Source: Haladaptatus sp. ZSTT2 | Lineage (GTDB): Archaea > Halobacteriota > Halobacteria > Halobacteriales > Halococcaceae | Direction: 5' to 3' | Length of the DNA stretch: 64,000 nt | Assembly (NCBI RefSeq): GCF_037081775.1 | Contig: NZ_JBAMHQ010000001.1 | Location: forward strand, 1,984,001-2,048,000 | Shown: positions 1 through 64,000 of the stretch, piece after piece | How positions within the stretch are numbered: the stretch's first letter is position 1 | How the letters are laid out: each line of letters starts with the position of its first letter | The notes under the pieces: model-generated | The model's database searches: none | The model's input: the letters and a program-made list of their open reading frames with translations, nothing else | Told to the model about the DNA's origin: nothing | Made by a program: the position numbers and the translations under genes

Positions 1-1068
1 ACCTGCAGGGACGCGCTCGACTTCCTCGCGTTCGCCACCCATGTAGAGGCCGACAGACTGGATGCGGTTTTTGCCCGCAGTCCCGGAGACGTAGAGTTCC
101 TGACCGCGCTCGATGGTCCCGGAGAACAGGCGACCGGATGCGACTTCGCCTGCGTGTGGGTCCATGGCGATGTCCGTGACCATGAAGACGACTTCGCCGT
201 CGTCGTCGACGTCACGCATCTGAATCGCGATTTCGCTCTCTGGGTCACCACGCCAGACGGTCGGGATACGACGTGGCTGCGCTTCGATTGGGTTCGGGAA
301 GTGCTCTGCGACCATGTCCAGCACGACGTCCGAGAGCGGCGAGAGCTCTTTGAGCTCTTCCGTGTTGTCGTTCTGGTTGTAGTCGATGATGTCACCGAAG
401 TCGATGCCGGTCTCCTGCATGGATGGGAGGCTGACTGCCCAGTTGTAGAGGGCAGAACCGAAGGCGACAGTCCCGCTCTCGACGGAGACCTTCCAGCCGT
501 CTTCCTCGTATTTCTCCTCTGCCATGCCGCGGATGAGTTCGTTGACCTCGCGGATGACCTTCTGGAGACGCTGTTGCATCTCCTGTGGGCCTTCCTGCAG
601 CTCGTTGATGAGGCGGTCGACCTTGTTGATGAACAGTGCTGGCTTGACACCCTCGCGGAGTGCCTGGCGGACAACCGTCTCAGTCTGGGGCATCGTGCCT
701 TCGACTGCGTCAACCACGATGAGCGCACCGTCGACTGCGCGCATCGCACGCGTCACGTCGCCACCGAAGTCGACGTGGCCGGGCGTGTCGATGAGGTTGA
801 TGAGGTGGTTTTTACCGTCCCATTCGTGGGTCATCGACACGTTTGCCGCGTCGATGGTGATGCCACGTTCCTGCTCGTCCTCCTCGGTGTCCATCGCAAG
901 CTGGTGGCCTGCAAGGTCCTTGGAGATCATACCTGCCCCCGCGAGCAGGTTGTCGGTCAGGGTTGTTTTACCGTGGTCGATGTGCGCCGCGATGGCCATG
1001 TTCCGGATGTGCTCCGGCTTGTCCATCAGGCGTTCACATTCCTGGACAATCTTCTTTCGTCGGCCCAT
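1..1068 (-). CDS. fusA: Translation elongation factor EF-2 (N-terminal part; runs off the window)
   Basis: Translational GTPase that moves tRNA and mRNA through the ribosome. Only the first 356 codons of what is normally a protein of about 730 residues lie in the window. The start MGRRKK is followed by the G1 motif AHIDHGKTT (28-36), RGITI (69-73), DTPGHVDF (94-101) and NKVD (148-151), the standard EF-2 G domain; domain II begins before the edge. The start ATG is at 1066-1068. In other haloarchaea this gene usually follows rps7 directly; here rps7 lies about 5 kb upstream, so EF-2 probably has its own promoter in 1069-1330. Identification is certain; only the C-terminus is missing. Confidence 0.98.
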
Positions 1069-1330
1069 ATGGGCTAACCTTCCGGCAGGAGGTTCAAAAG
1101 GATAGTGTTTCGTGCGAGCCAGCGCTGACACATCAATTCTGCCGAATATCCTGGCGAAACCCGCTCAGGAGGTGTTTTCTCTCTAAACCACACCTCTGCC
1201 TTTATTCAGCTCCCAAACCGAGAAAACGAGGCGTACGTCGCTCGAAATCGCCGCAAACCGTCTCTGCCACCTGTATGTCAACAATCCCCACAAAATACTT
1301 CTCTCACCCTGCCGTTTGGTATGTATACAC

Positions 1331-2092
1331 ATGGATGTCCGTGTGCCAGCAGGCGTGTCCCAAGACCCGTTTCTCGGGGCACAGTACCTCTTTGAGACCG
1401 AATACGACCTCGACTGGCCAGTCATCGTCACGGTTCGCGACAACCCCGACGAGCGCACGTGGACGGCACACTACGTCGAACACCACTTGCTCAACATTTC
1501 GAGACAGGCCGCATCGAGCGCGATGGCCCGCGAGCTCGTGCTCCACGAGTACGCGCACATGTACCGCTACGAGCAGGGCCACCCCTCCCACCTCCAATCG
1601 ACCGCAGAAGCGCTCGTCCTCGCGTTCACCGGGCGACAGGTCGAGCAGCGAAAGCTCACCCACTGCTATCAGATTGCGAATCACATGAAGGACATCTACG
1701 CCGACGATATCACTCTCGACGTGTACCCGGCGACGAAACTCCTCGCGTTCTTAGAAGCCAGCCTCGCAACCGCCGTCGCAAACCGGCCTATCGACCGGCC
1801 CGGAGCCGTCCGCCACACCCCGGCCGCAGACCCGGATATCACCGCCGTAAACGCCGCGTTCGCACTCGGCCTCGCCGAGCGCCACGACCTCATCGAACCA
1901 GACCACCGCCTCTACGAACTCGCCGCCATCGCGGCCGCAGACGCACCGAACGTCAATTTAGATTCGTTCAAGCGCCGATTCCGCACGCTCTCACGCGACA
2001 CGAATACGAGCGAGTATCGCAAGGCGCTCGTGGATATCACGAGAAAATATGCCATGCACACCGGCGGTGCGGGCGACGCGGCAGCCGACTGA
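1331..2092 (+). CDS. Conserved haloarchaeal protein with HExxH motif (DUF5781-like, putative zinc peptidase fold)
   Basis: A 253-residue soluble protein, divergent from EF-2. Residues 72-76 read HEYAH inside a helix-like stretch (ELVLHEYAHMYRYEQGH), the HExxH signature of zinc metallopeptidases; the following GHPSH could supply another ligand. There is no signal peptide or membrane segment, so a cytoplasmic role is expected. I chose MDVRVPAGV at 1331 rather than the in-frame start at 1316 because conserved-looking sequence begins there. From memory the family next to haloarchaeal fusA is called DUF5781, but I could not check this. The acidic composition and codon use match the neighbours. Proteolytic activity is inferred from one motif only. 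Confidence 0.8.
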   Translation: MDVRVPAGVSQDPFLGAQYLFETEYDLDWPVIVTVRDNPDERTWTAHYVEHHLLNISRQAASSAMARELVLHEYAHMYRYEQGHPSHLQSTAEALVLAFTGRQVEQRKLTHCYQIANHMKDIYADDITLDVYPATKLLAFLEASLATAVANRPIDRPGAVRHTPAADPDITAVNAAFALGLAERHDLIEPDHRLYELAAIAAADAPNVNLDSFKRRFRTLSRDTNTSEYRKALVDITRKYAMHTGGAGDAAAD

Positions 2093-2094
2093 GC

Positions 2095-3522
2095 CTACGC
2101 CAGCCCGACGGTCTGCAAGGCGACGTCGAGTAACGACCCATCAGACCCATCGCTGTCGGTGGTGTTCGTCGTATTGTCGTCGAGCACCGTCCCCGTGGTA
2201 TCGGTGGTGTTCTCGACGAGGTCTGTCGTTTCGGTGGTCGTCTCATCGACCGTTTCGACGGTATCGTCAACCGTTTCCTCGGTGGTGTTTGTCGTCTCAT
2301 CGACTGTCGTAGTCGTCTCTTCGGTTGTACTCTCGACTGTTTCGGCGGTGTCGTCAACGGTCTCCTCGGTGGTGTTGGTGGTGTTTTCGACTGTTTCAGT
2401 CGTCTCTTCGACGGTCCCTGACGTGTCAGTGACCGTTTCGTCAACCGTATCGGTAGTATCGTTCACCGTCTCAGTCGTGTCGTTCACCGTCTCATCAACG
2501 GTCTCTGAGGTGTCGTTCGTCGCCCCGCCGGTGGTGTCGTCAACGAGGTCTGTTGTGTCGTCTACCGTCTCATCCACGGTATCCGTCGTGTCGTCGGTGG
2601 TGTTGTCTACTGTGTCCGTCGCGTCGCCAGTCGTGTCTCCGACGGTGTCGGTGGTGTTGTCCACCGTCTCCGTTGAATCATTGACTGTATCGTCTATCGT
2701 GCCGGTCGTGTTGTCCACACCTTCCTCTATCGTCTCGGTTGGATTCTCGATGACGTCGTCCACGGTGTCGGTGGTGTCATCAACAGAGTCTGTGACGTTG
2801 TCGGTGGTCTCATCGACCGTATCAACCGGGTTGTCGAGTGTTTCGTTTACGGTGTCGGTGGTGTTGTTCACCACGTCTGGCACGTCCTCCGTCGTGTCGT
2901 CCACCGTCTCGGTGGCGTCATCCGTCGTCTCGTCCACCACATCGGTCGTCTCGTTCAGGTCGGGCGTGGGGCTTTCCGAGTTCGAGGAGTTGTTGAGGAG
3001 GTCTGGTGGCAGCTCCAAGCCGCCGGGTTCGGGGGCGTCTGCTGCCGCATCGGGGCCGGCTATCAGCTCCATGTTCTGTGAGTCGAGCGAGTCAGCAGAC
3101 AGGTAGTACGCCTCGACGACGGTCGGGGAGTCTTGATCGAGCGGGATGCACGCGTGCAGCGTGGCGAGCGTGTTCACCAGCTGGTTCTCGCCGTTGGTGT
3201 ACATGACGAGCGACTGGTTTACCCGACTCTCTTCCATCTCAATTCGCTTCTGGATGGAACTGGCGTTCATGTAGATGGTCACGTCCTTCATCGTCGCCTT
3301 CGTCACCGTGACCTTGTTCACGTCAGGTGCTTGTTTCTCTGCGCAGATGAGACCGCCATTCTCGTCTAAGTCGATGGCACCGGTTTCGACGGTGAACGAT
3401 TCGCGGTCCTCGACTTCTTCGGGGGCCGCGCTCGCCACGTCGGTTGCGAGAAAGCCGACGCCGACACTCGTTACGACGAGCGACGCGGCGACGACTGCCA
3501 GAACGCTACGCACTGGCCTCAC
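2095..3522 (-). CDS. Secreted Thr/Asp/Val-repeat protein, third gene of DUF6230-DUF6114 operon
   Basis: A protein of about 475 residues starting at a GTG inside the end of the DUF6114 gene; a second GTG at 3513 would give an 8-nt overlap, and either start implies translational coupling. A signal peptide (RSVLAVVAASLVVTSVGVGF) is followed by a globular part of about 150 residues containing a cysteine pair (LICAEK, LHACIPL). A Pro/Asn-rich linker follows, then about 265 residues of degenerate TVDDTTDTV-like repeats rich in D, E, T and V. The repeat tail holds at least 15 N-x-S/T sequons, so heavy surface glycosylation is plausible. It ends in a short hydrophobic segment (LLDVALQTVGLA), not a PGF-CTERM anchor. 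Function is unknown; a stalk or adhesin-like surface role is inference. Confidence 0.75.
   Translation of the reverse strand: MRPVRSVLAVVAASLVVTSVGVGFLATDVASAAPEEVEDRESFTVETGAIDLDENGGLICAEKQAPDVNKVTVTKATMKDVTIYMNASSIQKRIEMEESRVNQSLVMYTNGENQLVNTLATLHACIPLDQDSPTVVEAYYLSADSLDSQNMELIAGPDAAADAPEPGGLELPPDLLNNSSNSESPTPDLNETTDVVDETTDDATETVDDTTEDVPDVVNNTTDTVNETLDNPVDTVDETTDNVTDSVDDTTDTVDDVIENPTETIEEGVDNTTGTIDDTVNDSTETVDNTTDTVGDTTGDATDTVDNTTDDTTDTVDETVDDTTDLVDDTTGGATNDTSETVDETVNDTTETVNDTTDTVDETVTDTSGTVEETTETVENTTNTTEETVDDTAETVESTTEETTTTVDETTNTTEETVDDTVETVDETTTETTDLVENTTDTTGTVLDDNTTNTTDSDGSDGSLLDVALQTVGLA
2160..2961 (-). repeat. Degenerate coding repeat tract (TVDDTTDTV-type units)
   Basis: About 800 bp of imperfect short repeats inside the secreted-protein gene. 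Each unit encodes roughly 7-11 residues built from T, V, D, E and N. Units vary at the DNA level (different Thr and Val codons), so the tract is an old, diverged repeat rather than a fresh expansion. The reverse strand is open by chance because of the composition. Confidence 0.85.
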
Positions 3523-3952
3523 CGGCGCTTGTGTCGTCGCCTGTTTTGCGCTTGCGTTCCCACGCAACACAGAGATTCCCGCCGATGATGCCGATGAGCA
3601 TGCCGATGAGGAGGCCACCGAGCGCGCCCATGAGTGAGAGAATCGAGAGCACCACGCCCGCCACGCCGAAGATGGTCGCGTGTTCCGGCATGGCGAGTGC
3701 GCCCACGCCCGTAAGGAAAACGAATGTGGCGAACACTAGCCCGATGATGGTGAACGTCCCACCGATGAAGATGAGTTCGCCCGCGAACTGCAGCGGGACG
3801 TAGCCGATGATGAGGCCGGCGAGGAGGAGCAACACGCCACCGAGGAACGGTCGCTTCACTCGCCACGCGGTAAACTGGTTGTGTCGCCGTCTGAGGGGAG
3901 CTATTCCCGGAATCATGGTGGTGTTGGTCTGCTCAGACGCCATGGGTCTCAT
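3506..3952 (-). CDS. DUF6114-like integral membrane protein
   Basis: A 148-residue protein with about four hydrophobic segments (for example FLGGVLLLLAGLIIGYVPL and ATIFGVAGVVLSILSLMGAL) and small cytoplasmic ends. The start ATG overlaps the stop of the upstream DUF6230 gene as ATGA, and its own end overlaps the next gene, so all three genes are read as one coupled unit. The W-R-x-x-RP-F-L-G-G-V opening and overall size fit DUF6114, a family I recall beside DUF6230 in Streptomyces genomes. No catalytic motif is visible. It may be a membrane partner that anchors or exports the two secreted neighbours; that role is inferred from context only. Confidence 0.8.
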   Translation of the reverse strand: MRPMASEQTNTTMIPGIAPLRRRHNQFTAWRVKRPFLGGVLLLLAGLIIGYVPLQFAGELIFIGGTFTIIGLVFATFVFLTGVGALAMPEHATIFGVAGVVLSILSLMGALGGLLIGMLIGIIGGNLCVAWERKRKTGDDTSAGEASA

Positions 3953-4602
3953 TCTCCGTCGCCGCTGGTTTCGTCGTACTGTCCGTCGCCGTCCGCGTCG
4001 TACTGGATGTCGAGTTCCAGCCCGGGCAGACTGATGGTGTTGGTCGCCAGATAGTGGGTGTTAATCTTGGCGTTTTTCAGCACCTGGGCAGGGCCGTCGC
4101 TGTCGATGCTGACCGTCCGTCCCTCGATGTCTTCGGTCGCAGATCCCGACTTGATGTCGAACTTTCTGGTCGGATCGTCGGAGTCGTGTTCATCGATGAG
4201 CTGGTGGTTGAACGTCGCCTGCTCGGCTTGGATGTTGCTCACCTTGATGATTTGCTGATCTGCTTCGACCGTCTCACTAGAGGTCATCACGATGCGCGCG
4301 TTCCCGCTGAGGCCGGGTATCGAATCGACGTCGAGTTCTTTGATGAGTTTCATCCCGTCGATTTCGACCCCTTTCTGCTCGACGACCGCCATGGGGTAGG
4401 CCCCTTGCTCGCTTGTGTCGTCGGAGCCGGGGTAGATAACGGCTGAATCGGCTCGAATCTCGTCTGCTTGAATCGTAAACCCGCCGATGCCTGCGAGCGG
4501 CGCGGCGTAGGCCGTTCCCGTGGACATTACGAGAACGCCCACGAGCAGGAGGGTTCCGAACGATGCGCTCATTCCTTTCGCCAGGAGTGCTTTTCTGTAC
4601 AT
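3949..4602 (-). CDS. DUF6230-like secreted protein, first gene of the operon
   Basis: A 217-residue protein beginning MYRKALLAKGMSASFGTLLL, a signal peptide ending near AYAAPLAG. The mature part is a beta-rich acidic domain with repeated short strands (for example VSNIQAEQATFNHQL, KNAKINTHYLATNTISLPGL) and an Asp-rich C-terminus (DADGDGQYDE) that could bind calcium. The start was set at 4602; the upstream in-frame extension lacks sense as a signal sequence. Size, secretion and pairing with a DUF6114 membrane protein match the actinobacterial DUF6230/DUF6114 pair. Molecular function is unknown. The lipid- or surface-binding idea sometimes attached to this family is not supported by anything visible here. 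Confidence 0.8.
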   Translation of the reverse strand: MYRKALLAKGMSASFGTLLLVGVLVMSTGTAYAAPLAGIGGFTIQADEIRADSAVIYPGSDDTSEQGAYPMAVVEQKGVEIDGMKLIKELDVDSIPGLSGNARIVMTSSETVEADQQIIKVSNIQAEQATFNHQLIDEHDSDDPTRKFDIKSGSATEDIEGRTVSIDSDGPAQVLKNAKINTHYLATNTISLPGLELDIQYDADGDGQYDETSGDGE

Positions 4603-4853
4603 GGGTATCACTGAGGATGACGACGGGTGTGGCGGGGCACGCGTCGAGTGACTATCCCTACTGTTGGGAACCCGCGCGTGACCTGTCGTCACATACCACG
4701 TGCAAGGCCAGAACTCCATGTCACAGTTTCCCCGGGATAACCCGGGCTTTTATGATAAATTGTGTGGAATAGAAACTTTACACTTCTACTATTAATTGAA
4801 AAACTAGTATTTTACTCGACCTGTCCGGTTTTCATGCACGTACCCTCGGTGCC
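4603..4853. other. Divergent intergenic region upstream of the DUF6230 operon
   Basis: No gene is visible here. The part near 4740-4815 is clearly AT-rich against the surrounding high-GC DNA and contains several TATA-like stretches (for example TTTATGATAAATTG), so it probably carries the promoter of the leftward DUF6230 operon. No tRNA or conserved RNA structure is recognised. Confidence 0.6.
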
Positions 4854-4869
4854 TATAAACACCCGGGTG
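4854..4869 (+). promoter_or_regulatory. TATA box with CACCCG extension for the 4914 gene
   Basis: TATAAACACCCGGGTG starts 60 nt before the ATG at 4914. The first 12 bases recur, on the other strand, 61 nt before the start codon of the convergent gene ending at 5448. Identical sequence and identical spacing make this a likely shared promoter with an extra regulatory half-site. Confidence 0.6.
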
Positions 4870-4913
4870 CAGACTGCACGACGTTTTTCACACGGTCGGT
4901 CGAACTGCGTGCC

Positions 4914-5441
4914 ATGACAGAGACTCGCACGCTCGCCGTCGATATCACCGGCGAACAGGTAGAAGCCGCCGTTGCCGGTGGCCTGTTCGGCGCGTTTCAA
5001 GGCGGACTGCTTCTCCAGCTCTGGAATCCGGATGCCATCCGCGAGATTGGCGCAACCGTGGGGATGGCGTCACTGAACGGTGGCTGGCTGGCGCTGTTTG
5101 GCTACGGCGTTTTATTCGGTGTTCCCTTCACCGCGGCTGTCTCCGGGTCGGCTGACACCCTCGTCACCACCTTCACCGCACTCTCGCGTCGCAACGCAGT
5201 CCTCGAAAAACTCCTCGACCCACTGTTGAGCCGCTCACCGCTCGGCGCGACGCTGTTCGCGCTCGGGCAGGGCTACGGCATCGTCGTTGGTCTTCTGTTC
5301 TGGAGTCTTTTCGTACCCGGCTGGCTCGCCGTCCTCGGGCACTCCACTGCAACCCCTGTTTTCGACCCCGTTGCGCTCTTCAGCTGGGCGACCTACGGCG
5401 GCATGATGGGGCTGGTGTACGGACTCATCCGCGACCACTAA
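4914..5441 (+). CDS. Haloarchaeal membrane protein of unknown function
   Basis: A 175-residue protein with about four hydrophobic segments: AAVAGGLFGAFQGGLLLQL, GGWLALFGYGVLFGVPFTAA, LGQGYGIVVGLLFWSLFVPG and ALFSWATYGGMMGLVYGLI. The N-terminus (MTETRTLAVDITGEQ) is cytoplasm-like with no signal peptide. No known transporter or enzyme motif is visible. It is convergent with the DUF5518-like membrane gene, with only 6 bp between stops, and both share the same promoter core, suggesting joint expression. I do not recognise the family. Confidence 0.75.
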   Translation: MTETRTLAVDITGEQVEAAVAGGLFGAFQGGLLLQLWNPDAIREIGATVGMASLNGGWLALFGYGVLFGVPFTAAVSGSADTLVTTFTALSRRNAVLEKLLDPLLSRSPLGATLFALGQGYGIVVGLLFWSLFVPGWLAVLGHSTATPVFDPVALFSWATYGGMMGLVYGLIRDH

Positions 5442-5447
5442 CGGGCG

Positions 5448-5924
5448 TTACCGACCGAGAACCCGGTCTACCGCCCGCCGCACCGCGGCCCCGACGAACG
5501 CACCACCCACCGATTCGAGGGTGATGAACACCAGTATCGTCAGCAAGATGAGTAGGTGTCCGGTTCCACCCATGTGGTCGTACCACGGACTCACCGGGCC
5601 AACGGCGTTCAGCAACACCGATGGCGGCTCGCTGTAGAGGCCAATGAGGCTCCCAATCAGTATGACGACGAGCCCACCCGCAAAGCCCGTGATGGCTCCG
5701 ACGACAAGCCCGTGTGCAAGGCCGCGAACCCCGCCACCTGCCGCGTAGGCTGCGACGAACCCGGCGAGCACCCCGCCGCCAACGATACCGAGAATGGGAA
5801 TGATGAGGGCGTTCAGATTGACGAGTACCCCGACCGTTGACGCGCCGACGAGCACCGGTATCGAGAACTCAACGTCGGGAAGCCCATCTCTGGAGACTGG
5901 AACGCGAGTGTCTGTCTCTGTCAT
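5448..5924 (-). CDS. DUF5518-like small membrane protein
   Basis: A 158-residue protein with a short hydrophilic N-terminus (MTETDTRVPVSRDGLP) and four hydrophobic segments rich in Gly and Ala, among them LNALIIPILGIVGGGVLAGF and GLVVGAITGFAGGLVVILIG. This Gly-rich, four-helix layout is typical of the haloarchaeal DUF5518 group. No catalytic residues stand out. The start ATG at 5922-5924 lies 61 nt from a TATA box identical in its 12-base core to that of the convergent gene at 4914. Function is unknown. Confidence 0.75.
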   Translation of the reverse strand: MTETDTRVPVSRDGLPDVEFSIPVLVGASTVGVLVNLNALIIPILGIVGGGVLAGFVAAYAAGGGVRGLAHGLVVGAITGFAGGLVVILIGSLIGLYSEPPSVLLNAVGPVSPWYDHMGGTGHLLILLTILVFITLESVGGAFVGAAVRRAVDRVLGR

Positions 5925-5971
5925 TCACCTAGGCGACTCTGTAGCTCTCAAAAAGGCTGCTGGCGGGAACA

Positions 5972-5985
5972 CACGGGTGTTTATA
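5972..5985 (-). promoter_or_regulatory. TATA box with CACCCG extension for the DUF5518-like gene
   Basis: Read on the minus strand this is TATAAACACCCGTG, 61 nt upstream of the ATG at 5924. It repeats the 12-base core TATAAACACCCG seen at 4854 before the convergent gene at nearly the same distance. Confidence 0.6.
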
Positions 5986-6035
5986 CGGGCGAACGCCGTC
6001 GCTCGCGACGTGTGAAATGTGAGAGAAGGGAACGG

Positions 6036-6650
6036 TTACCGAGCGGCGGCGGCGACGCGCTCTTTCTCTTCTTTCTGCCCGATCGGGTACGACTGGACGT
6101 CGTAGTCTGCTGCGCCCATCAGCTGGGATGCAAGCGCCTCTGCGGCGCTGGTTGGCTTCTTGTAGGAGCCACTGTACGCACCCTGTGCGATGAACTTCAG
6201 TGCTTGGTCGACACGGCGCTGTGGCGCAACGTCGACGGCCTGTGGAACCGAGATGCCACCGTACTTGAGACGGACGGTCTCTTCACGGGGCGAGGAGTTC
6301 TCGACGGCGCGAACGAGAATCTGGACGGGGTTCTCGTCGGTGCGCTCTGCGATGATGTCGAACGCGTCGCGGACGATGGAACTCGCCTGCTGTTTTTTGC
6401 CCGTGTTCTCCTCGGTCTGCATCAGACGGTTGATGAGCCGTTCGACGATGCTGACTTCGCTCTTCTGGAACTGCTTGTTCGCGTGGCGTCCCATCGTGTG
6501 GGCGATGGGCGTCACGGTGATGTAGCGTTTGGTGCTCGGGTCCGTGTATTCGATTTCCGACACGTCCCACTTGCCAAACAGCTCAGCGACGGTGCTTGCC
6601 TCTTCTGCGTCGACTGGCTGGTCTGGCTCTGGAGCTTCCTCGTCGCTCAT
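6036..6650 (-). CDS. rps7: 30S ribosomal protein S7
   Basis: Small-subunit protein that nucleates folding of the 16S rRNA 3' domain and contacts E-site tRNA. The 204 residues show an archaeal acidic N-terminal extension, then the S7 core with [19 protein letters not shown], the helix [18 protein letters not shown], and the conserved VKYGGxxVPQAVDVxPQRRxDQAL region near 130-155, ending [16 protein letters not shown]. The start ATG overlaps the rps12 stop as ATGA, so the two are coupled. It ends the rpoH-to-rps7 run; the usual next gene, fusA, is displaced by about 5 kb. Confidence 0.98.
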
Positions 6651-7075
6651 CGGACTGGCTTCTCCTTGTTGCCACGGACGAGTTCGATCATGGACACGCC
6701 ATTGACCTTCTCGACCTTGTAGTTGACACCCGAAAGGTCACCCATTGCGCGACCCTTCGCGCCGCCGATGCCGGCGATGGTGACTTCGTCGTGTTCGTCA
6801 ATGAACGAGATTGCGCCGTCACCAGGACAGAAGGCGGTGACTTGCTTCCCGTTCTTGATGAGTTGAACACGGACACATTTTCGGATTGCAGAGTTGGGCT
6901 GTTTTGCCTCAATGCCCACTTTCTCCAGGACGATACCTCGGGCCTGCGGTGCGCCCTCGAGAGGGTCAGACTTGACGCCGAGCCCTCGGGCGCGCCGCGC
7001 GTACTCAGAGTCGGACCATCGGTGTGACTGACGGTCCTTTTTGAGCTTCCGCGCGGCGTACTTGCCGTTCGCCAT
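6647..7075 (-). CDS. rps12: 30S ribosomal protein S12
   Basis: Decoding-centre protein of the small subunit. Its 142 residues carry the archaeal/eukaryal S12 (S23e) features: [20 protein letters not shown] start, [15 protein letters not shown], and a central [18 protein letters not shown] segment, ending [13 protein letters not shown]. Normal length for the family. It overlaps rps7 by 4 nt. A CTTAAG-type TATA element lies about 26-33 nt upstream at 7101-7108, so rps12-rps7 probably has its own promoter besides read-through from the polymerase operon, from which it is separated by an opposite-strand membrane gene. Confidence 0.98.
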
Positions 7076-7100
7076 AGTACGCTTTCGTACCTGATGGAGC

Positions 7101-7108
7101 TACTTAAG
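7101..7108 (-). promoter_or_regulatory. TATA box for rps12-rps7
   Basis: GCTTAAGT on the minus strand, 26-33 nt before the S12 start codon, fits a haloarchaeal TATA element giving a nearly leaderless transcript. Confidence 0.5.
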
Positions 7109-7218
7109 CCTCCCTTTTCGCACCCGCAGACGGGCGCTCTGTGGCGAATGTGGCTCGTGGTATCACGCGCCCGGGGTCGATAAAAAGATTATTACGGTTT
7201 TCGCGTCTACATTTGCCT

Positions 7219-7473
7219 ATGTCCACCCCTCCGAACACCGAACCTTCCTCGGGCCAGGAGTTCTTAGAAACTCTGTTTCGGTATTCGTTCGTGTTGAAGC
7301 TCATCGGCATCGTCGTTGGCCTGTTTGTCTTTGGCTATCTCATCGATACCTTCGGCGCACCGAACTCCTTTACCGGCATCGTCGTTGGCATGTCTTGGAG
7401 CCTCTCTGTCCTCCTTGCGCTCGCCATCGTCATCATAGGTGGCCTTTCGCTGATTCGCCAGGCACTCGAGTAA
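7219..7473 (+). CDS. Small two-helix membrane protein
   Basis: An 84-residue protein starting MSTPPNTEPSSGQEFLETLF, with two hydrophobic segments (FVLKLIGIVVGLFVFGYLI and SWSLSVLLALAIVIIGGLSL). The ATG at 7219 was preferred to the in-frame 7141 start because an AT-rich promoter (GATAAAAAGATTATTA near 7178) lies between them. It sits on the opposite strand between nusA and rps12, interrupting the ribosomal/polymerase run. No functional motif is visible and I do not recognise the family. Confidence 0.7.
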   Translation: MSTPPNTEPSSGQEFLETLFRYSFVLKLIGIVVGLFVFGYLIDTFGAPNSFTGIVVGMSWSLSVLLALAIVIIGGLSLIRQALE

Positions 7474-7567
7474 GTCGCATTTTTCAGGTATCCCACGGTT
7501 CACAGACGCACAGAGCGACCGCTGTCGGTCGTCGGTCGCCACAGAAAATCCGCCTCGCGCGTGCGGG

Positions 7568-7993
7568 TCAGGTTAACTGGATGTCGTCGATGTCGTGGTG
7601 GCGCTTTGCAAACAGGCGCGCCGCGTGGATGTTGCGCCCGCCTTTGCCAATCGCCACGCCCACATCTTCCTGTGCCACCTCGGCGTAAGCCACCATGTCG
7701 TCGTTCCGACTGATGGTGACGTGATACACCGCGGCGGGTGCGAGCGCGTTCGCGACGAACGCCTCGGGCGTGTCCGCGTTTTCGATAAGTTCGATGTCGC
7801 GGCCAAGTTTGTCTTCGACCTCTCGGACGTGCGCCCCGCCGGGGCCTATCGCTTGGCCCATCTCACCCGCGCCGACGAGGATGAGTACGCGGTCGTTTTC
7901 CTCATCGACCACGCAGTCGCGGGCGCTCGCGCCGGTCACGTCCTCGAAGAGGGCAATGAACTGGCGCGCTTGGTCCGAGAGGGTGACTTTCAT
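7568..7993 (-). CDS. nusA: NusA-like transcription termination/antitermination factor (archaeal, KH domains)
   Basis: A 141-residue archaeal NusA, which has only the two KH RNA-binding domains and lacks the bacterial N-terminal polymerase-binding and S1 domains. GxxG loops appear as AIGPGGAHV (first KH) and AIGKGGRNIHAA (second KH). It directly follows rpoA2; stop and start overlap by one base (TGATG), the usual place for this gene in Euryarchaeota. Likely acts on RNA polymerase or nascent rRNA, though its archaeal role is less well defined than the bacterial one. Confidence 0.95.
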   Translation of the reverse strand: MKVTLSDQARQFIALFEDVTGASARDCVVDEENDRVLILVGAGEMGQAIGPGGAHVREVEDKLGRDIELIENADTPEAFVANALAPAAVYHVTISRNDDMVAYAEVAQEDVGVAIGKGGRNIHAARLFAKRHHDIDDIQLT

Positions 7994-9177
7994 CAGTCTG
8001 CCTGCTCCGCACCCCGGTTTATCGACCCCATTCTGAGGTCGACGTCGCCGGTACCGAGTCGAATTGGCTTCCCAACGATGACGTTCTCGGTGACACCGTT
8101 CAGGTCGTCAATCTCGCCGTGGATGGCCGCGTCGAGCAGGTGGTTCACCGTCACCTCGAACGCTGCACGGGCGAGCACGGACTCCTTGCTGCCGGAGATG
8201 CCGTGACGACCGATGGACTCGATCTCGCCGCGGTTGGTCATGATGTCTGCAACGAGCATCATGTGGCGGATGTTCACGTCGCCAAGCCCCTGTTCTTCGA
8301 GCGTGTTCATCGTCTCCTCGATGATTGCCTCACGCGCCGCTTCGATGCCGAGCGTGTGGTGAATCTCGTGGATGTTGTTACACGTCGTCCGGGAGGCGTC
8401 GACACCTTCGATGGTGAGCGCCTCACCGAAGGCCGACCCTTCGGTGTAGAGGACGAACTGGTCTTCGCCGTCTAAGTCTTCCTTGCGGATGACGACACGG
8501 CGCACGTCTTCGATACCCTTGAAGACGATTTCGCGCAGCTCTTCTACGAGCTGCAGGAGGTCGCGATAGCTTGGTTTCTCTGGACCGAACTCGATGGACG
8601 TGCCGTTCTGGACGGTTTTCACGCCGAGTTTGTCCTCGATGATGCCCGCGACGTCCTCTGCGGTCAGGCCCCGCTCTGAGAGCGTGTCCTGATTCAGATT
8701 CACCTGCACGAGCATGTCCGCGACGTTCGTGCTGATGTCACCGAGCGCGAGGATGCGCGTCGCTTCGACGTTCCAGACGACTTGGTGGGCGAGTTCCTTG
8801 TCGGTGGCGTACTCGTCTTCTAAGTAGACCGTCATCATCGGCGTGTCCGGCGTCTTGCGGGCGTCCACCAGCTCGATGAGCCGGGGCAGCCCCTGGGTCA
8901 CGTCGATTTCTGCCACACCCGCGTAGTGGAACGTGTTCATCGTCATCTGCGTCCCCGGCTCACCAATCGACTGGGCACTCACGGTGCCAACGGGGTCGAG
9001 TGGGTCAACGCGGGTTTCGATGTAGCGGTTTTCGACCGCCATGACGATTTCTTTGGCCTGCTCGTCGGTGACGTTGCGCTCTTCTAACGTCTGGTAGAGT
9101 TTCGTCTTGAGGCGCTTTGGGAGTTCGGTCGCTTCGACCTGCTCCTGGATGGCCTTGGGTACGTCGTAATCAGTCAT
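7993..9177 (-). CDS. rpoA2: DNA-directed RNA polymerase subunit A'' (C-terminal half of largest subunit)
   Basis: 394 residues equal to the C-terminal third of bacterial beta-prime or eukaryal Rpb1. The trigger-loop region is visible: [20 protein letters not shown] followed by [17 protein letters not shown]. The C-terminal jaw region contains [22 protein letters not shown], written here as the run around residues 310-335. It overlaps rpoA1 by 8 bp and nusA by 1 base. No intein or insertion is seen. The split of subunit A into A' and A'' is universal in Archaea. Confidence 0.98.
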
Positions 9178-12106
9178 CGGATTCTACCCCCGTATCGTTG
9201 TACGCTGCTTCACGTGAGTCTGCGTACTCGGAGAGGTTCGTTGGCGGCCGCTTGAGGCCGAGATACTCCTCTTTGCGTCGTTCGGACTCGAACTCTGCAT
9301 CGAGGACGCGGTCTGCAATCTGGTCGACGTCGATGTCGTAGTCTTGGTACGAGGAGACCTTCACCGGACTCGTGCCGTCCTCACCGAACTCGAACTGGAC
9401 GATGGTGTCGCTCGTGTCGCGCACCGTGCCGTCGTACTGCGTTTCGAGTTCCGAAAGGGCGTTGATGAGCCGACGCTGGAGGTACCCGGACTTCGAGGTG
9501 CGGACTGCCGTGTCCACAAGCCCCTCGCGGCCACCCATCGCGTGGAAGAAGAACTCACGCGGGCTGAGGCCCTTCCGGTAGGAACTCTCGACGAAGCCGT
9601 GGGCGTCCGCCGAAAGATCGTCCTTCTGGTAGTGGCTGAGGGTGCGGTCTTCGTAGCCGCGGTTGATGCGCTCGCCGCGCACTGCCTGTTGGCCAACACA
9701 CGCGGCCATCTGCGTCAGGTTGAGCAGGGAGCCACGCGCCCCGGATTCGGCCATGATGACCGCCGGGTTGTCGTCTGCGAAGTGCTCCTCTGCGATGTCA
9801 CCAGCAGAGTCACGGGCTTTGCCGAGCGTCTGCATGATTTTCATCTCGAGGGTCTCGTCAACCGTCCGGCCCGGCAGGGACTCTAAGTCACCGTTCTCGT
9901 AGGTCTGGATGAGTTCCTGGACGCGCTCGTAGGCGTTGTCGATTGCCTCGTCGATCTGCTCTTCGGCTTCCTTCTCGATGGACTCGTCGTCGATACCGAG
10001 CGAGAACCCGAAGTGCATGATGGCACGCATCGCAAGCGAGGAAATCTCGTTGATGAAGATGCGCGCACGGGTTGCCCCGTACACCTTCATGATGGTGTCC
10101 ACGACTTGTCCACCGAACGCACCGACTGCGTCCTCGTCGATGGTGCCTTCGAGCAGCTGGCCGTTCTCGATGATGACGGTGTCGCCGGTCGAGGACGTGA
10201 ACTCGAGGCTCAGGTCGCCCGGCAGGAGTTCCGAGAAGATGGTGTGACCCGTCCAGTACGGGATGCCCTCGTCGTCCTCGCCGTCCGGCGCTGGCAGCTC
10301 GTCTACGCGCGTCGCACGGAGCAAGTCGAGTGCCTGCGTCTCGTTGAATTTCGGATTCTCGTGGGTGAGCAGGTACGTACCCGAAATGTGGTCCTGGATT
10401 GCGCCGATGATGTTCTCACCGAAGCGTGGCGAGAGAATCTGCTCCTGGACACGCATCAGCACGCGTGCCTCGGCACGCGCCTCCTCGTTCTGGAGGGCGT
10501 GCATGTTCATCTCGTCGCCGTCGAAGTCGGCGTTGTACGGCGGACAGACAACCGTGTTCAGGCGGAACGTCTTGTACGGCATCACGACCACTTCGTGGGC
10601 CATGATGGACATCCGGTGGAGCGATGGCTGCCGGTTGAAGATGACGATGTCACCGTCGACGAGGTGGCGGTTGACCTCCCAGCCAACCTCGACTTTCTCT
10701 GCGAGCTCCTCGCAGTTTTTGTGCGTGACCTTCAGGCGTCGGCCGTCAGGGCGGCGCACGTAGTTCGCGCCGGGATGTCCGTCCGGACCGTTTCGAACGT
10801 ACGTTCGCGCTTCCTCTAAGGTGCGCTCGGTGACGTTCATCGTCTGGGTCATCTCCTTTGCGACGCGGTCTGGGACACCGACTTCGTTGAGCGAGAGGGT
10901 CGGGTCCGGACTGATGACCGTCCGCGCAGAGAAGTTGACACGCTTTCCTGAAAGCGAGCCACGGAAGCGCCCTTCCTTGCCCTTGAGACGCTGACTGAGC
11001 GTCTTGAGCGGGCGACCCGAGCGGTGGCGGGCCGGTGGCGTTCCCGAAATCTCGTTGTCCATGAACGTCGTGACGTGGTACTGAAGCAGTTCCCACAAGT
11101 CCTCGATAATCAGCTGTGGGGCACCAGCCTCACGATTCTCCATGAACCGCTGGTTGATGCGGATGATGTCCACGAGCTTGTGCGTGAGGTCGTCCTCACT
11201 GCGCTGGCCGTTGTCGAGCGTAATCGAGGGGCGTGCGGTGACCGGCGGAACCGGCAGCACGGTGAGAATCATCCACTCTGGGCGCGAGCGCTCTGAGTCG
11301 ATGCCGAGTACATCGAGGTCTTCGTCTGGGATGTCCTCGAACCAGTCGCGGATGTCAGAGGGCATCAGCTTGTTCATGTCCTCGACCGTGAGGTCGATTT
11401 TGAGCGCCTTCTCTAAGGCGCGGCGGTCCATCTCACGCGGGCGGAACTCGCCCGAGAGGATTTCGTTGATGCGCGAGATGTCGATTTCCGTCTTGTTTGC
11501 GAGGTCCTGTGGGGAGGTACCCGCACGGTCTTCTTCCTCGTTTGGCTGCATCGCCGCGGCGATTTGCTCTGCGTAGTCGGAGGCCAGCACGTCCTGGACT
11601 TCGTAGTACGTCGTTGGCTTCTCGTGCTGGATGTCGTACTGCGTCTCGCCACAGAACGGACAGGCATCGGCCTTGCGGGCCTGTCGAATCGCGGCTTTCG
11701 TCACGTCGTTCAGGTCGTTGCCGAGTTCGCGGGCGACTTTCTGTTGCTCGCGGAACTCGTCGCGCTCTTCTTCGGTGAGACAGAGCCGCGAGCAGTCGCG
11801 ACACGTCCCGCGCAGGAGGCGGCGGATGAGTTTTGTAAAGCCGACGTGGATGACGGGCGCGGCGAGTTCGATGTGGCCGAAGTGGCCGTTACACGACCCG
11901 GAGTGTTTCCCGCAGGTCTTACACTGCAGGCCGGGGTCGATGACACCGAGACGCGGGTCCATGAGGCCCATGTCGATGGGGAACCCGTCGTCGTCGTAGG
12001 TGTCTGCGGTGATGATTTTCGTCGCGCTCATCTCTCGGTACTCCTCGGGGCTCATCAGGCCGAAGCTGATAGAGCCAATCTCTTTGGGTGTGTTGTTGGA
12101 ACTCAT
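9170..12106 (-). CDS. rpoA1: DNA-directed RNA polymerase subunit A' (N-terminal part of largest subunit)
   Basis: A 978-residue catalytic subunit. The catalytic Mg-binding loop [12 protein letters not shown] lies near residues 523-534. The N-terminal clamp zinc motif [17 protein letters not shown] lies near 62-78, followed by a second cysteine set (CRDCSRLC and CPFCGE). The active-centre region [20 protein letters not shown] is intact. It overlaps rpoB1 by 4 bp and rpoA2 by 8 bp. Length is normal for haloarchaea, whose A' has an acidic insertion after the zinc motifs. Confidence 0.99.
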
Positions 12107-13929
12107 ACTGCGTCCTCCAGTTCGAGGCGTGGAGCGATGCCGAGCGCCTTCATCTCGTCAAGCAGGAGCTTGAACGCGTAGCTCATCTCGATTTTGTGGA
12201 TGTCCGTCTCCTCGCCACAGTTTGGACAGTAGACGCGGTGCTGGTCGACGTTTTCGACCGCACTCATGCCACAGTGGCCACAGACGTAGATGAACTCCCG
12301 GTCGGACTCGTCGAGCAGCCGCTCTTTGAGCGCCATGGCCGCGCCGTGCCCGATGAGCACGTCGCGCTCCATCTCCCCGACACGAAGCCCACCTTCACGC
12401 GCACGCCCTTCGGTCGGCTGGCGCGTGAGCACCTGCACCGGACCGCGCGAGCGCGCGTGAATCTTGTTCGAGACCATGTGGTAGAGCTTCTGGTAGAAAA
12501 TCACGCCGACGAAAATCTCGGCGTCAATCTTCTCACCGGACACGCCGGAGTACATGACCTCTTTGCCCGCAGAGTTGTACCCCTGGTCGAGCAGTGCTTG
12601 GCGAATCTTCTCTTCGTTCTCGCCGGTGAAGGCCGTCCCGTCAACGCGGCGGCCCTCAAGGGAGCCGACCTTGCCGCCGAGCATTTCGAGAACGTGGCCC
12701 ACCGTCATGCGCGACGGCAGGGCGTGTGGATTCAACACGAGGTCGGGCACGACGCCCTCTGCCGTGAACGGCATGTCTTCTTGCGGTGCCATGTGGCCCA
12801 CGACACCCTTCTGCCCGTGACGGGAGGCGAACTTGTCTCCGAGTTCGGGAATCCGCTCGTCGCGGACCTTCACTTTCGAGAGTTTCGAGCCGTCTTCACC
12901 CTCCATCAGCGTGACGGTGTCGACGACACCGTTTTCGCCAGAGCGCATCGTGACGGAGGTTTCACGGCGCTTCTGTGGCGAGAGACCGCCCATGTCGTCC
13001 GGTTCTTCGAGGAAGCGTGGCGGACTCGTCTTGCCGAGCAACACGTCGTTTTCGGAGACGACGGTTTCAGGGTTGACGAGGCCGTCTTCGTCTAAGTGCG
13101 TGTACGCTTCTTCGCCGCGTGCGCCGCGCACTTCGTCGTCCGGAATCTCGAAGCGGTCTTCCTGACCACCTGGATACCGGCGCTCTTCGCCCTCGTAGGT
13201 GCGGAAGAAGTGCGAGCGGCCGAGCGCGCGCTCGACCGAGTTCTTGTTCATGACGAGCGCGTCCTCGATGTTGAACCCTTCGTAGCTCATGACCGCGACG
13301 ACGAAGTTCTGTGCCGCCGGGCGGTCGTCGAAGCCAATCTGTTCGGTGGTCTGCGTCTTGACCATCGAGAGCTGTGGGTAGTGCAGGAGGTGCTGGCGCG
13401 TGTCGGGACGGATGCGGTAGTTCGCCGCTGGCATCCCCAGCGACTGTTTGACCATCCCCGACCCCATCGTAATCCGCGGTGAGGCGTTGTGTTCCGGGTA
13501 CGGAATCATGCCTGCACCGATACCGAAGATGAGCTGTGGGTCGATTTCCAGATGCGTGTGGTCCTCGGTAATCTCCTCTGGGTCGACCGCGACGTAGATG
13601 TCCTCTTCTTCCTCTGCGTCGATGTACTCGACGTAGCCTCGGTCGACGAGATCGTCGAATTCGAGTTCACCGGCCGAGACTTTCTCGACTTCCTCGTCTG
13701 AGACGAGCAGTTCGCCGTTCTCGACGATGAGGAGCGGACGGCGGGCGCGGCCCGCGTCTGCGTTGATGATGACTTCGCGGGTGCGACCTTTCACCGAGAC
13801 GTTCACCATCTCGCTGACGTCGCCGCGTCGTCGGGCCTCTCGGACCTGGTTTGCAAGCTGTTCGGGGTCGGGGTGCGTCCCAACCAAACTGCCGTTGACG
13901 TAGACTTTTGCTTCTCTTCCCTGGCTCAT
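12103..13929 (-). CDS. rpoB1: DNA-directed RNA polymerase subunit B' (C-terminal half of second subunit)
   Basis: 608 residues forming the C-terminal half of subunit B. Conserved pieces include [20 protein letters not shown], the switch/hybrid-binding region [34 protein letters not shown] and a C-terminal clamp zinc ribbon (CGHCG ... CPNCGEE). Only one base separates it from the upstream rpoB2 stop, and it overlaps rpoA1 by 4 bp. The B split is shared by methanogens and halophiles. Confidence 0.99.
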
Positions 13930-13930
13930 A

Positions 13931-15490
13931 TTAGTCCGCCATTGGTTCGACGCCTTCGAGACCCGGGATACCCTCGACTCCCATCGACGCCAGTTCGCGT
14001 TTGAGTTCCTGTTCGTCCTGAATGTTCTGTGACAGCTCCATCGCCTGTGCGAAGTTCTTCACGAGTCCACAGTTCGGCCCCTCTGGCGTTTCAGAAGGAC
14101 AGATGCGACCCCACTGGGTCGCGTGCAGGTCGCGGGCTTCGAAGTGCGGCTGGCTGCGCGACAGCGGCGAGCGCAGTCGGCGCAGGTGAGAGAGCACACC
14201 CATGTAGTCGGTGCGGTCGACGAGCTGGGACACCCCAGAGCGACCGCCGACCCAGTTGCCCGTCGCAATCGGGTGCTCTAAGCGCTCGGTGAGCACGTCG
14301 GAGCGAACCACGGTGTTCACCGAGAGTTTCCGGTTGCGCATGTTCGCCCGTTCGAGCTGGTACTTCACGTCGCGTGCGAGCTTGTTGAGCGCCGTCCGGA
14401 ACAGGTCTTTCATCAGGTCACCGCTGACCTTGAGGCGCTTGTTGGCGTAGTGGTCTTTGTCGTCAGAGTCGCGGCGGTGGAGCGCGAGTTCGAAACACGC
14501 CTCGGCCATGCGACAGAGGTAGTACGCCTTGTTGATGCGGACTTCTTCTTCGTCGACGCCTTCCTCGTGGAGGTGCGGGAGGAGGTAGCGGTCGATGACG
14601 TAGTTGGCCCGCTTCAGCTGGTAGTTTTTGCCCTGGCCGCTGGCGACGCGCTTGCCGAGCGTCTCGATGGCTTCCTCGGTCGATTGGACCTCGGCAGCTT
14701 CGAGATTTTCGAGCATGAACTTCACAACCTCCGGGTCCTCGGAGACACGGTGGACGATCTCCTCGTCGGATTCGAGTCCGAGCGCACGGACGAGCGTGAC
14801 GAAACTCACGCTGCCGGAAACGGACGGGAAGGAGACTTCGAGGAGGCCTTCACGATTCCGCTCACAGAGCACGAGCGCGCGGTAGCCGCGGCGCTGGCTG
14901 AACGTTTTTGCCACCTGGATTTCGTCGCCGTACTTCGTGTCGTACTCGGCGAGGATCTTGTTCGGCGCGAGGTCTTCGCTCGTCATGAGCACGCGCTCAG
15001 ATCCGTTGACGATGAAGTAACCACCGGGGTCTGCGGGGTCTTCACCGATTTCGACGAGTTCGTCGTGGCTGAAGCCGTTTAAGTTGCACTTGGAGGAGCC
15101 AACCATGATTGGCATGCGACCGACTTTCGTCTCGGCTTGGTCGACGACTCGCTCTTCTTCTTCCTCGCCGCCTTTGATGATGGACATTTCCATGAACACC
15201 GGGGCGGCGTAGGTGATGTTGCGCAGACGGGCTTCCTGTGGGTACAGGAGTTCCTCACTACCGTCGGCTTCGCGTACACGCGGGGTGACCACGCGGACGT
15301 TGCCGAGTTCGACGTACACCGGCTCTTCGCCCTCTTTGTCGCCGATGTCCGTCTCGATGGTCGCCTTTTCGTCGACGACTTCCTGCATCCCGCGTTCTAA
15401 GAACGCGTTGAACGAGCGGAAGTGGTGTTCTGCGAGTCGTTCCCTCGAAAAGTACTGTCTTGAGATTGCGCGTCTATCGTCCGTATTCAT
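13931..15490 (-). CDS. rpoB2: DNA-directed RNA polymerase subunit B'' (N-terminal half of second subunit)
   Basis: 519 residues covering the protrusion, lobe and fork regions of subunit B. Diagnostic pieces are [40 protein letters not shown] and [20 protein letters not shown] followed by [20 protein letters not shown]. Start and rpoH stop overlap by one base (TAATG). It ends one base before rpoB1, so B'' and B' are strictly co-translated halves. Confidence 0.99.
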
Positions 15491-15717
15491 TATTCCACCA
15501 CAAGGCGGTATACGACCGCCGTTTCAGTTGTTCGGGAGTTTCGCACGATTTTGATGACGTCACCCACTTCCGCCTCGTCCGGGAGTGCGGGGTCGGTGCG
15601 TTTGATTTTTGGAAGGTCGGTGCGTTTGATGTCGTATTCTTCCAGAACCTCCTCGACTGACTCGTCGTCGAGCACGAGATGGTCCGGGACAAGTTTGTGT
15701 TGGCTTACGTCTACCAT
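15490..15717 (-). CDS. rpoH: DNA-directed RNA polymerase subunit H
   Basis: 75 residues, matching archaeal RpoH/Rpb5 C-terminal domain: [52 protein letters not shown]. It is the first gene of the RNA polymerase operon. A TATA-like element lies about 70 nt upstream. Normal length. Confidence 0.97.
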
Positions 15718-15783
15718 GTTTGCCTCTGGCCAGTGGGAGAAGCGGCTCTCACGAGATACTACAGGCCAGTACTGGCGCGTTCC

Positions 15784-15789
15784 ATTTAA
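15784..15789 (-). promoter_or_regulatory. TATA-like element of the RNA polymerase operon
   Basis: TTAAAT on the minus strand, 67-72 nt before the rpoH start, the only clear AT-rich hexamer in this short GC-rich region. It would give a 5' leader of about 40-45 nt. Confidence 0.4.
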
Positions 15790-15925
15790 GGGTTGTTAAC
15801 CTCGTCTACGGGCGTGCACGCGTGGCACGCCCGCGAGAGGGCGAGACACACGCTACCACCCGCCGTCGTCCACCGATTTGAAAAGCCTTAAGCCTAACAC
15901 CCCGTTACGATTAGTTGCGTCACCC

Positions 15926-15998
15926 GCCCGGGTGGTGTAGTGGCCTATCATACAACCCTGTCACGGTTGTGACCCGGGTTCAAATCCCGGCTCGGGCG
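15926..15998 (+). tRNA. tRNA-Asp(GUC), copy 1
   Basis: 73 nt cloverleaf. The acceptor GCCCGGG pairs with CTCGGGC with one G-U; anticodon stem CAACC/GGTTG encloses CTGTCAC with anticodon GTC; the T loop is TTCAAAT. There is no intron and no encoded CCA. A CTTAAG-type element lies about 35 nt upstream (near 15889). A second identical gene follows at 16322. Confidence 0.97.
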
Positions 15999-16192
15999 TT
16001 TTTCCAACGAACTACCACACGAGCACCGCGTAGCGTGTGCTCGTACTCTCGTGAGTTGTAAAACGACCACTGAGGGATTTGAACAAAGGAGCAGCTTGCC
16101 TGTTCTCGTGAACAAAGTGAACGAGAGCCTGATGCACCGGAGGTGATTCAATGCGACTGGCGTTCAAATCCACAGTGCCGTCGGCACTGTAA

Positions 16193-16234
16193 GGCTCGGG
16201 CGTTTTCTACAGAACCCAACCGTTGAGCACCGCG
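16193..16234 (+). repeat. Partial copy of the tRNA-Asp 3' end and its flank
   Basis: These 42 nt are identical to 16385-16426, that is, the last ten bases of tRNA-Asp copy 2 plus 32 nt of its downstream flank. A T-loop-like GTTCAAATCC lies just before it (16152-16161), separated by a small hairpin. It is a tRNA remnant, not a functional gene. Confidence 0.85.
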
Positions 16235-16321
16235 GCGTGTGTTCACCAGCTTCCGATTCGCGCTCATCCCAAGCTAGTAAGTCTTAAGACCCACACCCCG
16301 TTACGGGTAAGTGCGTCACCC

Positions 16322-16394
16322 GCCCGGGTGGTGTAGTGGCCTATCATACAACCCTGTCACGGTTGTGACCCGGGTTCAAATCCCGGCTCGGGCG
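16322..16394 (+). tRNA. tRNA-Asp(GUC), copy 2
   Basis: Same 73-nt sequence as copy 1 at 15926, with the same GTC anticodon. Its upstream region repeats that of copy 1 (CTTAAG element near 16283 and CCCGTTACG-like spacer), so promoter and gene were duplicated together. Both copies look intact. Confidence 0.97.
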
Positions 16395-16811
16395 TTTTCT
16401 ACAGAACCCAACCGTTGAGCACCGCGTAGCGTGTGCTCGTACTCTCGGGAGTCTCGACGGCAAATCTCACAACAAGTTGTCAGTTCATTCAATTTCGTGT
16501 CATACCAATCCCGTGAGTTCGCTGCTCGTAACCGCCGGCACGAAATGGTGTGATTTGCACTCGCCGGAGCGCATCGCACTCTCTCACGAATCGCCACGTA
16601 TTCTCCGAATATTATCTAATTTCACTCCCGTGCTCGATTAGTTTCATTTAGTCTCACGCCTTAGTAAACGGCTTGGATATTCATGCCAAGGGGATATGCC
16701 CGTTCGCAAGAATCCATGATATGGTGCGGTCGAGCCATGCCCGGACTCGATACGTGCCTCTGACAATTTCGACCAGCCACACCTGCCCGGTTGTGGCTGG
16801 CCATCTCTCTT
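16395..16811. other. Non-coding stretch downstream of tRNA-Asp copy 2
   Basis: About 420 bp with no convincing gene. The first 55 bases repeat flank sequence seen after copy 1 (GAGCACCGCGTAGCGTGTGC). The middle (about 16600-16660) is AT-rich. Short open frames here lack haloarchaeal codon bias. Confidence 0.6.
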
Positions 16812-17840
16812 TCAGCGGCCGTTCACACGAGGAGTTTCACCGCCGTGGGGTGTTTCCCGGGGTCGAACTTTCACCGCGTGCGTGCGCTCTGTGACATCGT
16901 CCACGACGAGCGCCTCGCCCGGGGCGGTCGGCATCCGACTGGCAAACGAGCCGTCGAGATACGTCGGGCGCGCCGCTTCGAGGGCCGACCGGTCTGCTTC
17001 GTTCGTCACTCGATGAACAACGAGGAGGTCTGCCTGCGAGTGCGCAACCGACGGGAGCGCACCGGGGCGCTGGGTCGCCGCGACGAGGCTGACGCCGGGT
17101 TGTCGTCCGAGCGTGAGCAGCGTGCGAAGTGAAGGGCCAGCCACACCGTCGAAAAAGACGTGTGCCTCGTCTACGAGCAACCACGGCAGCCACTAGCTTG
17201 TCCCGTCGATTCGCGCGCGGTAGAGCGTCTCTGCAACCGCCCGACACACCGCGTTCATCGGCGGGTCGGCCAGTCCCGAACAGTCGAGGATGGTCACGTC
17301 GGGAGAACACAGCTGCCCTGCGGTGAGGCCGTCGTCACTGAAGATGTCCCACTCGCGTGCAAGCGCGAGGTGATTTTGGGCTGCTCGTCGCGTCGCGTCG
17401 TCCACGGTGGCTTTTTCGAGGAACGTTTCCATCGCGTCGAGACTCGCTGTCGCGCTTGCGGCCTGCCAGAGCAGACTCCCAACAGCGCCAGCCGGGTCGA
17501 GATTGAACAATCCACACCACGACCGCGCCGAGAGCGTATCCGCGCAAATCGTCGGGTCAGACTCGACTGTCGCTTCAATCCCAGTGTCTGCGTTTGCAAG
17601 CGTCGTGAACGCGCCCATTGGGTCGATGATGACAGGTGCGATTCCGGGACAGCGCGCCAACTCCTCTGCGAGAACGCCAAGTGTATAGGACTTTCCTGAC
17701 CCGCGCTTGCCCACGACGAGCGCCGCGTGCGGTCGGTTCAGGTCGAGGCCAACTGCCCCACCGCGGCTCCCGTCGCGTGCTCGAAAATGCCCCAGACTCG
17801 CAACCGGCCCACTGCCATCTCGCCGTCCGAGTACGTCCAT
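16812..17840 (-). pseudogene. HerA-like P-loop ATPase interrupted by an in-frame TAG
   Basis: The 5' part (215 codons, 17193-17840) carries Walker A VVGKRGSGKSYTLGVLAEEL and IDPMGAF. The 3' part, in the same frame, carries Walker B WLLVDEAHVFFDGVAG and an arginine-finger/sensor-like region (VAATQRPGALPS). They are separated only by one TAG at 17193-17195, after RARIDGTS. Together they make a normal-sized HerA/FtsK-type ATPase of about 340 residues, so one base substitution (or a sequencing error) has split the gene. TAG is an ordinary stop elsewhere in the window (for example 3506), which argues against recoding. The Walker B half would be lost. Confidence 0.8.
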
Positions 17841-17884
17841 GCGCCCTCTCGCCGTGGCTTCTCACTTCAACTCTCGGCCGAGCG

Positions 17885-17889
17885 TTTAT
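17885..17889 (+). promoter_or_regulatory. TATA element for the 17916 gene
   Basis: TTTAT about 30 nt before the ATG at 17916 implies a leaderless transcript, the common arrangement in haloarchaea. Confidence 0.4.
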
Positions 17890-17915
17890 CAACGAAGCCG
17901 GAACCAGCGCGGGGT

Positions 17916-18365
17916 ATGTCCGCACTCAAGCGACTGTTCGCAGCCTACCGCGCCATCGAGGGCCTTCCGATTCGTCTCGTCATCGCCCTCGTCGTGGGCG
18001 TAGCGAGCCTCAGCGTGATGATGAACATGCTCTCTGGCGTGCAGGGACTCGCCGTCTCGGAACTCGACGTGCGTCCACAGCCCGAAGTCGTCAGCCCCGG
18101 CTCTCAAGACGTGACCCTCAACGTAGTCGATGCAGACGGCACCACCGTCTCGAACGCGACCGTGGTCGTGAGAAGCGGAACCGCCTCCATCGACGGCGTC
18201 AAAACGGTGCGCACAGACGCCTCGGGACAGGCAACCATCTCACTCAATCCGCGATTGGGCGCGAACCGAGACACGGGCACACTCATACTCTCGGTCAAGC
18301 CACCAGCTGGCAGTTCGTTCGCCGACCGCAGAGAGAATACGGCAATTCTGGTGGTGCGAGAGTAA
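17916..18365 (+). CDS. Membrane-anchored protein with carboxypeptidase-regulatory-like (Ig-fold) domain
   Basis: 149 residues. One N-terminal membrane helix (IRLVIALVVGVASLSVMMNM) follows a short basic stretch, and the rest is an exported beta-sandwich. VTLNVVDADGTTVSNATVVV and VRTDASGQATISLN are typical of carboxypeptidase-regulatory-like/bacterial Ig repeats. The layout resembles haloarchaeal pilin-like or secretion-accessory proteins, but no pilin peptidase site is clear. It is divergent from the broken HerA-like gene. The start at 17916 is set by the leaderless TATA spacing. Function unknown. Confidence 0.75.
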   Translation: MSALKRLFAAYRAIEGLPIRLVIALVVGVASLSVMMNMLSGVQGLAVSELDVRPQPEVVSPGSQDVTLNVVDADGTTVSNATVVVRSGTASIDGVKTVRTDASGQATISLNPRLGANRDTGTLILSVKPPAGSSFADRRENTAILVVRE

Positions 18366-18367
18366 GG

Positions 18368-19099
18368 TTAGTCCCAGTCAATCCACTCGTGTTCCCAGCC
18401 GTGGCGGGACTCTGACTCGCGCACCATGTGCTCGAAGTCTTCGCGCGCGGTGCGGTTGCGTTCGATCGTGCCCGCCTGTTCGCCATCGACCAACAGCGGC
18501 CGGAACAGCACGGAGCCATAGTGGTCGACCACGTCGCCGTCTTCGAAGGCAACGAGCGTTTGCTTACCCACACCGAGTGGCATTACCAGCCGTCCGTCGG
18601 GGGCGAGTTGGTCAAGCAGTGCCCGCGGCGGTCGCACGGCAGCGGCTTCGACCAGAATCTTGTCGTAGGGTGCGTACGCCGGGAGGCCGCGTGCGCCGTC
18701 GCCCTGGTCTACGTAGACGGTTTCGTAGCCCGCTTTCGCGAGGCACCTGCGCGCGTCGTAGACGAGTTGGCGCGAGATGTCCACCGCCTGGACGTTTTCG
18801 GGGCCGACGATGGCTGCGAGCACGGCAGCCGTGTAGCCGATTCCGGCACCGACGACGAGCACCGACTCGCCTTCTGCTGGGCAGAGCGCTTCGACGAGTC
18901 GGCCAACCGTGCTCGGGGCGAGAATGGTGGTTCCGCGGTGGTCGAACGCCTGGTCTGTGTACGCCCCGCGCGCGTCATCGATGAAACAGTGACGGGGAAC
19001 GGTGCGCATCGCGATGCTAACTGCCTCGCTATACACACACTGCTTACTCTCGTGTTCGAGGCTCGCGACCATATCGTCGCGGAGCACCGCGAGATCCAT
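18368..19099 (-). CDS. pcm: Protein-L-isoaspartate O-methyltransferase
   Basis: A 243-residue repair methyltransferase that transfers methyl from S-adenosylmethionine to isoaspartyl residues. Motif I is VLVVGAGIGYTAAVLAAIVG; the family's substrate-region APSTVGRLVEAL and later DKILVEAAAVRPPRALLDQL are present, together with the LVMPLG strand. Length is normal. I used the internal ATG at 19097-19099 because the upstream extension (MISCGALFCN) overlaps promoter sequence. It is codirectional with the methyltransferase at 19122, 22 bp apart, probably one transcript. Confidence 0.9.
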   Translation of the reverse strand: MDLAVLRDDMVASLEHESKQCVYSEAVSIAMRTVPRHCFIDDARGAYTDQAFDHRGTTILAPSTVGRLVEALCPAEGESVLVVGAGIGYTAAVLAAIVGPENVQAVDISRQLVYDARRCLAKAGYETVYVDQGDGARGLPAYAPYDKILVEAAAVRPPRALLDQLAPDGRLVMPLGVGKQTLVAFEDGDVVDHYGSVLFRPLLVDGEQAGTIERNRTAREDFEHMVRESESRHGWEHEWIDWD

Positions 19100-19121
19100 A
19101 TTGCAGAACAGTGCGCCACAA

Positions 19122-20060
19122 CTAATCAATGGCGCGCCTGCCGCCGACTAATTGCAAATCCGTTCCGGGGATGGATTCGACGCGAGCCTCCTTGAAGCTA
19201 GCCGCGGACAGCCACGTTCTGAACTGCTGTTCGGTGTACGTGTCACCGCGTTCGCTCTGGGCGAGCATATGCGCGCCGACGAGGGCGGGGTTCTGCGCGT
19301 GGCCACGTACGAACTCTGAGAGCACGAGCGAACCCCCTGCATCGAGCGCATTGTGTGCATGTTCGATGAATGATTGTACAGTCTCGGGGCCGTGCCAGTG
19401 GGCGACGCCCCCGGCGAAGACGAGGTCGTACGTCCCCGAAATCGGCGCTCCAAACTGGCCTTCGACCAACGATACGGCTTCGTGGCGCAACTGTGCGCGG
19501 TCGCGTTCGATGACTTCCGACGTGTCACAGAGCGTCACGTCGTAGCCTCGGCGGGCGAATTCGAGCGCGTACGTTCCCGCGCCACCGCCCACGTCGAGGA
19601 CGCGCGTGCCACCGTCGTGGTAGTGGACGGCGGCGGTCACGACCGCCCGCACGGTCGCCTCGTCCATCGCGGCGTGCGCGCCGAGCTTGTTCACCGTCCA
19701 CTCTGGGGGTTCGGGTGTCTGCTCACCGGTTCGCATCGCCTCAGGAAGCGCCACCCAGCGGTCGAGCGCGTCAAGTTCGTGTGAGAGCTGCCCGATTGAG
19801 TTCAGGTCGGTTTTTGCGAAGAACCCAAGCGCACGGTTCGTTGGCTCGTACGCTTCACCTACCTGTTTGAGAAAGCCGCGCTCGGCGAGCGCCTCGATGG
19901 TGATACGCGCGGCGCGCTCGGTTACGTTTGCTTCGCGGGCGACGGTCTCCGGGGTCCCGGCTTTCGTCATCACCGCATCGAGAATTCCTGCCTTACGAGC
20001 CGCCCAGAGGACGAGCAGCTCGCGGAACTCGTGGGCTCGCGCGGCGTCTCGGGTCGGCAT
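19122..20060 (-). CDS. Class I SAM-dependent methyltransferase with N-terminal winged helix
   Basis: 312 residues. An N-terminal winged-helix/dimerisation region (about 1-85: HEFRELLVLWAARKAGILDA, VAREANVTERAARITIEALA) is followed by a Rossmann methyltransferase domain with motif I VLDVGGGAGTYALEFARRG and motif II VTLCDTS. This matches the O-methyltransferase family 2 or ArsR-fused layout in haloarchaea. The substrate is unknown. The start MPTRDAARAHEF (20060) replaces a longer frame that runs into the promoter region. It is probably the first gene of a two-gene unit with pcm. Confidence 0.85.
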   Translation of the reverse strand: MPTRDAARAHEFRELLVLWAARKAGILDAVMTKAGTPETVAREANVTERAARITIEALAERGFLKQVGEAYEPTNRALGFFAKTDLNSIGQLSHELDALDRWVALPEAMRTGEQTPEPPEWTVNKLGAHAAMDEATVRAVVTAAVHYHDGGTRVLDVGGGAGTYALEFARRGYDVTLCDTSEVIERDRAQLRHEAVSLVEGQFGAPISGTYDLVFAGGVAHWHGPETVQSFIEHAHNALDAGGSLVLSEFVRGHAQNPALVGAHMLAQSERGDTYTEQQFRTWLSAASFKEARVESIPGTDLQLVGGRRAID

Positions 20061-20245
20061 CAGCGTCCCTCCGTCATGTGCGGCAGGTGGGGATGGGTCG
20101 TAAAAAAGCCGCGTGTCCACCGTGTGTTGATTTCCACGTAGGCAAACCTGTGTGAGTCGTGTCGGTTTTGCCACCTTCTTACCTGCCGTCTCCGCTACCT
20201 TTTTTCGCGACTGGCACGAACCCTTCGAACGTACTTTGATTACCT

Positions 20246-22515
<2,270 letters not shown>

Positions 22516-22530
22516 ACGCGCCGCTCACTG

Positions 22531-22542
22531 GTTTTCTTTTTT
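22531..22542 (+). terminator. T-rich terminator after katG
   Basis: GTTTTCTTTTTT begins 15 nt after the katG stop. Archaeal RNA polymerase terminates at such oligo-T tracts without needing a hairpin. Confidence 0.5.
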
Positions 22543-22600
22543 GGCTTCGTTCTGCTGTCGAACGCGCAGCGCGCCGCGTCGCGTCTAGAAAACTGAGTCG

Positions 22601-23254
22601 CTACCAAGCCGACCAGGCGGTCGAACTCTCGTCGCGGACGTAGAGCCGTTTGATGTCCTTTGCGGTCGCCGTGTCGCCGCCGAAGTCGAACTGCTCGCGG
22701 TCGTAGCCCTCTGCGTCGTCACGAATCATGATGCCTTCGACGGTGAACTCCTCGCCGTCTAACTCCTCTTTGCGGCCCACGGTGAACTCGTAGTCGCCGG
22801 GAACCTGCAATTTGAGGCTTTTCGTTTCGTCGCGCCGCCCGTCTTTCGGGTGCATCGTGACGTTCACGCTGATGTTGTCAACTGCGCGCGTCCAGAACGT
22901 CTTGATGTCCTTGATTTCTGCTTCCTCGACGCGCTGGCCGCCGTTGAGTTCGATGCTCGTGATGCGGACGGTGAGGATGGCCTCGTCGGTTTCGACGATG
23001 AACTCTTCGCCCACTGCGCTCTTCTCGGTTGGCGGGGCGCTGACGGTTGCTTTGAACGAGTCGCCGTCCTGTGAGACGACCACCATCTTCTCGACGGTGG
23101 ACTCGATTTCGATGGTTGTCTTGTGGACGTGGTCGCACTCCGTACAGCGGACGGTGACCTGTCCGCTTCCGGGCTTCAGAACCTCGTGGACGGTTTCGAG
23201 TTTCGGTGAACACGAGGGGCAGACCACGGCGACGCGGTCTGAATGAGTACTCAT
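22601..23254 (-). CDS. HVO_0476-type zinc finger protein
   Basis: A 217-residue conserved haloarchaeal protein. A zinc finger is near the N-terminus (VVCPSCSP, then VRCTECDHVH), followed by a beta-rich domain with EEFIVETDEAILTVRITSIE and TFWTRAVDNISVNVTMHPKD. It ends RLYVRDESSTAWSAW. The ATG at 23252-23254 is preferred to a GTG two codons earlier. I recall this family as HVO_0476. Nucleic-acid binding is likely from the zinc finger, but the target is unknown. Tail-to-tail with katG. Confidence 0.85.
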   Translation of the reverse strand: MSTHSDRVAVVCPSCSPKLETVHEVLKPGSGQVTVRCTECDHVHKTTIEIESTVEKMVVVSQDGDSFKATVSAPPTEKSAVGEEFIVETDEAILTVRITSIELNGGQRVEEAEIKDIKTFWTRAVDNISVNVTMHPKDGRRDETKSLKLQVPGDYEFTVGRKEELDGEEFTVEGIMIRDDAEGYDREQFDFGGDTATAKDIKRLYVRDESSTAWSAW

Positions 23255-23308
23255 GGGCACCTCTAACCGGTCGAGCCTAAAAGTGCGTGGCGATTCTCGT
23301 CAGTCCGC

Positions 23309-24283
23309 TCAGGCCTGTTTTGGCTGTGGCAGGTCGATTTCGACGCCGTCTGCGTACACGGTCGGCTCGCGCAGGATGCCATCTAAGTGGAGCGGGGCGG
23401 ACACGTCGCCGCCGATGCCCGCGTCGTCACCGATGGCGATGTGAACCGTCCCGGCAGCCTTCTCATCTAAGAGGACGGAGCCGACGAGGTCTGCGACCGC
23501 GACGTTCGTCCCGATGCCGAGTTCCGCGAGGTTGTAGGCGTCCTGTCCGACTTCTTCTGCGGCGGTCTCGATTTGCCCGCGGATGTCATCGTCACTGACC
23601 TCGGTCACGTAGCCGTCTTCGACCGTAAAGGAGAGTTCCTGCCCTTCGTCGAGCAGCCCGTAGGGCATCATCGTCCCGTCTACGACGAATTTCCCAGTCG
23701 CGGTGACAGGGCTGATGAACACCTCGCCTGCGGGCAGGTTCGAGAAGTGGCCCGGCTTGTGGACGATGCCGGTGTCTGCGAGCCATTTGCGGTCGCCGAA
23801 CGCGAAGGTGATGTCCGTCCCTTGGGGGGAGGTGACGCGCACTTCGTCTGCGTCTTCGACCTTCGCAATCGTCTCGTAGGAGGTCTGCTTGATGTTCTCG
23901 TAGTCGGCGTCGAGACCGGTCGTGAACACCTCCTCGGTGATGCCCGGCAGGGTCGCACCACGCGCCCCGGCGTCGTTCGCGTTCCCGCGGGCGCGGGTGT
24001 GGCTCAGACTTTTGGTGGTCGGCGCGAGGAACACGTCGGCTTCGCGCAGGGCAGCGGCGACGGTGGCAGCGGGCTCTTCGCCGTGCTGGCTGAGCGGCGG
24101 GTAGCGCATGATGGTCGCGTCTGCGGTCACGTCCCGGGCGGCGGCGTAGAGCGCCTCGCCGATGCGCTCGCGTTCGTCGTCGGTGACGATGAGACAGCTT
24201 TCGTCAGCTTGGAGGTTGAGACACTGGCCGATGGCGGTTTCTGCGGCGGCGGCGAGTTCCGCGTCGGTCGCGCGAGTTGTCAT
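23309..24283 (-). CDS. M29-family aminopeptidase (aminopeptidase T type)
   Basis: 324 residues. Family signatures of the metal-dependent M29 aminopeptidases are visible: FSNLPAGEVFISPVTATGKF with the metal-ligand Glu, VVDGTMMPYGLL, AELGIGTN and HIAIGDDAGIGGDVSAPLHL followed by DGIL. It is slightly shorter than bacterial AmpS (about 410), as is usual in this archaeal subgroup. Cytoplasmic, probably trimming peptides after proteasome action. It is divergent from gap. Whether its true substrates are peptides or other amides is not shown by sequence. Confidence 0.8.
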   Translation of the reverse strand: MTTRATDAELAAAAETAIGQCLNLQADESCLIVTDDERERIGEALYAAARDVTADATIMRYPPLSQHGEEPAATVAAALREADVFLAPTTKSLSHTRARGNANDAGARGATLPGITEEVFTTGLDADYENIKQTSYETIAKVEDADEVRVTSPQGTDITFAFGDRKWLADTGIVHKPGHFSNLPAGEVFISPVTATGKFVVDGTMMPYGLLDEGQELSFTVEDGYVTEVSDDDIRGQIETAAEEVGQDAYNLAELGIGTNVAVADLVGSVLLDEKAAGTVHIAIGDDAGIGGDVSAPLHLDGILREPTVYADGVEIDLPQPKQA

Positions 24284-24397
24284 GAATCAGGTGTGGTGGC
24301 CGGGGCCATTAGCAGTTCTCATCTGCGCTCTGTCGCGCGTTGACGACACACACGGTTGCCCGAAACGATTATGCAGACAGCAAAACCACCGCCACAT

Positions 24398-25411
24398 ATG
24401 ATACAAGTCGGGATTAACGGCTACGGTACAATTGGCAAGCGCGTGGCAGATGCGGTCCGCGCCCAAGACGACATGGAAGTCATCGGCGTCGCAAAGACGC
24501 GACCGAACTTCGAGGCAGAAACCGCGGTGAAAAAGGGCTATCCACTTTATGCCGCCATCGAAGAGCGCGCCCCGCTATTCGAGGAATCCGGGCTCGAACT
24601 CGCCGGGATGGTCGAAGAGCTCATCGACGCCGCAGACATCATCGTCGACGCGACGCCCTCCGGCATCGGCGCACAGAACAAGGAACTCTACGACGAGTAC
24701 GAAACCCCCGCGCTCTACCAGGGTGGCGAGGACGCAGACCTCGTCGACGTGAGCTTCAACGCCCGCGGCAACTACGCGCAGGCTGAGGGCGCAGACCACG
24801 TCCGTGTCGTCTCGTGTAACACGACCGGCCTCTCCCGACTGGCCGCCCCGCTCGAAGAGGAATTTGGCATCGAAAAGATGCGCGTCACGCTCGTCCGCCG
24901 CGGCGGCGACCCCGGCCAGACCTCCCGTGGCCCCATCAACGACATCCTCCCGAACCCGATTACGCTCCCGTCTCACCACGGTCCCGACGTGAAGACCATC
25001 TTCCCCGACCTCTCGATTGACACGCTCGGTATGAAGGTTCCCGCGACGCTCATGCACACCCACAGCGTGAACGTCTCGCTCGAATCCGAGCCAACCGCGG
25101 ACGAAGTGCGCGACCTCTTAGAACAGGAGTCGCGCCTGTTCCTCATCCACGAGAACATGAACATCGACGGCGCGGGCAAACTCAAGGAGCTCGCCCACGA
25201 CATCGGCCGCCCGCGTGGTGACCTCTGGGAGAACTGCATCTGGCGTGAGTCCATCAGCATGGAAGGCAACGACCTCTACCTGTTCCAGGCCATCCACCAG
25301 GAATCGGACGTTGTCCCCGAGAACGTAGACGCCATTCGCGCCGTCCTCGGCACCGCAGACGCCGCAGAGAGCGTCGCAAAGACCAACGAAGCGATGGGCA
25401 TGGGTATCTAA
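24398..25411 (+). CDS. gap: Type II glyceraldehyde-3-phosphate dehydrogenase
   Basis: Archaeal-type phosphorylating GAPDH (337 residues), mainly gluconeogenic in haloarchaea. The nucleotide-binding start is [20 protein letters not shown]; catalytic Cys140 sits in [30 protein letters not shown] and [14 protein letters not shown] follow as in other archaeal type II enzymes. I chose ATG 24398 because the family begins exactly there; earlier in-frame ATGs at 24356 and 24371 add unrelated residues. Full length and intact. Confidence 0.97.
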
Positions 25412-25453
25412 CTGACCCAAGTCTTTTGCCCTCAACACACCTACTCAATTCCA

Positions 25454-25834
25454 ATGAAACGACGAGATGACCGCGACCCGTTCGACGACCTGTTCCGGGA
25501 AATCGAGCGGATGATGAATGACGTGATTGGGGATGACGTGGACGTTAACGTCGAACGCGACGAAGCGGGCAACGCCCACGTCTCCGTGTACGAGGAGGAC
25601 GATGTCGTTCGCGTCATCGCTGACCTCCCCGGCGTCGACAAAGACCAAATCGACTTGAAATGCGACGGCAAAACGCTGACCATCGCCGCGGAGAGCGAGA
25701 CCCGTGAGTACGACGAACACGTCTCGCTTCCCGTGCGCGTAGACGAGCACTCCGCAACGGCCACCTACAACAACGGCGTCCTTGAAGTGACCCTGGAGCG
25801 CGCAGAGGACTCCGCTGACATCAGCGTCAACTAA
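25454..25834 (+). CDS. Hsp20/alpha-crystallin small heat-shock protein
   Basis: 126 residues. The alpha-crystallin domain runs from about residue 38 to the end: VRVIADLPGVDKDQIDLKCD and the C-terminal TATYNNGVLEVTLER. A short acidic N-terminal helix (DDLFREIERMMNDVIGDD) precedes it. The C-terminal I-x-I anchor appears as ISVN, only partly matching, so oligomerisation may differ. It may be translated from the gap transcript, 42 bp downstream. Its end overlaps the opposite-strand ATP-grasp gene by 4 bp. It resembles GvpH-type proteins but no gas-vesicle genes are here. Confidence 0.93.
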   Translation: MKRRDDRDPFDDLFREIERMMNDVIGDDVDVNVERDEAGNAHVSVYEEDDVVRVIADLPGVDKDQIDLKCDGKTLTIAAESETREYDEHVSLPVRVDEHSATATYNNGVLEVTLERAEDSADISVN

Positions 25835-26691
25835 TCTCTGTTCTCTTCTGCGGTTTCTCGAATCACACCGGCGAGCCGGTCGTAGAATCCGGATTCGTAC
25901 TTCTTCGGGTCGTCAATCGTGGGCCGCGCGTTCGTCTCGTTTACCACCGCGCGGTCGTCGGTGACGAGCAGGTCAACCCCTAAAAGCGGAATGTCGAGCA
26001 CCGCAGCAGTCTGCTCTGCAAGCTCCTTGAGATGGTCGGGCAGGTCGATGCCCGTCGCTTTTGCGCCTCGGTGGACGTTGTGCTTCCAGTGGTCGCTGTC
26101 TTCGGGTAAGCGGCGTTCTACCGCACCGACGTACTCGCCGTCTAACACCATCACGCGGTAGTCTCGTGCATCTGAAAGGTACTCTTGGACGAGAAATGAC
26201 TTGTCGCCGGTCGCACGGTAGTCGTGAATGAGCGAGAGATAGTCAGAGACACCGAGAAACGAGTCTGCATCGTGGACTTTGACGACGCCCGTGCCGCGTG
26301 TCGTGGAGTTCGGCTTGACGACGACGGGCCGCTCGAACGCCTCGAAGACGGCTTCGAGGTCCCTGCGGTCGGTGGGATTCGAGACCATCGTCGTTTCCGG
26401 GACGGGGAGTCCCTCACGGGCGAGGGCGGCGATGACCCCGGCCTTGTTTCGAGAGGTGAGAATCGCTTCCCGGTCGTTTAACCACGGAACGTTGAGAAGG
26501 GCGTCTGCGACGCCGCCTTCCATGATACGCGTGGGGTAGACAAAGCCCACGTCGAAGCCGTGCCAGGGTTCGGTGAGCGAGAGCGTCCGCTCTCTCGTTT
26601 CGACGTATTCTGCGAGAATCCCCCGCGCTTCGAGCGGCGCTTGCATCCGGTCGTAGGTTTCCTTGTTCGTCGCAACCGCGAGACGGAGCAT
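25831..26691 (-). CDS. RimK-like ATP-grasp ligase
   Basis: 286 residues with the ATP-grasp fold. The central domain has RPVVVKPNSTTRGTGVVKVH (phosphate-binding Lys and Gly-rich loop) and LVQEYLSDARDYRVMVLDGE; the C-terminal metal site is LLGVDLLVTDDRAVVNETNA with the D...E..N ligands. This pattern matches RimK/LysX-like ligases that add amino acids to a carboxylate. N-terminal MLRLAVATNKETY is the pre-ATP-grasp domain. Substrate is unknown; no lysine-carrier protein gene is nearby. It is codirectional with rpl10e, 44 bp downstream of it. Confidence 0.85.
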   Translation of the reverse strand: MLRLAVATNKETYDRMQAPLEARGILAEYVETRERTLSLTEPWHGFDVGFVYPTRIMEGGVADALLNVPWLNDREAILTSRNKAGVIAALAREGLPVPETTMVSNPTDRRDLEAVFEAFERPVVVKPNSTTRGTGVVKVHDADSFLGVSDYLSLIHDYRATGDKSFLVQEYLSDARDYRVMVLDGEYVGAVERRLPEDSDHWKHNVHRGAKATGIDLPDHLKELAEQTAAVLDIPLLGVDLLVTDDRAVVNETNARPTIDDPKKYESGFYDRLAGVIRETAEENRD

Positions 26692-26735
26692 ACGCTCACT
26701 GAGCGCGGGCAGCAGTAAAAATGGTCCGTGGCCGA

Positions 26736-27266
26736 TTAGGCGACGAGCAGTTCTTCACCGCGCTCGACGACGATGCGGCATGGTGGGGAGACCTTGTTGT
26801 AGGCACGGCGAAGGGCGTCCTTCACAATCGGTGCCTGGTCTACGCTACACCACGCGGTGAACAGGCGCTCACCTTTCGGGATGCGTGCGGCGGTGCCGAC
26901 TGGCTTCCCGAAGGCGAGGCGCATCCCGTCAGAAACACGGTCTGCACCCGCGCCGGTTGCCTGTTTGTTCTCGCGGAGCACTTGGTGTGGGAACTTGCGA
27001 AGAATCATCTTGTAGTTGCCCTCACCGAGCTGCTTGATGAGCGCGCGGTTCGCGCTCAGGCGTGCTGCTTCGAGCGAGCCGTGACGAATCTGGCAGGCTT
27101 CCTCTAAGACGAGGGAAATCTGGACTGGATAGTCGTCAGGGTCTGCGTCCACGGCACCCATTTTGTACTGTGCGACTTTGGAACCGGGGATTCCGGTGAT
27201 GTACTCGCGTCGGGTGTACGACGGCTTGTCGATGTCCCGGTACATCGAGGCAGGTTTGTCGGCCAT
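26736..27266 (-). CDS. rpl10e: 50S ribosomal protein L16/L10e
   Basis: 176 residues matching archaeal L10e, which sits near the A-site tRNA elbow and 5S rRNA. Diagnostic segments are [53 protein letters not shown] and [25 protein letters not shown]-like GTTTATTGA lies about 32-40 nt upstream. Complete. Confidence 0.97.
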
Positions 27267-27407
27267 GGTTACTACTGGAGGCTGACGCCTACCGCGTCAA
27301 TAAACCCTTCGAACCGACGGCAACAGATGGGCCTCACGCGGCCGATTTCGTGCGAATCGCTCACACGATTGCGTGCGGTTATACGCATTCACTCCCATGC
27401 ACCGCCC

Positions 27408-28394
27408 ATGAAGATGTTCAACGATGGCGAGTGGGGCCATCATTACGAGTCGACGAACGAGGACGGCGAGTTCGAGCGCCAGTCCACGATGTTCCGCGAC
27501 TGGGTGGAAGCTGACCCCGACGCCGACTACCCCGCCGAGGCCGGGCGCTATCACCTCTACATCTCGTGGGCGTGCCCGTGGGCCCACCGCACCGCACTCA
27601 TCCGAAGCCTTCGCGGCCTCGAGGATGTCATCTCGATGGACGTCGTCGACCCCTACCGCGACGAAGGTGGCTGGCAGTTCACGCCGGAAAAGGCGGGCTG
27701 TACCCCAGACTCCATCAACGGCTTCGACTACCTGCGCGAGACCTACCGCGCGGCCGACCCGAACGTTACCGGGCGCGTGACCGTTCCGGTTCTCTGGGAC
27801 ACGCAAACGGAAACCATCGTCAACAACGAATCCGAAGAAATCCTCCGGATGCTCGACACCGCTTTCGCTGACTTTGGGAACGACGTGACGCTCTACCCCG
27901 AAGGCTACCGTGGGGAAATAGACGATGCCATCGACGCCATCTACGCGCCCATCAACAACGGCGTCTATCGCGCCGGTTTCGCAGACTCACAACAGGCCTA
28001 CGAGGACGCCGTCACCGACCTCTTTGCCGCGCTCGACCATTGGGAGGATGTGCTCGCAGACCAGCGCTACCTCGCGGGCGACAAACTGACCGAGGCGGAC
28101 ATCTGTCTGTTCACGACGCTCGTGCGTTTCGACCCGGTGTACGTCAACCACTTCCGATGTAACCTCCGGCGTATCGTTGACTACCCGAATCTCTGGAACT
28201 ACCTCAAAGACCTCTACCAGACCCCCGGTGTCGCGGAGACGGTGAACCTCGCACACATCAAAGAACACTACTTTACGACCCACGAGAGCCTGAATCCGAA
28301 GGGTATCATCCCGAAGGGACCAGTGCTCGACTTCGAGGCACCCCACGACCGCGACCGGCTCGCGGGTGGCCCACCGGGCGCGCTCATTCAGTAA
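27408..28394 (+). CDS. Glutathionyl-hydroquinone reductase-like protein (GST superfamily, YqjG/ECM4)
   Basis: 328 residues with thioredoxin-fold N-terminus and all-helical GST C-terminus. The catalytic cysteine is Cys56 in YISWACPWAHRTALIRSLRG, the CPWA signature of Xi-class glutathionyl-hydroquinone reductases, and the C-terminal part carries YLAGDKLTEADICLFTTLVR and VYVNHFRCNLRRI. Haloarchaea use gamma-glutamylcysteine rather than glutathione, so the natural thiol is probably that. The start ATG 27408 is favoured over the upstream in-frame 27327 because the core family starts at MKMFNDGEW. Soluble, cytoplasmic. Confidence 0.93.
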   Translation: MKMFNDGEWGHHYESTNEDGEFERQSTMFRDWVEADPDADYPAEAGRYHLYISWACPWAHRTALIRSLRGLEDVISMDVVDPYRDEGGWQFTPEKAGCTPDSINGFDYLRETYRAADPNVTGRVTVPVLWDTQTETIVNNESEEILRMLDTAFADFGNDVTLYPEGYRGEIDDAIDAIYAPINNGVYRAGFADSQQAYEDAVTDLFAALDHWEDVLADQRYLAGDKLTEADICLFTTLVRFDPVYVNHFRCNLRRIVDYPNLWNYLKDLYQTPGVAETVNLAHIKEHYFTTHESLNPKGIIPKGPVLDFEAPHDRDRLAGGPPGALIQ

Positions 28395-28465
28395 ACCCTA
28401 CACGTCGATCGTTTTTTGCCCGGCAACGCAGATTCAAGTACTTTGGTAACGTATAGCATTCGTCT

Positions 28466-28654
28466 ATGCCAGATGCAAAACGTGGCCGAGAGAAGAAGGG
28501 GCTTCGCAAGGAGAAACAACTGCTCGCGGCTGAGGCTGAACGGGAACTGGCAGTGGTCGACGAAGACCAACAACTCGAAGACTTCGAAGAAGACGTAGAA
28601 GACGTCTCCCTCGAAGATATCTTGCTTGATGACGGAGAGTCCATCGACGCATAA
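28466..28654 (+). CDS. Small acidic conserved haloarchaeal protein
   Basis: 62 residues: a basic head (MPDAKRGREKKGLRKEKQLL) followed by a strongly acidic tail (about one third D/E). The ATG directly follows a plausible promoter with no room for a leader, and a six-T run follows the stop, so it looks like an independent small gene. No motif is recognised. The head-tail charge pattern suggests a protein that binds nucleic acid or another protein, but this is inference. Confidence 0.65.
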   Translation: MPDAKRGREKKGLRKEKQLLAAEAERELAVVDEDQQLEDFEEDVEDVSLEDILLDDGESIDA

Positions 28655-28662
28655 CTCCACAC

Positions 28663-28668
28663 TTTTTT
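28663..28668 (+). terminator. Oligo-T terminator after the 62-residue gene
   Basis: Six consecutive T residues nine bases after the stop codon, consistent with archaeal intrinsic termination. Confidence 0.5.
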
Positions 28669-28800
28669 AGTGTTGCTGCAGGCGCTAGCTCCCGCTGTGT
28701 GTCTGTAAAAATCGAAAAACTGCAAGGGGACACTCTCGCAACGACGCTTGAATCGCGTTCGGTGCCCGTGGTCCCTCTCTACCAACGGTTCTCAGTTCTG

Positions 28801-28895
28801 GCAACATGGTTGCCAACCTTCGCGAAACCTAACGGTTTCGCTCAGCTCTGGAGAGAAACACCTCTCCAACCTTCGGAACGCGCTCTGCGCGTTCC
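28801..28895. repeat. Cluster of four consecutive perfect inverted repeats
   Basis: Perfect stems: GCAAC/GTTGC (28801-28813), CGAAACC/GGTTTCG (28823-28840), TGGAGAG/CTCTCCA (28849-28868) and GGAACGCGC/GCGCGTTCC (28875-28895), each with a 3-6 nt loop. They lie between the 62-residue gene and the 3' end of the convergent hsp20 gene. Stems share no sequence with one another, so this is not a simple repeat array. Function unknown. Confidence 0.8.
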
Positions 28896-29321
28896 TCAGT
28901 CACTAATCTCGATGCGGTGGCTGCTGTCGTCCATCGTTTCCTCGGTTGGAAGGTGAATCTCGAGGACGCCGTTGCGGTACGATGCGGTGATGTCGGCTTC
29001 CCGAATCTCACCGGGAATCGTCATCTGCTCGTGGACCTGGCGGCGCTGGGAGGTGTAGTCGTCTTCTGCCTCGTGGGTGCCCGTAATCGTGAGCACGCTG
29101 TTGTCGAAGCGAACGTCGAGTTCTTCCTTCTCGAAGCCCGGCATGTCCGCGAGAACAACGTAACCCTCCTCGTCTGTTTCGAGGGTCATGTTGCTCCCCG
29201 CGTGGCGGAACTCGGGGGTGAAGTCGCTCCACTCCATCCCACCAAAGGGCGAGCGCATCATTCGCTCGCGCATCTGTTCCATCAGGCGGTCCATTTCGTC
29301 AAAGCGGTCGTTGATTCGCAT
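28896..29321 (-). CDS. Hsp20/alpha-crystallin small heat-shock protein
   Basis: 141 residues. The N-terminal helix RFDEMDRLMEQMRERMMRSP is followed by the alpha-crystallin domain (YVVLADMPGFEKEELDVRFD ... ITASYRNGVLEIHLP). The C-terminus ends HRIEISD, a good I-x-I anchor for oligomer assembly, unlike the other Hsp20 in this window. A TATA-like CTTATAAGG about 17-25 nt before the ATG and surrounding AT-rich DNA suggest a strong, possibly heat-responsive promoter. ATP-independent holdase for unfolded proteins. Confidence 0.95.
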   Translation of the reverse strand: MRINDRFDEMDRLMEQMRERMMRSPFGGMEWSDFTPEFRHAGSNMTLETDEEGYVVLADMPGFEKEELDVRFDNSVLTITGTHEAEDDYTSQRRQVHEQMTIPGEIREADITASYRNGVLEIHLPTEETMDDSSHRIEISD

Positions 29322-29484
29322 GGTAGGTTACCGACATCCTTATAAGCGCTTTGAGATATTAAACGTAGCGTCACCCGTGATAGCAAGCGGAAAATCGCCT
29401 GAAAGGAGTTCCTTTACCTGAAGTGAATCTTATTTCGCTGGAATCGGGGCGTACTACTATTATCCCACCGGTTGTAACTCCTGT

Positions 29485-29919
29485 ATGTACCAAAACATTT
29501 TACTCCCCACTGACGGGAGTGCTGGGACGCAAAAAGCCATCGAGCAGGCGCTCGACCTCGCTGCGACCTACGACGCGACGCTCCACGCCCTTTACGTCAT
29601 CGACACCGCAGCGTTCGCCCCGGAAGTGGACGTGGGCCTCATCATCGACACCCTCGAAGAAAACGGCAAGAACGCCCTCGCGGAGATAAACGACCAAGCA
29701 GTCGAAGCGGGCATCGTCACCGAAACGACCATCGAGAGTGGGTCGCCCCACCGCGAAATCTTACGCTACATCGACGACAACGACATCGATCTCGTCGTGA
29801 TGGGAACCCATGGACGGAAAGGACTCGGCCGCTATCTCCTCGGGAGTGTTACCGAAAAAGTCGTCCGCAGTTCGTCGGTTCCCTGTCTCACCGTCCGCAT
29901 GACCGAGACGGACGACTGA
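29485..29919 (+). CDS. Universal stress protein, UspA family
   Basis: 144 residues, one complete Usp domain. It starts MYQNILLPTDGSAGTQKAIE, with the canonical Asp in the first strand, and ends with the ATP-binding pattern VMGTHGRKGLGRYLLGSV, so this is an ATP-binding type. Single-domain, cytoplasmic, probably a dimer. Flanked by stress genes (hsp20 on one side, AhpD-like on the other). Confidence 0.95.
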   Translation: MYQNILLPTDGSAGTQKAIEQALDLAATYDATLHALYVIDTAAFAPEVDVGLIIDTLEENGKNALAEINDQAVEAGIVTETTIESGSPHREILRYIDDNDIDLVVMGTHGRKGLGRYLLGSVTEKVVRSSSVPCLTVRMTETDD

Positions 29920-30099
29920 GCCACACCACTTCGTGAATATCCGTTTTTCCAGTGGGTAGGGGTACAATTTTCCCCCTATCGAACGTACGTTTCTATGGTG
30001 ATCGTCTGAACAGACCGGATCACCGTGGGGTGGATTGTCCTGTGTGTGACTCTCTCCGACAATTGGGTCCCACACTGTATCGACAACTGAGGAAAACAC

Positions 30100-30504
30100 A
30101 TGGCAACAACAGGCAAACAGGGGCCATCGTACGACGAAACACTCGCTGACATCGAAGCGACGCTCGGCATCGTACCGGGGTGGTTCAAAGCTCTGCCAGA
30201 AGACGATGTTATCGCAGAATGGCCTACTTTCAAGCGATATGCCGTCGAGGAGACGGAGATCCCAGCAAAGTATCGTGAACTGATCGGTCTTGCAGTCGCA
30301 GCCAACATTAAATGTCCGTACTGTCAGGCGTTCCACAAGGGTGCCGCGGAGATGAATGGTGCGACCGAAGCCGAAATGGCTGAACTCTTCACGCTTGCGA
30401 GCTACACGGCCCGCTACAGCGCCATATTGCACGCACAGCACTACGACATGGATACGTTCATGCAAGAGTTCGAGCAAATCGGTGAACACCTTTCGGGAAG
30501 CTAG
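30100..30504 (+). CDS. Carboxymuconolactone decarboxylase/AhpD-like protein
   Basis: 134 residues with the AhpD core: PAKYRELIGLAVAANIKCPY then CQAFH (Cys72, Cys75, His79), the redox CxxC-x3-H signature of alkylhydroperoxidase-type CMD proteins. It is therefore likely an antioxidant thiol peroxidase or reductase rather than a decarboxylase. N-terminal LGIVPGWFKALPEDDVI is typical of the subgroup. It stands alone, with an oligo-T run 11 nt after the stop. Confidence 0.9.
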   Translation: MATTGKQGPSYDETLADIEATLGIVPGWFKALPEDDVIAEWPTFKRYAVEETEIPAKYRELIGLAVAANIKCPYCQAFHKGAAEMNGATEAEMAELFTLASYTARYSAILHAQHYDMDTFMQEFEQIGEHLSGS

Positions 30505-30515
30505 TCCCGCGAGTA

Positions 30516-30522
30516 TTTTTTT
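30516..30522 (+). terminator. Oligo-T terminator after the AhpD-like gene
   Basis: Seven T residues shortly after the stop codon and right before the convergent NTF2-like stop. Confidence 0.5.
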
Positions 30523-30524
30523 GG

Positions 30525-30932
30525 TTAGAGCGACCCACTAGCCAGCGGCACGACGGTCGCCGCAGACAGCTTCCACTCGCCGTCGACGCGCTCGAACTCG
30601 TCTTCGTAGCGCCCCTGCATCCATCGTTGTTCACCCTCGCTATCGGTGTACATGAGCAACACGTACCAGCGACCGGTCGCCTCGTCGCCCGCCACGTTGA
30701 TGACGGGATTCATCAGCAGGTGGGCGGTCTGCTCGTACATTTCGTCGAAAATCTGGTTTGCGAAGTACTGGAGCCCCTCGACGCCTTCTGCACGGTCGTC
30801 ACCGGCGCGCCCAAAGGAGCCGTCTTCGGTGTATAACGAGACCCACGCGTCGTACTCGTGGTCGTCGATGAGATAGCAGTATTCATGTTTGAGCTGACTG
30901 ATTTCGAGGTAGTCTTCGACAGATGATGCCAT
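30525..30932 (-). CDS. NTF2/SnoaL-like domain protein
   Basis: 135 residues of the cone-shaped NTF2-like fold. The N-terminal helix LEISQLKHEYCYLIDDHEYD, then WVSLYTEDGSFGRAG, a middle HLLMNPVINVAGDEATGRWY and the terminal YEDEFERVDGEWKLSAATVV match SnoaL_4/ring-hydroxylating-dioxygenase-beta-like members. Such proteins can be isomerases, dehydratases or simple ligand-binding domains; the sequence alone does not choose. Complete. Confidence 0.85.
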   Translation of the reverse strand: MASSVEDYLEISQLKHEYCYLIDDHEYDAWVSLYTEDGSFGRAGDDRAEGVEGLQYFANQIFDEMYEQTAHLLMNPVINVAGDEATGRWYVLLMYTDSEGEQRWMQGRYEDEFERVDGEWKLSAATVVPLASGSL

Positions 30933-31083
30933 GGTTCACCCTCGAAGGAGTGAGGGAAGTAAGTTTGTGTGGCGGTCACTCGCCGGGCATACCGTGGATG
31001 CGTCTCTCTATTTCTGCACGCGGCGCTCTTGGCCGTAAAATACTCTGAGAAAGTTTAGTTAGTTGCTGAACGAGAAACCCGAC

Positions 31084-31278
31084 TTACAGGCGGGTGACGT
31101 TCTTCGCGCGAGGGCCTTTGTCGGCCTGCTCGATGTCGAACTCGACTTCGGTTCCTTCTTCGAGGTCAGGGCCGCCGACGTCTTCCATGTGGAAGAATAC
31201 GTCGTCGTCTGCGTCGTCCGTCTTGATGAAACCGTAGCCGCCGGTGTCGTTGAAGAAGTCGACTTTACCTTTCGCCAT
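31084..31278 (-). CDS. cspA: Cold-shock domain protein (CspA family), downstream copy
   Basis: 64 residues, one cold-shock domain with RNP-1-like GGYGFIKTDD and RNP-2-like DVFFHMEDV, which bind single-stranded nucleic acid. It lies 2 nt downstream of a near-identical paralogue (58 of 64 residues identical) on the same strand, so both are co-transcribed. Very acidic for a Csp, as usual in halophiles. Probably an RNA chaperone. Confidence 0.95.
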   Translation of the reverse strand: MAKGKVDFFNDTGGYGFIKTDDADDDVFFHMEDVGGPDLEEGTEVEFDIEQADKGPRAKNVTRL

Positions 31279-31280
31279 GA

Positions 31281-31475
31281 TTACAGACGCTCCAGGTTCG
31301 TTGCGCGGGGACCCTTGTCGGCCTGCTCGATGTCGAACTCGACTTCCTGCCCTTCTTCGAGGTCTGGGCCGCCGATGTCTTCCATGTGGAAGAACACGTC
31401 GTCGTCTGCGTCGTCCGTCTTGATGAAACCGTAACCGCCTGTGTCGTTGAAGAAATCAACGTTACCTTTCGCCAT
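31281..31475 (-). CDS. cspA: Cold-shock domain protein (CspA family), upstream copy
   Basis: 64 residues, same fold and motifs as the downstream copy (GGYGFIKTDD, DVFFHMEDI). The start MAKGNVDFF at 31475 replaces a longer frame beginning at 31571 that would include promoter sequence. A CTTAAC element at 31503-31508 predicts an almost leaderless transcript. Differs from its neighbour at six residues, mostly near the C-terminus. Confidence 0.95.
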   Translation of the reverse strand: MAKGNVDFFNDTGGYGFIKTDDADDDVFFHMEDIGGPDLEEGQEVEFDIEQADKGPRATNLERL

Positions 31476-31502
31476 TACCTTTGGTTCGAGGGACTTGCCA
31501 CT

Positions 31503-31508
31503 GTTAAG
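31503..31508 (-). promoter_or_regulatory. TATA element of the cold-shock pair
   Basis: CTTAAC on the minus strand, about 28-33 nt before the ATG at 31475, placing the transcript start close to the start codon. Confidence 0.45.
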
Positions 31509-31821
31509 TCTTCTGAATGTAGTTTCAAGATTTGAAAATCTATGAGAAATATACCGACTATCGGACGACAAATGGCTACTTATTGCTCGTACTTGCGCAA
31601 TTTTACAAAATATTGTGCGTATTCGTCAGTTCGCCACGCTACTCTGTTGGTCTTGGCAGTTTCATCGAGGTGTGGCGCTCGCGACGTGGTTACGCGACAC
31701 ACGATGTAACCATTTTCTGTCTATTCCAGGCCGTACCCGACGAAGTGTAACCACAATTGGTTTCTCTCCGCCCATGTGCGGATTCACACTTAAGCCGGGT
31801 GACCGACCATTTCCAGCTACG

Positions 31822-33342
31822 ATGACCACTGAGTCTGGAGACGTACCAGAGGACAGACAGACAATTAGCGACCGCCACGCCGACACGGCCGCGGAGGTCG
31901 TCCCAGACCAACTTGGCCTCTACATTGGAGGCGAGTGGGTCGAAAGCGCCTCCGGCGAGACGTTCGAGACGCGCGACCCGACCACCGGAGAGGTGCTCGC
32001 AGATATCCAAGCCGGAAACGCAGCCGACGTAGACCGCGCCGTGAGCGCCGCCCAGACTGCCTTCGACGAAGAGTGGAAACAGACCGGTCCCGCCAAACGC
32101 CAGAAACTGCTCGAAACCATCGCAGACCGCATCTCGGCCAACCGCGAGGCGTTCGCGCAACTCGAAACGCTCGACAACGGCAAACCCATCAACGAAGCCC
32201 GTGCAGACGTCTACCTCGCCGCAGAACACTTTCGCTACTTCGCGGGCGTGACGCGCTCGCTCGAAGGCGAAACCGTCCCGTCCGACGGCCCGCGCCAGAT
32301 TCAGACCGTCCACGAGCCCTTTGGCGTCGTCGGCCAAATCATCCCGTGGAACTTCCCACTCCTGATGGCGTCGTGGAAACTCGCTCCCGCGCTCGCTGCG
32401 GGCAACACCATCGTCCTCAAGCCAGCAGAGGAGACGCCGCTCACCGCGCTCAAGCTGATGGCCGAAATTGACGACGTGCTCCCCGACGGCGTCGTGAACG
32501 TCGTCACCGGATTCGGCCCCGACGCGGGCGAACCGCTCACCACGCACCCGGACGTGCGGAAACTCGCCTTCACCGGTTCGACCGAAATCGGCAAGCAGGT
32601 CATGAAAAACGCCGCAGACCGCGTTGCGGACGTCACGCTCGAACTCGGCGGCAAGAGCCCGCTCGTCATTTTCCCCGACGCCAACCTGAAAAAGGCGGTT
32701 GCGATTACGAACATCGCCATCTTCTACAACACCGGCGAGTGCTGTACGGCAGGCTCGCGCCTGTTCGTCCACAAAGATATCGCAGAGGAGTTCTTGGAGA
32801 AACTCACCGAAACCGCAGAAGGCCTCGCCCTTGGCGACCCACTGCTTGACGACACGCGCATGGGGCCGAAGGTCTCGAAAGAGCAAGCAGAACGCACGCT
32901 TTCGTACGTCGAGAAGGCCCGCGAGGCGGGCGCGACCATTCTCACGGGTGGCTCCGCACCGGACGACGACGCACTCGCCGCGGGCAGCTTCGTCTCGCCG
33001 ACGCTCATCACGAATCTCGACCACGACCACGAGGCTGTCCAAGAGGAAATCTTCGGCCCCGTCCTCGAAGTGTTCGAGTGGGACGACTACGACGAGATGA
33101 TGGCGCTCGCAAACGACGTGGACTACGGCCTTGCCGCCGGTGTCGTGACCGACGACCTCACGAACGCAAACAAAGCTGCCCGCGACCTGCAGGCAGGCAC
33201 GGTCTGGGTCAACCAGTACAACGACTTCCCAGACGGGATGCCGTTTGGCGGCTATAAACAGTCCGGAATCGGCCGCGAGCGCGCTCGAGAGACCGTTTAC
33301 CACTACATGCAGACCAAAAGCATCGACATCTCGCTTCGCTGA
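31822..33342 (+). CDS. NAD(P)-dependent aldehyde dehydrogenase
   Basis: 506 residues of the ALDH superfamily, oxidising an aldehyde to an acid. Rossmann region PFGVVGQIIPWNFPLLMASW, TGSTEIGKQV, general base Glu274 in LELGGKSP, catalytic Cys308 in GECCTAGSRL and the C-terminal PFGGYKQSGIGRE are all present. The betaine-aldehyde/phenylacetaldehyde-like group fits best, but substrate is not decided by sequence. Start MTTESGDVPEDRQ (31822); an upstream in-frame stretch from 31615 lacks coding character. Confidence 0.95.
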   Translation: MTTESGDVPEDRQTISDRHADTAAEVVPDQLGLYIGGEWVESASGETFETRDPTTGEVLADIQAGNAADVDRAVSAAQTAFDEEWKQTGPAKRQKLLETIADRISANREAFAQLETLDNGKPINEARADVYLAAEHFRYFAGVTRSLEGETVPSDGPRQIQTVHEPFGVVGQIIPWNFPLLMASWKLAPALAAGNTIVLKPAEETPLTALKLMAEIDDVLPDGVVNVVTGFGPDAGEPLTTHPDVRKLAFTGSTEIGKQVMKNAADRVADVTLELGGKSPLVIFPDANLKKAVAITNIAIFYNTGECCTAGSRLFVHKDIAEEFLEKLTETAEGLALGDPLLDDTRMGPKVSKEQAERTLSYVEKAREAGATILTGGSAPDDDALAAGSFVSPTLITNLDHDHEAVQEEIFGPVLEVFEWDDYDEMMALANDVDYGLAAGVVTDDLTNANKAARDLQAGTVWVNQYNDFPDGMPFGGYKQSGIGRERARETVYHYMQTKSIDISLR

Positions 33343-33394
33343 ATCCCACCCTAATTTTCGGTATCTCCCGCCTCGCTTTCGCTTTTCACCCGTG

Positions 33395-33520
33395 TTAATT
33401 TCCAAGCCACCGAACGAGTAGGCCAGCGAGAAACACCAGTGCGCCGCCGATAAACGTCCCCGGAATCGGCAGCACGAACAATCCCGCGCCGAACGCCAAA
33501 ATGAGTGTTGAGGTTTTCAT
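33395..33520 (-). CDS. 41-residue membrane protein
   Basis: A short ORF of 41 codons: MKTSTLILAFGAGLFVLPIP, then GTFIGGALVFLAGLLVRWLG, ending in N. It forms one long or two short hydrophobic segments separated by PIPGT. I recall similar tiny proteins with a PIPGTF core annotated as hypothetical or transporter-like in haloarchaea, but could not check. Good third-position GC supports coding. Convergent with the aldehyde dehydrogenase gene. Confidence 0.6.
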   Translation of the reverse strand: MKTSTLILAFGAGLFVLPIPGTFIGGALVFLAGLLVRWLGN

Positions 33521-33792
33521 GCCTGTGAATTTTCGTGTGCCACGGTTACCGCTTGTGGCCAGTCGAAATCTCCGGAGCCAGTCTCGTTAGATGGTCCTTG
33601 CAGGCTCGGATGGATCGCTTCCTCACACCCCTCGCCCGCGCTAGCGGCTTTATTCTGCACCCCAGCGTAGTTCTAGAGCGACGCATTCGGTGTTCGGCGT
33701 CGAAACGCGGGAGGGAACTGGTGGTTGAGAGAACGGCAACAGACGGCGTGGGGGAGGCACGCGGAGAGCCACCAGTCCGCGGACGCGACAGC

Positions 33793-35017
33793 ATGGGGGT
33801 TGTCCACCACTCGACGCGTTTTCTGCGGGCAGCCAGACGTCCGCCGACGCTCTACAACCGAGAAGGTGACCGCCATGCGACGTGGTTGGAACTGTTTTTC
33901 GACCTCGTGTACGTCGTCGCCGTCGCAGAACTCGGCGGCCTGCTCCACGAAAACCACTCGCTCACGGGTTTTCTCGGCTTTGCTGGCCTCTTCGTCATCG
34001 TCTGGTGGACGTGGCTCGGATTCTCAACCTACGCAGACCAGTTCGATACCGACGACATCGTCCACCGGGTCGGGATGGTCGCCGTCATGTTCGGCGTCAT
34101 CGTCCTCACGGGGACGATTCCCAGCGCGCTTCACGGCGGGTCGTTCGCCTTCGCCCTCGCCTACCTGCTCTTGCGCACCCTCTACATCGGGATGTACTTT
34201 CGCGTGTGGCTCAACGTCCCCGAGTATCGGCAGTTCTCCGCGTTCGTCATTGGCTCGACCACACTCAGCGCAAGCGTCTGGGCGGTCTCGCTGTTCTTCC
34301 CAGAACCCACTCGCTTTGCAATTTGGGGCCTCTCGTTCGTCGTGAGCATCGTCTTGACCGTCCGAGGCTACCGTCGGCCTCGAAACCATCCCCCGACCCA
34401 CCTCGCACTTCTCAGAACGGCTTGGCCTGTTTACCATCCTCGTGCTCGGTGAAACCGTCCTCGCCGTCGCCGTTGGCACCTCCGGCACCGACTGGGCCGT
34501 CGGCTCTGCGCTCACTGCAATCGCTGGCTTTCTCATCGCCGTCTCGTTCTGGTGGACCTACTTCCGCCACGTAGACGAGTGGTTCGTAGACCGGATGTAC
34601 CGGACGAACTCGGGCGCGTGGTCGCGCGAGCGCGAAGTGTCGTTCGCCCACGTCATCGGCCACATCGTCGTGTTCATTGGCATCATCACGACCGGCGTCG
34701 GCATCGCACTCGCCATCGAAGCCGCAATCGAGAGTCACACACTCGAACCGAGCGCCACCGCCGCCGTCGCCGGTGGTGTCGCCATCTTCCTCCTCGGCAC
34801 CAGCCTCGTCCACCGAACCACACCCGAACCACCCCACAACCACGTACTCGCCGTGCGATTGACTGCAACCGCTCTATTGATACTCGTGGCGTTTCTCGCG
34901 CCTGAAATCGGCCCGCTCACGCTTGTCGGGCTAGTCGCCGTGCTGTTGGTTGGATTGAGCGCCTTCGAGGGCTTTCGGGCGTATCTTCAAGAACAGGCGG
35001 TTGCGATGGAAACGTGA
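33793..35017 (+). pseudogene. ltrA: LtrA (low temperature requirement A) membrane protein gene with a frameshift
   Basis: The first part (33793 to about 34378) begins MGVVHHSTRFLRAARRPPTL and has the LtrA signature WLELFFDLVYVVAVAELGGL plus several membrane helices. The second part, in the next frame, continues LETIPRPTSHFSERLGLFTI then LVLGETVLAVAV, exactly the LtrA continuation, and runs to 35017 with further helices. One extra base near 34375-34382 (CGTCGGCCTCG) breaks the frame; without it a normal protein of about 407 residues would be made. Either a real frameshift mutation or a sequencing error. A GGCTTTATTCTG promoter-like element sits at 33647-33658. Confidence 0.85.
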
Positions 35018-35047
35018 CGCCGAGGGGGTGGACTTTCGGAACTGTGG

Positions 35048-35070
35048 TGCCGCCTCCCGGATATTGAACC
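35048..35070 (-). repeat. Decayed copy of the tRNA-Phe 3' end
   Basis: 23 nt matching the last 22 nt of tRNA-Phe (35204-35225) with a single inserted base. It lies about 135 nt beyond the 3' end of the tRNA in the same orientation. Confidence 0.8.
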
Positions 35071-35203
35071 ACGCCGAGACGGTCGCCTCGTTTCACTCGG
35101 CGCTGCGACTCGTCTGGCTCAAATCCGCTCGGTTCGCAGTTACAGATCTCAACCGAGTTGCTCGGCGACGAGACGCCTCGCTGGAGGTGTTGAAATCAGA
35201 AAA

Positions 35204-35277
35204 TGCCGCCTCCCGGATTTGAACCGGGGACAGCCCGATCTTCAGTCGAGTGCTCTCCCAGGCTGAGCTAAGGCGGC
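35204..35277 (-). tRNA. tRNA-Phe(GAA)
   Basis: 74 nt. Acceptor GCCGCCT pairs with AGGCGGC; anticodon stem CTCGA/TCGGG encloses CTGAAGA, anticodon GAA; T loop TTCAAAT. No intron and no encoded CCA. Confidence 0.97.
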
Positions 35278-35347
35278 GCACGTCGCTTGTGTGCAATCGG
35301 ACGGAGGGTGACGGCACAAAAAAGGATTTCGAAAGGCGGCGGCAGAG

Positions 35348-35461
35348 TCAGGGCAAAAACAGGTCGGCCACGTCGAACGTTGTTCCACAGTCTACGCACT
35401 CATAGTCAGTCCCGCCCGCGGATTTGACGTAGCCGCTGCACTTCGGACACGATTTTGCCAT
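35348..35461 (-). CDS. 37-residue zinc-ribbon protein
   Basis: A tiny protein, MAKSCPKCSGYVKSAG then GTDYECVDCGTTFDVADL, ending FLP. Two CxxC knuckles spaced for one zinc ribbon. The ATG at 35459-35461 is chosen because the longer in-frame reading adds an unrelated tail. Such small zinc proteins are common in haloarchaea, where some affect stress response or biofilm, but this one is not identified with any of them. Confidence 0.65.
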   Translation of the reverse strand: MAKSCPKCSGYVKSAGGTDYECVDCGTTFDVADLFLP

Positions 35462-35650
35462 TGCACAGAATGGGGTGTGGTGGCACATATCGCTTCCGGC
35501 GACACCGGCGGTGAGGCCAAGTGCTTTCAGAACCGTGTGCCGTGTACTTCGTGGCATCAGTAACCACGCAGAAACATTCGCCCAGAATACTGTATTATCC
35601 AGTTACTAAATTGACAGACACGGCACCCGTCTCTCGCCTGTTCATTTCCG

Positions 35651-37012
35651 TTATGCGTCTGCCGTGGCTTCGAACACGGGCGAGTCGAGCCACCCGTCGA
35701 ACTGCACACTGGCGGTGTTCGTCCCACGGCGCGCGGAGACGGCGTCACCGGAGCCGTCTGCTTCCGTGCCGCTCACGGGGTCGACGACCGTTCCTGCGGC
35801 ACTTTCGTGCGAGGAGACGCCATCAGATGACCCCCAGTAGTTGTTCGTCGCATCGACCACGTCGCTGTCGTGGTTCACGACACCGTAGGCGTGGCTGTTG
35901 ACGAGATCGTTCTCGTGAATCTCGACGAGTTCTGCGCCCTCGCCGCCCGCGCCACAGAGTGCCGTCTCGTGGATTTCGATGCCGATGTTGTTACTGGCAA
36001 ATCGGTTGCGCTCAATGGTCATCGAATCACTGACCGAACGCACTTCGATGCCGTGGACGTTGTCGGTGAGGATGTTTCGCATCACGACGTGGTCGCCGCC
36101 GTTGAGCTGGATGCCCCCGCCCGCCATGTCTATGCCCTCGCCGCTTCCGACCAGCGTGTTCTCTTCTATGGTCTGGCCGGTTGCACTCGCGGTGATGGCA
36201 AACTCGGTCGCGCCGATGATGTGGTTGTCGTGGACGTTGTTGTTCGAACCAGTGACGGCAATCCCGGTTTCGACGTTCTTGATGCTGTTGTCTGCAACTA
36301 CGTTGTTATCGCTCCGGATGAGAAACGCCGTGCTCTGGTAGATTCTGCCGTCCGTCCGGAAGGTGTTCCCGACGATGGTGTTCCCGGGGGCATCGGGCCG
36401 CACGTCGACCGTTCCCTCCACGAACACGTTGTTCTTGATGTCGTTGTCCGACGAATCGTCGACGACGAGCGTCTCCTGAGCGAGGTGGTTCTCGCTGAAG
36501 TCGTTTCCGACCACCGTGTTCTCGTCTGCGTTGTTGAGCACGATGCCGAACATACTGTGGGAGATGTCGTTGTTCCCAACCGTCACGTCCGTCGTGTTAT
36601 CGAGGTAGATTGCTCCGGTCACGTCACCATGTTTGAGTGTGAGGTCCTGCACGGCCCCGCCATCGACGCCGTGGAGCTGGATGCCACCACTGCGCCGTTG
36701 GACCGAGAGGTTCTCAATGGTCACGTCGGTGAGCGTCCCCTCGCCCTCAACGAGGATTGCCGCACCCTGTGCCGGGCCGTCAATCGTGTACCCCGCCCCG
36801 TCGATGGACACGTCGCTCGCGGTCACCTGCATACACGCCTCGCGGCCCTCGTTCGAGATGTTTTGTCCAAGTCGGTACTCCCCACCGGCAGAAATCGTCT
36901 GACATTCGTCGATTGTAACGACCTCAGCCTGCGCGCCCCCGATCACGGTCCCACCCGCTGTTGTAGAAAGGAGGACGAGTAAAGTTCCAAACACTGCAGC
37001 CTGTGTTGACAT
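35651..37012 (-). CDS. Secreted right-handed parallel beta-helix protein (NosD-like)
   Basis: 453 residues. A signal peptide (STQAAVFGTLLVLLSTTAGG) precedes repeated PbH1/NosD-type turns such as SIDGAGYTIDGP, NNDISHSMFGIVLNNADENT, DNNVVADNSIKNVETGIAV and NNVHDNHIIGATEFAI. The coil stack ends with NNYWGSSDGVSS, a common cap of NosD proteins. There is no other nos gene nearby, so a copper-delivery role is not supported. It is more likely a surface polysaccharide-binding or periplasmic-like protein. Complete. Confidence 0.88.
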   Translation of the reverse strand: MSTQAAVFGTLLVLLSTTAGGTVIGGAQAEVVTIDECQTISAGGEYRLGQNISNEGREACMQVTASDVSIDGAGYTIDGPAQGAAILVEGEGTLTDVTIENLSVQRRSGGIQLHGVDGGAVQDLTLKHGDVTGAIYLDNTTDVTVGNNDISHSMFGIVLNNADENTVVGNDFSENHLAQETLVVDDSSDNDIKNNVFVEGTVDVRPDAPGNTIVGNTFRTDGRIYQSTAFLIRSDNNVVADNSIKNVETGIAVTGSNNNVHDNHIIGATEFAITASATGQTIEENTLVGSGEGIDMAGGGIQLNGGDHVVMRNILTDNVHGIEVRSVSDSMTIERNRFASNNIGIEIHETALCGAGGEGAELVEIHENDLVNSHAYGVVNHDSDVVDATNNYWGSSDGVSSHESAAGTVVDPVSGTEADGSGDAVSARRGTNTASVQFDGWLDSPVFEATADA

Positions 37013-37426
37013 AGCGGTGTAGGCACAACTCAGTGGCTGAGTGTGTTTATTATGAACGCGCTAAGGCGATAAAACAACAGAAATTGGGCAAAAACATCAC
37101 TCAATCAACGTGTGAAACAACAGAAAATTCACCGCCACACCCTTTGAGCGTAGCGATTTCTCTCTTGAGTAGTAAACAGATGGGGGACCGCTGATGCAAG
37201 TGGGGGAGCATCAGCGACCCTGGGGGAAAGTGGACTCATTCGCTTACAAATGACTCCACACTGGATTTTGGGGGCCCTCCAGTTAGGCCACCTTACCATA
37301 CCCTCTCCGAGGACATAATCTTTTACCTTGTCTATCACGAAAGTAAGAGTTAATTGTTAACACACAGGTTTGGGACAGATGTGCAGAACTTGTTTTTTGA
37401 GTGGGATTGGGCTGGTGTGTGTCGAA
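37013..37426. other. Non-coding stretch between the NosD-like gene and the tRNA-Val region
   Basis: No gene recognised. The part near 37020-37120 is AT-rich and should contain the NosD-like gene promoter. GGGGGAC/GGGGGAG-like G-runs recur around 37180-37280. Short frames here lack coding bias. Confidence 0.6.
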
Positions 37427-37445
37427 TCGGGCGGATTCGAACCAC
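37427..37445 (-). repeat. Copy of part of the tRNA-Val 3' end
   Basis: 19 nt (TCGGGCGGATTCGAACCAC) identical to 37541-37559 within tRNA-Val, in the same orientation about 90 nt beyond the tRNA 3' end. Self-complementary GCTCGCTTCGCTCG-type sequence lies between. Confidence 0.85.
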
Positions 37446-37535
37446 GCGAACTTCACTCGCTTCGCTCGTTCGTTCCCTACTTCGAATCGGCCTCTCGGCA
37501 CGAATTCGTGCTCGCTGTCGCTCGCACAGAATTAG

Positions 37536-37609
37536 TGGGCTCGGGCGGATTCGAACCACCGACCTCGGCCTTGTAAAGGCCACGTCATAACCAACTAGAC
37601 CACGAGCCC
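37536..37609 (-). tRNA. tRNA-Val(UAC)
   Basis: 74 nt. Acceptor GGGCTCG pairs with CGAGCCC; anticodon loop TTTACAA on stem TGGCC/GGCCG, anticodon TAC; T loop TTCGAAT. No intron. Confidence 0.97.
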
Positions 37610-37693
37610 GCACCCCAACCAAACCACTGCCCAAGAATAACAGTTACTTTCTCGTCCGGAACCCTTACCGGGTGGCCGCGCCTCCTCACAGCC

Positions 37694-38206
37694 ATGGACC
37701 TCTCGGCTCGAACCCTCCTCAAAGGCCCAATCCCGTTTCTCATCATCGGGGTTGTCGCCCTTCTCGCGTTCAATTTCGGGCTCATCGGCCCACCCGCCCC
37801 GCCCGCAGACGGCGACTACAACTGGACGGAAGTGACGGTCACCGACGAAACCGGCCAGCAGCTCGGCGTCGTCACCGCCCGCATCGCAGATACGCCAGCC
37901 AAACGCTACACCGGACTCTCGAACACCACCTCGATGCCCGCAGATGAGGGAATGTTGTTCACCTACGACTCGGAGGGGGAACACACCTTTGTCATGCGGG
38001 ATATGGACTTCCCGCTCGACATCATTTTCGTCGATGCGAACGGGACGATTACCAAAATCTACCACGCGCCCGTCCCACCTGAGGGAACCAACAACAGCGA
38101 CCTCACGCGCTATCCCGGCACGGGGCAGTACATCCTTGAAGTGAACCGGGGCTGGACGACCGACCACGGCGTTTCGGTCGGTGATACGGTCACTGTCACT
38201 GAGTGA
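37694..38206 (+). CDS. DUF192 family protein, membrane-anchored
   Basis: 170 residues. One N-terminal membrane helix (GPIPFLIIGVVALLAFNFGL) holds an exported DUF192 domain with IADTPAKRYTGLSNTTSMPA, DEGMLFTYDSEGEHTFVMRD and MDFPLDIIFVDANGTITKIY. ARIADT...R-x-x-GLS and GMLF are the family marks. Function of DUF192 is not established. Close to, and upstream of, an ABC transporter gene in the same direction (42 bp), possibly one transcript. Confidence 0.93.
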   Translation: MDLSARTLLKGPIPFLIIGVVALLAFNFGLIGPPAPPADGDYNWTEVTVTDETGQQLGVVTARIADTPAKRYTGLSNTTSMPADEGMLFTYDSEGEHTFVMRDMDFPLDIIFVDANGTITKIYHAPVPPEGTNNSDLTRYPGTGQYILEVNRGWTTDHGVSVGDTVTVTE

Positions 38207-38248
38207 CTGGGAATATCCTTTTCCGTCTCCCTCCCATGATTCAGGGCA

Positions 38249-40162
38249 ATGGACGTCCCCGCAGACGAGGACGACCCCTTCGAAGCCCAGCGCGAACGCG
38301 TCGAGAACCCGATGTTGCGTCTGTTCACGCAGTACGGTAGTTCTAACAAACGCTCGTTTGCCGTCGGCCTTTTCGGAAGTGTTGTCGCTCGTGTTTTAGA
38401 CCTCTTGCCCCCGCTCATCCTCGCCGTTGCCATCGACGCCATCTTCTTCCAGACGGCGTCGTTTAGCCTCTGGCTCGTCCCCGAGGCGTGGCTGCCGACC
38501 ACCCGAACTGGCCAATTGTGGTTTTCGGCTGGGATCATCGGCGTCTCCTTCTTCGGCGGCGCTGGCTTCCACTGGCTCCGCAACTGGGGGTGGAACGACT
38601 TCGCCCAGAACATCCAGCACGCCATCCGCACAGACACCTACGACAAGATGCAGCGGCTGAACATGGACTTCTTCGCCGACAAACAGACCGGCGAGATGAT
38701 GTCTATCCTCTCGAACGACGTCAACCGATTAGAGCGATTCTTGAACGACGGGATGAACTCCGCGTTCCGCCTCTCGGTGATGGTCGTCGGCATCGCCATC
38801 ATCCTGTTTGCGATGAACTGGCAACTCGCCGTCATCGCGCTCGTTCCGGTGCCCGCAATCGCGTTTTTCACCTACAAGTTCGTCAACATCATCCAGCCGA
38901 AATACGCAGACGTGCGCTCGTCGGTCGGGAAAGTGAACTCACGGCTCGAAAACAATCTCGGTGGCATCCAAGTCATCAAGGCGAGCAACACCGAACCCTA
39001 CGAATCCGACCGCGTCGATGACGTGTCGATGGACTACTTCGACGCCAACTGGGACGCCATCACGACGCGAATCAAGTTCTTCCCCGCGCTTCGCGTCCTC
39101 GCCGGCATCGGCTTCGTCATCACGTTCACCGTTGGCGGCCTCTGGGTGCTCAACGGCCCGCCGGGCCCGCTCTCTGGCACGCTGAGCGCAGGCCAATTCG
39201 TCGCGTTCATCATCTACACCCAGCGGTTCATCTGGCCGATGGCGCAGTTCGGCCAGATCATCAATATGTACCAGCGCGCTCGCGCCTCCAGCGCCCGCAT
39301 CTTCGGGCTGATGGACGAACCCGCGCGCATCGAACAGGCACCCGACGCCATCGACCTCAACGTCGAAGACGGCAGCGTCGCCTACGACCACGTCACCTTT
39401 GGCTACGGCGAGGACACCATCCTCGAAGACGTGTCCGTGGACGTGGCGGGCGGCGAAACCCTCGCACTCGTCGGCCCAACCGGTGCAGGCAAATCGACCT
39501 TCCTCAAACTCCTCCTCCGGATGTACGACGTAGACGAGGGAGCCATCACGGTGGACGACACCGACATCCGCGACGTGACCCTCTCCAGTCTCCGCAACTC
39601 GATTGGCTACGTCAGTCAGGACACGTTCCTGTTCTACGGGACTGTCATGGAGAACATCGCCTACGGCACCTTCGACGCGACTGACGAGGAAATAATCGAA
39701 GCCGCGAAAGCCGCAGAAGCCCACGACTTCATCCAGAACCTCTCGGAGGGCTACAATACGATGGTCGGCGAACGCGGCGTGAAACTCTCGGGCGGCCAAC
39801 GCCAGCGCATCGCCATCGCCCGTGCCATCCTCCGCGACCCGGACATCCTCATCTTAGACGAGGCAACGAGCGACGTGGACACCGAGACGGAGATGCTCAT
39901 CCAGCGCAGCCTCGACAAACTCACCGCAGACCGGACGACGTTCGCCATCGCCCACCGCCTCTCGACCATCAAGGACGCAGACCAAATCGTGGTGCTCGAA
40001 GCCGGGAAAATCGTCGAACGCGGCACCCACGACGACCTGCTCGCCGCGGACGGCCTCTACGCCCACCTCTGGGGCGTCCAAGCCGGTGAAATCGACTCAC
40101 TCCCCGAGGAGTTCATCGAGCGCGCCGCCCGCAGACAGGCGCGAACCGAATCCACAGACTGA
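38249..40162 (+). CDS. ABC transporter, fused permease and ATPase (exporter type)
   Basis: 637 residues. The N-terminal part has six membrane helices with the coupling region NMDFFADKQTGEMMSILSND and a type IV exporter fold. The C-terminal ATPase carries Walker A VGPTGAGKST, Q-loop YVSQDTFLF, signature KLSGGQRQRIAIARA, Walker B ILILDEATSDVD and H-loop AIAHRLSTI. A half-transporter that must dimerise; no second half-transporter is adjacent, so a homodimer is likely. Substrate unknown, possibly lipid or drug. All catalytic motifs are intact. Confidence 0.96.
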   Translation: MDVPADEDDPFEAQRERVENPMLRLFTQYGSSNKRSFAVGLFGSVVARVLDLLPPLILAVAIDAIFFQTASFSLWLVPEAWLPTTRTGQLWFSAGIIGVSFFGGAGFHWLRNWGWNDFAQNIQHAIRTDTYDKMQRLNMDFFADKQTGEMMSILSNDVNRLERFLNDGMNSAFRLSVMVVGIAIILFAMNWQLAVIALVPVPAIAFFTYKFVNIIQPKYADVRSSVGKVNSRLENNLGGIQVIKASNTEPYESDRVDDVSMDYFDANWDAITTRIKFFPALRVLAGIGFVITFTVGGLWVLNGPPGPLSGTLSAGQFVAFIIYTQRFIWPMAQFGQIINMYQRARASSARIFGLMDEPARIEQAPDAIDLNVEDGSVAYDHVTFGYGEDTILEDVSVDVAGGETLALVGPTGAGKSTFLKLLLRMYDVDEGAITVDDTDIRDVTLSSLRNSIGYVSQDTFLFYGTVMENIAYGTFDATDEEIIEAAKAAEAHDFIQNLSEGYNTMVGERGVKLSGGQRQRIAIARAILRDPDILILDEATSDVDTETEMLIQRSLDKLTADRTTFAIAHRLSTIKDADQIVVLEAGKIVERGTHDDLLAADGLYAHLWGVQAGEIDSLPEEFIERAARRQARTESTD

Positions 40163-40195
40163 CACATTAAGGTCAGGCAGGCACATGGGTCTGCC

Positions 40196-40921
40196 ATGTA
40201 CCTCGCCGAGGAATCGTGGACGGACGCGGACGCCCTCGACACGTCGCTCGCATTGCTCCCCGTCGGAAGCACCGAACAGCACGGGCCACACGCCCCGCTC
40301 GGAACCGACATCCTCACCGCAGAAGCCGTCGCCGCCGCCGGACACGACGCCTACGACGATGAGGTGGTCGTCGCCCCGACCATCCCCGTCGGTATCGCCG
40401 AAGAACACCGCCAGTTCACGGGCACGCTCTGGGTCTCAGACGACACCTTCCGCCAGTACGTGCGCGAAACCGTCCAGAGCCTCGCCTCTCACGGGTGGGA
40501 TCGCGTCGTCATTGTGAACGGCCATGGCGGCAACATCAACGCGCTCGCAGAAATCTGCCAGACCATCACCCGCCACGACGACGCTTTCGCCGTCCCCTTC
40601 ACGTGGTTCACCGGAAACAGCGAGATGGGCCACGGCGGGCCGCTCGAAACCGCCCTGCTCCGCCACACGAACCCCGACCTCGTCCACGAAAACCGCATCG
40701 AGGAGGCCCGCGAGGGCGCAGCAGAGCGGTGGGGCGACTGGACGAGTCGCGTAAACCTCGCGGTGGATTCGGCTGAGTTCACGGAAAACGGCGTGGTCGG
40801 CGACCCGAGTGCAGGCGACGCAAAACGCGGCGAGGCGCTGCTCGCGGACGCTGGCACGGCGCTTGCAAAGCTGTTAGAGGCAGTCAGCGAGCGAGACGTG
40901 TCGCGGCCCGCCCACCGATAG
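40196..40921 (+). CDS. Creatininase-family amidohydrolase (possible ArfB-like formamide hydrolase)
   Basis: 241 residues. Metal-binding motifs of the creatininase fold are LLPVGSTEQHGPHAPLGTD and VNGHGGNINAL, plus a carboxylate in GNSEMGHGG. In archaea this family includes ArfB, the formylamino-pyrimidine hydrolase of riboflavin and F420 biosynthesis, and this protein may do that; other members cleave amides of unknown kind. Start MYLAEESW follows the ABC gene by 33 bp. The family is clear; the substrate is inference. Confidence 0.88.
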   Translation: MYLAEESWTDADALDTSLALLPVGSTEQHGPHAPLGTDILTAEAVAAAGHDAYDDEVVVAPTIPVGIAEEHRQFTGTLWVSDDTFRQYVRETVQSLASHGWDRVVIVNGHGGNINALAEICQTITRHDDAFAVPFTWFTGNSEMGHGGPLETALLRHTNPDLVHENRIEEAREGAAERWGDWTSRVNLAVDSAEFTENGVVGDPSAGDAKRGEALLADAGTALAKLLEAVSERDVSRPAHR

Positions 40922-41359
40922 TTATTCTTCCTCTTCTTCGTCTTCTTCCTCGTCGTCAGCCTCGGCTTCCTCGCCCATCGCTTCGAGCGATTTGCGGAGC
41001 TTTGGAATCGTCGAGGTGAGGCCGCCGACTTTCTCGTGGGCGTCTTCGATGTCCTCGATGAGTTCGGTGAGTTCCTCGATTTGCTCTTCTAAGTCGTCTG
41101 CGTCCTCGAAGGCGTCGGCACGCACGCCCATCGTGTACCACTTTTTGGCGTTACGCAGGTGTTCTTCTGCGTCGCCGGGGTTCAGCGCAGAGCGCAGGGA
41201 GTTGAGCACGCCGAGGGTGTTCTCGGCTTCCACGTCCCACACGTCGTCTGCGGCGGGGAGCGACTCGTATGCTTGCTGGAGATGCGACTCGACGTCGGCC
41301 CGCATTTCGCTTGCCGCTTCGCCGAACAGTTCGTCATCGTTGAGCGTCGCTTGACTCAT
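40922..41359 (-). CDS. Acidic coiled-coil protein, DUF5790-like
   Basis: 145 residues, mostly helical. Middle segment DDLEEQIEELTELIEDIEDA is a long charged helix likely to form a coiled coil, and the C-terminus is almost pure Asp/Glu. LGVLNSLRSALNPGDAEEHL followed by RNAKKWYTMGVRADAFED is the conserved core. I recall a haloarchaeal family DUF5790 of this form. Stop-to-stop adjacent with the creatininase-like gene. Function unknown. Confidence 0.8.
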   Translation of the reverse strand: MSQATLNDDELFGEAASEMRADVESHLQQAYESLPAADDVWDVEAENTLGVLNSLRSALNPGDAEEHLRNAKKWYTMGVRADAFEDADDLEEQIEELTELIEDIEDAHEKVGGLTSTIPKLRKSLEAMGEEAEADDEEEDEEEEE

Positions 41360-41435
41360 AGCACGGTATTCGTTGGCATTCCTTTTATACTATTGCCCGA
41401 AACTGAAAGTGAAAATCGCGTGCAGGCTGGGGGTT

Positions 41436-41771
41436 TCACTCGACATCGACGACGCGCATCATTGGATAGCCGTCTTCCATCGCCATACGCGTGTGCACGG
41501 TGACACCCTCGTAGGCGATGCGCATCTCCACATCCATGAACTTGCCCGTGAGTTCGGTGTAGCCGTGATCGATGGCCGCTTCGAGGTCGTCTTTGCGGAT
41601 GTCGACCGTCACGTCCTCGCAGTGAGGCTGGTTCAAGATAGCTTCCTCCATCGCGCGTGCGAGGCTGTCTGCGCTCTCGGGGCTGATTGGGGTGCCCGCG
41701 AACTGGTGGTACAGCGTGCCGAACTTGATGCCCGCCTCGAAACAGGCCGTCTCTGCGTCGGTCGGTTCCAT
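41436..41771 (-). CDS. mptD: Archaeal dihydroneopterin aldolase-type protein
   Basis: 111 residues. ACFEAGIKFGTLYHQFAGTP and RAMEEAILNQPHCEDVTVDI match MptD, the archaeal dihydroneopterin aldolase of tetrahydromethanopterin and archaeal folate-like cofactor synthesis. The start MEPTDAETACFE (41771) is taken because the longer reading (from 41870) extends over the divergent aIF2-beta promoter. Haloarchaea use folate, so this enzyme should act in pterin formation. Activity inferred from family. Confidence 0.85.
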   Translation of the reverse strand: MEPTDAETACFEAGIKFGTLYHQFAGTPISPESADSLARAMEEAILNQPHCEDVTVDIRKDDLEAAIDHGYTELTGKFMDVEMRIAYEGVTVHTRMAMEDGYPMMRVVDVE

Positions 41772-41868
41772 AGCTGTGTCTCGACGTGCGAGCAGTTTAC
41801 CTCTTCGTGTGCCACTGCGCGATAACCAATCACGCAACTCCTTTACGCCCCCAACTCCTTTTCCGACC

Positions 41869-42477
41869 ATGGACTACGAAGCCAGCTTAGATCGGGCCAT
41901 GGAGTCTGTGCCCGACTTCCGGGGCAGCGAAGACCGACTTCGCGTGCCAGACGCGCAGGCGCAAAAAGACGGGGCATTCACCCGCCTGACAAACCTGAAT
42001 GCGATTGCGGACGCCCTTTCGCGCAAGCCAGAACACCTCCACAGCGCCATCCAGCGCGAGTTCGGTACCAACGGCCAAATCGACGAGAACTGGGCGCGTT
42101 ACAACGGGTCGTTTTCGGCCTCTGACTTCGAGGCAGCCATCGAGAGCTACATGGAAGAGTTCGTCATCTGCTCTGAGTGTGGCCTCCCCGACACCCGCCT
42201 GACGATGGAAGGACGCACGCAGATGCTCCGCTGTGAGGCCTGTGGTGCCTTCCGTCCGGTCGCAAAGCGCACGAAGACTACCACGACGCAGAATCGTGCC
42301 GTCTTAGAAGAGGGCAAGACGTACGAAGTCAAAATCACCGACACCGGCCGCAAGGGCGACGGTGTCGCTGAGAAAGGCAAGTACACCATCTTCGTCCCCG
42401 GCGCACAGGAGGGTGACGTGGTGAACATCTACATCGAAAACATCTCCGGCACGCTGGCGTTCGCGCGGCTCGCCTAA
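41869..42477 (+). CDS. eif2b: Translation initiation factor aIF-2 beta subunit with C-terminal TRAM domain
   Basis: 202 residues. The IF2-beta alpha/beta domain (about 15-100: RLTNLNAIADALSRKPEHLH) is followed by the C4 zinc ribbon VICSECGLPDTRLTMEGRTQ and CEACGAFRPV (about 102-135), then a TRAM domain (EEGKTYEVKITDTGRKGDGV, near 145-202). The TRAM fusion is characteristic of the haloarchaeal protein. Start MDYEASLDRAM fits family length. Part of the heterotrimer that brings initiator tRNA to the ribosome. Confidence 0.95.
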   Translation: MDYEASLDRAMESVPDFRGSEDRLRVPDAQAQKDGAFTRLTNLNAIADALSRKPEHLHSAIQREFGTNGQIDENWARYNGSFSASDFEAAIESYMEEFVICSECGLPDTRLTMEGRTQMLRCEACGAFRPVAKRTKTTTTQNRAVLEEGKTYEVKITDTGRKGDGVAEKGKYTIFVPGAQEGDVVNIYIENISGTLAFARLA

Positions 42478-42538
42478 TCTGCAGACGGCTTTTCTGAATC
42501 GCACGTTACTTACTGTCCCCGCCCGGAGATGCATCTGA

Positions 42539-43285
42539 ATGGACGACCCGGTCTTACTCACGGGCGCTGCGGGCCGCGTCGGCACGGCCATCCTGGGCGG
42601 CATTGCCGACAAGTACGAGTGGCGACTCCTCGACCGCGAACCCCCTACCGGCGAGGTTGACCACGAGTACGTCGTCGCCGACATCACGGATGAAGAGGCT
42701 ATCCGCGAGGCAGTCGAGGGCGTCGGCGCAATCATCCATCTCGCGGGCGACCCCCGCCCCGAGGCTCCTTGGGACAGCGTCTTACAGAACAACATCGACG
42801 GCACACAGACAATCCTCGAAGCGGCCGTGGACGCGGGCGTAGAGAAGTTCGCCTTCGCCTCCTCGAACCACGCGGTCGGCGCATTCGAGACCGACGAGCG
42901 AAAACCCGACATCTACCGCACCCACGACGAGTTCCGCCTCGACGGGACGGAACTCCCCCGTCCGAGCAACCTCTACGGCGTCAGCAAGGCCTCTGGCGAG
43001 GTGCTCGGCCGGTACTATCACGACCACTACGACATCGACGTGGTGTGCGTGCGCATCGGCAATCTCACCAAAGACCACCCGCCAATCGACTACGAGCGTG
43101 GGCAGGCGATGTGGCTCTCGTACCGTGACTGTGCGCACCTGTTCGACCGGTGTGTCGAGGCCGACTACGACTACGAAATCGTCTACGGTATCTCCGACAA
43201 CGACCGAAAATACTACTCCATCGAGCGCGCGAAAGAGGTGCTCGGCTACGACCCACAGGACAACTCCGCGCACTTCGACGACTAA
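42539..43285 (+). CDS. azf: NAD(P)-dependent sugar dehydrogenase of SDR type (Azf-like glucose-6-phosphate dehydrogenase)
   Basis: 248 residues, extended SDR fold. Cofactor loop LLTGAAGRVGTAILGG (TGxxGxxG), acidic D32-type residue (LLDREP) pointing to NAD, catalytic SSNHAVGAF with YGVSKASGEV (Tyr-x3-Lys). The pattern closely recalls Azf, the archaeal zwischenferment of Haloferax, which oxidises glucose-6-phosphate; uronate and UDP-sugar enzymes are relatives. Gene symbol tentative. The end overlaps the convergent DUF309 gene by 4 bp. Confidence 0.8.
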   Translation: MDDPVLLTGAAGRVGTAILGGIADKYEWRLLDREPPTGEVDHEYVVADITDEEAIREAVEGVGAIIHLAGDPRPEAPWDSVLQNNIDGTQTILEAAVDAGVEKFAFASSNHAVGAFETDERKPDIYRTHDEFRLDGTELPRPSNLYGVSKASGEVLGRYYHDHYDIDVVCVRIGNLTKDHPPIDYERGQAMWLSYRDCAHLFDRCVEADYDYEIVYGISDNDRKYYSIERAKEVLGYDPQDNSAHFDD

Positions 43286-43896
43286 TCGAACAGGCCTTCG
43301 ACGTCGCGTACTTTTGCGTTCCGCTGGGCGACGTGCTGGCTGAGCCGCTCGAACACGAGAGGCCGATTCGTCTCGTTTGCAGCGAAGTCCATGACGAGCG
43401 TGATGAACTGATTCGTCTCGTTTTTCTCGATTGCTTCGCTCGCGTAGGCGACGGCCTGTGCGACGATGTCGTCATCGTACCCCAACTCGTCGGCCAGGAT
43501 ACGAGCGGCGATGGCGGCGGCGGGGAAGTCGAGGTGGTGGAGCTGACACGGCTCCCCGTCGTAGGTCACCACCAACGGCGCATCGAGGTCGATGCTTCTC
43601 GGTGACGTCTCTAATTTTGCAAGATAGGCTCGAACCTCCCCGACGTTCACGCGGCGGTAGTCTGCAGGGAGGGCCGTGAGATACTCGCGTGCGCTTGCGA
43701 CCAGCCCCGCCATTCCCTCCCAGTTCTCGCGTGTGGCGTGGTGAACGGCGGCGGTGAATTGAATCAGCCCGTGGAGCAGGCGCTCGTCGTCGCTGCCGGG
43801 TTCGAGTTCGAGCCATTCGTCCTCCCAGGCGTCGTGGGCGGCGTGGAACTCGCCTGCGTTGTAGATGGCGATGCCTGCTCTGAGGCTGTCATCCAT
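43282..43896 (-). CDS. DUF309 domain protein
   Basis: 204 residues. The family mark is FHAAHDAWEDEWLELEPGSD then DERLLHGLIQFTAAVHHATR, the H-x3-D/E-x-WE helix pair of DUF309, thought to be a helical hairpin. The rest (AYLAKLETSPRS, LADELGYDDDIVAQAVAYAS) is helical. ATG 43894-43896 chosen over a TTG two codons earlier. Convergent with azf, with a 4-bp overlap. Function unknown. Confidence 0.85.
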   Translation of the reverse strand: MDDSLRAGIAIYNAGEFHAAHDAWEDEWLELEPGSDDERLLHGLIQFTAAVHHATRENWEGMAGLVASAREYLTALPADYRRVNVGEVRAYLAKLETSPRSIDLDAPLVVTYDGEPCQLHHLDFPAAAIAARILADELGYDDDIVAQAVAYASEAIEKNETNQFITLVMDFAANETNRPLVFERLSQHVAQRNAKVRDVEGLFD

Positions 43897-43930
43897 ACGC
43901 AAAAGACGCGAGCGAGACGGAAAAGTGTCG

Positions 43931-44413
43931 CTACTGACCCGCGTGCCCGGCTGCGATTAAGGGACGGTCGGTTTGCTCATCGAGCGTCGCCAGAATTTCG
44001 TCTATCGTCACGGGTGCACCTTCGTAGGCACACGGTGCAACCCCTACGAGGTCGTCGTCGTGATACTCTGCAAGCACCATGAGTGGGAGGACGATGCTCG
44101 TGTACTGGTCGCCCGTGATGGTTGAATCAATTTCTTGGACTTCGAACACCGACGACAGCGACCGGTCGTTTTGCGCTGCCCACTGCTCTAACTCCGCGAT
44201 TTTTTCGAGCACCTGCTTGCCCGTGTCGGTGCGGGCGGCTTCGGTGGTGGCACACACTTCCTTGCCCCAGACTTCGATGGTGTAGTCGTCGATGGCGGCG
44301 GCGTCTTTGAGGTTCTTTAACTGCGCGATAACGCGGTCTTGTTGCTCGCGTGCGACACCGGGTGCGAGCGAGCGGACGTATAATTCGAGTCGCGTCTCTG
44401 ATTGGTTGGTCAT
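43931..44413 (-). CDS. Predicted HTH-domain protein
   Basis: 160 residues. RLELYVRSLAPGVAREQQDR with VIAQLKNLKDAAAIDDYTIE forms a helix-turn-helix-like N-terminal half; VWGKEVC and a longer helical segment follow, then a strand-rich end (LMVLAEYHDDDLVGVAPCAY). I recall such proteins annotated as HTH domain-containing in haloarchaea. Start MTNQSETRLE replaces an earlier in-frame start that overlaps the promoter. Possible transcription regulator; target unknown. Confidence 0.7.
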   Translation of the reverse strand: MTNQSETRLELYVRSLAPGVAREQQDRVIAQLKNLKDAAAIDDYTIEVWGKEVCATTEAARTDTGKQVLEKIAELEQWAAQNDRSLSSVFEVQEIDSTITGDQYTSIVLPLMVLAEYHDDDLVGVAPCAYEGAPVTIDEILATLDEQTDRPLIAAGHAGQ

Positions 44414-44695
44414 ATCCCCTTCCCCGTGGCCGGGAGTAGGCACTTCCGTTACAAATAGATGTGTGGCCTCTGCCCAGACATTCAGACTTTGCAACATTGG
44501 CGTGATACTACTTCCAATCGGGCGCGCTGCAGGCGATTTGCCGGGTCATCGTCACGCCGAGTGGGCAGCCAGAGTCGCCCGGTCGTTCGCGATTAACGCT
44601 ACTATAGCAATGTGCTGGGCGAGAGAATCTACTTCAGACACCGCATGGCAACCCAACCATCTCGTACCCTCTCACAGGAGGGCTTTGGCTTCCGC

Positions 44696-45028
44696 ATGGA
44701 CTCGCTCACTTGGCTTCACTGGGCCACCGCCGCCCTCGCCGCGATAACCGGTCTCGTCCACGTCTACATCTACACGCTCAACGGAACGCTGCCGTTCCTG
44801 TTCGGGGGAATCATCTTCTTCGCCGCGATTCTCGCCATGTTCCTGAACATCTATCGCCGCCTCGTCTACGCAATCGGCATCCCCTTCGTCGCCGGACAAA
44901 TCGCCATCTGGCTACTTGCTGGAATGCCGTACTTAACCATTGGCGTGTTCGATAAGGCCGTCCAAGTGCTCCTCCTCGTCGCGCTTGGGTACCTACTCTA
45001 TACGCGGGATTCGGCGGTTTCGAGTTGA
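44696..45028 (+). CDS. Small membrane protein, four hydrophobic segments
   Basis: 110 residues starting MDSLTWLHWATAALAAITGL; segments near 8-30, 38-56, 60-82 and 86-106. The N-terminal HWATAALAAITGLVHVY recalls small haloarchaeal membrane proteins. An in-frame ATG at 44645 would add a hydrophilic head of 17 residues; a purine-rich AGGAGG at 44675 might serve as ribosome site for the shorter form. Function unknown. Confidence 0.65.
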   Translation: MDSLTWLHWATAALAAITGLVHVYIYTLNGTLPFLFGGIIFFAAILAMFLNIYRRLVYAIGIPFVAGQIAIWLLAGMPYLTIGVFDKAVQVLLLVALGYLLYTRDSAVSS

Positions 45029-45077
45029 ACGGCAGCCAATGAAAATTGGCGACTATGTCTCGGATGTTGAAATGAAG

Positions 45078-45177
45078 CGTCCTGACGGAGTCTCACACGC
45101 CAGTGTGAGGCACGTGAGAATTGCGTTCTCACGGAAATTTGAACTCGGTCGCTATCGCTCCCTGCTCAAATCTCCGT
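45078..45177 (-). repeat. Fragmented decayed copy of the tRNA-Arg 3' half
   Basis: CGTCCTGACGGAG at 45078-45090 is identical to the last 13 nt of tRNA-Arg (45238-45250). About 40 bp on, ATTTGAACTCGGT (45137-45149) resembles its T-arm ATTTGAACTCCGGT. The two pieces are separated by an inserted self-complementary stretch (CACACGCCAGTGTG), so the copy has been broken up. Confidence 0.7.
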
Positions 45178-45237
45178 GTACTCGTTTTTTCAGAACTGAC
45201 GACTCGCTCCGCTCCTCGGTGTTGTGCTCGACAGAAA

Positions 45238-45310
45238 CGTCCTGACGGAGATTTGAACTCCGGTCCCTGGCTCCGCAAGCCAGGAGGATAGTCCACTACC
45301 CTATCAGGAC
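45238..45310 (-). tRNA. tRNA-Arg(GCG)
   Basis: 73 nt. Acceptor GTCCTGA pairs with TCAGGAC; anticodon stem CTGGC/GCCAG encloses TTGCGGA with anticodon GCG, reading CGC/CGU; T loop TTCAAAT. No intron. Confidence 0.96.
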
Positions 45311-45476
45311 TCATCTACACGTACCCCCGGCGGAGTTAAAGGGGTTACGATTCTCGCCCTTCTCCCGTCCGTCGATTTCGCGGGTGTGACTCACTCGCGC
45401 GCCCGGTTGTCCGATAGGTGAAAGAGCCGTTTGAACCTACCAAACGACCTTTATTACATGCGGATTACGAGCTGGT

Positions 45477-45968
45477 ATGAACCGGCGAACATTCCTCACG
45501 GCCGTCGCGGTTGGCGGCGTTGCAGGGGTTGCAGGTTGTGTAAGTTCGACGAATCCCGGAACTGGTGGCGAGACGACGACCGACGACTCGCCGACCGAAC
45601 AGTCACCCACGCTCACGAACAAGTCGTTCACGGTGGTGTCTGAAGACTGTGGCAACGAGGTGAGCGAGGCATCTGTTTCGTTTCAGCCAGACCAGTCACA
45701 GGTGCAGGTCTCGGGCACCATCTTCGGCCCGAGCGCGTGTTATACCGGGAAACTTGATTCCGCAACCTACGACGGCGAGTCCGATACTCTGAACATCCAC
45801 GTCGTTACCGAGCAACCGGACGAGGACGCGATGTGCGCCCAGTGCATTCAGGAGATTCAGTACCAAGCGTCGATTGGCTTCGAAAATGGGTTGCCGGAAA
45901 CTGTGGTCGTGACCCACACCACGGGCGGCGAAGACCACGAAGTCGCCCGCGCATCGCAGTCGGCGTAG
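45477..45968 (+). CDS. Tat-exported lipoprotein of unknown function
   Basis: 163 residues. The N-terminus MNRRTFLTAVAVGGVAGVAG then C is a twin-arginine signal with a lipobox cysteine at residue 21, typical of haloarchaeal lipoproteins. An acidic Thr-rich linker follows, then a domain with cysteines (EDCGNE, SACYTGK, MCAQCIQEIQYQ) and a beta-rich end. The CAQC motif may bind metal or form a disulphide. Membrane-anchored outside the cell. Function unknown. Confidence 0.85.
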   Translation: MNRRTFLTAVAVGGVAGVAGCVSSTNPGTGGETTTDDSPTEQSPTLTNKSFTVVSEDCGNEVSEASVSFQPDQSQVQVSGTIFGPSACYTGKLDSATYDGESDTLNIHVVTEQPDEDAMCAQCIQEIQYQASIGFENGLPETVVVTHTTGGEDHEVARASQSA

Positions 45969-46065
45969 GTTCAAGACAGAAGGCGGCACAAGTGTGCGTC
46001 ATGCATCCGAACTGTGACCAAACGAAATCGGCAGACGAGAGGCGTCTACTCGGCCAACGACAACG

Positions 46066-46071
46066 CTTAAG
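46066..46071 (+). promoter_or_regulatory. TATA-like element for the RPA-histone-deacetylase run
   Basis: CTTAAG about 36 nt before the RPA start, giving a leader of a few nucleotides only. Confidence 0.4.
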
Positions 46072-46101
46072 CGCGGCCATAACTTGGTGAATTGTACGAT
46101 T

Positions 46102-47493
46102 ATGGGCGATATTGAGGACATCTATGGGGACCTTGAGGCCGACGTCTCAGAGGAGGAGTTTCGAGAAGCAGTGGCTGCAAAGGTCGAGCAGATGGGCGGG
46201 CTTGCAGACGAGGAAACGGCAGCCATGCTCATCGCGCACGAACTCGCGGACGGCGAGGTCGAGGGCATCGCGGACATCAAGCCCGGCCAAGACGAGGTCA
46301 AGTTCCTCGCGAAGGTCATGAAAATCGGGGACCTGCGCACCTTCGAGCGCGACGGCGAGGACGAAGACGGCCGCGTCATCAACGTCGAAGTCGCAGACGA
46401 AACCGGGAGCATCCGCATCAGCTTCTGGGACGAGCAGGCAGAGGCCATCGCGAGCGACCAGCTCGAAGTCGGCACCGTGTTGCGCATCAAAGGCCGTCCG
46501 AAAGAGGGCTTCAACGGCGTCGAAGTCAGCGTCGACCAAGCAGAACCCGACGACGAGGTCGATATCGACGTTGAGGTGCTCGACACCCATACCATCGAGA
46601 AACTCTCACTCGGCCTCTCCGACGTGAACCTGCAGGGTAAAGTGCTCGACACCGGCACCGTCCGCACGTTCTCGCGCGACGATGGCTCCGAGGGACGCGT
46701 CTCGAACCTCACGCTTGGCGACCCGACCGGCCGTATCCGCATCACGCTCTGGGACGAGCAAGCCAATCGCGCCGAAGAACTCAGCGCTGGCGTGTCGGTC
46801 GAAATCGTCGATGGCTACGTCCGCGAGCGCGACGGCAGCTTAGAACTCCACGTCGGCAGCCGCGGCAAGGTCGAAGAAATCGACGAAGACATTGAGTACG
46901 TCCCCGAGTCCACGCCAATCGCTGACCTCGAAATCGGCATGAACGCGGACATCGGCGGTGTCGTTCGGTCTGCGGACCCAAAGCGCACGTTCGACCGCGA
47001 CGACGGCTCCGAGGGGCAGGTTCGAAACATCCGCGTCCAGGATTCGACCGGCGACATCCGCGTCGCACTCTGGGGCGACAAAGCAGATTACGAGATTGGC
47101 CCCGGCGACGAGGTTCACCTCGCGGACGTGGAAATCAAAGACGGTTGGCAAGAGGACATGGAGGCCTCGGCTGGCTGGCGGACGACCATCTCAGTCACAC
47201 AAGACACCGACCGCGAGGTCGAAACCAGCTCTTTAGACGACGCCAAAGACACGGGCCTCTCTGCGTTCGCAAACGGTAACAAACCCGACACTGACGACGG
47301 CGAGTCTGACGACACAGACGGCGAAACGGTCGAGTTCACCGGGACGGTCGTCCAAGCCGGGAACCCGGTCGTCCTCGACGATGGCAAAGAGACGATGAGC
47401 GTCGAAACCTCCCAGACCGTCCAGCTCGGCCAAGAGATTACAGTTCGTGGCCAATTGCAAGACGGCCGTCTCAACGCCACAGACATCTTCTAA
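46102..47493 (+). CDS. rpa: Replication protein A-type single-stranded DNA-binding protein
   Basis: 463 residues with an N-terminal helical part (IYGDLEADVSEEEFREAVAA, then VEQMGGLADEETAAMLIAHE) and four OB folds at about 60-160, 170-265, 285-385 and 405-463. Each OB has the DxTGxIRxxxWDE/G pattern (ADETGSIRISFWDEQ, GDPTGRIRITLWDEQ, DSTGDIRVALWGDK). It binds single-stranded DNA in replication and repair. No C-terminal zinc finger is visible, so it resembles the haloarchaeal RPA2 rather than RPA1 or RPA3 types. Followed by histone and deacetylase genes. Confidence 0.93.
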   Translation: MGDIEDIYGDLEADVSEEEFREAVAAKVEQMGGLADEETAAMLIAHELADGEVEGIADIKPGQDEVKFLAKVMKIGDLRTFERDGEDEDGRVINVEVADETGSIRISFWDEQAEAIASDQLEVGTVLRIKGRPKEGFNGVEVSVDQAEPDDEVDIDVEVLDTHTIEKLSLGLSDVNLQGKVLDTGTVRTFSRDDGSEGRVSNLTLGDPTGRIRITLWDEQANRAEELSAGVSVEIVDGYVRERDGSLELHVGSRGKVEEIDEDIEYVPESTPIADLEIGMNADIGGVVRSADPKRTFDRDDGSEGQVRNIRVQDSTGDIRVALWGDKADYEIGPGDEVHLADVEIKDGWQEDMEASAGWRTTISVTQDTDREVETSSLDDAKDTGLSAFANGNKPDTDDGESDDTDGETVEFTGTVVQAGNPVVLDDGKETMSVETSQTVQLGQEITVRGQLQDGRLNATDIF

Positions 47494-47559
47494 GCGACGC
47501 AACGCCCTGTAGCGTGACCGACGGAAACTCTTATGGGGCACTCAAACCCCTTCTGTGGT

Positions 47560-47991
47560 ATGAGTGTAGAGCTACCGTTCGCCCCGGTAGACACCATCAT
47601 ACGCCGCAATGCTGGCTCCCTTCGCGTGAGCGCTGACGCCGCAGAAGAGCTTGCGCGCCGGATTCAAGGACACGGCGCGATGCTCGCGATTGACGCGGCA
47701 GAGCACGCGACGGCGGATGGTCGAAAAACCCTGATGGCACAGGATTTTGGTGTCGAACAGGCCATCGATAAGGATTCGCTGACCCTGCCGATTGCGCCCG
47801 TAGACCGCATTGCACGCCTCCGCATCGACAACAAATATCGCGTGGCGATGGACGCGCGCATCGCGCTTGCCGACATCCTCGAAGACTACGCAGAGAACAT
47901 CGCGCTCGCCGCCGCGACGCTCGCCCGCCACGCAAACCGCCGCACCATCAAGGCAGAAGACATCCAGACCTATTTCGAACTCTTTGAATGA
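47560..47991 (+). CDS. hstA: Archaeal histone with two fused histone folds
   Basis: 143 residues with two head-to-tail histone folds: first PFAPVDTIIRRNAGSLRVSA to about residue 60; second from LPIAPVDRIARLRIDNKYRV to RTIKAEDIQTYFELFE. The doubled form is the standard haloarchaeal histone and acts as a built-in dimer. It lacks a lysine-rich tail and is acidic overall, so classic DNA compaction is uncertain. Start MSVELPFAP is chosen; an in-frame ATG nine codons earlier is less likely. Overlaps the deacetylase gene by ATGA. Confidence 0.95.
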   Translation: MSVELPFAPVDTIIRRNAGSLRVSADAAEELARRIQGHGAMLAIDAAEHATADGRKTLMAQDFGVEQAIDKDSLTLPIAPVDRIARLRIDNKYRVAMDARIALADILEDYAENIALAAATLARHANRRTIKAEDIQTYFELFE

Positions 47992-49001
47992 AATTTGGCT
48001 ACAGCGAGGTCTGTCTGGACCACGACACGGGGGTTCGCCATCCCGAGAGTCCAGACCGTCTCCGCGCGATTCGCCGCGGGCTCGCAAAACAACACGGCGT
48101 CTCGTACATCGAGGCTGACCCCGCCTCAGAAGCCACCGTCCGCGCCGTCCACGACGACGACTACATAGACCGCGTCAAGCAGTTTTGTGCCGATGGCGGC
48201 GGCGAGTGGGACCCCGACACCATCGCCGTCGAAGCGACGTGGGACGCCGCCCTCGAGAGCGCCGGCCTCGCAGAATGGTCCGCGCGCGCCGCCCTCAACG
48301 GCGAAGACGGCCGGAACACGCCGTTCTCGATTGGCCGCCCACCGGGTCACCACGCCGTCTACGACAACGCGATGGGCTTTTGTTTCATCAACAACGCCGC
48401 CGTCGCCGCCCAGGCGGCACTCGACAGCGGTGACGCCTCCCGGGTGGCTATCTTCGACTGGGACGTCCACCACGGCAACGGCACCCAGGACATCTTCTAC
48501 GACCGCGGCGATGTCCACTACTCGTCGTTTCACGAAGCCGGATTGTACCCCGGCACTGGCGAAGTCGAAGAAGTCGGTGAAGGCGACGGGAAGGGCATGA
48601 CCCTCAACGCTCCGCTTCCGTCTGGAAGCGGCGATGCAGAGTACGCCGGTGCATTCGAGCAACTGCTCGTCCCCGCCCTCACCGAGTTCGAACCAGACCT
48701 ACTGCTCGTGAGTGCGGGATTCGACGCCCACGAACACGACCCCATCTCCCGAATGCGCGTCTCGACGGAAGGCTACGGCGTGCTCACCGACCGGGTTCGA
48801 ACGCTTGCCTCTGATTTGGATGCCGCACTCGGTTTCGTCCTCGAAGGTGGCTACGGGCTCGACACGCTCGCAGAAAGCATCACGATGGTACACGAGGTGT
48901 TCGACGGGCGCGAACCGGTCGAACCCGAGGGCGACGCGTCAGAGCGCGCCCAACTCATCATCGACCAGGCCGTGAAAGCTCACGGTCTTGGCGAGAAGTA
49001 G
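47988..49001 (+). CDS. hdaI: Histone deacetylase-family protein (class II-like)
   Basis: 337 residues of the arginase/deacetylase fold, removing acetyl groups from lysine or polyamines. Active-site His pair IGRPPGHHAVYDNAMGFCFI, metal site AIFDWDVHHGNGTQDIFY and SAGFDAHEHDPISR, and the catalytic Tyr-containing GGYGLDTLAE are all intact. Start overlaps the histone stop (ATGA), so translation is coupled to the histone gene. Tail overlaps the convergent CCA enzyme by 22 bp. Physiological substrate is not proven. Confidence 0.95.
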   Translation: MKFGYSEVCLDHDTGVRHPESPDRLRAIRRGLAKQHGVSYIEADPASEATVRAVHDDDYIDRVKQFCADGGGEWDPDTIAVEATWDAALESAGLAEWSARAALNGEDGRNTPFSIGRPPGHHAVYDNAMGFCFINNAAVAAQAALDSGDASRVAIFDWDVHHGNGTQDIFYDRGDVHYSSFHEAGLYPGTGEVEEVGEGDGKGMTLNAPLPSGSGDAEYAGAFEQLLVPALTEFEPDLLLVSAGFDAHEHDPISRMRVSTEGYGVLTDRVRTLASDLDAALGFVLEGGYGLDTLAESITMVHEVFDGREPVEPEGDASERAQLIIDQAVKAHGLGEK

Positions 49002-50341
49002 CGCGCAAGCACTTCGCCAAACTCGGCGGCGAGCGTGGCCACCTCGTCGCCAACGAGCACGTCGTACTCCTGTTCTATGTGTCGTTGGACGCTTGCCCCA
49101 AGGGCCACGTCGAAGAGCGCGTCACTCTCTAGAAACGCTTTCGCCGTCGTAAACTCCCGGTCGCGTTCGACGACGTAGCGGTCGCCGTCTACGAACGGCC
49201 CGAACACGGCTGGGTCGTCTGCGTACTTCTCGAAGAAGCCCGCTGCGTGCGCTTTGACGTGGACGGGTGGGCCTTCGTGGCGTTCGACAGCGGGTCGGGT
49301 TGCGACTTCGAGTTCAACGAACAACACTGCCGTGTCGGCTGCGAACGTGGCCGACCGGAGGACGTCGAATCCGCGGCGGTTCAACTCGCTGGCCATGCCG
49401 TCTACAGACTTGCGTAGCTGTGGATAGAGTTGGTCTTCGACGATATCTGGCGTCTCGAAACGGACGGCGACCGGGACGGTTTCGCGGTGCTCGATGGCCG
49501 TTCGAACCTGGTCTTCCGTGAACGGGTCGGGCGCGGTGGCGACGAACAACGCTTCGCTCGGGTCAGCAAGGAACGCCCGAGCATAGTGTTGGAGGCGGGC
49601 GACGTTGTCGGGCGAGACGGCCGCCGCGACGTTGCGAAGTGGGTCGGTCGGGTCGATGACGACGAGCGGGTCGGTGAAACTCCGGTGGCCGTGGCTCTCG
49701 GGGTCGAATTTCACCGGCGGCTTCCAGTCGGCGGCCGCTTCGAGCAACGCGAGTAAACTCCCGTATTCGAGAATCAAGAGCTCGGTGAGATACCCGGAGA
49801 AGCCCTCCGTCCGCAAATCGCTGCCGTAGACGCCGATGCCCTTCAGAAACTGTTTTGCAAGGCGCACGTCGCCCGCGAGTTCTGGCGTCAGGTGGTCGTT
49901 GAGATACGCGGTGTGAAACGGCGTTCGGTCAACGGCCGACTTGATATCAGACGCCGTCGGCACGTCGTAACACGGAACGAGGTCGACGCTGAAGCCGTTG
50001 AACTCACCTTTCGTGTAGGGATGTTCTGCGTACTCCTCGTGGCCGTCCGGGAGCACCTCCGAGCCAATCTGAAGCCCCAGTCGTTCGAGCTTCTCGCGGG
50101 GGAGGTCGGCAGGGAAACGGACGAACACGTCGATGTCTCGGTCGCCACTAATCCACGTCCCGCGGGCGGTGCTCCCGACGAGGACGGTGTCGGCCTCGAC
50201 GGCGAGGTCGTCGATGGCGTCCTGCGTGCGGTCGAGGAGTGCGTCGGCTGCAGCCCGAAGCCGGGTCTGTTCGTCTGCGTCGGGTTCGACCCACTCCCGG
50301 ACGCCCTTGAACACCCGCTCGTATTCGTCTCGCTCGGTCAT
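48980..50341 (-). CDS. cca: CCA-adding tRNA nucleotidyltransferase (archaeal class I)
   Basis: 453 residues. The nucleotidyltransferase signature LVGSTARGTWISGDRDIDVF (near residue 54) supplies the metal-binding Asp pair, with a third carboxylate in GFSVDLVPCYDV. PFHTAYLNDHLTPELAGDVR and LKGIGVYGSDLRTEGFSGYL match the archaeal class I enzyme. It adds CCA to tRNA 3' ends, needed here because none of the window's tRNA genes encodes CCA. Complete. Confidence 0.97.
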   Translation of the reverse strand: MTERDEYERVFKGVREWVEPDADEQTRLRAAADALLDRTQDAIDDLAVEADTVLVGSTARGTWISGDRDIDVFVRFPADLPREKLERLGLQIGSEVLPDGHEEYAEHPYTKGEFNGFSVDLVPCYDVPTASDIKSAVDRTPFHTAYLNDHLTPELAGDVRLAKQFLKGIGVYGSDLRTEGFSGYLTELLILEYGSLLALLEAAADWKPPVKFDPESHGHRSFTDPLVVIDPTDPLRNVAAAVSPDNVARLQHYARAFLADPSEALFVATAPDPFTEDQVRTAIEHRETVPVAVRFETPDIVEDQLYPQLRKSVDGMASELNRRGFDVLRSATFAADTAVLFVELEVATRPAVERHEGPPVHVKAHAAGFFEKYADDPAVFGPFVDGDRYVVERDREFTTAKAFLESDALFDVALGASVQRHIEQEYDVLVGDEVATLAAEFGEVLARYFSPRP

Positions 50342-50440
50342 TGAAATGGATTGACGGCGGGGTAGTGAAAGCGTGTCGATGCGAGGGAAAAAACGAAAGC
50401 CATATCATGCAACTCCCACTACCAGAAAACGCAGTCGTAA

Positions 50441-50543
50441 GCCGTCGTAGCTCAGATGGTAGAGCACCTCGCTGTTAAGGTTCGCAGTTCTTCTGTGGGC
50501 CGCAGACACGAGGTGGTCCCAGGTTCGAGCCCTGGCGACGGCG
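50441..50543 (+). tRNA. tRNA-Asn(GUU) with a 30-nt intron
   Basis: 103 nt precursor, mature 73 nt. Acceptor GCCGTCG/CGACGGC; anticodon stem CCTCG/CGAGG; mature loop CTGTTAA with anticodon GTT. The intron at 50478-50507 forms a full bulge-helix-bulge: 4-bp central helix CTGT/GCAG (50472-50475 with 50502-50505), 3-nt bulges TAA and ACA, and an intron hairpin GGTTCGCAG/CTGTGGGCC. Cutting in each bulge gives the canonical splice junction. Confidence 0.95.
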
Positions 50544-50701
50544 CTTCTTCAACTCTCAACCCGTGAGGAACTCCTGTTCCGAACACTACAGAGAGTTGCT
50601 TTTGAAAAATTCGACACGGGGTTTCAACTCTCGTGGTTACAACCAATCCTGCCATCGCAAGCGATAGTCTAAATACGCAGACGAGAAAATTGGCCAACAG
50701 A

Positions 50702-50776
50702 GGGCCCTTAGCTTAGTCTGGTTAAAGCGCCCGGCTCATAACCGGGTGAGCGCTGGTTCAAATCCTGCAGGGCCCA
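50702..50776 (+). tRNA. tRNA with CAU anticodon, probably tRNA-Ile2 (AUA-reading)
   Basis: 75 nt. Acceptor GGGCCCT/AGGGCCC; anticodon stem CCCGG/CCGGG encloses CTCATAA. No intron, unlike the haloarchaeal elongator tRNA-Met, and the ends differ from the initiator. The body matches what I recall of Haloarcula tRNA-Ile2, whose C34 becomes agmatidine. The T stem has a U-U mismatch (GCTGG/CCTGC). Confidence 0.85.
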
Positions 50777-50860
50777 TGATTCTTCCGCGAACACTGTGAG
50801 CGGAGAATCATCTATCCCGAAGGATTTGCAGTAAGGAGCGAACGCAGTGAGCGACTGGGG

Positions 50861-50880
50861 TTCAAATCCTGCAGAGCCCA
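50861..50880 (+). repeat. Copy of the 3' end of the CAU tRNA
   Basis: TTCAAATCCTGCAGAGCCCA matches the last 20 nt of the tRNA (50757-50776) with one change (A for G). It lies about 85 nt downstream in the same orientation. Confidence 0.85.
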
Positions 50881-50948
50881 TCAATTTTGCAACGACGGTG
50901 AGGCGAACATTGTTCTCGGATTACCCGTTCAAACCTTCACCCGTTCGT

Positions 50949-51902
50949 CTAGTCCTTGCGTCCGCTGGTTTCGTTACGTGCACGCTGAATGGCTGCAACG
51001 CGTTCGTCACGGCGCAAGATTGCTTCGGCGAGTGATTCTTCGTAGGTGTGGAAGCCAGCGCCAGAAGCGACACCGGTAGCGCCCGTTGCAATGCGGTCTT
51101 CGAACACGGGCCCGGCTTCAGTGGCAGTGGATAGCTCTGGGTACAGGTTATTGGCAATATCGCGGAACAGGTCTACTCCAGAGAGATCTGCGGTCTCGAA
51201 CGGGCCAACGGCGGCGGTTCTGAGGGCGTAGCCATCTCGTACCGCACGCTCTACGTCATCGAGCGAGGCGACCCCTTCTGCGACCAGATGGGTGCACTCT
51301 CGGAGAACCGCGAACTGGATTCGGTTCCAGACGAAGCCGGGAACGTCCCGCTCGACGACGATTGGGTCGCGTCCGACTGCTTCAACGTAGTCCACTGTTC
51401 GAGCGACGGTTTCAGCGGCTGTCTGCTCGCCTCGAACAACCTCGACGAGCGGGAGCAAGTAGGGTGGGTTCCACCAGTGGCAGCCGACAAGTCGCTCGGG
51501 ATTGGGAACGAACTCACCGAGTTCGGTAATTGGAATCCCGGATGTGTTGGACGCGAGAATTGTATCGTCGGGCGTGGCTGAGGCGACGGTTTCAAGCACC
51601 TCCCGCTTGACCTCGCGACTTTCGGATACCGTCTCCAACACGAGGTCTGCGTCGGCAACGCCAGTGGCTGTCTCAAGTGTGTAGTCAATCAATTCACGGA
51701 TGGTCGCGTGGTCTCCTGCCAACAAGTCCTCTTTTTGCAGGAAGGTGAGTGCATCCGTGACCGACTCGCGGGCCGTGTCGAGATTCGATTGCCGATGGTC
51801 GATGAGCGTTGTCGACGTCCCATGACGTGCGAATTGAACCGCGAGCCCAGCGCCCATATTGCCCGCACCAACGATTGCCACGTGTGACGGTGGATTTGCC
51901 AT
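50949..51902 (-). CDS. 3-hydroxyacyl-CoA dehydrogenase family protein
   Basis: 317 residues. NAD-binding start VAIVGAGNMGAGLAVQFARH, then ASNTSGIPITELGEF and GCHWWNPPYLLPLVEVVRGE, as in beta-oxidation dehydrogenases (usually GxHFFNPxxxMxLVE). WW in place of FF suggests a divergent substrate; lambda-crystallin/hydroxybutyrate-like enzymes are alternatives. C-terminal RDVPGFVWNRIQFAVLRECT is the helical dimer domain. ATG at 51900-51902 chosen. No acyl-CoA genes nearby. Confidence 0.88.
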   Translation of the reverse strand: MANPPSHVAIVGAGNMGAGLAVQFARHGTSTTLIDHRQSNLDTARESVTDALTFLQKEDLLAGDHATIRELIDYTLETATGVADADLVLETVSESREVKREVLETVASATPDDTILASNTSGIPITELGEFVPNPERLVGCHWWNPPYLLPLVEVVRGEQTAAETVARTVDYVEAVGRDPIVVERDVPGFVWNRIQFAVLRECTHLVAEGVASLDDVERAVRDGYALRTAAVGPFETADLSGVDLFRDIANNLYPELSTATEAGPVFEDRIATGATGVASGAGFHTYEESLAEAILRRDERVAAIQRARNETSGRKD

Positions 51903-52017
51903 GCCACTCACTGTCGCAGACGGACGATAAAGATACGGGTGAACCGTAGTACTGCGGGTTGGTGTTCGTGAAATTCTGGCTTGGTATGAGCCACCGGAGA
52001 GAACCCGATTTGCCCGG

Positions 52018-52392
52018 TCAGCTTATGTCTTCGACAAGTTCGACAACGTAGCCGTCGGGGCCTTCTATGAATGAGACGCGGGCGTCTGCCACGTCCACGG
52101 TCAGTGGGCCGTCGATGACCGCACAACCGGTCTCATCTACCATTCGCGCTGTTTCGGCGTCAACGTCGTCGACGGCAACCGCGATGTGGTCGATGGTCTC
52201 GCGATCCGTGGAAGGCGTGGCGTGGTCTGGGGCATAGCGGAATTGGATTTCCCCATGTTCGCCTCCGATATAGACGTTCTCGATGCCGTCGAGTGTGAAC
52301 GACCAGTTCTCTTCGAGCCCGAGTGCGTCTACGAAGAAGGCTCGTGTTTCTTCGAGGTCAGAAACCCAGATTGCTGTGTGGATAACGTCCAT
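52018..52392 (-). CDS. VOC (glyoxalase/bleomycin-resistance) superfamily protein
   Basis: 124 residues in two beta-alpha-beta-beta-beta halves: MDVIHTAIWVSDLEETRAFF and TIDHIAVAVDDVDAETARMV, with likely metal ligands His5, Glu (GEIQFRY), His69 region and a C-terminal Glu (GYVVELVEDI). This four-ligand pattern fits glyoxalase I-like lyases and related metal enzymes. Substrate unknown. Complete single-domain protein. Confidence 0.88.
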   Translation of the reverse strand: MDVIHTAIWVSDLEETRAFFVDALGLEENWSFTLDGIENVYIGGEHGEIQFRYAPDHATPSTDRETIDHIAVAVDDVDAETARMVDETGCAVIDGPLTVDVADARVSFIEGPDGYVVELVEDIS

Positions 52393-52573
52393 TTCCTTCG
52401 ATTACCATTGGCGGGCTTAAAACTCAGTATACCAGTAGGAACTGCCTCGCTGGGATGGCTATCCTAGGTATGGGTGCAACCGGTTTACGTGAATAACATA
52501 CCTCCATTCGTCCGGTGAGAGACCGTCGGAGGGCTTCGCATACGCTTTTTTGCCATGCTGTTCCACTCCCCGT

Positions 52574-53050
52574 ATGGAACTCGTTTCGGTCGCCGCCCTC
52601 GCAGAGAACCGCGTCATCGGGAAGGATGGCGAGATTCCGTGGGAGAGCATCCCCGAAGACAAACAGCAGTATCGAGCCCGCATCGCAGCCCATCCCATCA
52701 TCCTCGGGCGCAAGACGTTCGACTCGATGCGCGAGGACTTGCCGGGCACGGCCCAAATCGTGTTGAGCCGAAGCGAGCGCGAGTTCGATGTCGAAACAGC
52801 TCACCACGCGTTCACGGTCGAGGAAGCCATCGACATCGCAGAATCGCTCGGTGACGAGACGGTGTACGTCATCGGCGGCGGGAAAATCTACGAGCTGTTC
52901 CAACCCCACCTCAACCGGATGGTGCTGAGCCACGTACCCGGCGAGTACGAGGGCGATGCGTACTATCCCGAGTGGGACGAAGACGAGTGGACGCTCGAAT
53001 CTGAGACGGCGTACGATGACTTCACGCTCCAAGAGTGGGTTCGAGTGTAG
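52574..53050 (+). CDS. folA: Dihydrofolate reductase
   Basis: 158 residues. The fold starts [20 protein letters not shown] then IPW (active-site loop with Asn/Gly), followed by [10 protein letters not shown] and [20 protein letters not shown], the NADPH-binding GGG strand. Reduces dihydrofolate for thymidylate synthesis. Start fixed at the ATG directly before ELVSVAAL. No thymidylate synthase gene is adjacent, in contrast to some haloarchaea. Confidence 0.95.
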
Positions 53051-53099
53051 TCGCGTCCCGTCCGCGCAGTCACCTGCACTCAGGTGGGCGGCCACTCGG

Positions 53100-53984
53100 T
53101 CAGTTCGACGGTGGATGCAGGCGTGCTTGAAGCTCCTCGGTGAGCGAAACGAGCCGCGGCGTCCAGCGGTTGAGTACCGTGCCGTCCATGACGTGAACTC
53201 GGTCTTTCTGGACGGCAGAGAGCGACTCCCAGCCGGGTCGGTTCGTCAGTTCACCCAACCGTGAACGGGTTTCGGCTGGCTCGAAGCTACAGGGTGCGAC
53301 GATGAGCACGTCCGGGTCGTACTCGCGTATCTTCGCCCAGTCTACGGTGACGCTTCGGTCGCCGGAGGCTGCGAGCCCGTATTCACCGCCAGCAGCCGCG
53401 ACGATTTCTGGCACCCAGTTCGCCGCGACGTGGAGCGGTTCCATCCACTCGATGACGACGACCCGCGGTCGGCTGTCTGGCGCTGACGCTGCAATCTCTG
53501 CAAGCCGCCGCTGGCACTGGCTGACCACCTCGATTGCTCTCGCTTCGGTTCCCGTCTCTCTGCCGACCTGTGCCACACACTCGAACACGTCGGAGAGGGT
53601 ACTCGCGCTGAGGCCGAGGACGGTGGCTGCAGACTCATCGAGCGTGTCGCGGACGACCGTTTCGTCGACGGCACAGACGCCACACACCGACTGGCTGAGG
53701 ATGAGGTCTGGGTTACAGGCTTCGAGCAGTTGTTCGTCTAGCTCGTACACGCCGCCGCCGCGTCGTGCGGTGGCGACCGAGTCGTGTCGTGCGGCACTCG
53801 ATTCGCCCGTCACCCGCGAGCGGTCGATGATCGGCACGGACTCGACTTGCTTGGGAAAATCACAAGCGTGGGAGACGGCGACCGGCTCGATGCCGAGCGC
53901 GTAGCAAATCTCGGTTCCAGAGGGCGACGTCGAAACCACTCTCGGTTCAGCGGTCGGCTCGTCCGGAAAGAGCGCGTCGCTCAT
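53100..53984 (-). CDS. Cobalamin-binding-protein-like (BtuF superfamily), cytosolic form
   Basis: 294 residues of the class III solute-binding fold but with no signal peptide, so cytoplasmic. Marks are VVSTSPSGTEICYALGIEPV, SHACDFP, SQSVCGVCAVDETVV, EWMEPLHVAANWVPEIVAAA and APCSFEPAETR. The paralogue at 58489 shares all these blocks, including the Cys-x2-Cys in CGVCAVD. It overlaps the surface-anchored binding protein gene by 4 bp, so the two are co-translated. Cobalamin or cobinamide handling inside the cell is likely, yet unproven. Confidence 0.85.
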   Translation of the reverse strand: MSDALFPDEPTAEPRVVSTSPSGTEICYALGIEPVAVSHACDFPKQVESVPIIDRSRVTGESSAARHDSVATARRGGGVYELDEQLLEACNPDLILSQSVCGVCAVDETVVRDTLDESAATVLGLSASTLSDVFECVAQVGRETGTEARAIEVVSQCQRRLAEIAASAPDSRPRVVVIEWMEPLHVAANWVPEIVAAAGGEYGLAASGDRSVTVDWAKIREYDPDVLIVAPCSFEPAETRSRLGELTNRPGWESLSAVQKDRVHVMDGTVLNRWTPRLVSLTEELQARLHPPSN

Positions 53985-55099
53985 CTCCGCCCTCGACGGA
54001 ACAGTGCGCCAACTGAGAGCACTGCGAGCGCGGCAAACGCACTCACGAACCCAAATCCGGGGCCGGAGGTTTCGGTCGTTTCCGTGGCCGTCGTTGTGGC
54101 CTGCGTTGTGTTCGATTGCTCAGTGGCCGCCGTGGTCGTGTTCACCGCCGACTCGGCGCTCGCGTTCGCCTTGGCTTCGGCGTAGGTGTCTGGATGGAGC
54201 GTTTCAGCAAGCGTCGACACCGCTCTGACGGTGCGTGGAGCCGGGCGATTCAGATATTCGAGTTGAATCACGACGACGTTGCCTTCTTTCACCGCGATCG
54301 TCTGGTTGTAGGCGTCGGTTTTCGGGACGTCTGGCGTGTCCGTGTTCCGAATAATCCAGTCGGGGTTCGCGCCGACGATGAACTCCGGATTCACCACCTG
54401 ATAGCCTTCGATTCCGGCTTCTGCGGCCACGTTTCTGCCGCCTGCGCGCTCGATTATCGTGTTGATGAAGGTGTCTTTCCCGGCGGTGTAACCGTAGAAA
54501 CTGTAGAGCACTTTTGGCCGGTCTTCGCCTTCGGTCGCCGCGTCAACAATCGAGAGGTTCTGTTGCATCGTCGCCACCGTGTCCGCGGCACCGTCACAGG
54601 CGCCGACGAGTCGACCCACGTTCGTCACCTTCTGTTCGATGTCAGCGAGCGTTTCTGCACGGTGAATGTGGTACACCGTCACGTCGGCGGCGCGCAGGGC
54701 CCGAATCGTGTCCTTCGAGGTCGCGTTCGGGGCGAGCACGAGGTCGGGTTCGAGGCCAACGACCGTCTCGATGTTGACGATGCTCTCGCTGGTCGAGACG
54801 TTCGTGCGGGTTTCTGCACCGTTGAGGTTCGCCGCGTACTTGGTGAGGCCAACGACTTTCTCGCGCTCGCCAATCTCCCACATCGTCTGGGCGGCACTCG
54901 GGCTGAGCGTGACGACGCGCTCCGGTTCTGCAGAGAGCGTCACGTCCGTCCCGGTTGCATCGGTGACTGTCACCGGGAAGCTACATTCGTCGGCGGTCAT
55001 CGCGCCCGGATTCGTGGTTTGCCCCGTCACACCGGCTGGAACCAGCGTCACGGTCACGAGAAGCGCGAGGGCAACGGTTGTCGCAAAGCGTTCGTTCAC
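53981..55099 (-). CDS. btuF: PGF-CTERM-anchored cobalamin/iron-type ABC substrate-binding protein (BtuF-like)
   Basis: 372 residues. A Sec signal (ALALLVTVTLVPAGVTGQ) precedes a BtuF/FhuD-type binding domain with RVVTLSPSAAQTMWEIGERE, VVGLEPDLVLAPNATS and YSFYGYTAGKDTFINTIIER. A Thr-rich linker leads to GPGFGFVSAFAALAVLSVGA then LFRRGRR, a PGF-CTERM sorting signal processed by archaeosortase and lipid-anchored. Context (CbiA next door, cytosolic paralogue co-translated) favours cobalamin. No BtuC/BtuD permease genes lie in the window. Confidence 0.9.
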   Translation of the reverse strand: MNERFATTVALALLVTVTLVPAGVTGQTTNPGAMTADECSFPVTVTDATGTDVTLSAEPERVVTLSPSAAQTMWEIGEREKVVGLTKYAANLNGAETRTNVSTSESIVNIETVVGLEPDLVLAPNATSKDTIRALRAADVTVYHIHRAETLADIEQKVTNVGRLVGACDGAADTVATMQQNLSIVDAATEGEDRPKVLYSFYGYTAGKDTFINTIIERAGGRNVAAEAGIEGYQVVNPEFIVGANPDWIIRNTDTPDVPKTDAYNQTIAVKEGNVVVIQLEYLNRPAPRTVRAVSTLAETLHPDTYAEAKANASAESAVNTTTAATEQSNTTQATTTATETTETSGPGFGFVSAFAALAVLSVGALFRRGRR

Positions 55100-55221
55100 G
55101 AGTACGCCGTCGTGCGTAATACAATAAAACTTTATCTAATGAAATTGAATTTGTTCACGATGAGCTACATCTGTGTCGGTTGCCACCAGAGACGACGGTC
55201 GAACGAGCCGAGGCGGCGCTG

Positions 55222-56559
55222 ATGCGCGGGGTCGTTCTCGCTGGAACGGCGTCGAGCGTCGGGAAGACGGTCGCTACCCTCGCGGTGTGCCGGGCGCTTT
55301 CGCAGGCGGGCTACGCCGTCCAACCGGCGAAAGCAGGGCCGGACTTCATCGACCCGTCACACCACGCCACGCTCGGCGTCCCCTCACGGACGCTCGATTC
55401 TTGGTTACAGGGTCGTTCAGGAATGCGCCGAAACTACGTACGCGGGACGGGCGACATCTGCGTCGTCGAAGGCATGATGGGCCTTTACGACGGCGACACC
55501 TCGACCGCACGGGTCGCCGCCGACCTCGACCTGCCCGTTGTACTCGTGGTGGACGCGAGCGCTGGGATGCAGAGCGTCGCCGCCACCGCTCTCGGGTTTA
55601 AGGAGTACGCCGAACAGGCGGGCACACCGATTGAGGTGGTCGGCATCCTCGCAACCCGTGCCCATCCCGGCCGCCACGTCGAGGGCATCCGAGAGGCGCT
55701 TCCCGACTCTCTCGCGTTTCTCGGTTTCATCCCGCCACGCGACGACCTCACAATCCCTGAGCGCCACCTCGGGCTGTATCTGGGCGAGGAAGCGCCGCTT
55801 TCTGCAGACGCACTTTCGGCCGCCGCAGCCGGTATTCGCACCGAACAGCTGGCGGAGATTGCCCGCGAACCGACGTGGTACGACGCAGAACGTTCGGCAC
55901 ACGACCAAGAGCCAGCGCCCTCCACCCCTTCCGACGCGCCAACCGTCGCCGTCGCCCGCGACCGGTCGTTCTGTTTCACCTATCCGGCGACGCTCGAACG
56001 CCTCCGCCAGCGGGCGACCGTCGTCACGTTCTCTCCCACCGACGGCGACCCGCTGCCGCCGTGTGATGGCGTCTATCTGCCCGGGGGCTATCCCGAGCGC
56101 CACGCCGATCCGCTCTCAGAAAGTGACACGCTTGCTGCGCTCGCCGCGCAAGCCACAGCGGGGCTTCCGATTTTCGGTGAGTGTGGCGGCTTCATGGCAC
56201 TCACCGAGTCGCTCACCACCACCGACGGGACCACCCACGAGATGGCGGGCATCCTCCCTGCAGCCGTGACGATGCACGAGCGCTATCAGGCGCTCGACCA
56301 CGTCGAGTTACGGGCGACCGGAGACACACTGACGGCGAATCGAGGGGACACGCTCCGCGGCCACGAGTTCCACTACTCGGCTGCCACGCCCGCCGCGGAC
56401 GCCCGATTTGCCTTCGACGTCGAACGCGGTACCGGCATCGACGGCAACGAGGGCCTGACGGAGTACCGGACGCTCGGGACGTACGCCCACGTTCACGCAG
56501 AAAGCGGCGCATTCGACCGATTTCTCGATGCAGTGGACGCGCGTCAGTTTCGTACCTGA
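55222..56559 (+). CDS. cbiA: Cobyrinate a,c-diamide synthase
   Basis: 445 residues. P-loop GTASSVGKT (8-16), DFIDPSHHATLGVPSRTLDS, VVEGMMGLYDGD and the C-terminal class I glutamine amidotransferase triad with GYPERHADPL, FGECGGFMAL (nucleophile Cys) and late GHEFHYS. Amidates cobyrinate (or hydrogenobyrinate) with glutamine in corrin ring synthesis. Start MRGVVLAGTASS (55222) taken because the P-loop must be near the N-terminus; longer reading adds 14 residues. Divergent from the BtuF-like gene across a 122-bp AT-rich region. Confidence 0.95.
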   Translation: MRGVVLAGTASSVGKTVATLAVCRALSQAGYAVQPAKAGPDFIDPSHHATLGVPSRTLDSWLQGRSGMRRNYVRGTGDICVVEGMMGLYDGDTSTARVAADLDLPVVLVVDASAGMQSVAATALGFKEYAEQAGTPIEVVGILATRAHPGRHVEGIREALPDSLAFLGFIPPRDDLTIPERHLGLYLGEEAPLSADALSAAAAGIRTEQLAEIAREPTWYDAERSAHDQEPAPSTPSDAPTVAVARDRSFCFTYPATLERLRQRATVVTFSPTDGDPLPPCDGVYLPGGYPERHADPLSESDTLAALAAQATAGLPIFGECGGFMALTESLTTTDGTTHEMAGILPAAVTMHERYQALDHVELRATGDTLTANRGDTLRGHEFHYSAATPAADARFAFDVERGTGIDGNEGLTEYRTLGTYAHVHAESGAFDRFLDAVDARQFRT

Positions 56560-57197
56560 CGGCTCGTGGCCAGCGCGAGAAAATTGCCGAGCGTTTTGAC
56601 CGCGTTCACGTCTGCAAACGACCGGTCGTTCTCGTCCCACCCGAAGTCTCGCTCGATGGGTGCGCGCAACTCCTCGGTGAACTCGGGGTGGAACTGCACC
56701 GTCCACACAGGCGCGTCGCGGTGGCGGGTACCGAAATACTCGTAGTAGTTTGCGGCGGCAAGTCCCACCATCCCCTCGCCGGGCTCGACGACGTAGTCGC
56801 CGTGTACCGCCGGAATCACGTCGTTTACGTCCTCGAACAGCGGGTCGTCTGCGAGGGCTATCCGTTCGAGTTCCTTGTGCGTGGTGCGGTGTTCGACGCG
56901 CCCGCCGAGGGCTTCGTTGATTATCTGATGACCAAAGCAGATGCCGAGCGTGGGGACGTTTTCTGCGACGAGTTTGCGGATGAACGCCTTCTCGTCGTCC
57001 ATCCACGGGTGGTCGTCGGCCTCGTACACGCCGGCCGTGCTGCCGCCGATGATGACCGCCTCCACGCCGTCGAGCGGGGGTGTTCCGCCGCGTGCGGGGT
57101 AGTCATACACTTCGACCTCGTCGGGAAGGTGAGAGACGAGCGCCTCCCCGAAGTAGCGATAGGCCGGATCAACCTCGTTTTCGAGGATGAGAATCAT
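56544..57197 (-). CDS. Class I glutamine amidotransferase domain protein
   Basis: 217 residues, GATase1 fold. Nucleophile Cys in GICFGHQIINEALGG, catalytic His and Glu in TVQFHPEFTEELR. N-terminal MILILENEVDPAYRYFGEAL and AVIIGGSTAGVYEADDHPWM fit GMP-synthase-like stand-alone amidotransferases; gamma-glutamyl hydrolase-type activity is an alternative. Overlaps the end of cbiA by 16 bp, convergent. No partner synthetase next to it. Confidence 0.9.
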   Translation of the reverse strand: MILILENEVDPAYRYFGEALVSHLPDEVEVYDYPARGGTPPLDGVEAVIIGGSTAGVYEADDHPWMDDEKAFIRKLVAENVPTLGICFGHQIINEALGGRVEHRTTHKELERIALADDPLFEDVNDVIPAVHGDYVVEPGEGMVGLAAANYYEYFGTRHRDAPVWTVQFHPEFTEELRAPIERDFGWDENDRSFADVNAVKTLGNFLALATSRQVRN

Positions 57198-57244
57198 TGT
57201 CGGCAGTTTGCACCACCGGAAAATAAGCGTGTACCACCCGGGCG

Positions 57245-57250
57245 TTTATT
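57245..57250 (+). promoter_or_regulatory. TATA-like element for ubaA
   Basis: TTTATT about 30 nt before the ATG at 57275, implying a leaderless transcript. Confidence 0.4.
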
Positions 57251-57274
57251 CGTCACCCACGCCAACCGACAGCC

Positions 57275-58096
57275 ATGGGATTGGACCTCGACGCCACGCA
57301 ACTCGACCGCTACTCCAGACACATCATCATGGACGAAGTCGGGCCAGAGGGCCAACAGCGCCTGCTCGACTCGCGCGTCCTCGTCATCGGCGCGGGCGGC
57401 CTTGGTGCACCGATTATCCAGTATCTCGCCGCCGCGGGCGTCGGCACGCTCGGCATCGCAGACGACGACGTGGTCGAACGAAGCAACCTCCAGCGCCAGG
57501 TCATCCACGCCGACGCCGATATTGGCAAACCAAAAGCAGAAAGTGCGGCCGAATTCGTCGCCCGCCTCAACCCCGACGTGACGGTCGAAACCCACCAACT
57601 TCGCGTCTCGCCGGAAAACGTCGAAGAACTCATCGCCGACTACGATTTCGTCGTCGATGGCTCCGACAACTTCCAGACGCGCTATCTCGTGAACGACGCC
57701 TGCACGCTCGCGGGCAAACCGTTCTCCCACGGCGCAATCTACCGGTTCGAAGGGCAGGTGACGACCTTCTCCAGTGAGGACGACGCACCGTGCTATCGGT
57801 GTATCTTCCCCGAAGCACCACCCGCCGGGACGGTTCCCGACTGCGCGACGACAGGCGTTCTCGGTGTGCTTCCCGGAACTGTGGGCTGCATCCAAGCCAC
57901 CGAGACAGTCAAACACCTGATGGGAAAGGGCAAGACGCTCTCCGGGCGACTCCTCTTTTACGACGCGATGGACATGACCTTCGAGGAAGTCACCATCCAG
58001 AAAAATCCTGGCTGCCCCGTCTGCGGCGACGACCCGGCCATCGAGTCCATCCACGACGTGGAGTACGCAGAGACCTGCTCAATCTCGGCCGACTGA
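57275..58096 (+). CDS. ubaA: SAMP-activating E1-like enzyme UbaA (MoeB/ThiF/HesA family)
   Basis: 273 residues. Adenylates small archaeal modifier proteins for conjugation and for sulphur transfer to molybdopterin and tRNA. Start LDRYSRHIIMDEVGPEGQQR, ATP-binding VIGAGGLGAP (39-46 core), SNLQRQVIHAD, zinc cysteines C173/C176 (CYRC) and C247/C250 (CPVC), and the active-site Cys190 in VPDCATTGVLGVLP. No rhodanese domain, as in haloarchaeal UbaA. Its 3' end overlaps a convergent JAMM desampylase gene by 18 bp. Confidence 0.96.
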   Translation: MGLDLDATQLDRYSRHIIMDEVGPEGQQRLLDSRVLVIGAGGLGAPIIQYLAAAGVGTLGIADDDVVERSNLQRQVIHADADIGKPKAESAAEFVARLNPDVTVETHQLRVSPENVEELIADYDFVVDGSDNFQTRYLVNDACTLAGKPFSHGAIYRFEGQVTTFSSEDDAPCYRCIFPEAPPAGTVPDCATTGVLGVLPGTVGCIQATETVKHLMGKGKTLSGRLLFYDAMDMTFEEVTIQKNPGCPVCGDDPAIESIHDVEYAETCSISAD

Positions 58097-58492
58097 GACG
58101 AGTTCTTGCTCGAATTTTTCACCAGTCCACTCCCACGACCCCACGAAAGGTCGGCCGGAAAGTGAGACAATGACGTACGAATAGCCAGCCCACGTCGCCT
58201 GCGCTTCGTCGGTCGCACTTGGATGCGGCGGCCCTGTGGGATGTGAGTGATAGAAGCCAACGACGTCAGTCCCCTTCCCTTCGATTGCCTCCATCACCGC
58301 GAGCTGTGCCTCCGGTTCGAGCGTGTAGCGCGTCTCGCGGTGGGTGGCGACGTTTTCTATCGGGTGTATCGCCGTCACCTGCGCCGTTCCATCCTCCCGA
58401 GTTCCTTCGAGGAGGCCACAGATTTCTTCTGGTACGCCCCTCTCAGCGTGGTCTACGAGCGCGTCGTAGCTCTCGGGGGTGAACTGTATCAT
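58079..58492 (-). CDS. JAMM/MPN+ metalloprotease, probable desampylase
   Basis: 137 residues. The JAMM motif is complete: Glu22/23 (PEEICGLL) and His82-x-His84-x7-Ser92-x2-Asp95 in GFYHSHPTGPPHPSATD, giving a zinc isopeptidase. In haloarchaea such enzymes (HvJAMM1 type) cut SAMP from conjugates. Start MIQFTPESYDALVDHAER chosen because the longer reading is low complexity in another gene. Its ATG overlaps the stop of the upstream cobalamin-binding gene (ATGA), so it is co-translated with it and lies tail-to-tail with ubaA. Confidence 0.92.
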   Translation of the reverse strand: MIQFTPESYDALVDHAERGVPEEICGLLEGTREDGTAQVTAIHPIENVATHRETRYTLEPEAQLAVMEAIEGKGTDVVGFYHSHPTGPPHPSATDEAQATWAGYSYVIVSLSGRPFVGSWEWTGEKFEQELVSVGRD

Positions 58493-59409
58493 TGGGTCGG
58501 CGTCGGGTGCGAAAGATTTGCGACGAAAGCACGGTCTGGCTCCCCAAACTCCTCGGGATGAAGCACGCACGCGAGGTGTTCGAGCGTGTCCACGAGGCGC
58601 GGGCCGGGACGGTTCACGAGGTGGTGGCCGTCCATGGCGTAGGCACGATTTGTGGCGACGGCGGTGAGGTCGCTCCACCCCGGCTTTTCCGCAAGAAGCT
58701 GTGCATCCTCTCGTGCCTGTGCCAAACCGAATCCACACGGTGCGGCGACGAGTACGTCCGGGTCGCAGGCGCGAATCTCCTGCCATTCGCGGGGTGTGGA
58801 CTGGTCGCGGGGGGCTGCAAGTGGGTACGTCCCGCCGGCGAGGTCGATGAGTTCTGGCATCCAGTGGCCCGCGACCATCACCGGTGAGAGCCAGTCGAGA
58901 ACGGCGACCGAGGGCGTTTCAGCGCACTCACTGGCTCGTCGTTCGACTTCGGAGACACGGGCTTTGAGGTCTGCAACGACTCGCGCTGCCGTCTGTTCTT
59001 TGCCGATTGTGTCTCCCATTTTTCGCAGGTCGCCGTACAAATCCGCGAGCGAGTGAACGTCCGTCGTGATGAGTTCGGCGTCCAGTTCGAGGTCACGGAT
59101 GGTGTCTGCGACGAGTTCGGTATCCACCGCGCACACATCACAGACGCCCTGCGTGAGGATGTAGTCCGGGTCGAGTTCGCGGAGTGTATCTCTGTCGAGT
59201 TCGTAGACGCTCCCGTGGGTTTCGAGGGCGGCCTGTACCTGTGCGTCGATGGTTTCGCTGTCGGCATCGGGGTCAACCTGAGAGCGGACGACGCTCGGCT
59301 GTTCGCGCGCGGCGGGCGGAAAGTCACACTCGTGGCTGACGCCGACGGGTTCGACGCCGAGGGCGTAACAGCATTCGGTGGCCGCGGGGAGCAACGAGAC
59401 GATGCGCAT
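58489..59409 (-). CDS. Cobalamin-binding-protein-like (BtuF superfamily), second cytosolic paralogue
   Basis: 306 residues, no signal peptide. Shares blocks with the protein at 53100: IVSLLPAATECCYALGVEPV, SHECDFP, TQGVCDVCAVDTELVADTIR, LDWLSPVMVAGHWMPELIDL and APCGFGLAQAR. It is the first gene of a two-gene unit with the JAMM protease. Also similar to bacterial B12-binding folds, but the cysteine pair and cytosolic location are unusual for solute-binding proteins. Confidence 0.85.
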   Translation of the reverse strand: MRIVSLLPAATECCYALGVEPVGVSHECDFPPAAREQPSVVRSQVDPDADSETIDAQVQAALETHGSVYELDRDTLRELDPDYILTQGVCDVCAVDTELVADTIRDLELDAELITTDVHSLADLYGDLRKMGDTIGKEQTAARVVADLKARVSEVERRASECAETPSVAVLDWLSPVMVAGHWMPELIDLAGGTYPLAAPRDQSTPREWQEIRACDPDVLVAAPCGFGLAQAREDAQLLAEKPGWSDLTAVATNRAYAMDGHHLVNRPGPRLVDTLEHLACVLHPEEFGEPDRAFVANLSHPTPTQ

Positions 59410-59487
59410 GTGGGTGGTTTAGCGTGCGCACTTGTAAACCATCCCCGAGACGGGCGGTTCAAGAGGCTCCCCGGCCTACCGCCGGAC

Positions 59488-60066
59488 ATGCAGGTGACGA
59501 CGAACGGCACGTTTCGCGTCCTCGAAAGTACGCGCGCTGAGGGAGAACTGCTCCTCCTCGACGTGGACTCCTATGACCCGACCTACGTGACCGCTGACGC
59601 GACTGTCGAAACCCTCGAACCGGGCTACACCATCGAGGCGACAGTCGAGTGGGACGACGGCACGCCGCGGGTGACGGACGTGTCCGTACTCACAGAAACG
59701 CTGTTCGAGTTCGTAGACGGCGCGACCAACATTTTCGAGGCCGCACAGGACACGTGGCAGGAGGGTGAATCCATGGGCGAGGGGATGAACTCGACCGTCA
59801 CCTACAGCACCGACAACGATCCGAACGGCGTCGTCTACACCTTCGCTAAACAGGCGGGCGAACGCGACATCTTCTCCGAGTTCAGAGACGGCATCACGCC
59901 GCTCGAACCGCTCGTCGAACGCTTAGAACAGCAGACGTCGCCGCCCTACGAGGTGTTCGTCCTCAATCCAGAAGTCGAGCCGTTCGTCGTGGTCTACCTC
60001 TGTCTCGACAAGGGTGGGATGCTCGCAAACACGGTTCGGGACACCTACGACTGCCCTCGGCGGTAG
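59488..60066 (+). CDS. Conserved haloarchaeal protein (DUF6663-like)
   Basis: 192 residues, beta-rich first half (MQVTTNGTFRVLESTRAEGE, EATVEWDDGTPRVTDVSVLT) and a helical middle (FEAAQDTWQEGESMGEGMNS), with the end EVEPFVVVYLCLDKGGML. I recall this as DUF6663. Start at ATG 59488 chosen since the in-frame extension reads into the divergent gene. Soluble, function unknown. Confidence 0.78.
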   Translation: MQVTTNGTFRVLESTRAEGELLLLDVDSYDPTYVTADATVETLEPGYTIEATVEWDDGTPRVTDVSVLTETLFEFVDGATNIFEAAQDTWQEGESMGEGMNSTVTYSTDNDPNGVVYTFAKQAGERDIFSEFRDGITPLEPLVERLEQQTSPPYEVFVLNPEVEPFVVVYLCLDKGGMLANTVRDTYDCPRR

Positions 60067-60108
60067 CGGATTTTATACCACCGGACGCCTTACGACACGC
60101 CAACACCC

Positions 60109-60417
60109 ATGCAAGATTCATCCGACCGCAAGGCGCTCGAAAATCTCAGACTTCGCTTGCGCATTCTCTCGGGGGCGCACAAACTCGAAACTATTGAGCA
60201 CGCAGACGAATGGACGCCGGAAGAAGAGGGCGAAGCCCTCGGGAAGTCCATCGCGTACGGCAAAGCCGCCGATTTCGTCGCAGAAATCCTCTCCGGCGAC
60301 TACGAATCACAGGACGTGACCGCCCTCATCGAAGACCTCCCCGAGGAGTGGAGCCTAAACCTGCTTCGCTACGCCGCCTATTCAGAACACGGCGAAGAAG
60401 AAGCGTCACTCGAGTAG
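60109..60417 (+). CDS. Small conserved helical protein
   Basis: 102 residues, mostly predicted helix: ALENLRLRLRILSGAHKLET, GKSIAYGKAADFVAEILSGD, VTALIEDLPEEWSLNLLRYA. Mixed charge, no motif recognised. Starts 42 bp after the DUF6663-like stop and probably shares its transcript. Good codon bias supports it being real. Confidence 0.7.
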   Translation: MQDSSDRKALENLRLRLRILSGAHKLETIEHADEWTPEEEGEALGKSIAYGKAADFVAEILSGDYESQDVTALIEDLPEEWSLNLLRYAAYSEHGEEEASLE

Positions 60418-60438
60418 TGTCACACTGATTTTTACGGC

Positions 60439-61371
60439 TTAGAACCGCTGGGCCGTCTGTCGCGCCCGCGTCGATGCAACCGTGATCACCGCGTGCAGGG
60501 CGTCGCGTTTGATGAGCGCGAAGCCGATGAAGATAGCGACGAAGCCCGTGAGGGTCGTCGTCCCGATGACGTGGCCGAGGAGGACGAAGCTCATCACCGT
60601 GGCGACGACGGGTTCTGCGTAGCCAATCAGGTTGATTTCGATTGGCCCGAGGATGTCGAGCAGTTCGAAGTAGAGCAAGAACGCGACGACCCCTGAGATG
60701 AGCGTCAGGTAGGCGAGCGACGTGACGGCGGGAAGCGTCCACTCGATGGCAGCGAACGACTCCCCGCGCGCGAAGCTGACGACGTGGAGGATGCCAGAGC
60801 CAACGAGCATGGCCCACCCCTCAAGGGTGGCAAGCGGGAGCGACGTTTTGAACGGGCGGGTGAGCACCGAACCGAGGGCGAAACTCGCGCCGCCGAGGAA
60901 GATGAGGACGATGCCGAGCATGCTCGCAGACAGCAGGTTGTTCGGGTTCGGGTCTGCGATGATGACGACGCCGACGAGTCCGGCGAGCAGGCCAGCCACC
61001 CCAAGCGGGCGCAGGCGCTCGTTCGGAAGCAGCGCGCTTGCGAAGACGGCCGTCAGGATGGGCGAGAGGCTGATGATGGCTGCGGCAATCGCGCCGGGGA
61101 CGTGTTGTTCACCGAGGTAGAGCAGGCCGTGGTAGGCAGCGATGATGAACGCGCCCGTGATGACGACGAGCAGCCACTCGGTTTTCGCCCGCGGGAGCCA
61201 CCGGTCGGTGGTCCAGAGTGCGTAACCGAGGATAATCAGCCCGGCGACGTCGTAGCGCAGGGCGGCGAACAGCAGTGGCGGAAACGCGTGGAGCCCCACT
61301 TCGATGGCGACGAAGGAGGTGCCCCAGAACGTCGCCAAGAGAGCGAACATTGCGAGGATGCGTTTGTTCAT
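60439..61371 (-). CDS. EamA/DMT-family transporter
   Basis: 310 residues with about ten membrane helices in two EamA repeats: ILAMFALLATFWGTSFVAIE, then PPLLFAALRYDVAGLIIL; second half SLAYLTLISGVVAFLLYFEL, LGPIEINLIGYAEPVVATVM, conserved pore helices of the drug/metabolite transporter superfamily. Start MNKRILAMF follows family length. Likely an exporter of a small metabolite. A divergent Lrp/AsnC regulator lies next to it across a 187-bp AT-rich region, so its expression is probably ligand-controlled. Confidence 0.93.
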   Translation of the reverse strand: MNKRILAMFALLATFWGTSFVAIEVGLHAFPPLLFAALRYDVAGLIILGYALWTTDRWLPRAKTEWLLVVITGAFIIAAYHGLLYLGEQHVPGAIAAAIISLSPILTAVFASALLPNERLRPLGVAGLLAGLVGVVIIADPNPNNLLSASMLGIVLIFLGGASFALGSVLTRPFKTSLPLATLEGWAMLVGSGILHVVSFARGESFAAIEWTLPAVTSLAYLTLISGVVAFLLYFELLDILGPIEINLIGYAEPVVATVMSFVLLGHVIGTTTLTGFVAIFIGFALIKRDALHAVITVASTRARQTAQRF

Positions 61372-61558
61372 GTTAACTCTAGCAAAAAGCTCGCCGTTCT
61401 TAAACTCTTCTACAAACAATGGGAAATGAGTTAGAGAAAAATTTGATAGAATTTGGAAAAGTTGTTTTTCACGGGTGATTAATCCTGATAATTTGAGTGT
61501 AAGGACGGTCGTTTGGGATGGGGTAGATTCAACCCGCTCGCTCACCTCGGTGAGAGCA

Positions 61559-62044
61559 ATGGATGAGCGCGATATTACGCTCTTGAAGGCAATCGCAGAC
61601 TTAGAAACCGGGAGTCCAGAGAAATTACACGCGGAGACGGACATCCCTGTCTCAACGATTCACTACCGACTGAACAAGTTAAAGGAAAACGGCGTTATCA
61701 CGAACGACCTCTACGACCTCAATTTGGAGGCGCTCGGTCTCGGCGTCACTGTGCTCGCGGAAGTGCTCACCGACTACCACGGCCCCCATCAGGACGTAGA
61801 AGAGAAGATTCTCGCCATCGAGGGCGTGACGAAGGCGTACTTCACGATGGGTGAGACGGACTTCATCGTCATCGCCCAGCTCTCTGACTCCGATAAGGTC
61901 GAACGGCTCATCACGGACTTCGAATCCTTAACAGAAGTCGAGCGCACGAACTCGACGTTCGTCATCTCGACGCTCCGCGACAGCAAGCGCGCCCTTGAGA
62001 GCTACACCTTAGAAACCCTCCTCGAAGAACTCGCAGAAGAGTAG
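61559..62044 (+). CDS. Lrp/AsnC family transcriptional regulator
   Basis: 161 residues. N-terminal HTH (DERDITLLKAIADLETGSPE, HAETDIPVSTIHYRLNKLKE) and C-terminal ACT-like RAM domain (LGVTVLAEVLTDYHGPHQDV, GVTKAYFTMGETDFIVIAQL). The start MDERDITLLK (61559) is the family start; the in-frame 84-bp extension upstream crosses the promoter region. Effector unknown; it lies divergent to the EamA exporter, the obvious candidate target. Confidence 0.93.
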   Translation: MDERDITLLKAIADLETGSPEKLHAETDIPVSTIHYRLNKLKENGVITNDLYDLNLEALGLGVTVLAEVLTDYHGPHQDVEEKILAIEGVTKAYFTMGETDFIVIAQLSDSDKVERLITDFESLTEVERTNSTFVISTLRDSKRALESYTLETLLEELAEE

Positions 62045-62078
62045 GGAAATTATGTGTCTGCCCGCCCTCCATCCGGCC

Positions 62079-62411
62079 ATGAGCGAGGCCCTCGCAGACG
62101 CCCTCGAAACCCACCTGATGAGCTTTGGCGTGTACGTCACCGACGCCACAGTCACCACAGACACCCTCACTCTCGAATACGAGACGGTCGCGCCAGGAAC
62201 CGGCGTCCCCCAACAGAGCGTCGGGCAGGTCATCACCGTCTACCGCGAACACAGCGAGCGTCCACGCCGTATCGAGGCGCGCGTCACGGACACCGACGGC
62301 GACCTCCGCGGGACGTGGCACGTGGAAAAAGGCTGGCTCGAAGCGTTAGACGCAGAAGACATCACGGAAGTCGGCTTCTCTACGTACGTCCTGAACACCG
62401 TAGAGGACTGA
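62079..62411 (+). CDS. Small haloarchaeal protein of unknown function
   Basis: 110 residues, MSEALADALETHLMSFGVYV then beta strands (DTLTLEYETVAPGTGVPQQS, ITVYREHSERPRRIEARVTD). It is 2 bp upstream of the next gene in the same direction. The earlier in-frame start at 62052 is less likely. No known motif. Confidence 0.7.
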   Translation: MSEALADALETHLMSFGVYVTDATVTTDTLTLEYETVAPGTGVPQQSVGQVITVYREHSERPRRIEARVTDTDGDLRGTWHVEKGWLEALDAEDITEVGFSTYVLNTVED

Positions 62412-62413
62412 CG

Positions 62414-62827
62414 ATGGATACGGCAGCGGTTCGACGCTTCCTGCTCGACACCCACGGCGACACCATCACAGAGACGCTCCGGTGTGCGGACGCCGTGCGT
62501 GCGGCGTGGGATGGCGAGACGGTGACCGACCGCGCGCAGGTGGTGAAACCGTTTCGCGCGCTCTTGGGAAAGCGCGGCCTCCTCGACCAGTATCCCACAT
62601 TGCTCGCCGGAGCCGTCGAAGCCGGTGGTGAGCGCCTGCAAGCCCCGTCGGTTGCCGCCCCACCCTACGTTATCGTGACCAGTACGGGGCCAGTGTTGCG
62701 TGCGACCCTCCCGGAGGGCCGACTCGTCATCCGCATCGAGGCATTCCGCGTCGCTGGCCGGTCGCCTCCTTCCTACTCTCGAACAGAAACATCGTCAGAC
62801 GATGCGCTCTCCGTTGATTATAGATAA
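62414..62827 (+). CDS. Small haloarchaeal protein, second of the pair
   Basis: 137 residues, MDTAAVRRFLLDTHGDTITE with a helical first half (VVKPFRALLGKRGLLDQYPT) and a strand-rich second half (PYVIVTSTGPVLRATLPEGR). The ATG at 62414 directly follows the previous stop. No motif recognised. The pair probably functions together, but what they do is unknown. Confidence 0.68.
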   Translation: MDTAAVRRFLLDTHGDTITETLRCADAVRAAWDGETVTDRAQVVKPFRALLGKRGLLDQYPTLLAGAVEAGGERLQAPSVAAPPYVIVTSTGPVLRATLPEGRLVIRIEAFRVAGRSPPSYSRTETSSDDALSVDYR

Positions 62828-62927
62828 ATATTGCGACTGTTCATTTCGACTGATTTTCCTGTATAGTGACCTCATAATTATAGTGGTATGCCTGTAATAG
62901 CTGAATAACGGTCAGGGGAGATTATCA

Positions 62928-63074
62928 GTGTTTAATCGAGTAAAAACCGTGTTTACCGTCAACGACGATCCGGTCGTCTACGAGTGCCGAGAGTGTGGAA
63001 CAACCGTGGAGTCTGCGTTCAGTGAGTGTCCCTATTGTGGCCAAGCCGAAATCGCCCGGCTGGAAGTCGAGTAA
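62928..63074 (+). CDS. 48-residue zinc-ribbon protein
   Basis: GTG start; the peptide is MFNRVKTVFTVNDDPVVYEC, then RECGTTVESAFSECPYCGQA, ending RLEVE. Two CxxC pairs make one zinc ribbon. It is preceded by an AT-rich promoter region (ATAATTATAG near 62873). Such short ribbons are easily missed. Function unknown; the tight zinc site suggests a nucleic-acid or protein-binding adaptor. Confidence 0.6.
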   Translation: MFNRVKTVFTVNDDPVVYECRECGTTVESAFSECPYCGQAEIARLEVE

Positions 63075-63122
63075 CAGGTATCCGAACGCTTTATTCATCT
63101 GACGAGAGTTGACTGACTTGGA

Positions 63123-63899
63123 ATGGGCCCGCCAACTCCACGTGAAGCGATAACTGCCATCGAGAAGCGGCGTGGGATTGTTACCTGCCTCAAAGACGAC
63201 CCACACGATACGCGCGACCTCGTGGATGCACTCGGTGCCTCTCGCTCGACCATCTACCGGGGGACGCGCGAGCTTGAGGCGCTCAGTCTCATCAAACAGG
63301 TGGGTGGGTCGTACGTGTTGACGACGTTTGGGCGGGCCGTCGCTGAGTCCTATTTTTCGTTTTACGACGACCTCGAAAGGCTCTGTGACCTCCAGCCGTC
63401 GCTTTCTGCCCTCTCGCGCGACGTCGACATTCCGACGCACGTTCTCACGGGTGCAACCGTTGTCCATGCCACCGAACACGACCCAGACCGCCCCGTCGCG
63501 GCTTTCGAACGCACTGTCCACGACGCAGACCACCTCCTCGGATTTTCACCCATCTCGCGGTCGCGCTACATCGACCTCTTTTCTGACGAACTGCTCGCGG
63601 GAAACCTCACCGCAGACCTCCTCACTACCGACGAGGTCGTTGAGTACATGCTCAGCGAATACGATGCGTTGCTCACGGACGTGTTCACCGTCGAAGAGTT
63701 CCGCTTTTTTGCAACCACCGACCCACTCCCGTTCGAACTCATGGTCGTCGAAGCGCCGCGTGAGTTCCTCACTGTGAGCCTCTACGACGAACAAAATCAC
63801 ATGCGCGCATTCCTCACGAACGACGACCCCGAGGCTATCGCGTGGGGGCGCGCGCAGTTCGACCGCTACCGAGAAAACGCGACCCTCGTAAACGCCTAG
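63123..63899 (+). CDS. Winged-helix transcriptional regulator (MarR-like HTH with C-terminal DUF1724-type domain)
   Basis: 258 residues. N-terminal HTH: LVDALGASRSTIYRGTRELE then ALSLIKQVGGSYVLTTFGRA, the typical haloarchaeal two-part winged helix. The C-terminal part (HATEHDPDRPVAAFERTVHD, FFATTDPLPFELMVVEAPRE) resembles the DUF1724-type ligand-sensing domain. The stop overlaps the convergent peroxiredoxin stop by 2 nt. Likely acts on a metabolic or redox target, not identified. Confidence 0.88.
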   Translation: MGPPTPREAITAIEKRRGIVTCLKDDPHDTRDLVDALGASRSTIYRGTRELEALSLIKQVGGSYVLTTFGRAVAESYFSFYDDLERLCDLQPSLSALSRDVDIPTHVLTGATVVHATEHDPDRPVAAFERTVHDADHLLGFSPISRSRYIDLFSDELLAGNLTADLLTTDEVVEYMLSEYDALLTDVFTVEEFRFFATTDPLPFELMVVEAPREFLTVSLYDEQNHMRAFLTNDDPEAIAWGRAQFDRYRENATLVNA

Positions 63900-64000
63900 G
63901 TGAGCGCGGAGAGGAGTTCGTCTGCGTGTCCCTCCGGCGACACCTTTTCATACGCCTCGACGATGGTTCCCTCCGGCCCGACGATGTACGTGTTGCGAAA
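63896..64000 (-). CDS. Bcp/PrxQ-type peroxiredoxin (C-terminal end only)
   Basis: The last 34 residues before the stop are visible: FRNTYIVGPEGTIVEAYEKV then SPEGHADELLSALT, which matches the C-terminal strand-helix of bacterioferritin-comigratory-type peroxiredoxins (usually RxTFVIDxxGxIxxxxxxVxPxGHAxEVL). The catalytic cysteines lie outside the window. Detoxifies peroxides using thiol donors. The assignment is by this tail pattern only. Confidence 0.75.
   Translation of the reverse strand, partial: FRNTYIVGPEGTIVEAYEKVSPEGHADELLSALT

Follow-up and report, generated by a model that had tools for sequence, protein, structure and literature searches.

A co-inherited DUF6230-DUF6114 gene module, probably of the cell envelope, in Haladaptatus and its actinobacterial counterpart

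Results

Three overlapping genes in a ribosomal neighbourhood

The window is a stretch of 64,000 nucleotides from Haladaptatus sp. ZSTT2. On its minus strand, between positions 4602 and 2095, lie three overlapping genes that encode, in order of reading, a DUF6230 protein, a DUF6114 protein and a third protein. The original prediction described three genes overlapping end to start, by an ATGA and then by 8-17 nt at a GTG, and all the ORFs were found on the minus strand at the predicted positions. The features are as follows.

3949-4602, minus strand: DUF6230 gene, ATG at 4602, stop at 3949, 217 aa
3949-3952, minus strand: ATGA overlap of the DUF6230 stop and the DUF6114 start, 4 nt, read from the sequence
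3506-3952, minus strand: DUF6114 gene, ATG at 3952 (148 aa) or ATG at 3943, end at 3506
3506-3522, minus strand: overlap of the DUF6114 end and the third-gene start, 17 nt (GTG 3522) or 8 nt (GTG 3513), from the sequence and the sister genome G002
2095-3522, minus strand: third gene, GTG at 3522, alternative GTG at 3513

In the sister genome G002, an ATG stands at position -17 of the third gene, which makes GTG 3522 a likelier start than GTG 3513. In most haloarchaeal relatives, the genes do not overlap and are separated by 6 and about 37 nt. The module had also been placed in a ribosomal and polymerase neighbourhood, and the flanking genes bear this out: EF-2 and DUF5781 lie to one side, and to the other are uS7, uS12, a NusA-like KH protein and RNA polymerase A subunits. 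This location is common to close relatives only; in other families, the module is found elsewhere.

The DUF6230 and DUF6114 proteins

The first two proteins had been proposed as DUF6230 and as DUF6114, the latter a four-helix membrane protein, and both scored above the Pfam gathering cut-offs. The first matched PF19741 with 32.8 bits (cut-off 27.5), its residues 42-200 aligning with profile positions 5-139 of 145. The second matched PF19609 with 90.5 bits (cut-off 27.9) and covered the full profile.

The DUF6230 protein begins with a hydrophobic helix at residues 4-29, either a signal or an anchor, and continues with an all-beta domain at residues 42-202. The AlphaFold model had a mean pLDDT of 80.5 with most beta blocks above 90, so that the all-beta domain is predicted with confidence. 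A Foldseek search of this model against the PDB and viral models returned nothing significant, and a missing match is no proof of a new fold. The designed protein Tako8 was considered as a relative and rejected, as the phmmer match was short and weak. A paralogue search found that DUF6230 is single in its own genome.

For the DUF6114 protein, hydropathy and charge positions predicted four membrane helices with positive residues at either end. This suggests a topology with the N and C termini inside.

The third protein

The N terminus of the third protein is hydrophobic; it is followed by a small beta domain, in which two cysteines are conserved, and by a 322-residue tail. The two cysteines are invariant in the N-terminal domain of the archaeal third proteins. 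The model of this domain was weaker and beta-rich, and Foldseek matched it to no solved structure. With neither beta domain matched, the exposed domains offer no clue to a biochemical role. The tail contains 30% Thr, 31% Asp+Glu and 20 N-glycosylation sequons, which may be glycosylated. Several tails in related genera have acidic residues and then a short hydrophobic patch at their end. Hydrophobic residues recur in the tail at 7, 11 and 18. Because of this 7/11-residue period, the tail scored as an apolipoprotein (37.4 bits against a Pfam cut-off of 90) and as YtxH-like (23.0 bits against 37.5). We rejected both, the former as a composition artefact, together with the Pfam and NCBIfam matches to phasin, ZorA and GvpQ, which are composition artefacts as well.

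Haloarchaeal surface glycoproteins, such as the S-layer glycoprotein, have Thr-rich stalks. The third protein resembles them in its acidic, Thr-rich and sequon-rich exposed tail. Unlike the S-layer glycoprotein, it has no S-layer domain, and no C-terminal anchor or sorting signal was seen. The view that the third gene product is a secreted and probably displayed component is supported. At another locus (L056:2303-4204), a secreted protein shares the DTTDTV-type tail and has a similar patch, DDDGLFSLG, at its C terminus, but its N-terminal domain is different; it adjoins a DUF6230-DUF6114 pair that lacks the usual third gene.

A five-gene block is missing from a same-genus genome

The module exceeds the three genes first recognized, as two adjoining membrane-protein genes belong to it, making three membrane proteins and two that are predicted to be extracellular.

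4914-5441, plus strand: small membrane protein of 175 aa, polytopic, assigned to no Pfam family
5448-5924, minus strand: small membrane protein of 158 aa resembling DUF5518, with 22.9 bits against a Pfam cut-off of 27
2079-5985, no strand: five-gene block, missing as a unit from the same-genus genome G001

The flanks of the block are 92.7% and 93.6% identical between G001 and the window (blastn). In place of 2079-5985, G001 has 174 unrelated bp, and no flanking duplication was seen. The missing stretch comprises exactly the third gene, the DUF6114 and DUF6230 genes and the genes at 4914 and 5448. Given that G002 has all five genes, and that G008 and G010, of another genus of the same family, carry the DUF6230-DUF6114 module at the same place, a loss of the block in G001 is the simpler reading. 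The block and its flanks have the same G+C content.

The 5448-5924 product is, like DUF5518 (PF17647), a small polytopic membrane protein; given its score below the cut-off, we regard it as a module-associated relative and not as a member. Strong matches to this protein (>100 bits) occurred in 28 of 391 haloarchaeal genomes. In 26 of the 28, no more than about 2 kb separates the gene from DUF6114, and it lies upstream or downstream of DUF6114 depending on the genus.

Distribution and fusions in haloarchaea

DUF6114 was found in 46 of the 391 haloarchaeal genomes and 16 of 86 genera, and the majority of haloarchaea do not have the module. DUF6230 adjoins DUF6114 in all but one of the 20 haloarchaeal regions examined at length. 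The same is true of nearly all haloarchaeal loci, the exceptions being DUF6114 copies fused to other things. The third-protein domain was present in 22 of the 391 genomes, every one of them among the 46 DUF6114 carriers, and the order DUF6230-DUF6114-third was constant in all 22. This association is far beyond chance (hypergeometric 1.5e-23, relatedness not corrected). The viral contigs held no relatives, which led us to reject a viral origin of the module, and nothing was found in the plasmids searched with the haloarchaeal DUF6114 query.

Several parts of the module occur as fusions. DUF6114 is joined to the third protein in an 839-aa product in one of the 22 genomes (L048/L197), to a DUF6230-like domain that bears a tail rich in Ser and Thr (L042/L043) and to a 4914-type domain (L012-L014, L017, L225, L230). 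One haloarchaeal genus, in which DUF6114 is fused to up to three copies of the 4914-type domain, has five to eight DUF6114 copies. Its DUF6230 proteins include some with PKD repeats, which are common in surface proteins; such repeats are borne by the DUF6230 domains of L045 and L046. In L054/L055, rows of four or five DUF6230 proteins stand next to one DUF6114. In the fusions, DUF6114 precedes a further hydrophobic segment and, after it, the exposed domain. This fits four helices with both ends inside, in which case the fifth hydrophobic segment would carry the exposed domain out.

Two side observations concern these proteins. DUF6114 proteins of one haloarchaeal genus (L045:5046-5705, L046:10915-11520 and L013:109-1908) end in repeated aromatic motifs, SEFIWGG, GFIWQ and ERFRWINESERQRW, which are perhaps interaction motifs. 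The genome G051 encodes a protein of 3342 aa whose N-terminal part is a DUF6230 domain (L229:20-10048), and its gene adjoins an acyl-CoA dehydrogenase gene.

The module in actinobacteria

DUF6230 and DUF6114 genes had been expected side by side in Streptomyces. As in the window, where the two genes share a strand, DUF6230 immediately preceded DUF6114 in 81 of 81 Streptomycetaceae loci (80 named, nearly all Streptomyces, plus L059). These pairs consist of the same two families in the same order as the window locus, and the DUF6114 protein of these 81 loci bears a secreted domain at its C terminus. A wider, phylum-wide scan detected DUF6114 in 23 of 296 actinobacterial genomes, with DUF6230 beside it in all 36 loci over the cut-off. 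A Streptomyces-like query sequence served as a lead only, and its matches were checked. Profile-profile comparison of the archaeal with the actinobacterial families gave 99.6% for DUF6114 (E 1.5e-23) and 91% for DUF6230 (E 1e-6). The proposal of a module common to Halobacteria and Actinobacteria is therefore sustained.

The same cannot be said of the proposal that the third component is haloarchaeal. Streptomyces has either a separate third secreted gene in the same place or the domain fused to DUF6114. The separate gene, found with one Streptomyces paralogue, overlaps the DUF6114 gene by 11 nt and begins there with a GTG that did not vary among the loci examined (11 of 11). Its product has a hydrophobic N terminus, then a linker rich in Pro, Ser, Thr and acidic residues (with DTVKETTDAV-like repeats in L174) and then the domain. 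As a third secreted gene occurs in both Streptomyces and haloarchaea, the three-part build is present in both domains of life.

The third domains of the two groups were compared with DUF6230 and with each other. The Streptomyces domain aligned with DUF6230 over its full length (hhalign 88-92%), and its score without the signal region was 32.9 compared with a maximum of 20.2 among 60 decoys. By profile comparison, it is a remote DUF6230 domain. The archaeal domain scored 19.6 against the DUF6230 profile with a decoy maximum of 17.4, at the edge of significance. We do not claim it as a DUF6230 homologue and handle it as unrelated until shown otherwise. Between the archaeal and the Streptomyces third domains, hhalign gave a probability of 1.3-1.5%, with no sequence homology. 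The two third components are thus alike in position and build but not in sequence family, and only that of Streptomyces is demonstrably related to DUF6230. The placement of the domain also differs: in Streptomyces it follows the low-complexity linker and forms the C end, and in archaea it precedes the tail, at the N end. No DUF5518-like or 4914-type partner, both of which are present in the window, was found among the conserved Streptomyces neighbours.

Both families are also annotated, with a 1-nt overlap, on the conjugative plasmid pRaL13f of Rhodococcus aetherivorans (NZ_CP130481.1). Unlike the window locus, this pair is plasmid-borne and has no third gene. The DUF6230-DUF6114 pair on a conjugative Rhodococcus plasmid lies near transposases (L060:11180-12168).

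The third gene is likewise absent from about half of the haloarchaeal module carriers. This patchy presence would be expected if the genes were linked and co-expressed envelope genes only, for instance for surface proteins of stress or development, whose products worked independently and formed no complex. However, several different fusions were observed, and linkage was kept despite changed gene orders. We consider it unlikely that the proteins act alone.

Acyl-CoA genes near the module and the esterase annotation

The main rival to a surface complex is lipid handling, in which DUF6230-type beta domains would bind lipids or fatty acids outside the membrane and the membrane proteins would pass these on or anchor the binder. 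In G002, a single ORF (L041:5730-8210) joins a second DUF6114 to an acyl-CoA ligase (AMP-binding, 236.6 bits), and this fusion adjoins acyl-CoA dehydrogenase and hydroxyacyl-CoA dehydrogenase genes. An acyl-CoA dehydrogenase gene lies beside the 3342-aa DUF6230 gene and near the module in 62 of the 81 Streptomyces loci. However, the ligase fusion is one case, the Streptomyces synteny represents one inherited location, and acyl-CoA genes are common in these genomes. Furthermore, Foldseek matched no lipid-binding fold, and no lipid genes adjoin the window locus. Lipid handling appears improbable to us as the role of the module. In the Streptomyces loci (L061-L140), a TetR-type regulator gene is just upstream of DUF6230, on the opposite strand, in 59 of 81, and the acyl-CoA dehydrogenase gene is located further out.

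Streptomyces genes annotated as cholesterol esterase, including SCO5420, are presumably DUF6230 genes. SCO5420, which bears this annotation, was raised almost 37-fold on Tween (PMC7494193). If these genes encode DUF6230 proteins, the induction would favour lipid handling and, along with the annotation name, the older notion that DUF6230 is a secreted (cholesterol) esterase. An esterase is contradicted by conservation: no Ser/His/Asp set is conserved, GxSxG occurs in only 12% of 162 sequences, and the best conserved DUF6230 residues are Gly, Phe, Pro and Leu. With neither a nucleophile motif nor catalytic residues conserved, we rejected membership of the serine esterases and regard an esterase function as very improbable.

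Discussion

The genes described here are kept together, come and go as a unit and in some cases are fused, which suggests one cell-surface machine. Conserved order and fusion denote functional linkage, not physical contact. We propose a co-inherited envelope module, most likely one membrane-bound surface complex, and give this proposal an even chance of being correct. In such a complex, DUF6114 would be the membrane scaffold, with four helices and both ends inside, and in archaea the DUF5518-like and 4914-type proteins would join it in the membrane. DUF6230 and the third protein would cross the membrane via their N-terminal hydrophobic segments and place their beta domains outside. The tail of the third protein may serve as a stalk or spacer and extend into the S-layer or through it; in Streptomyces, the layer concerned would be the peptidoglycan.

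We found no published function for DUF6230 or DUF6114; in the searchable papers, DUF6230 is mentioned a single time, within a table of promoters, and DUF6114 not at all. A more specific picture can be offered tentatively, and we think it possible though doubtful. Here, halophilic archaea and actinobacteria would share a surface machine made of a DUF6114 scaffold, paired DUF6230-superfamily domains and lineage-specific extra membrane subunits. The paired domains would have a beta fold that is apparently undescribed, and one of the two would sit on a long, disordered stalk.

The two families DUF6230 and DUF6114 often occur in several copies per Streptomyces genome. A module with a third secreted protein, with fusions of its parts and with a presence in archaea, whose envelope is very different, points to a general surface function. 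The compact five-gene archaeal unit, which is naturally present or absent between sister species, could serve as a test case.
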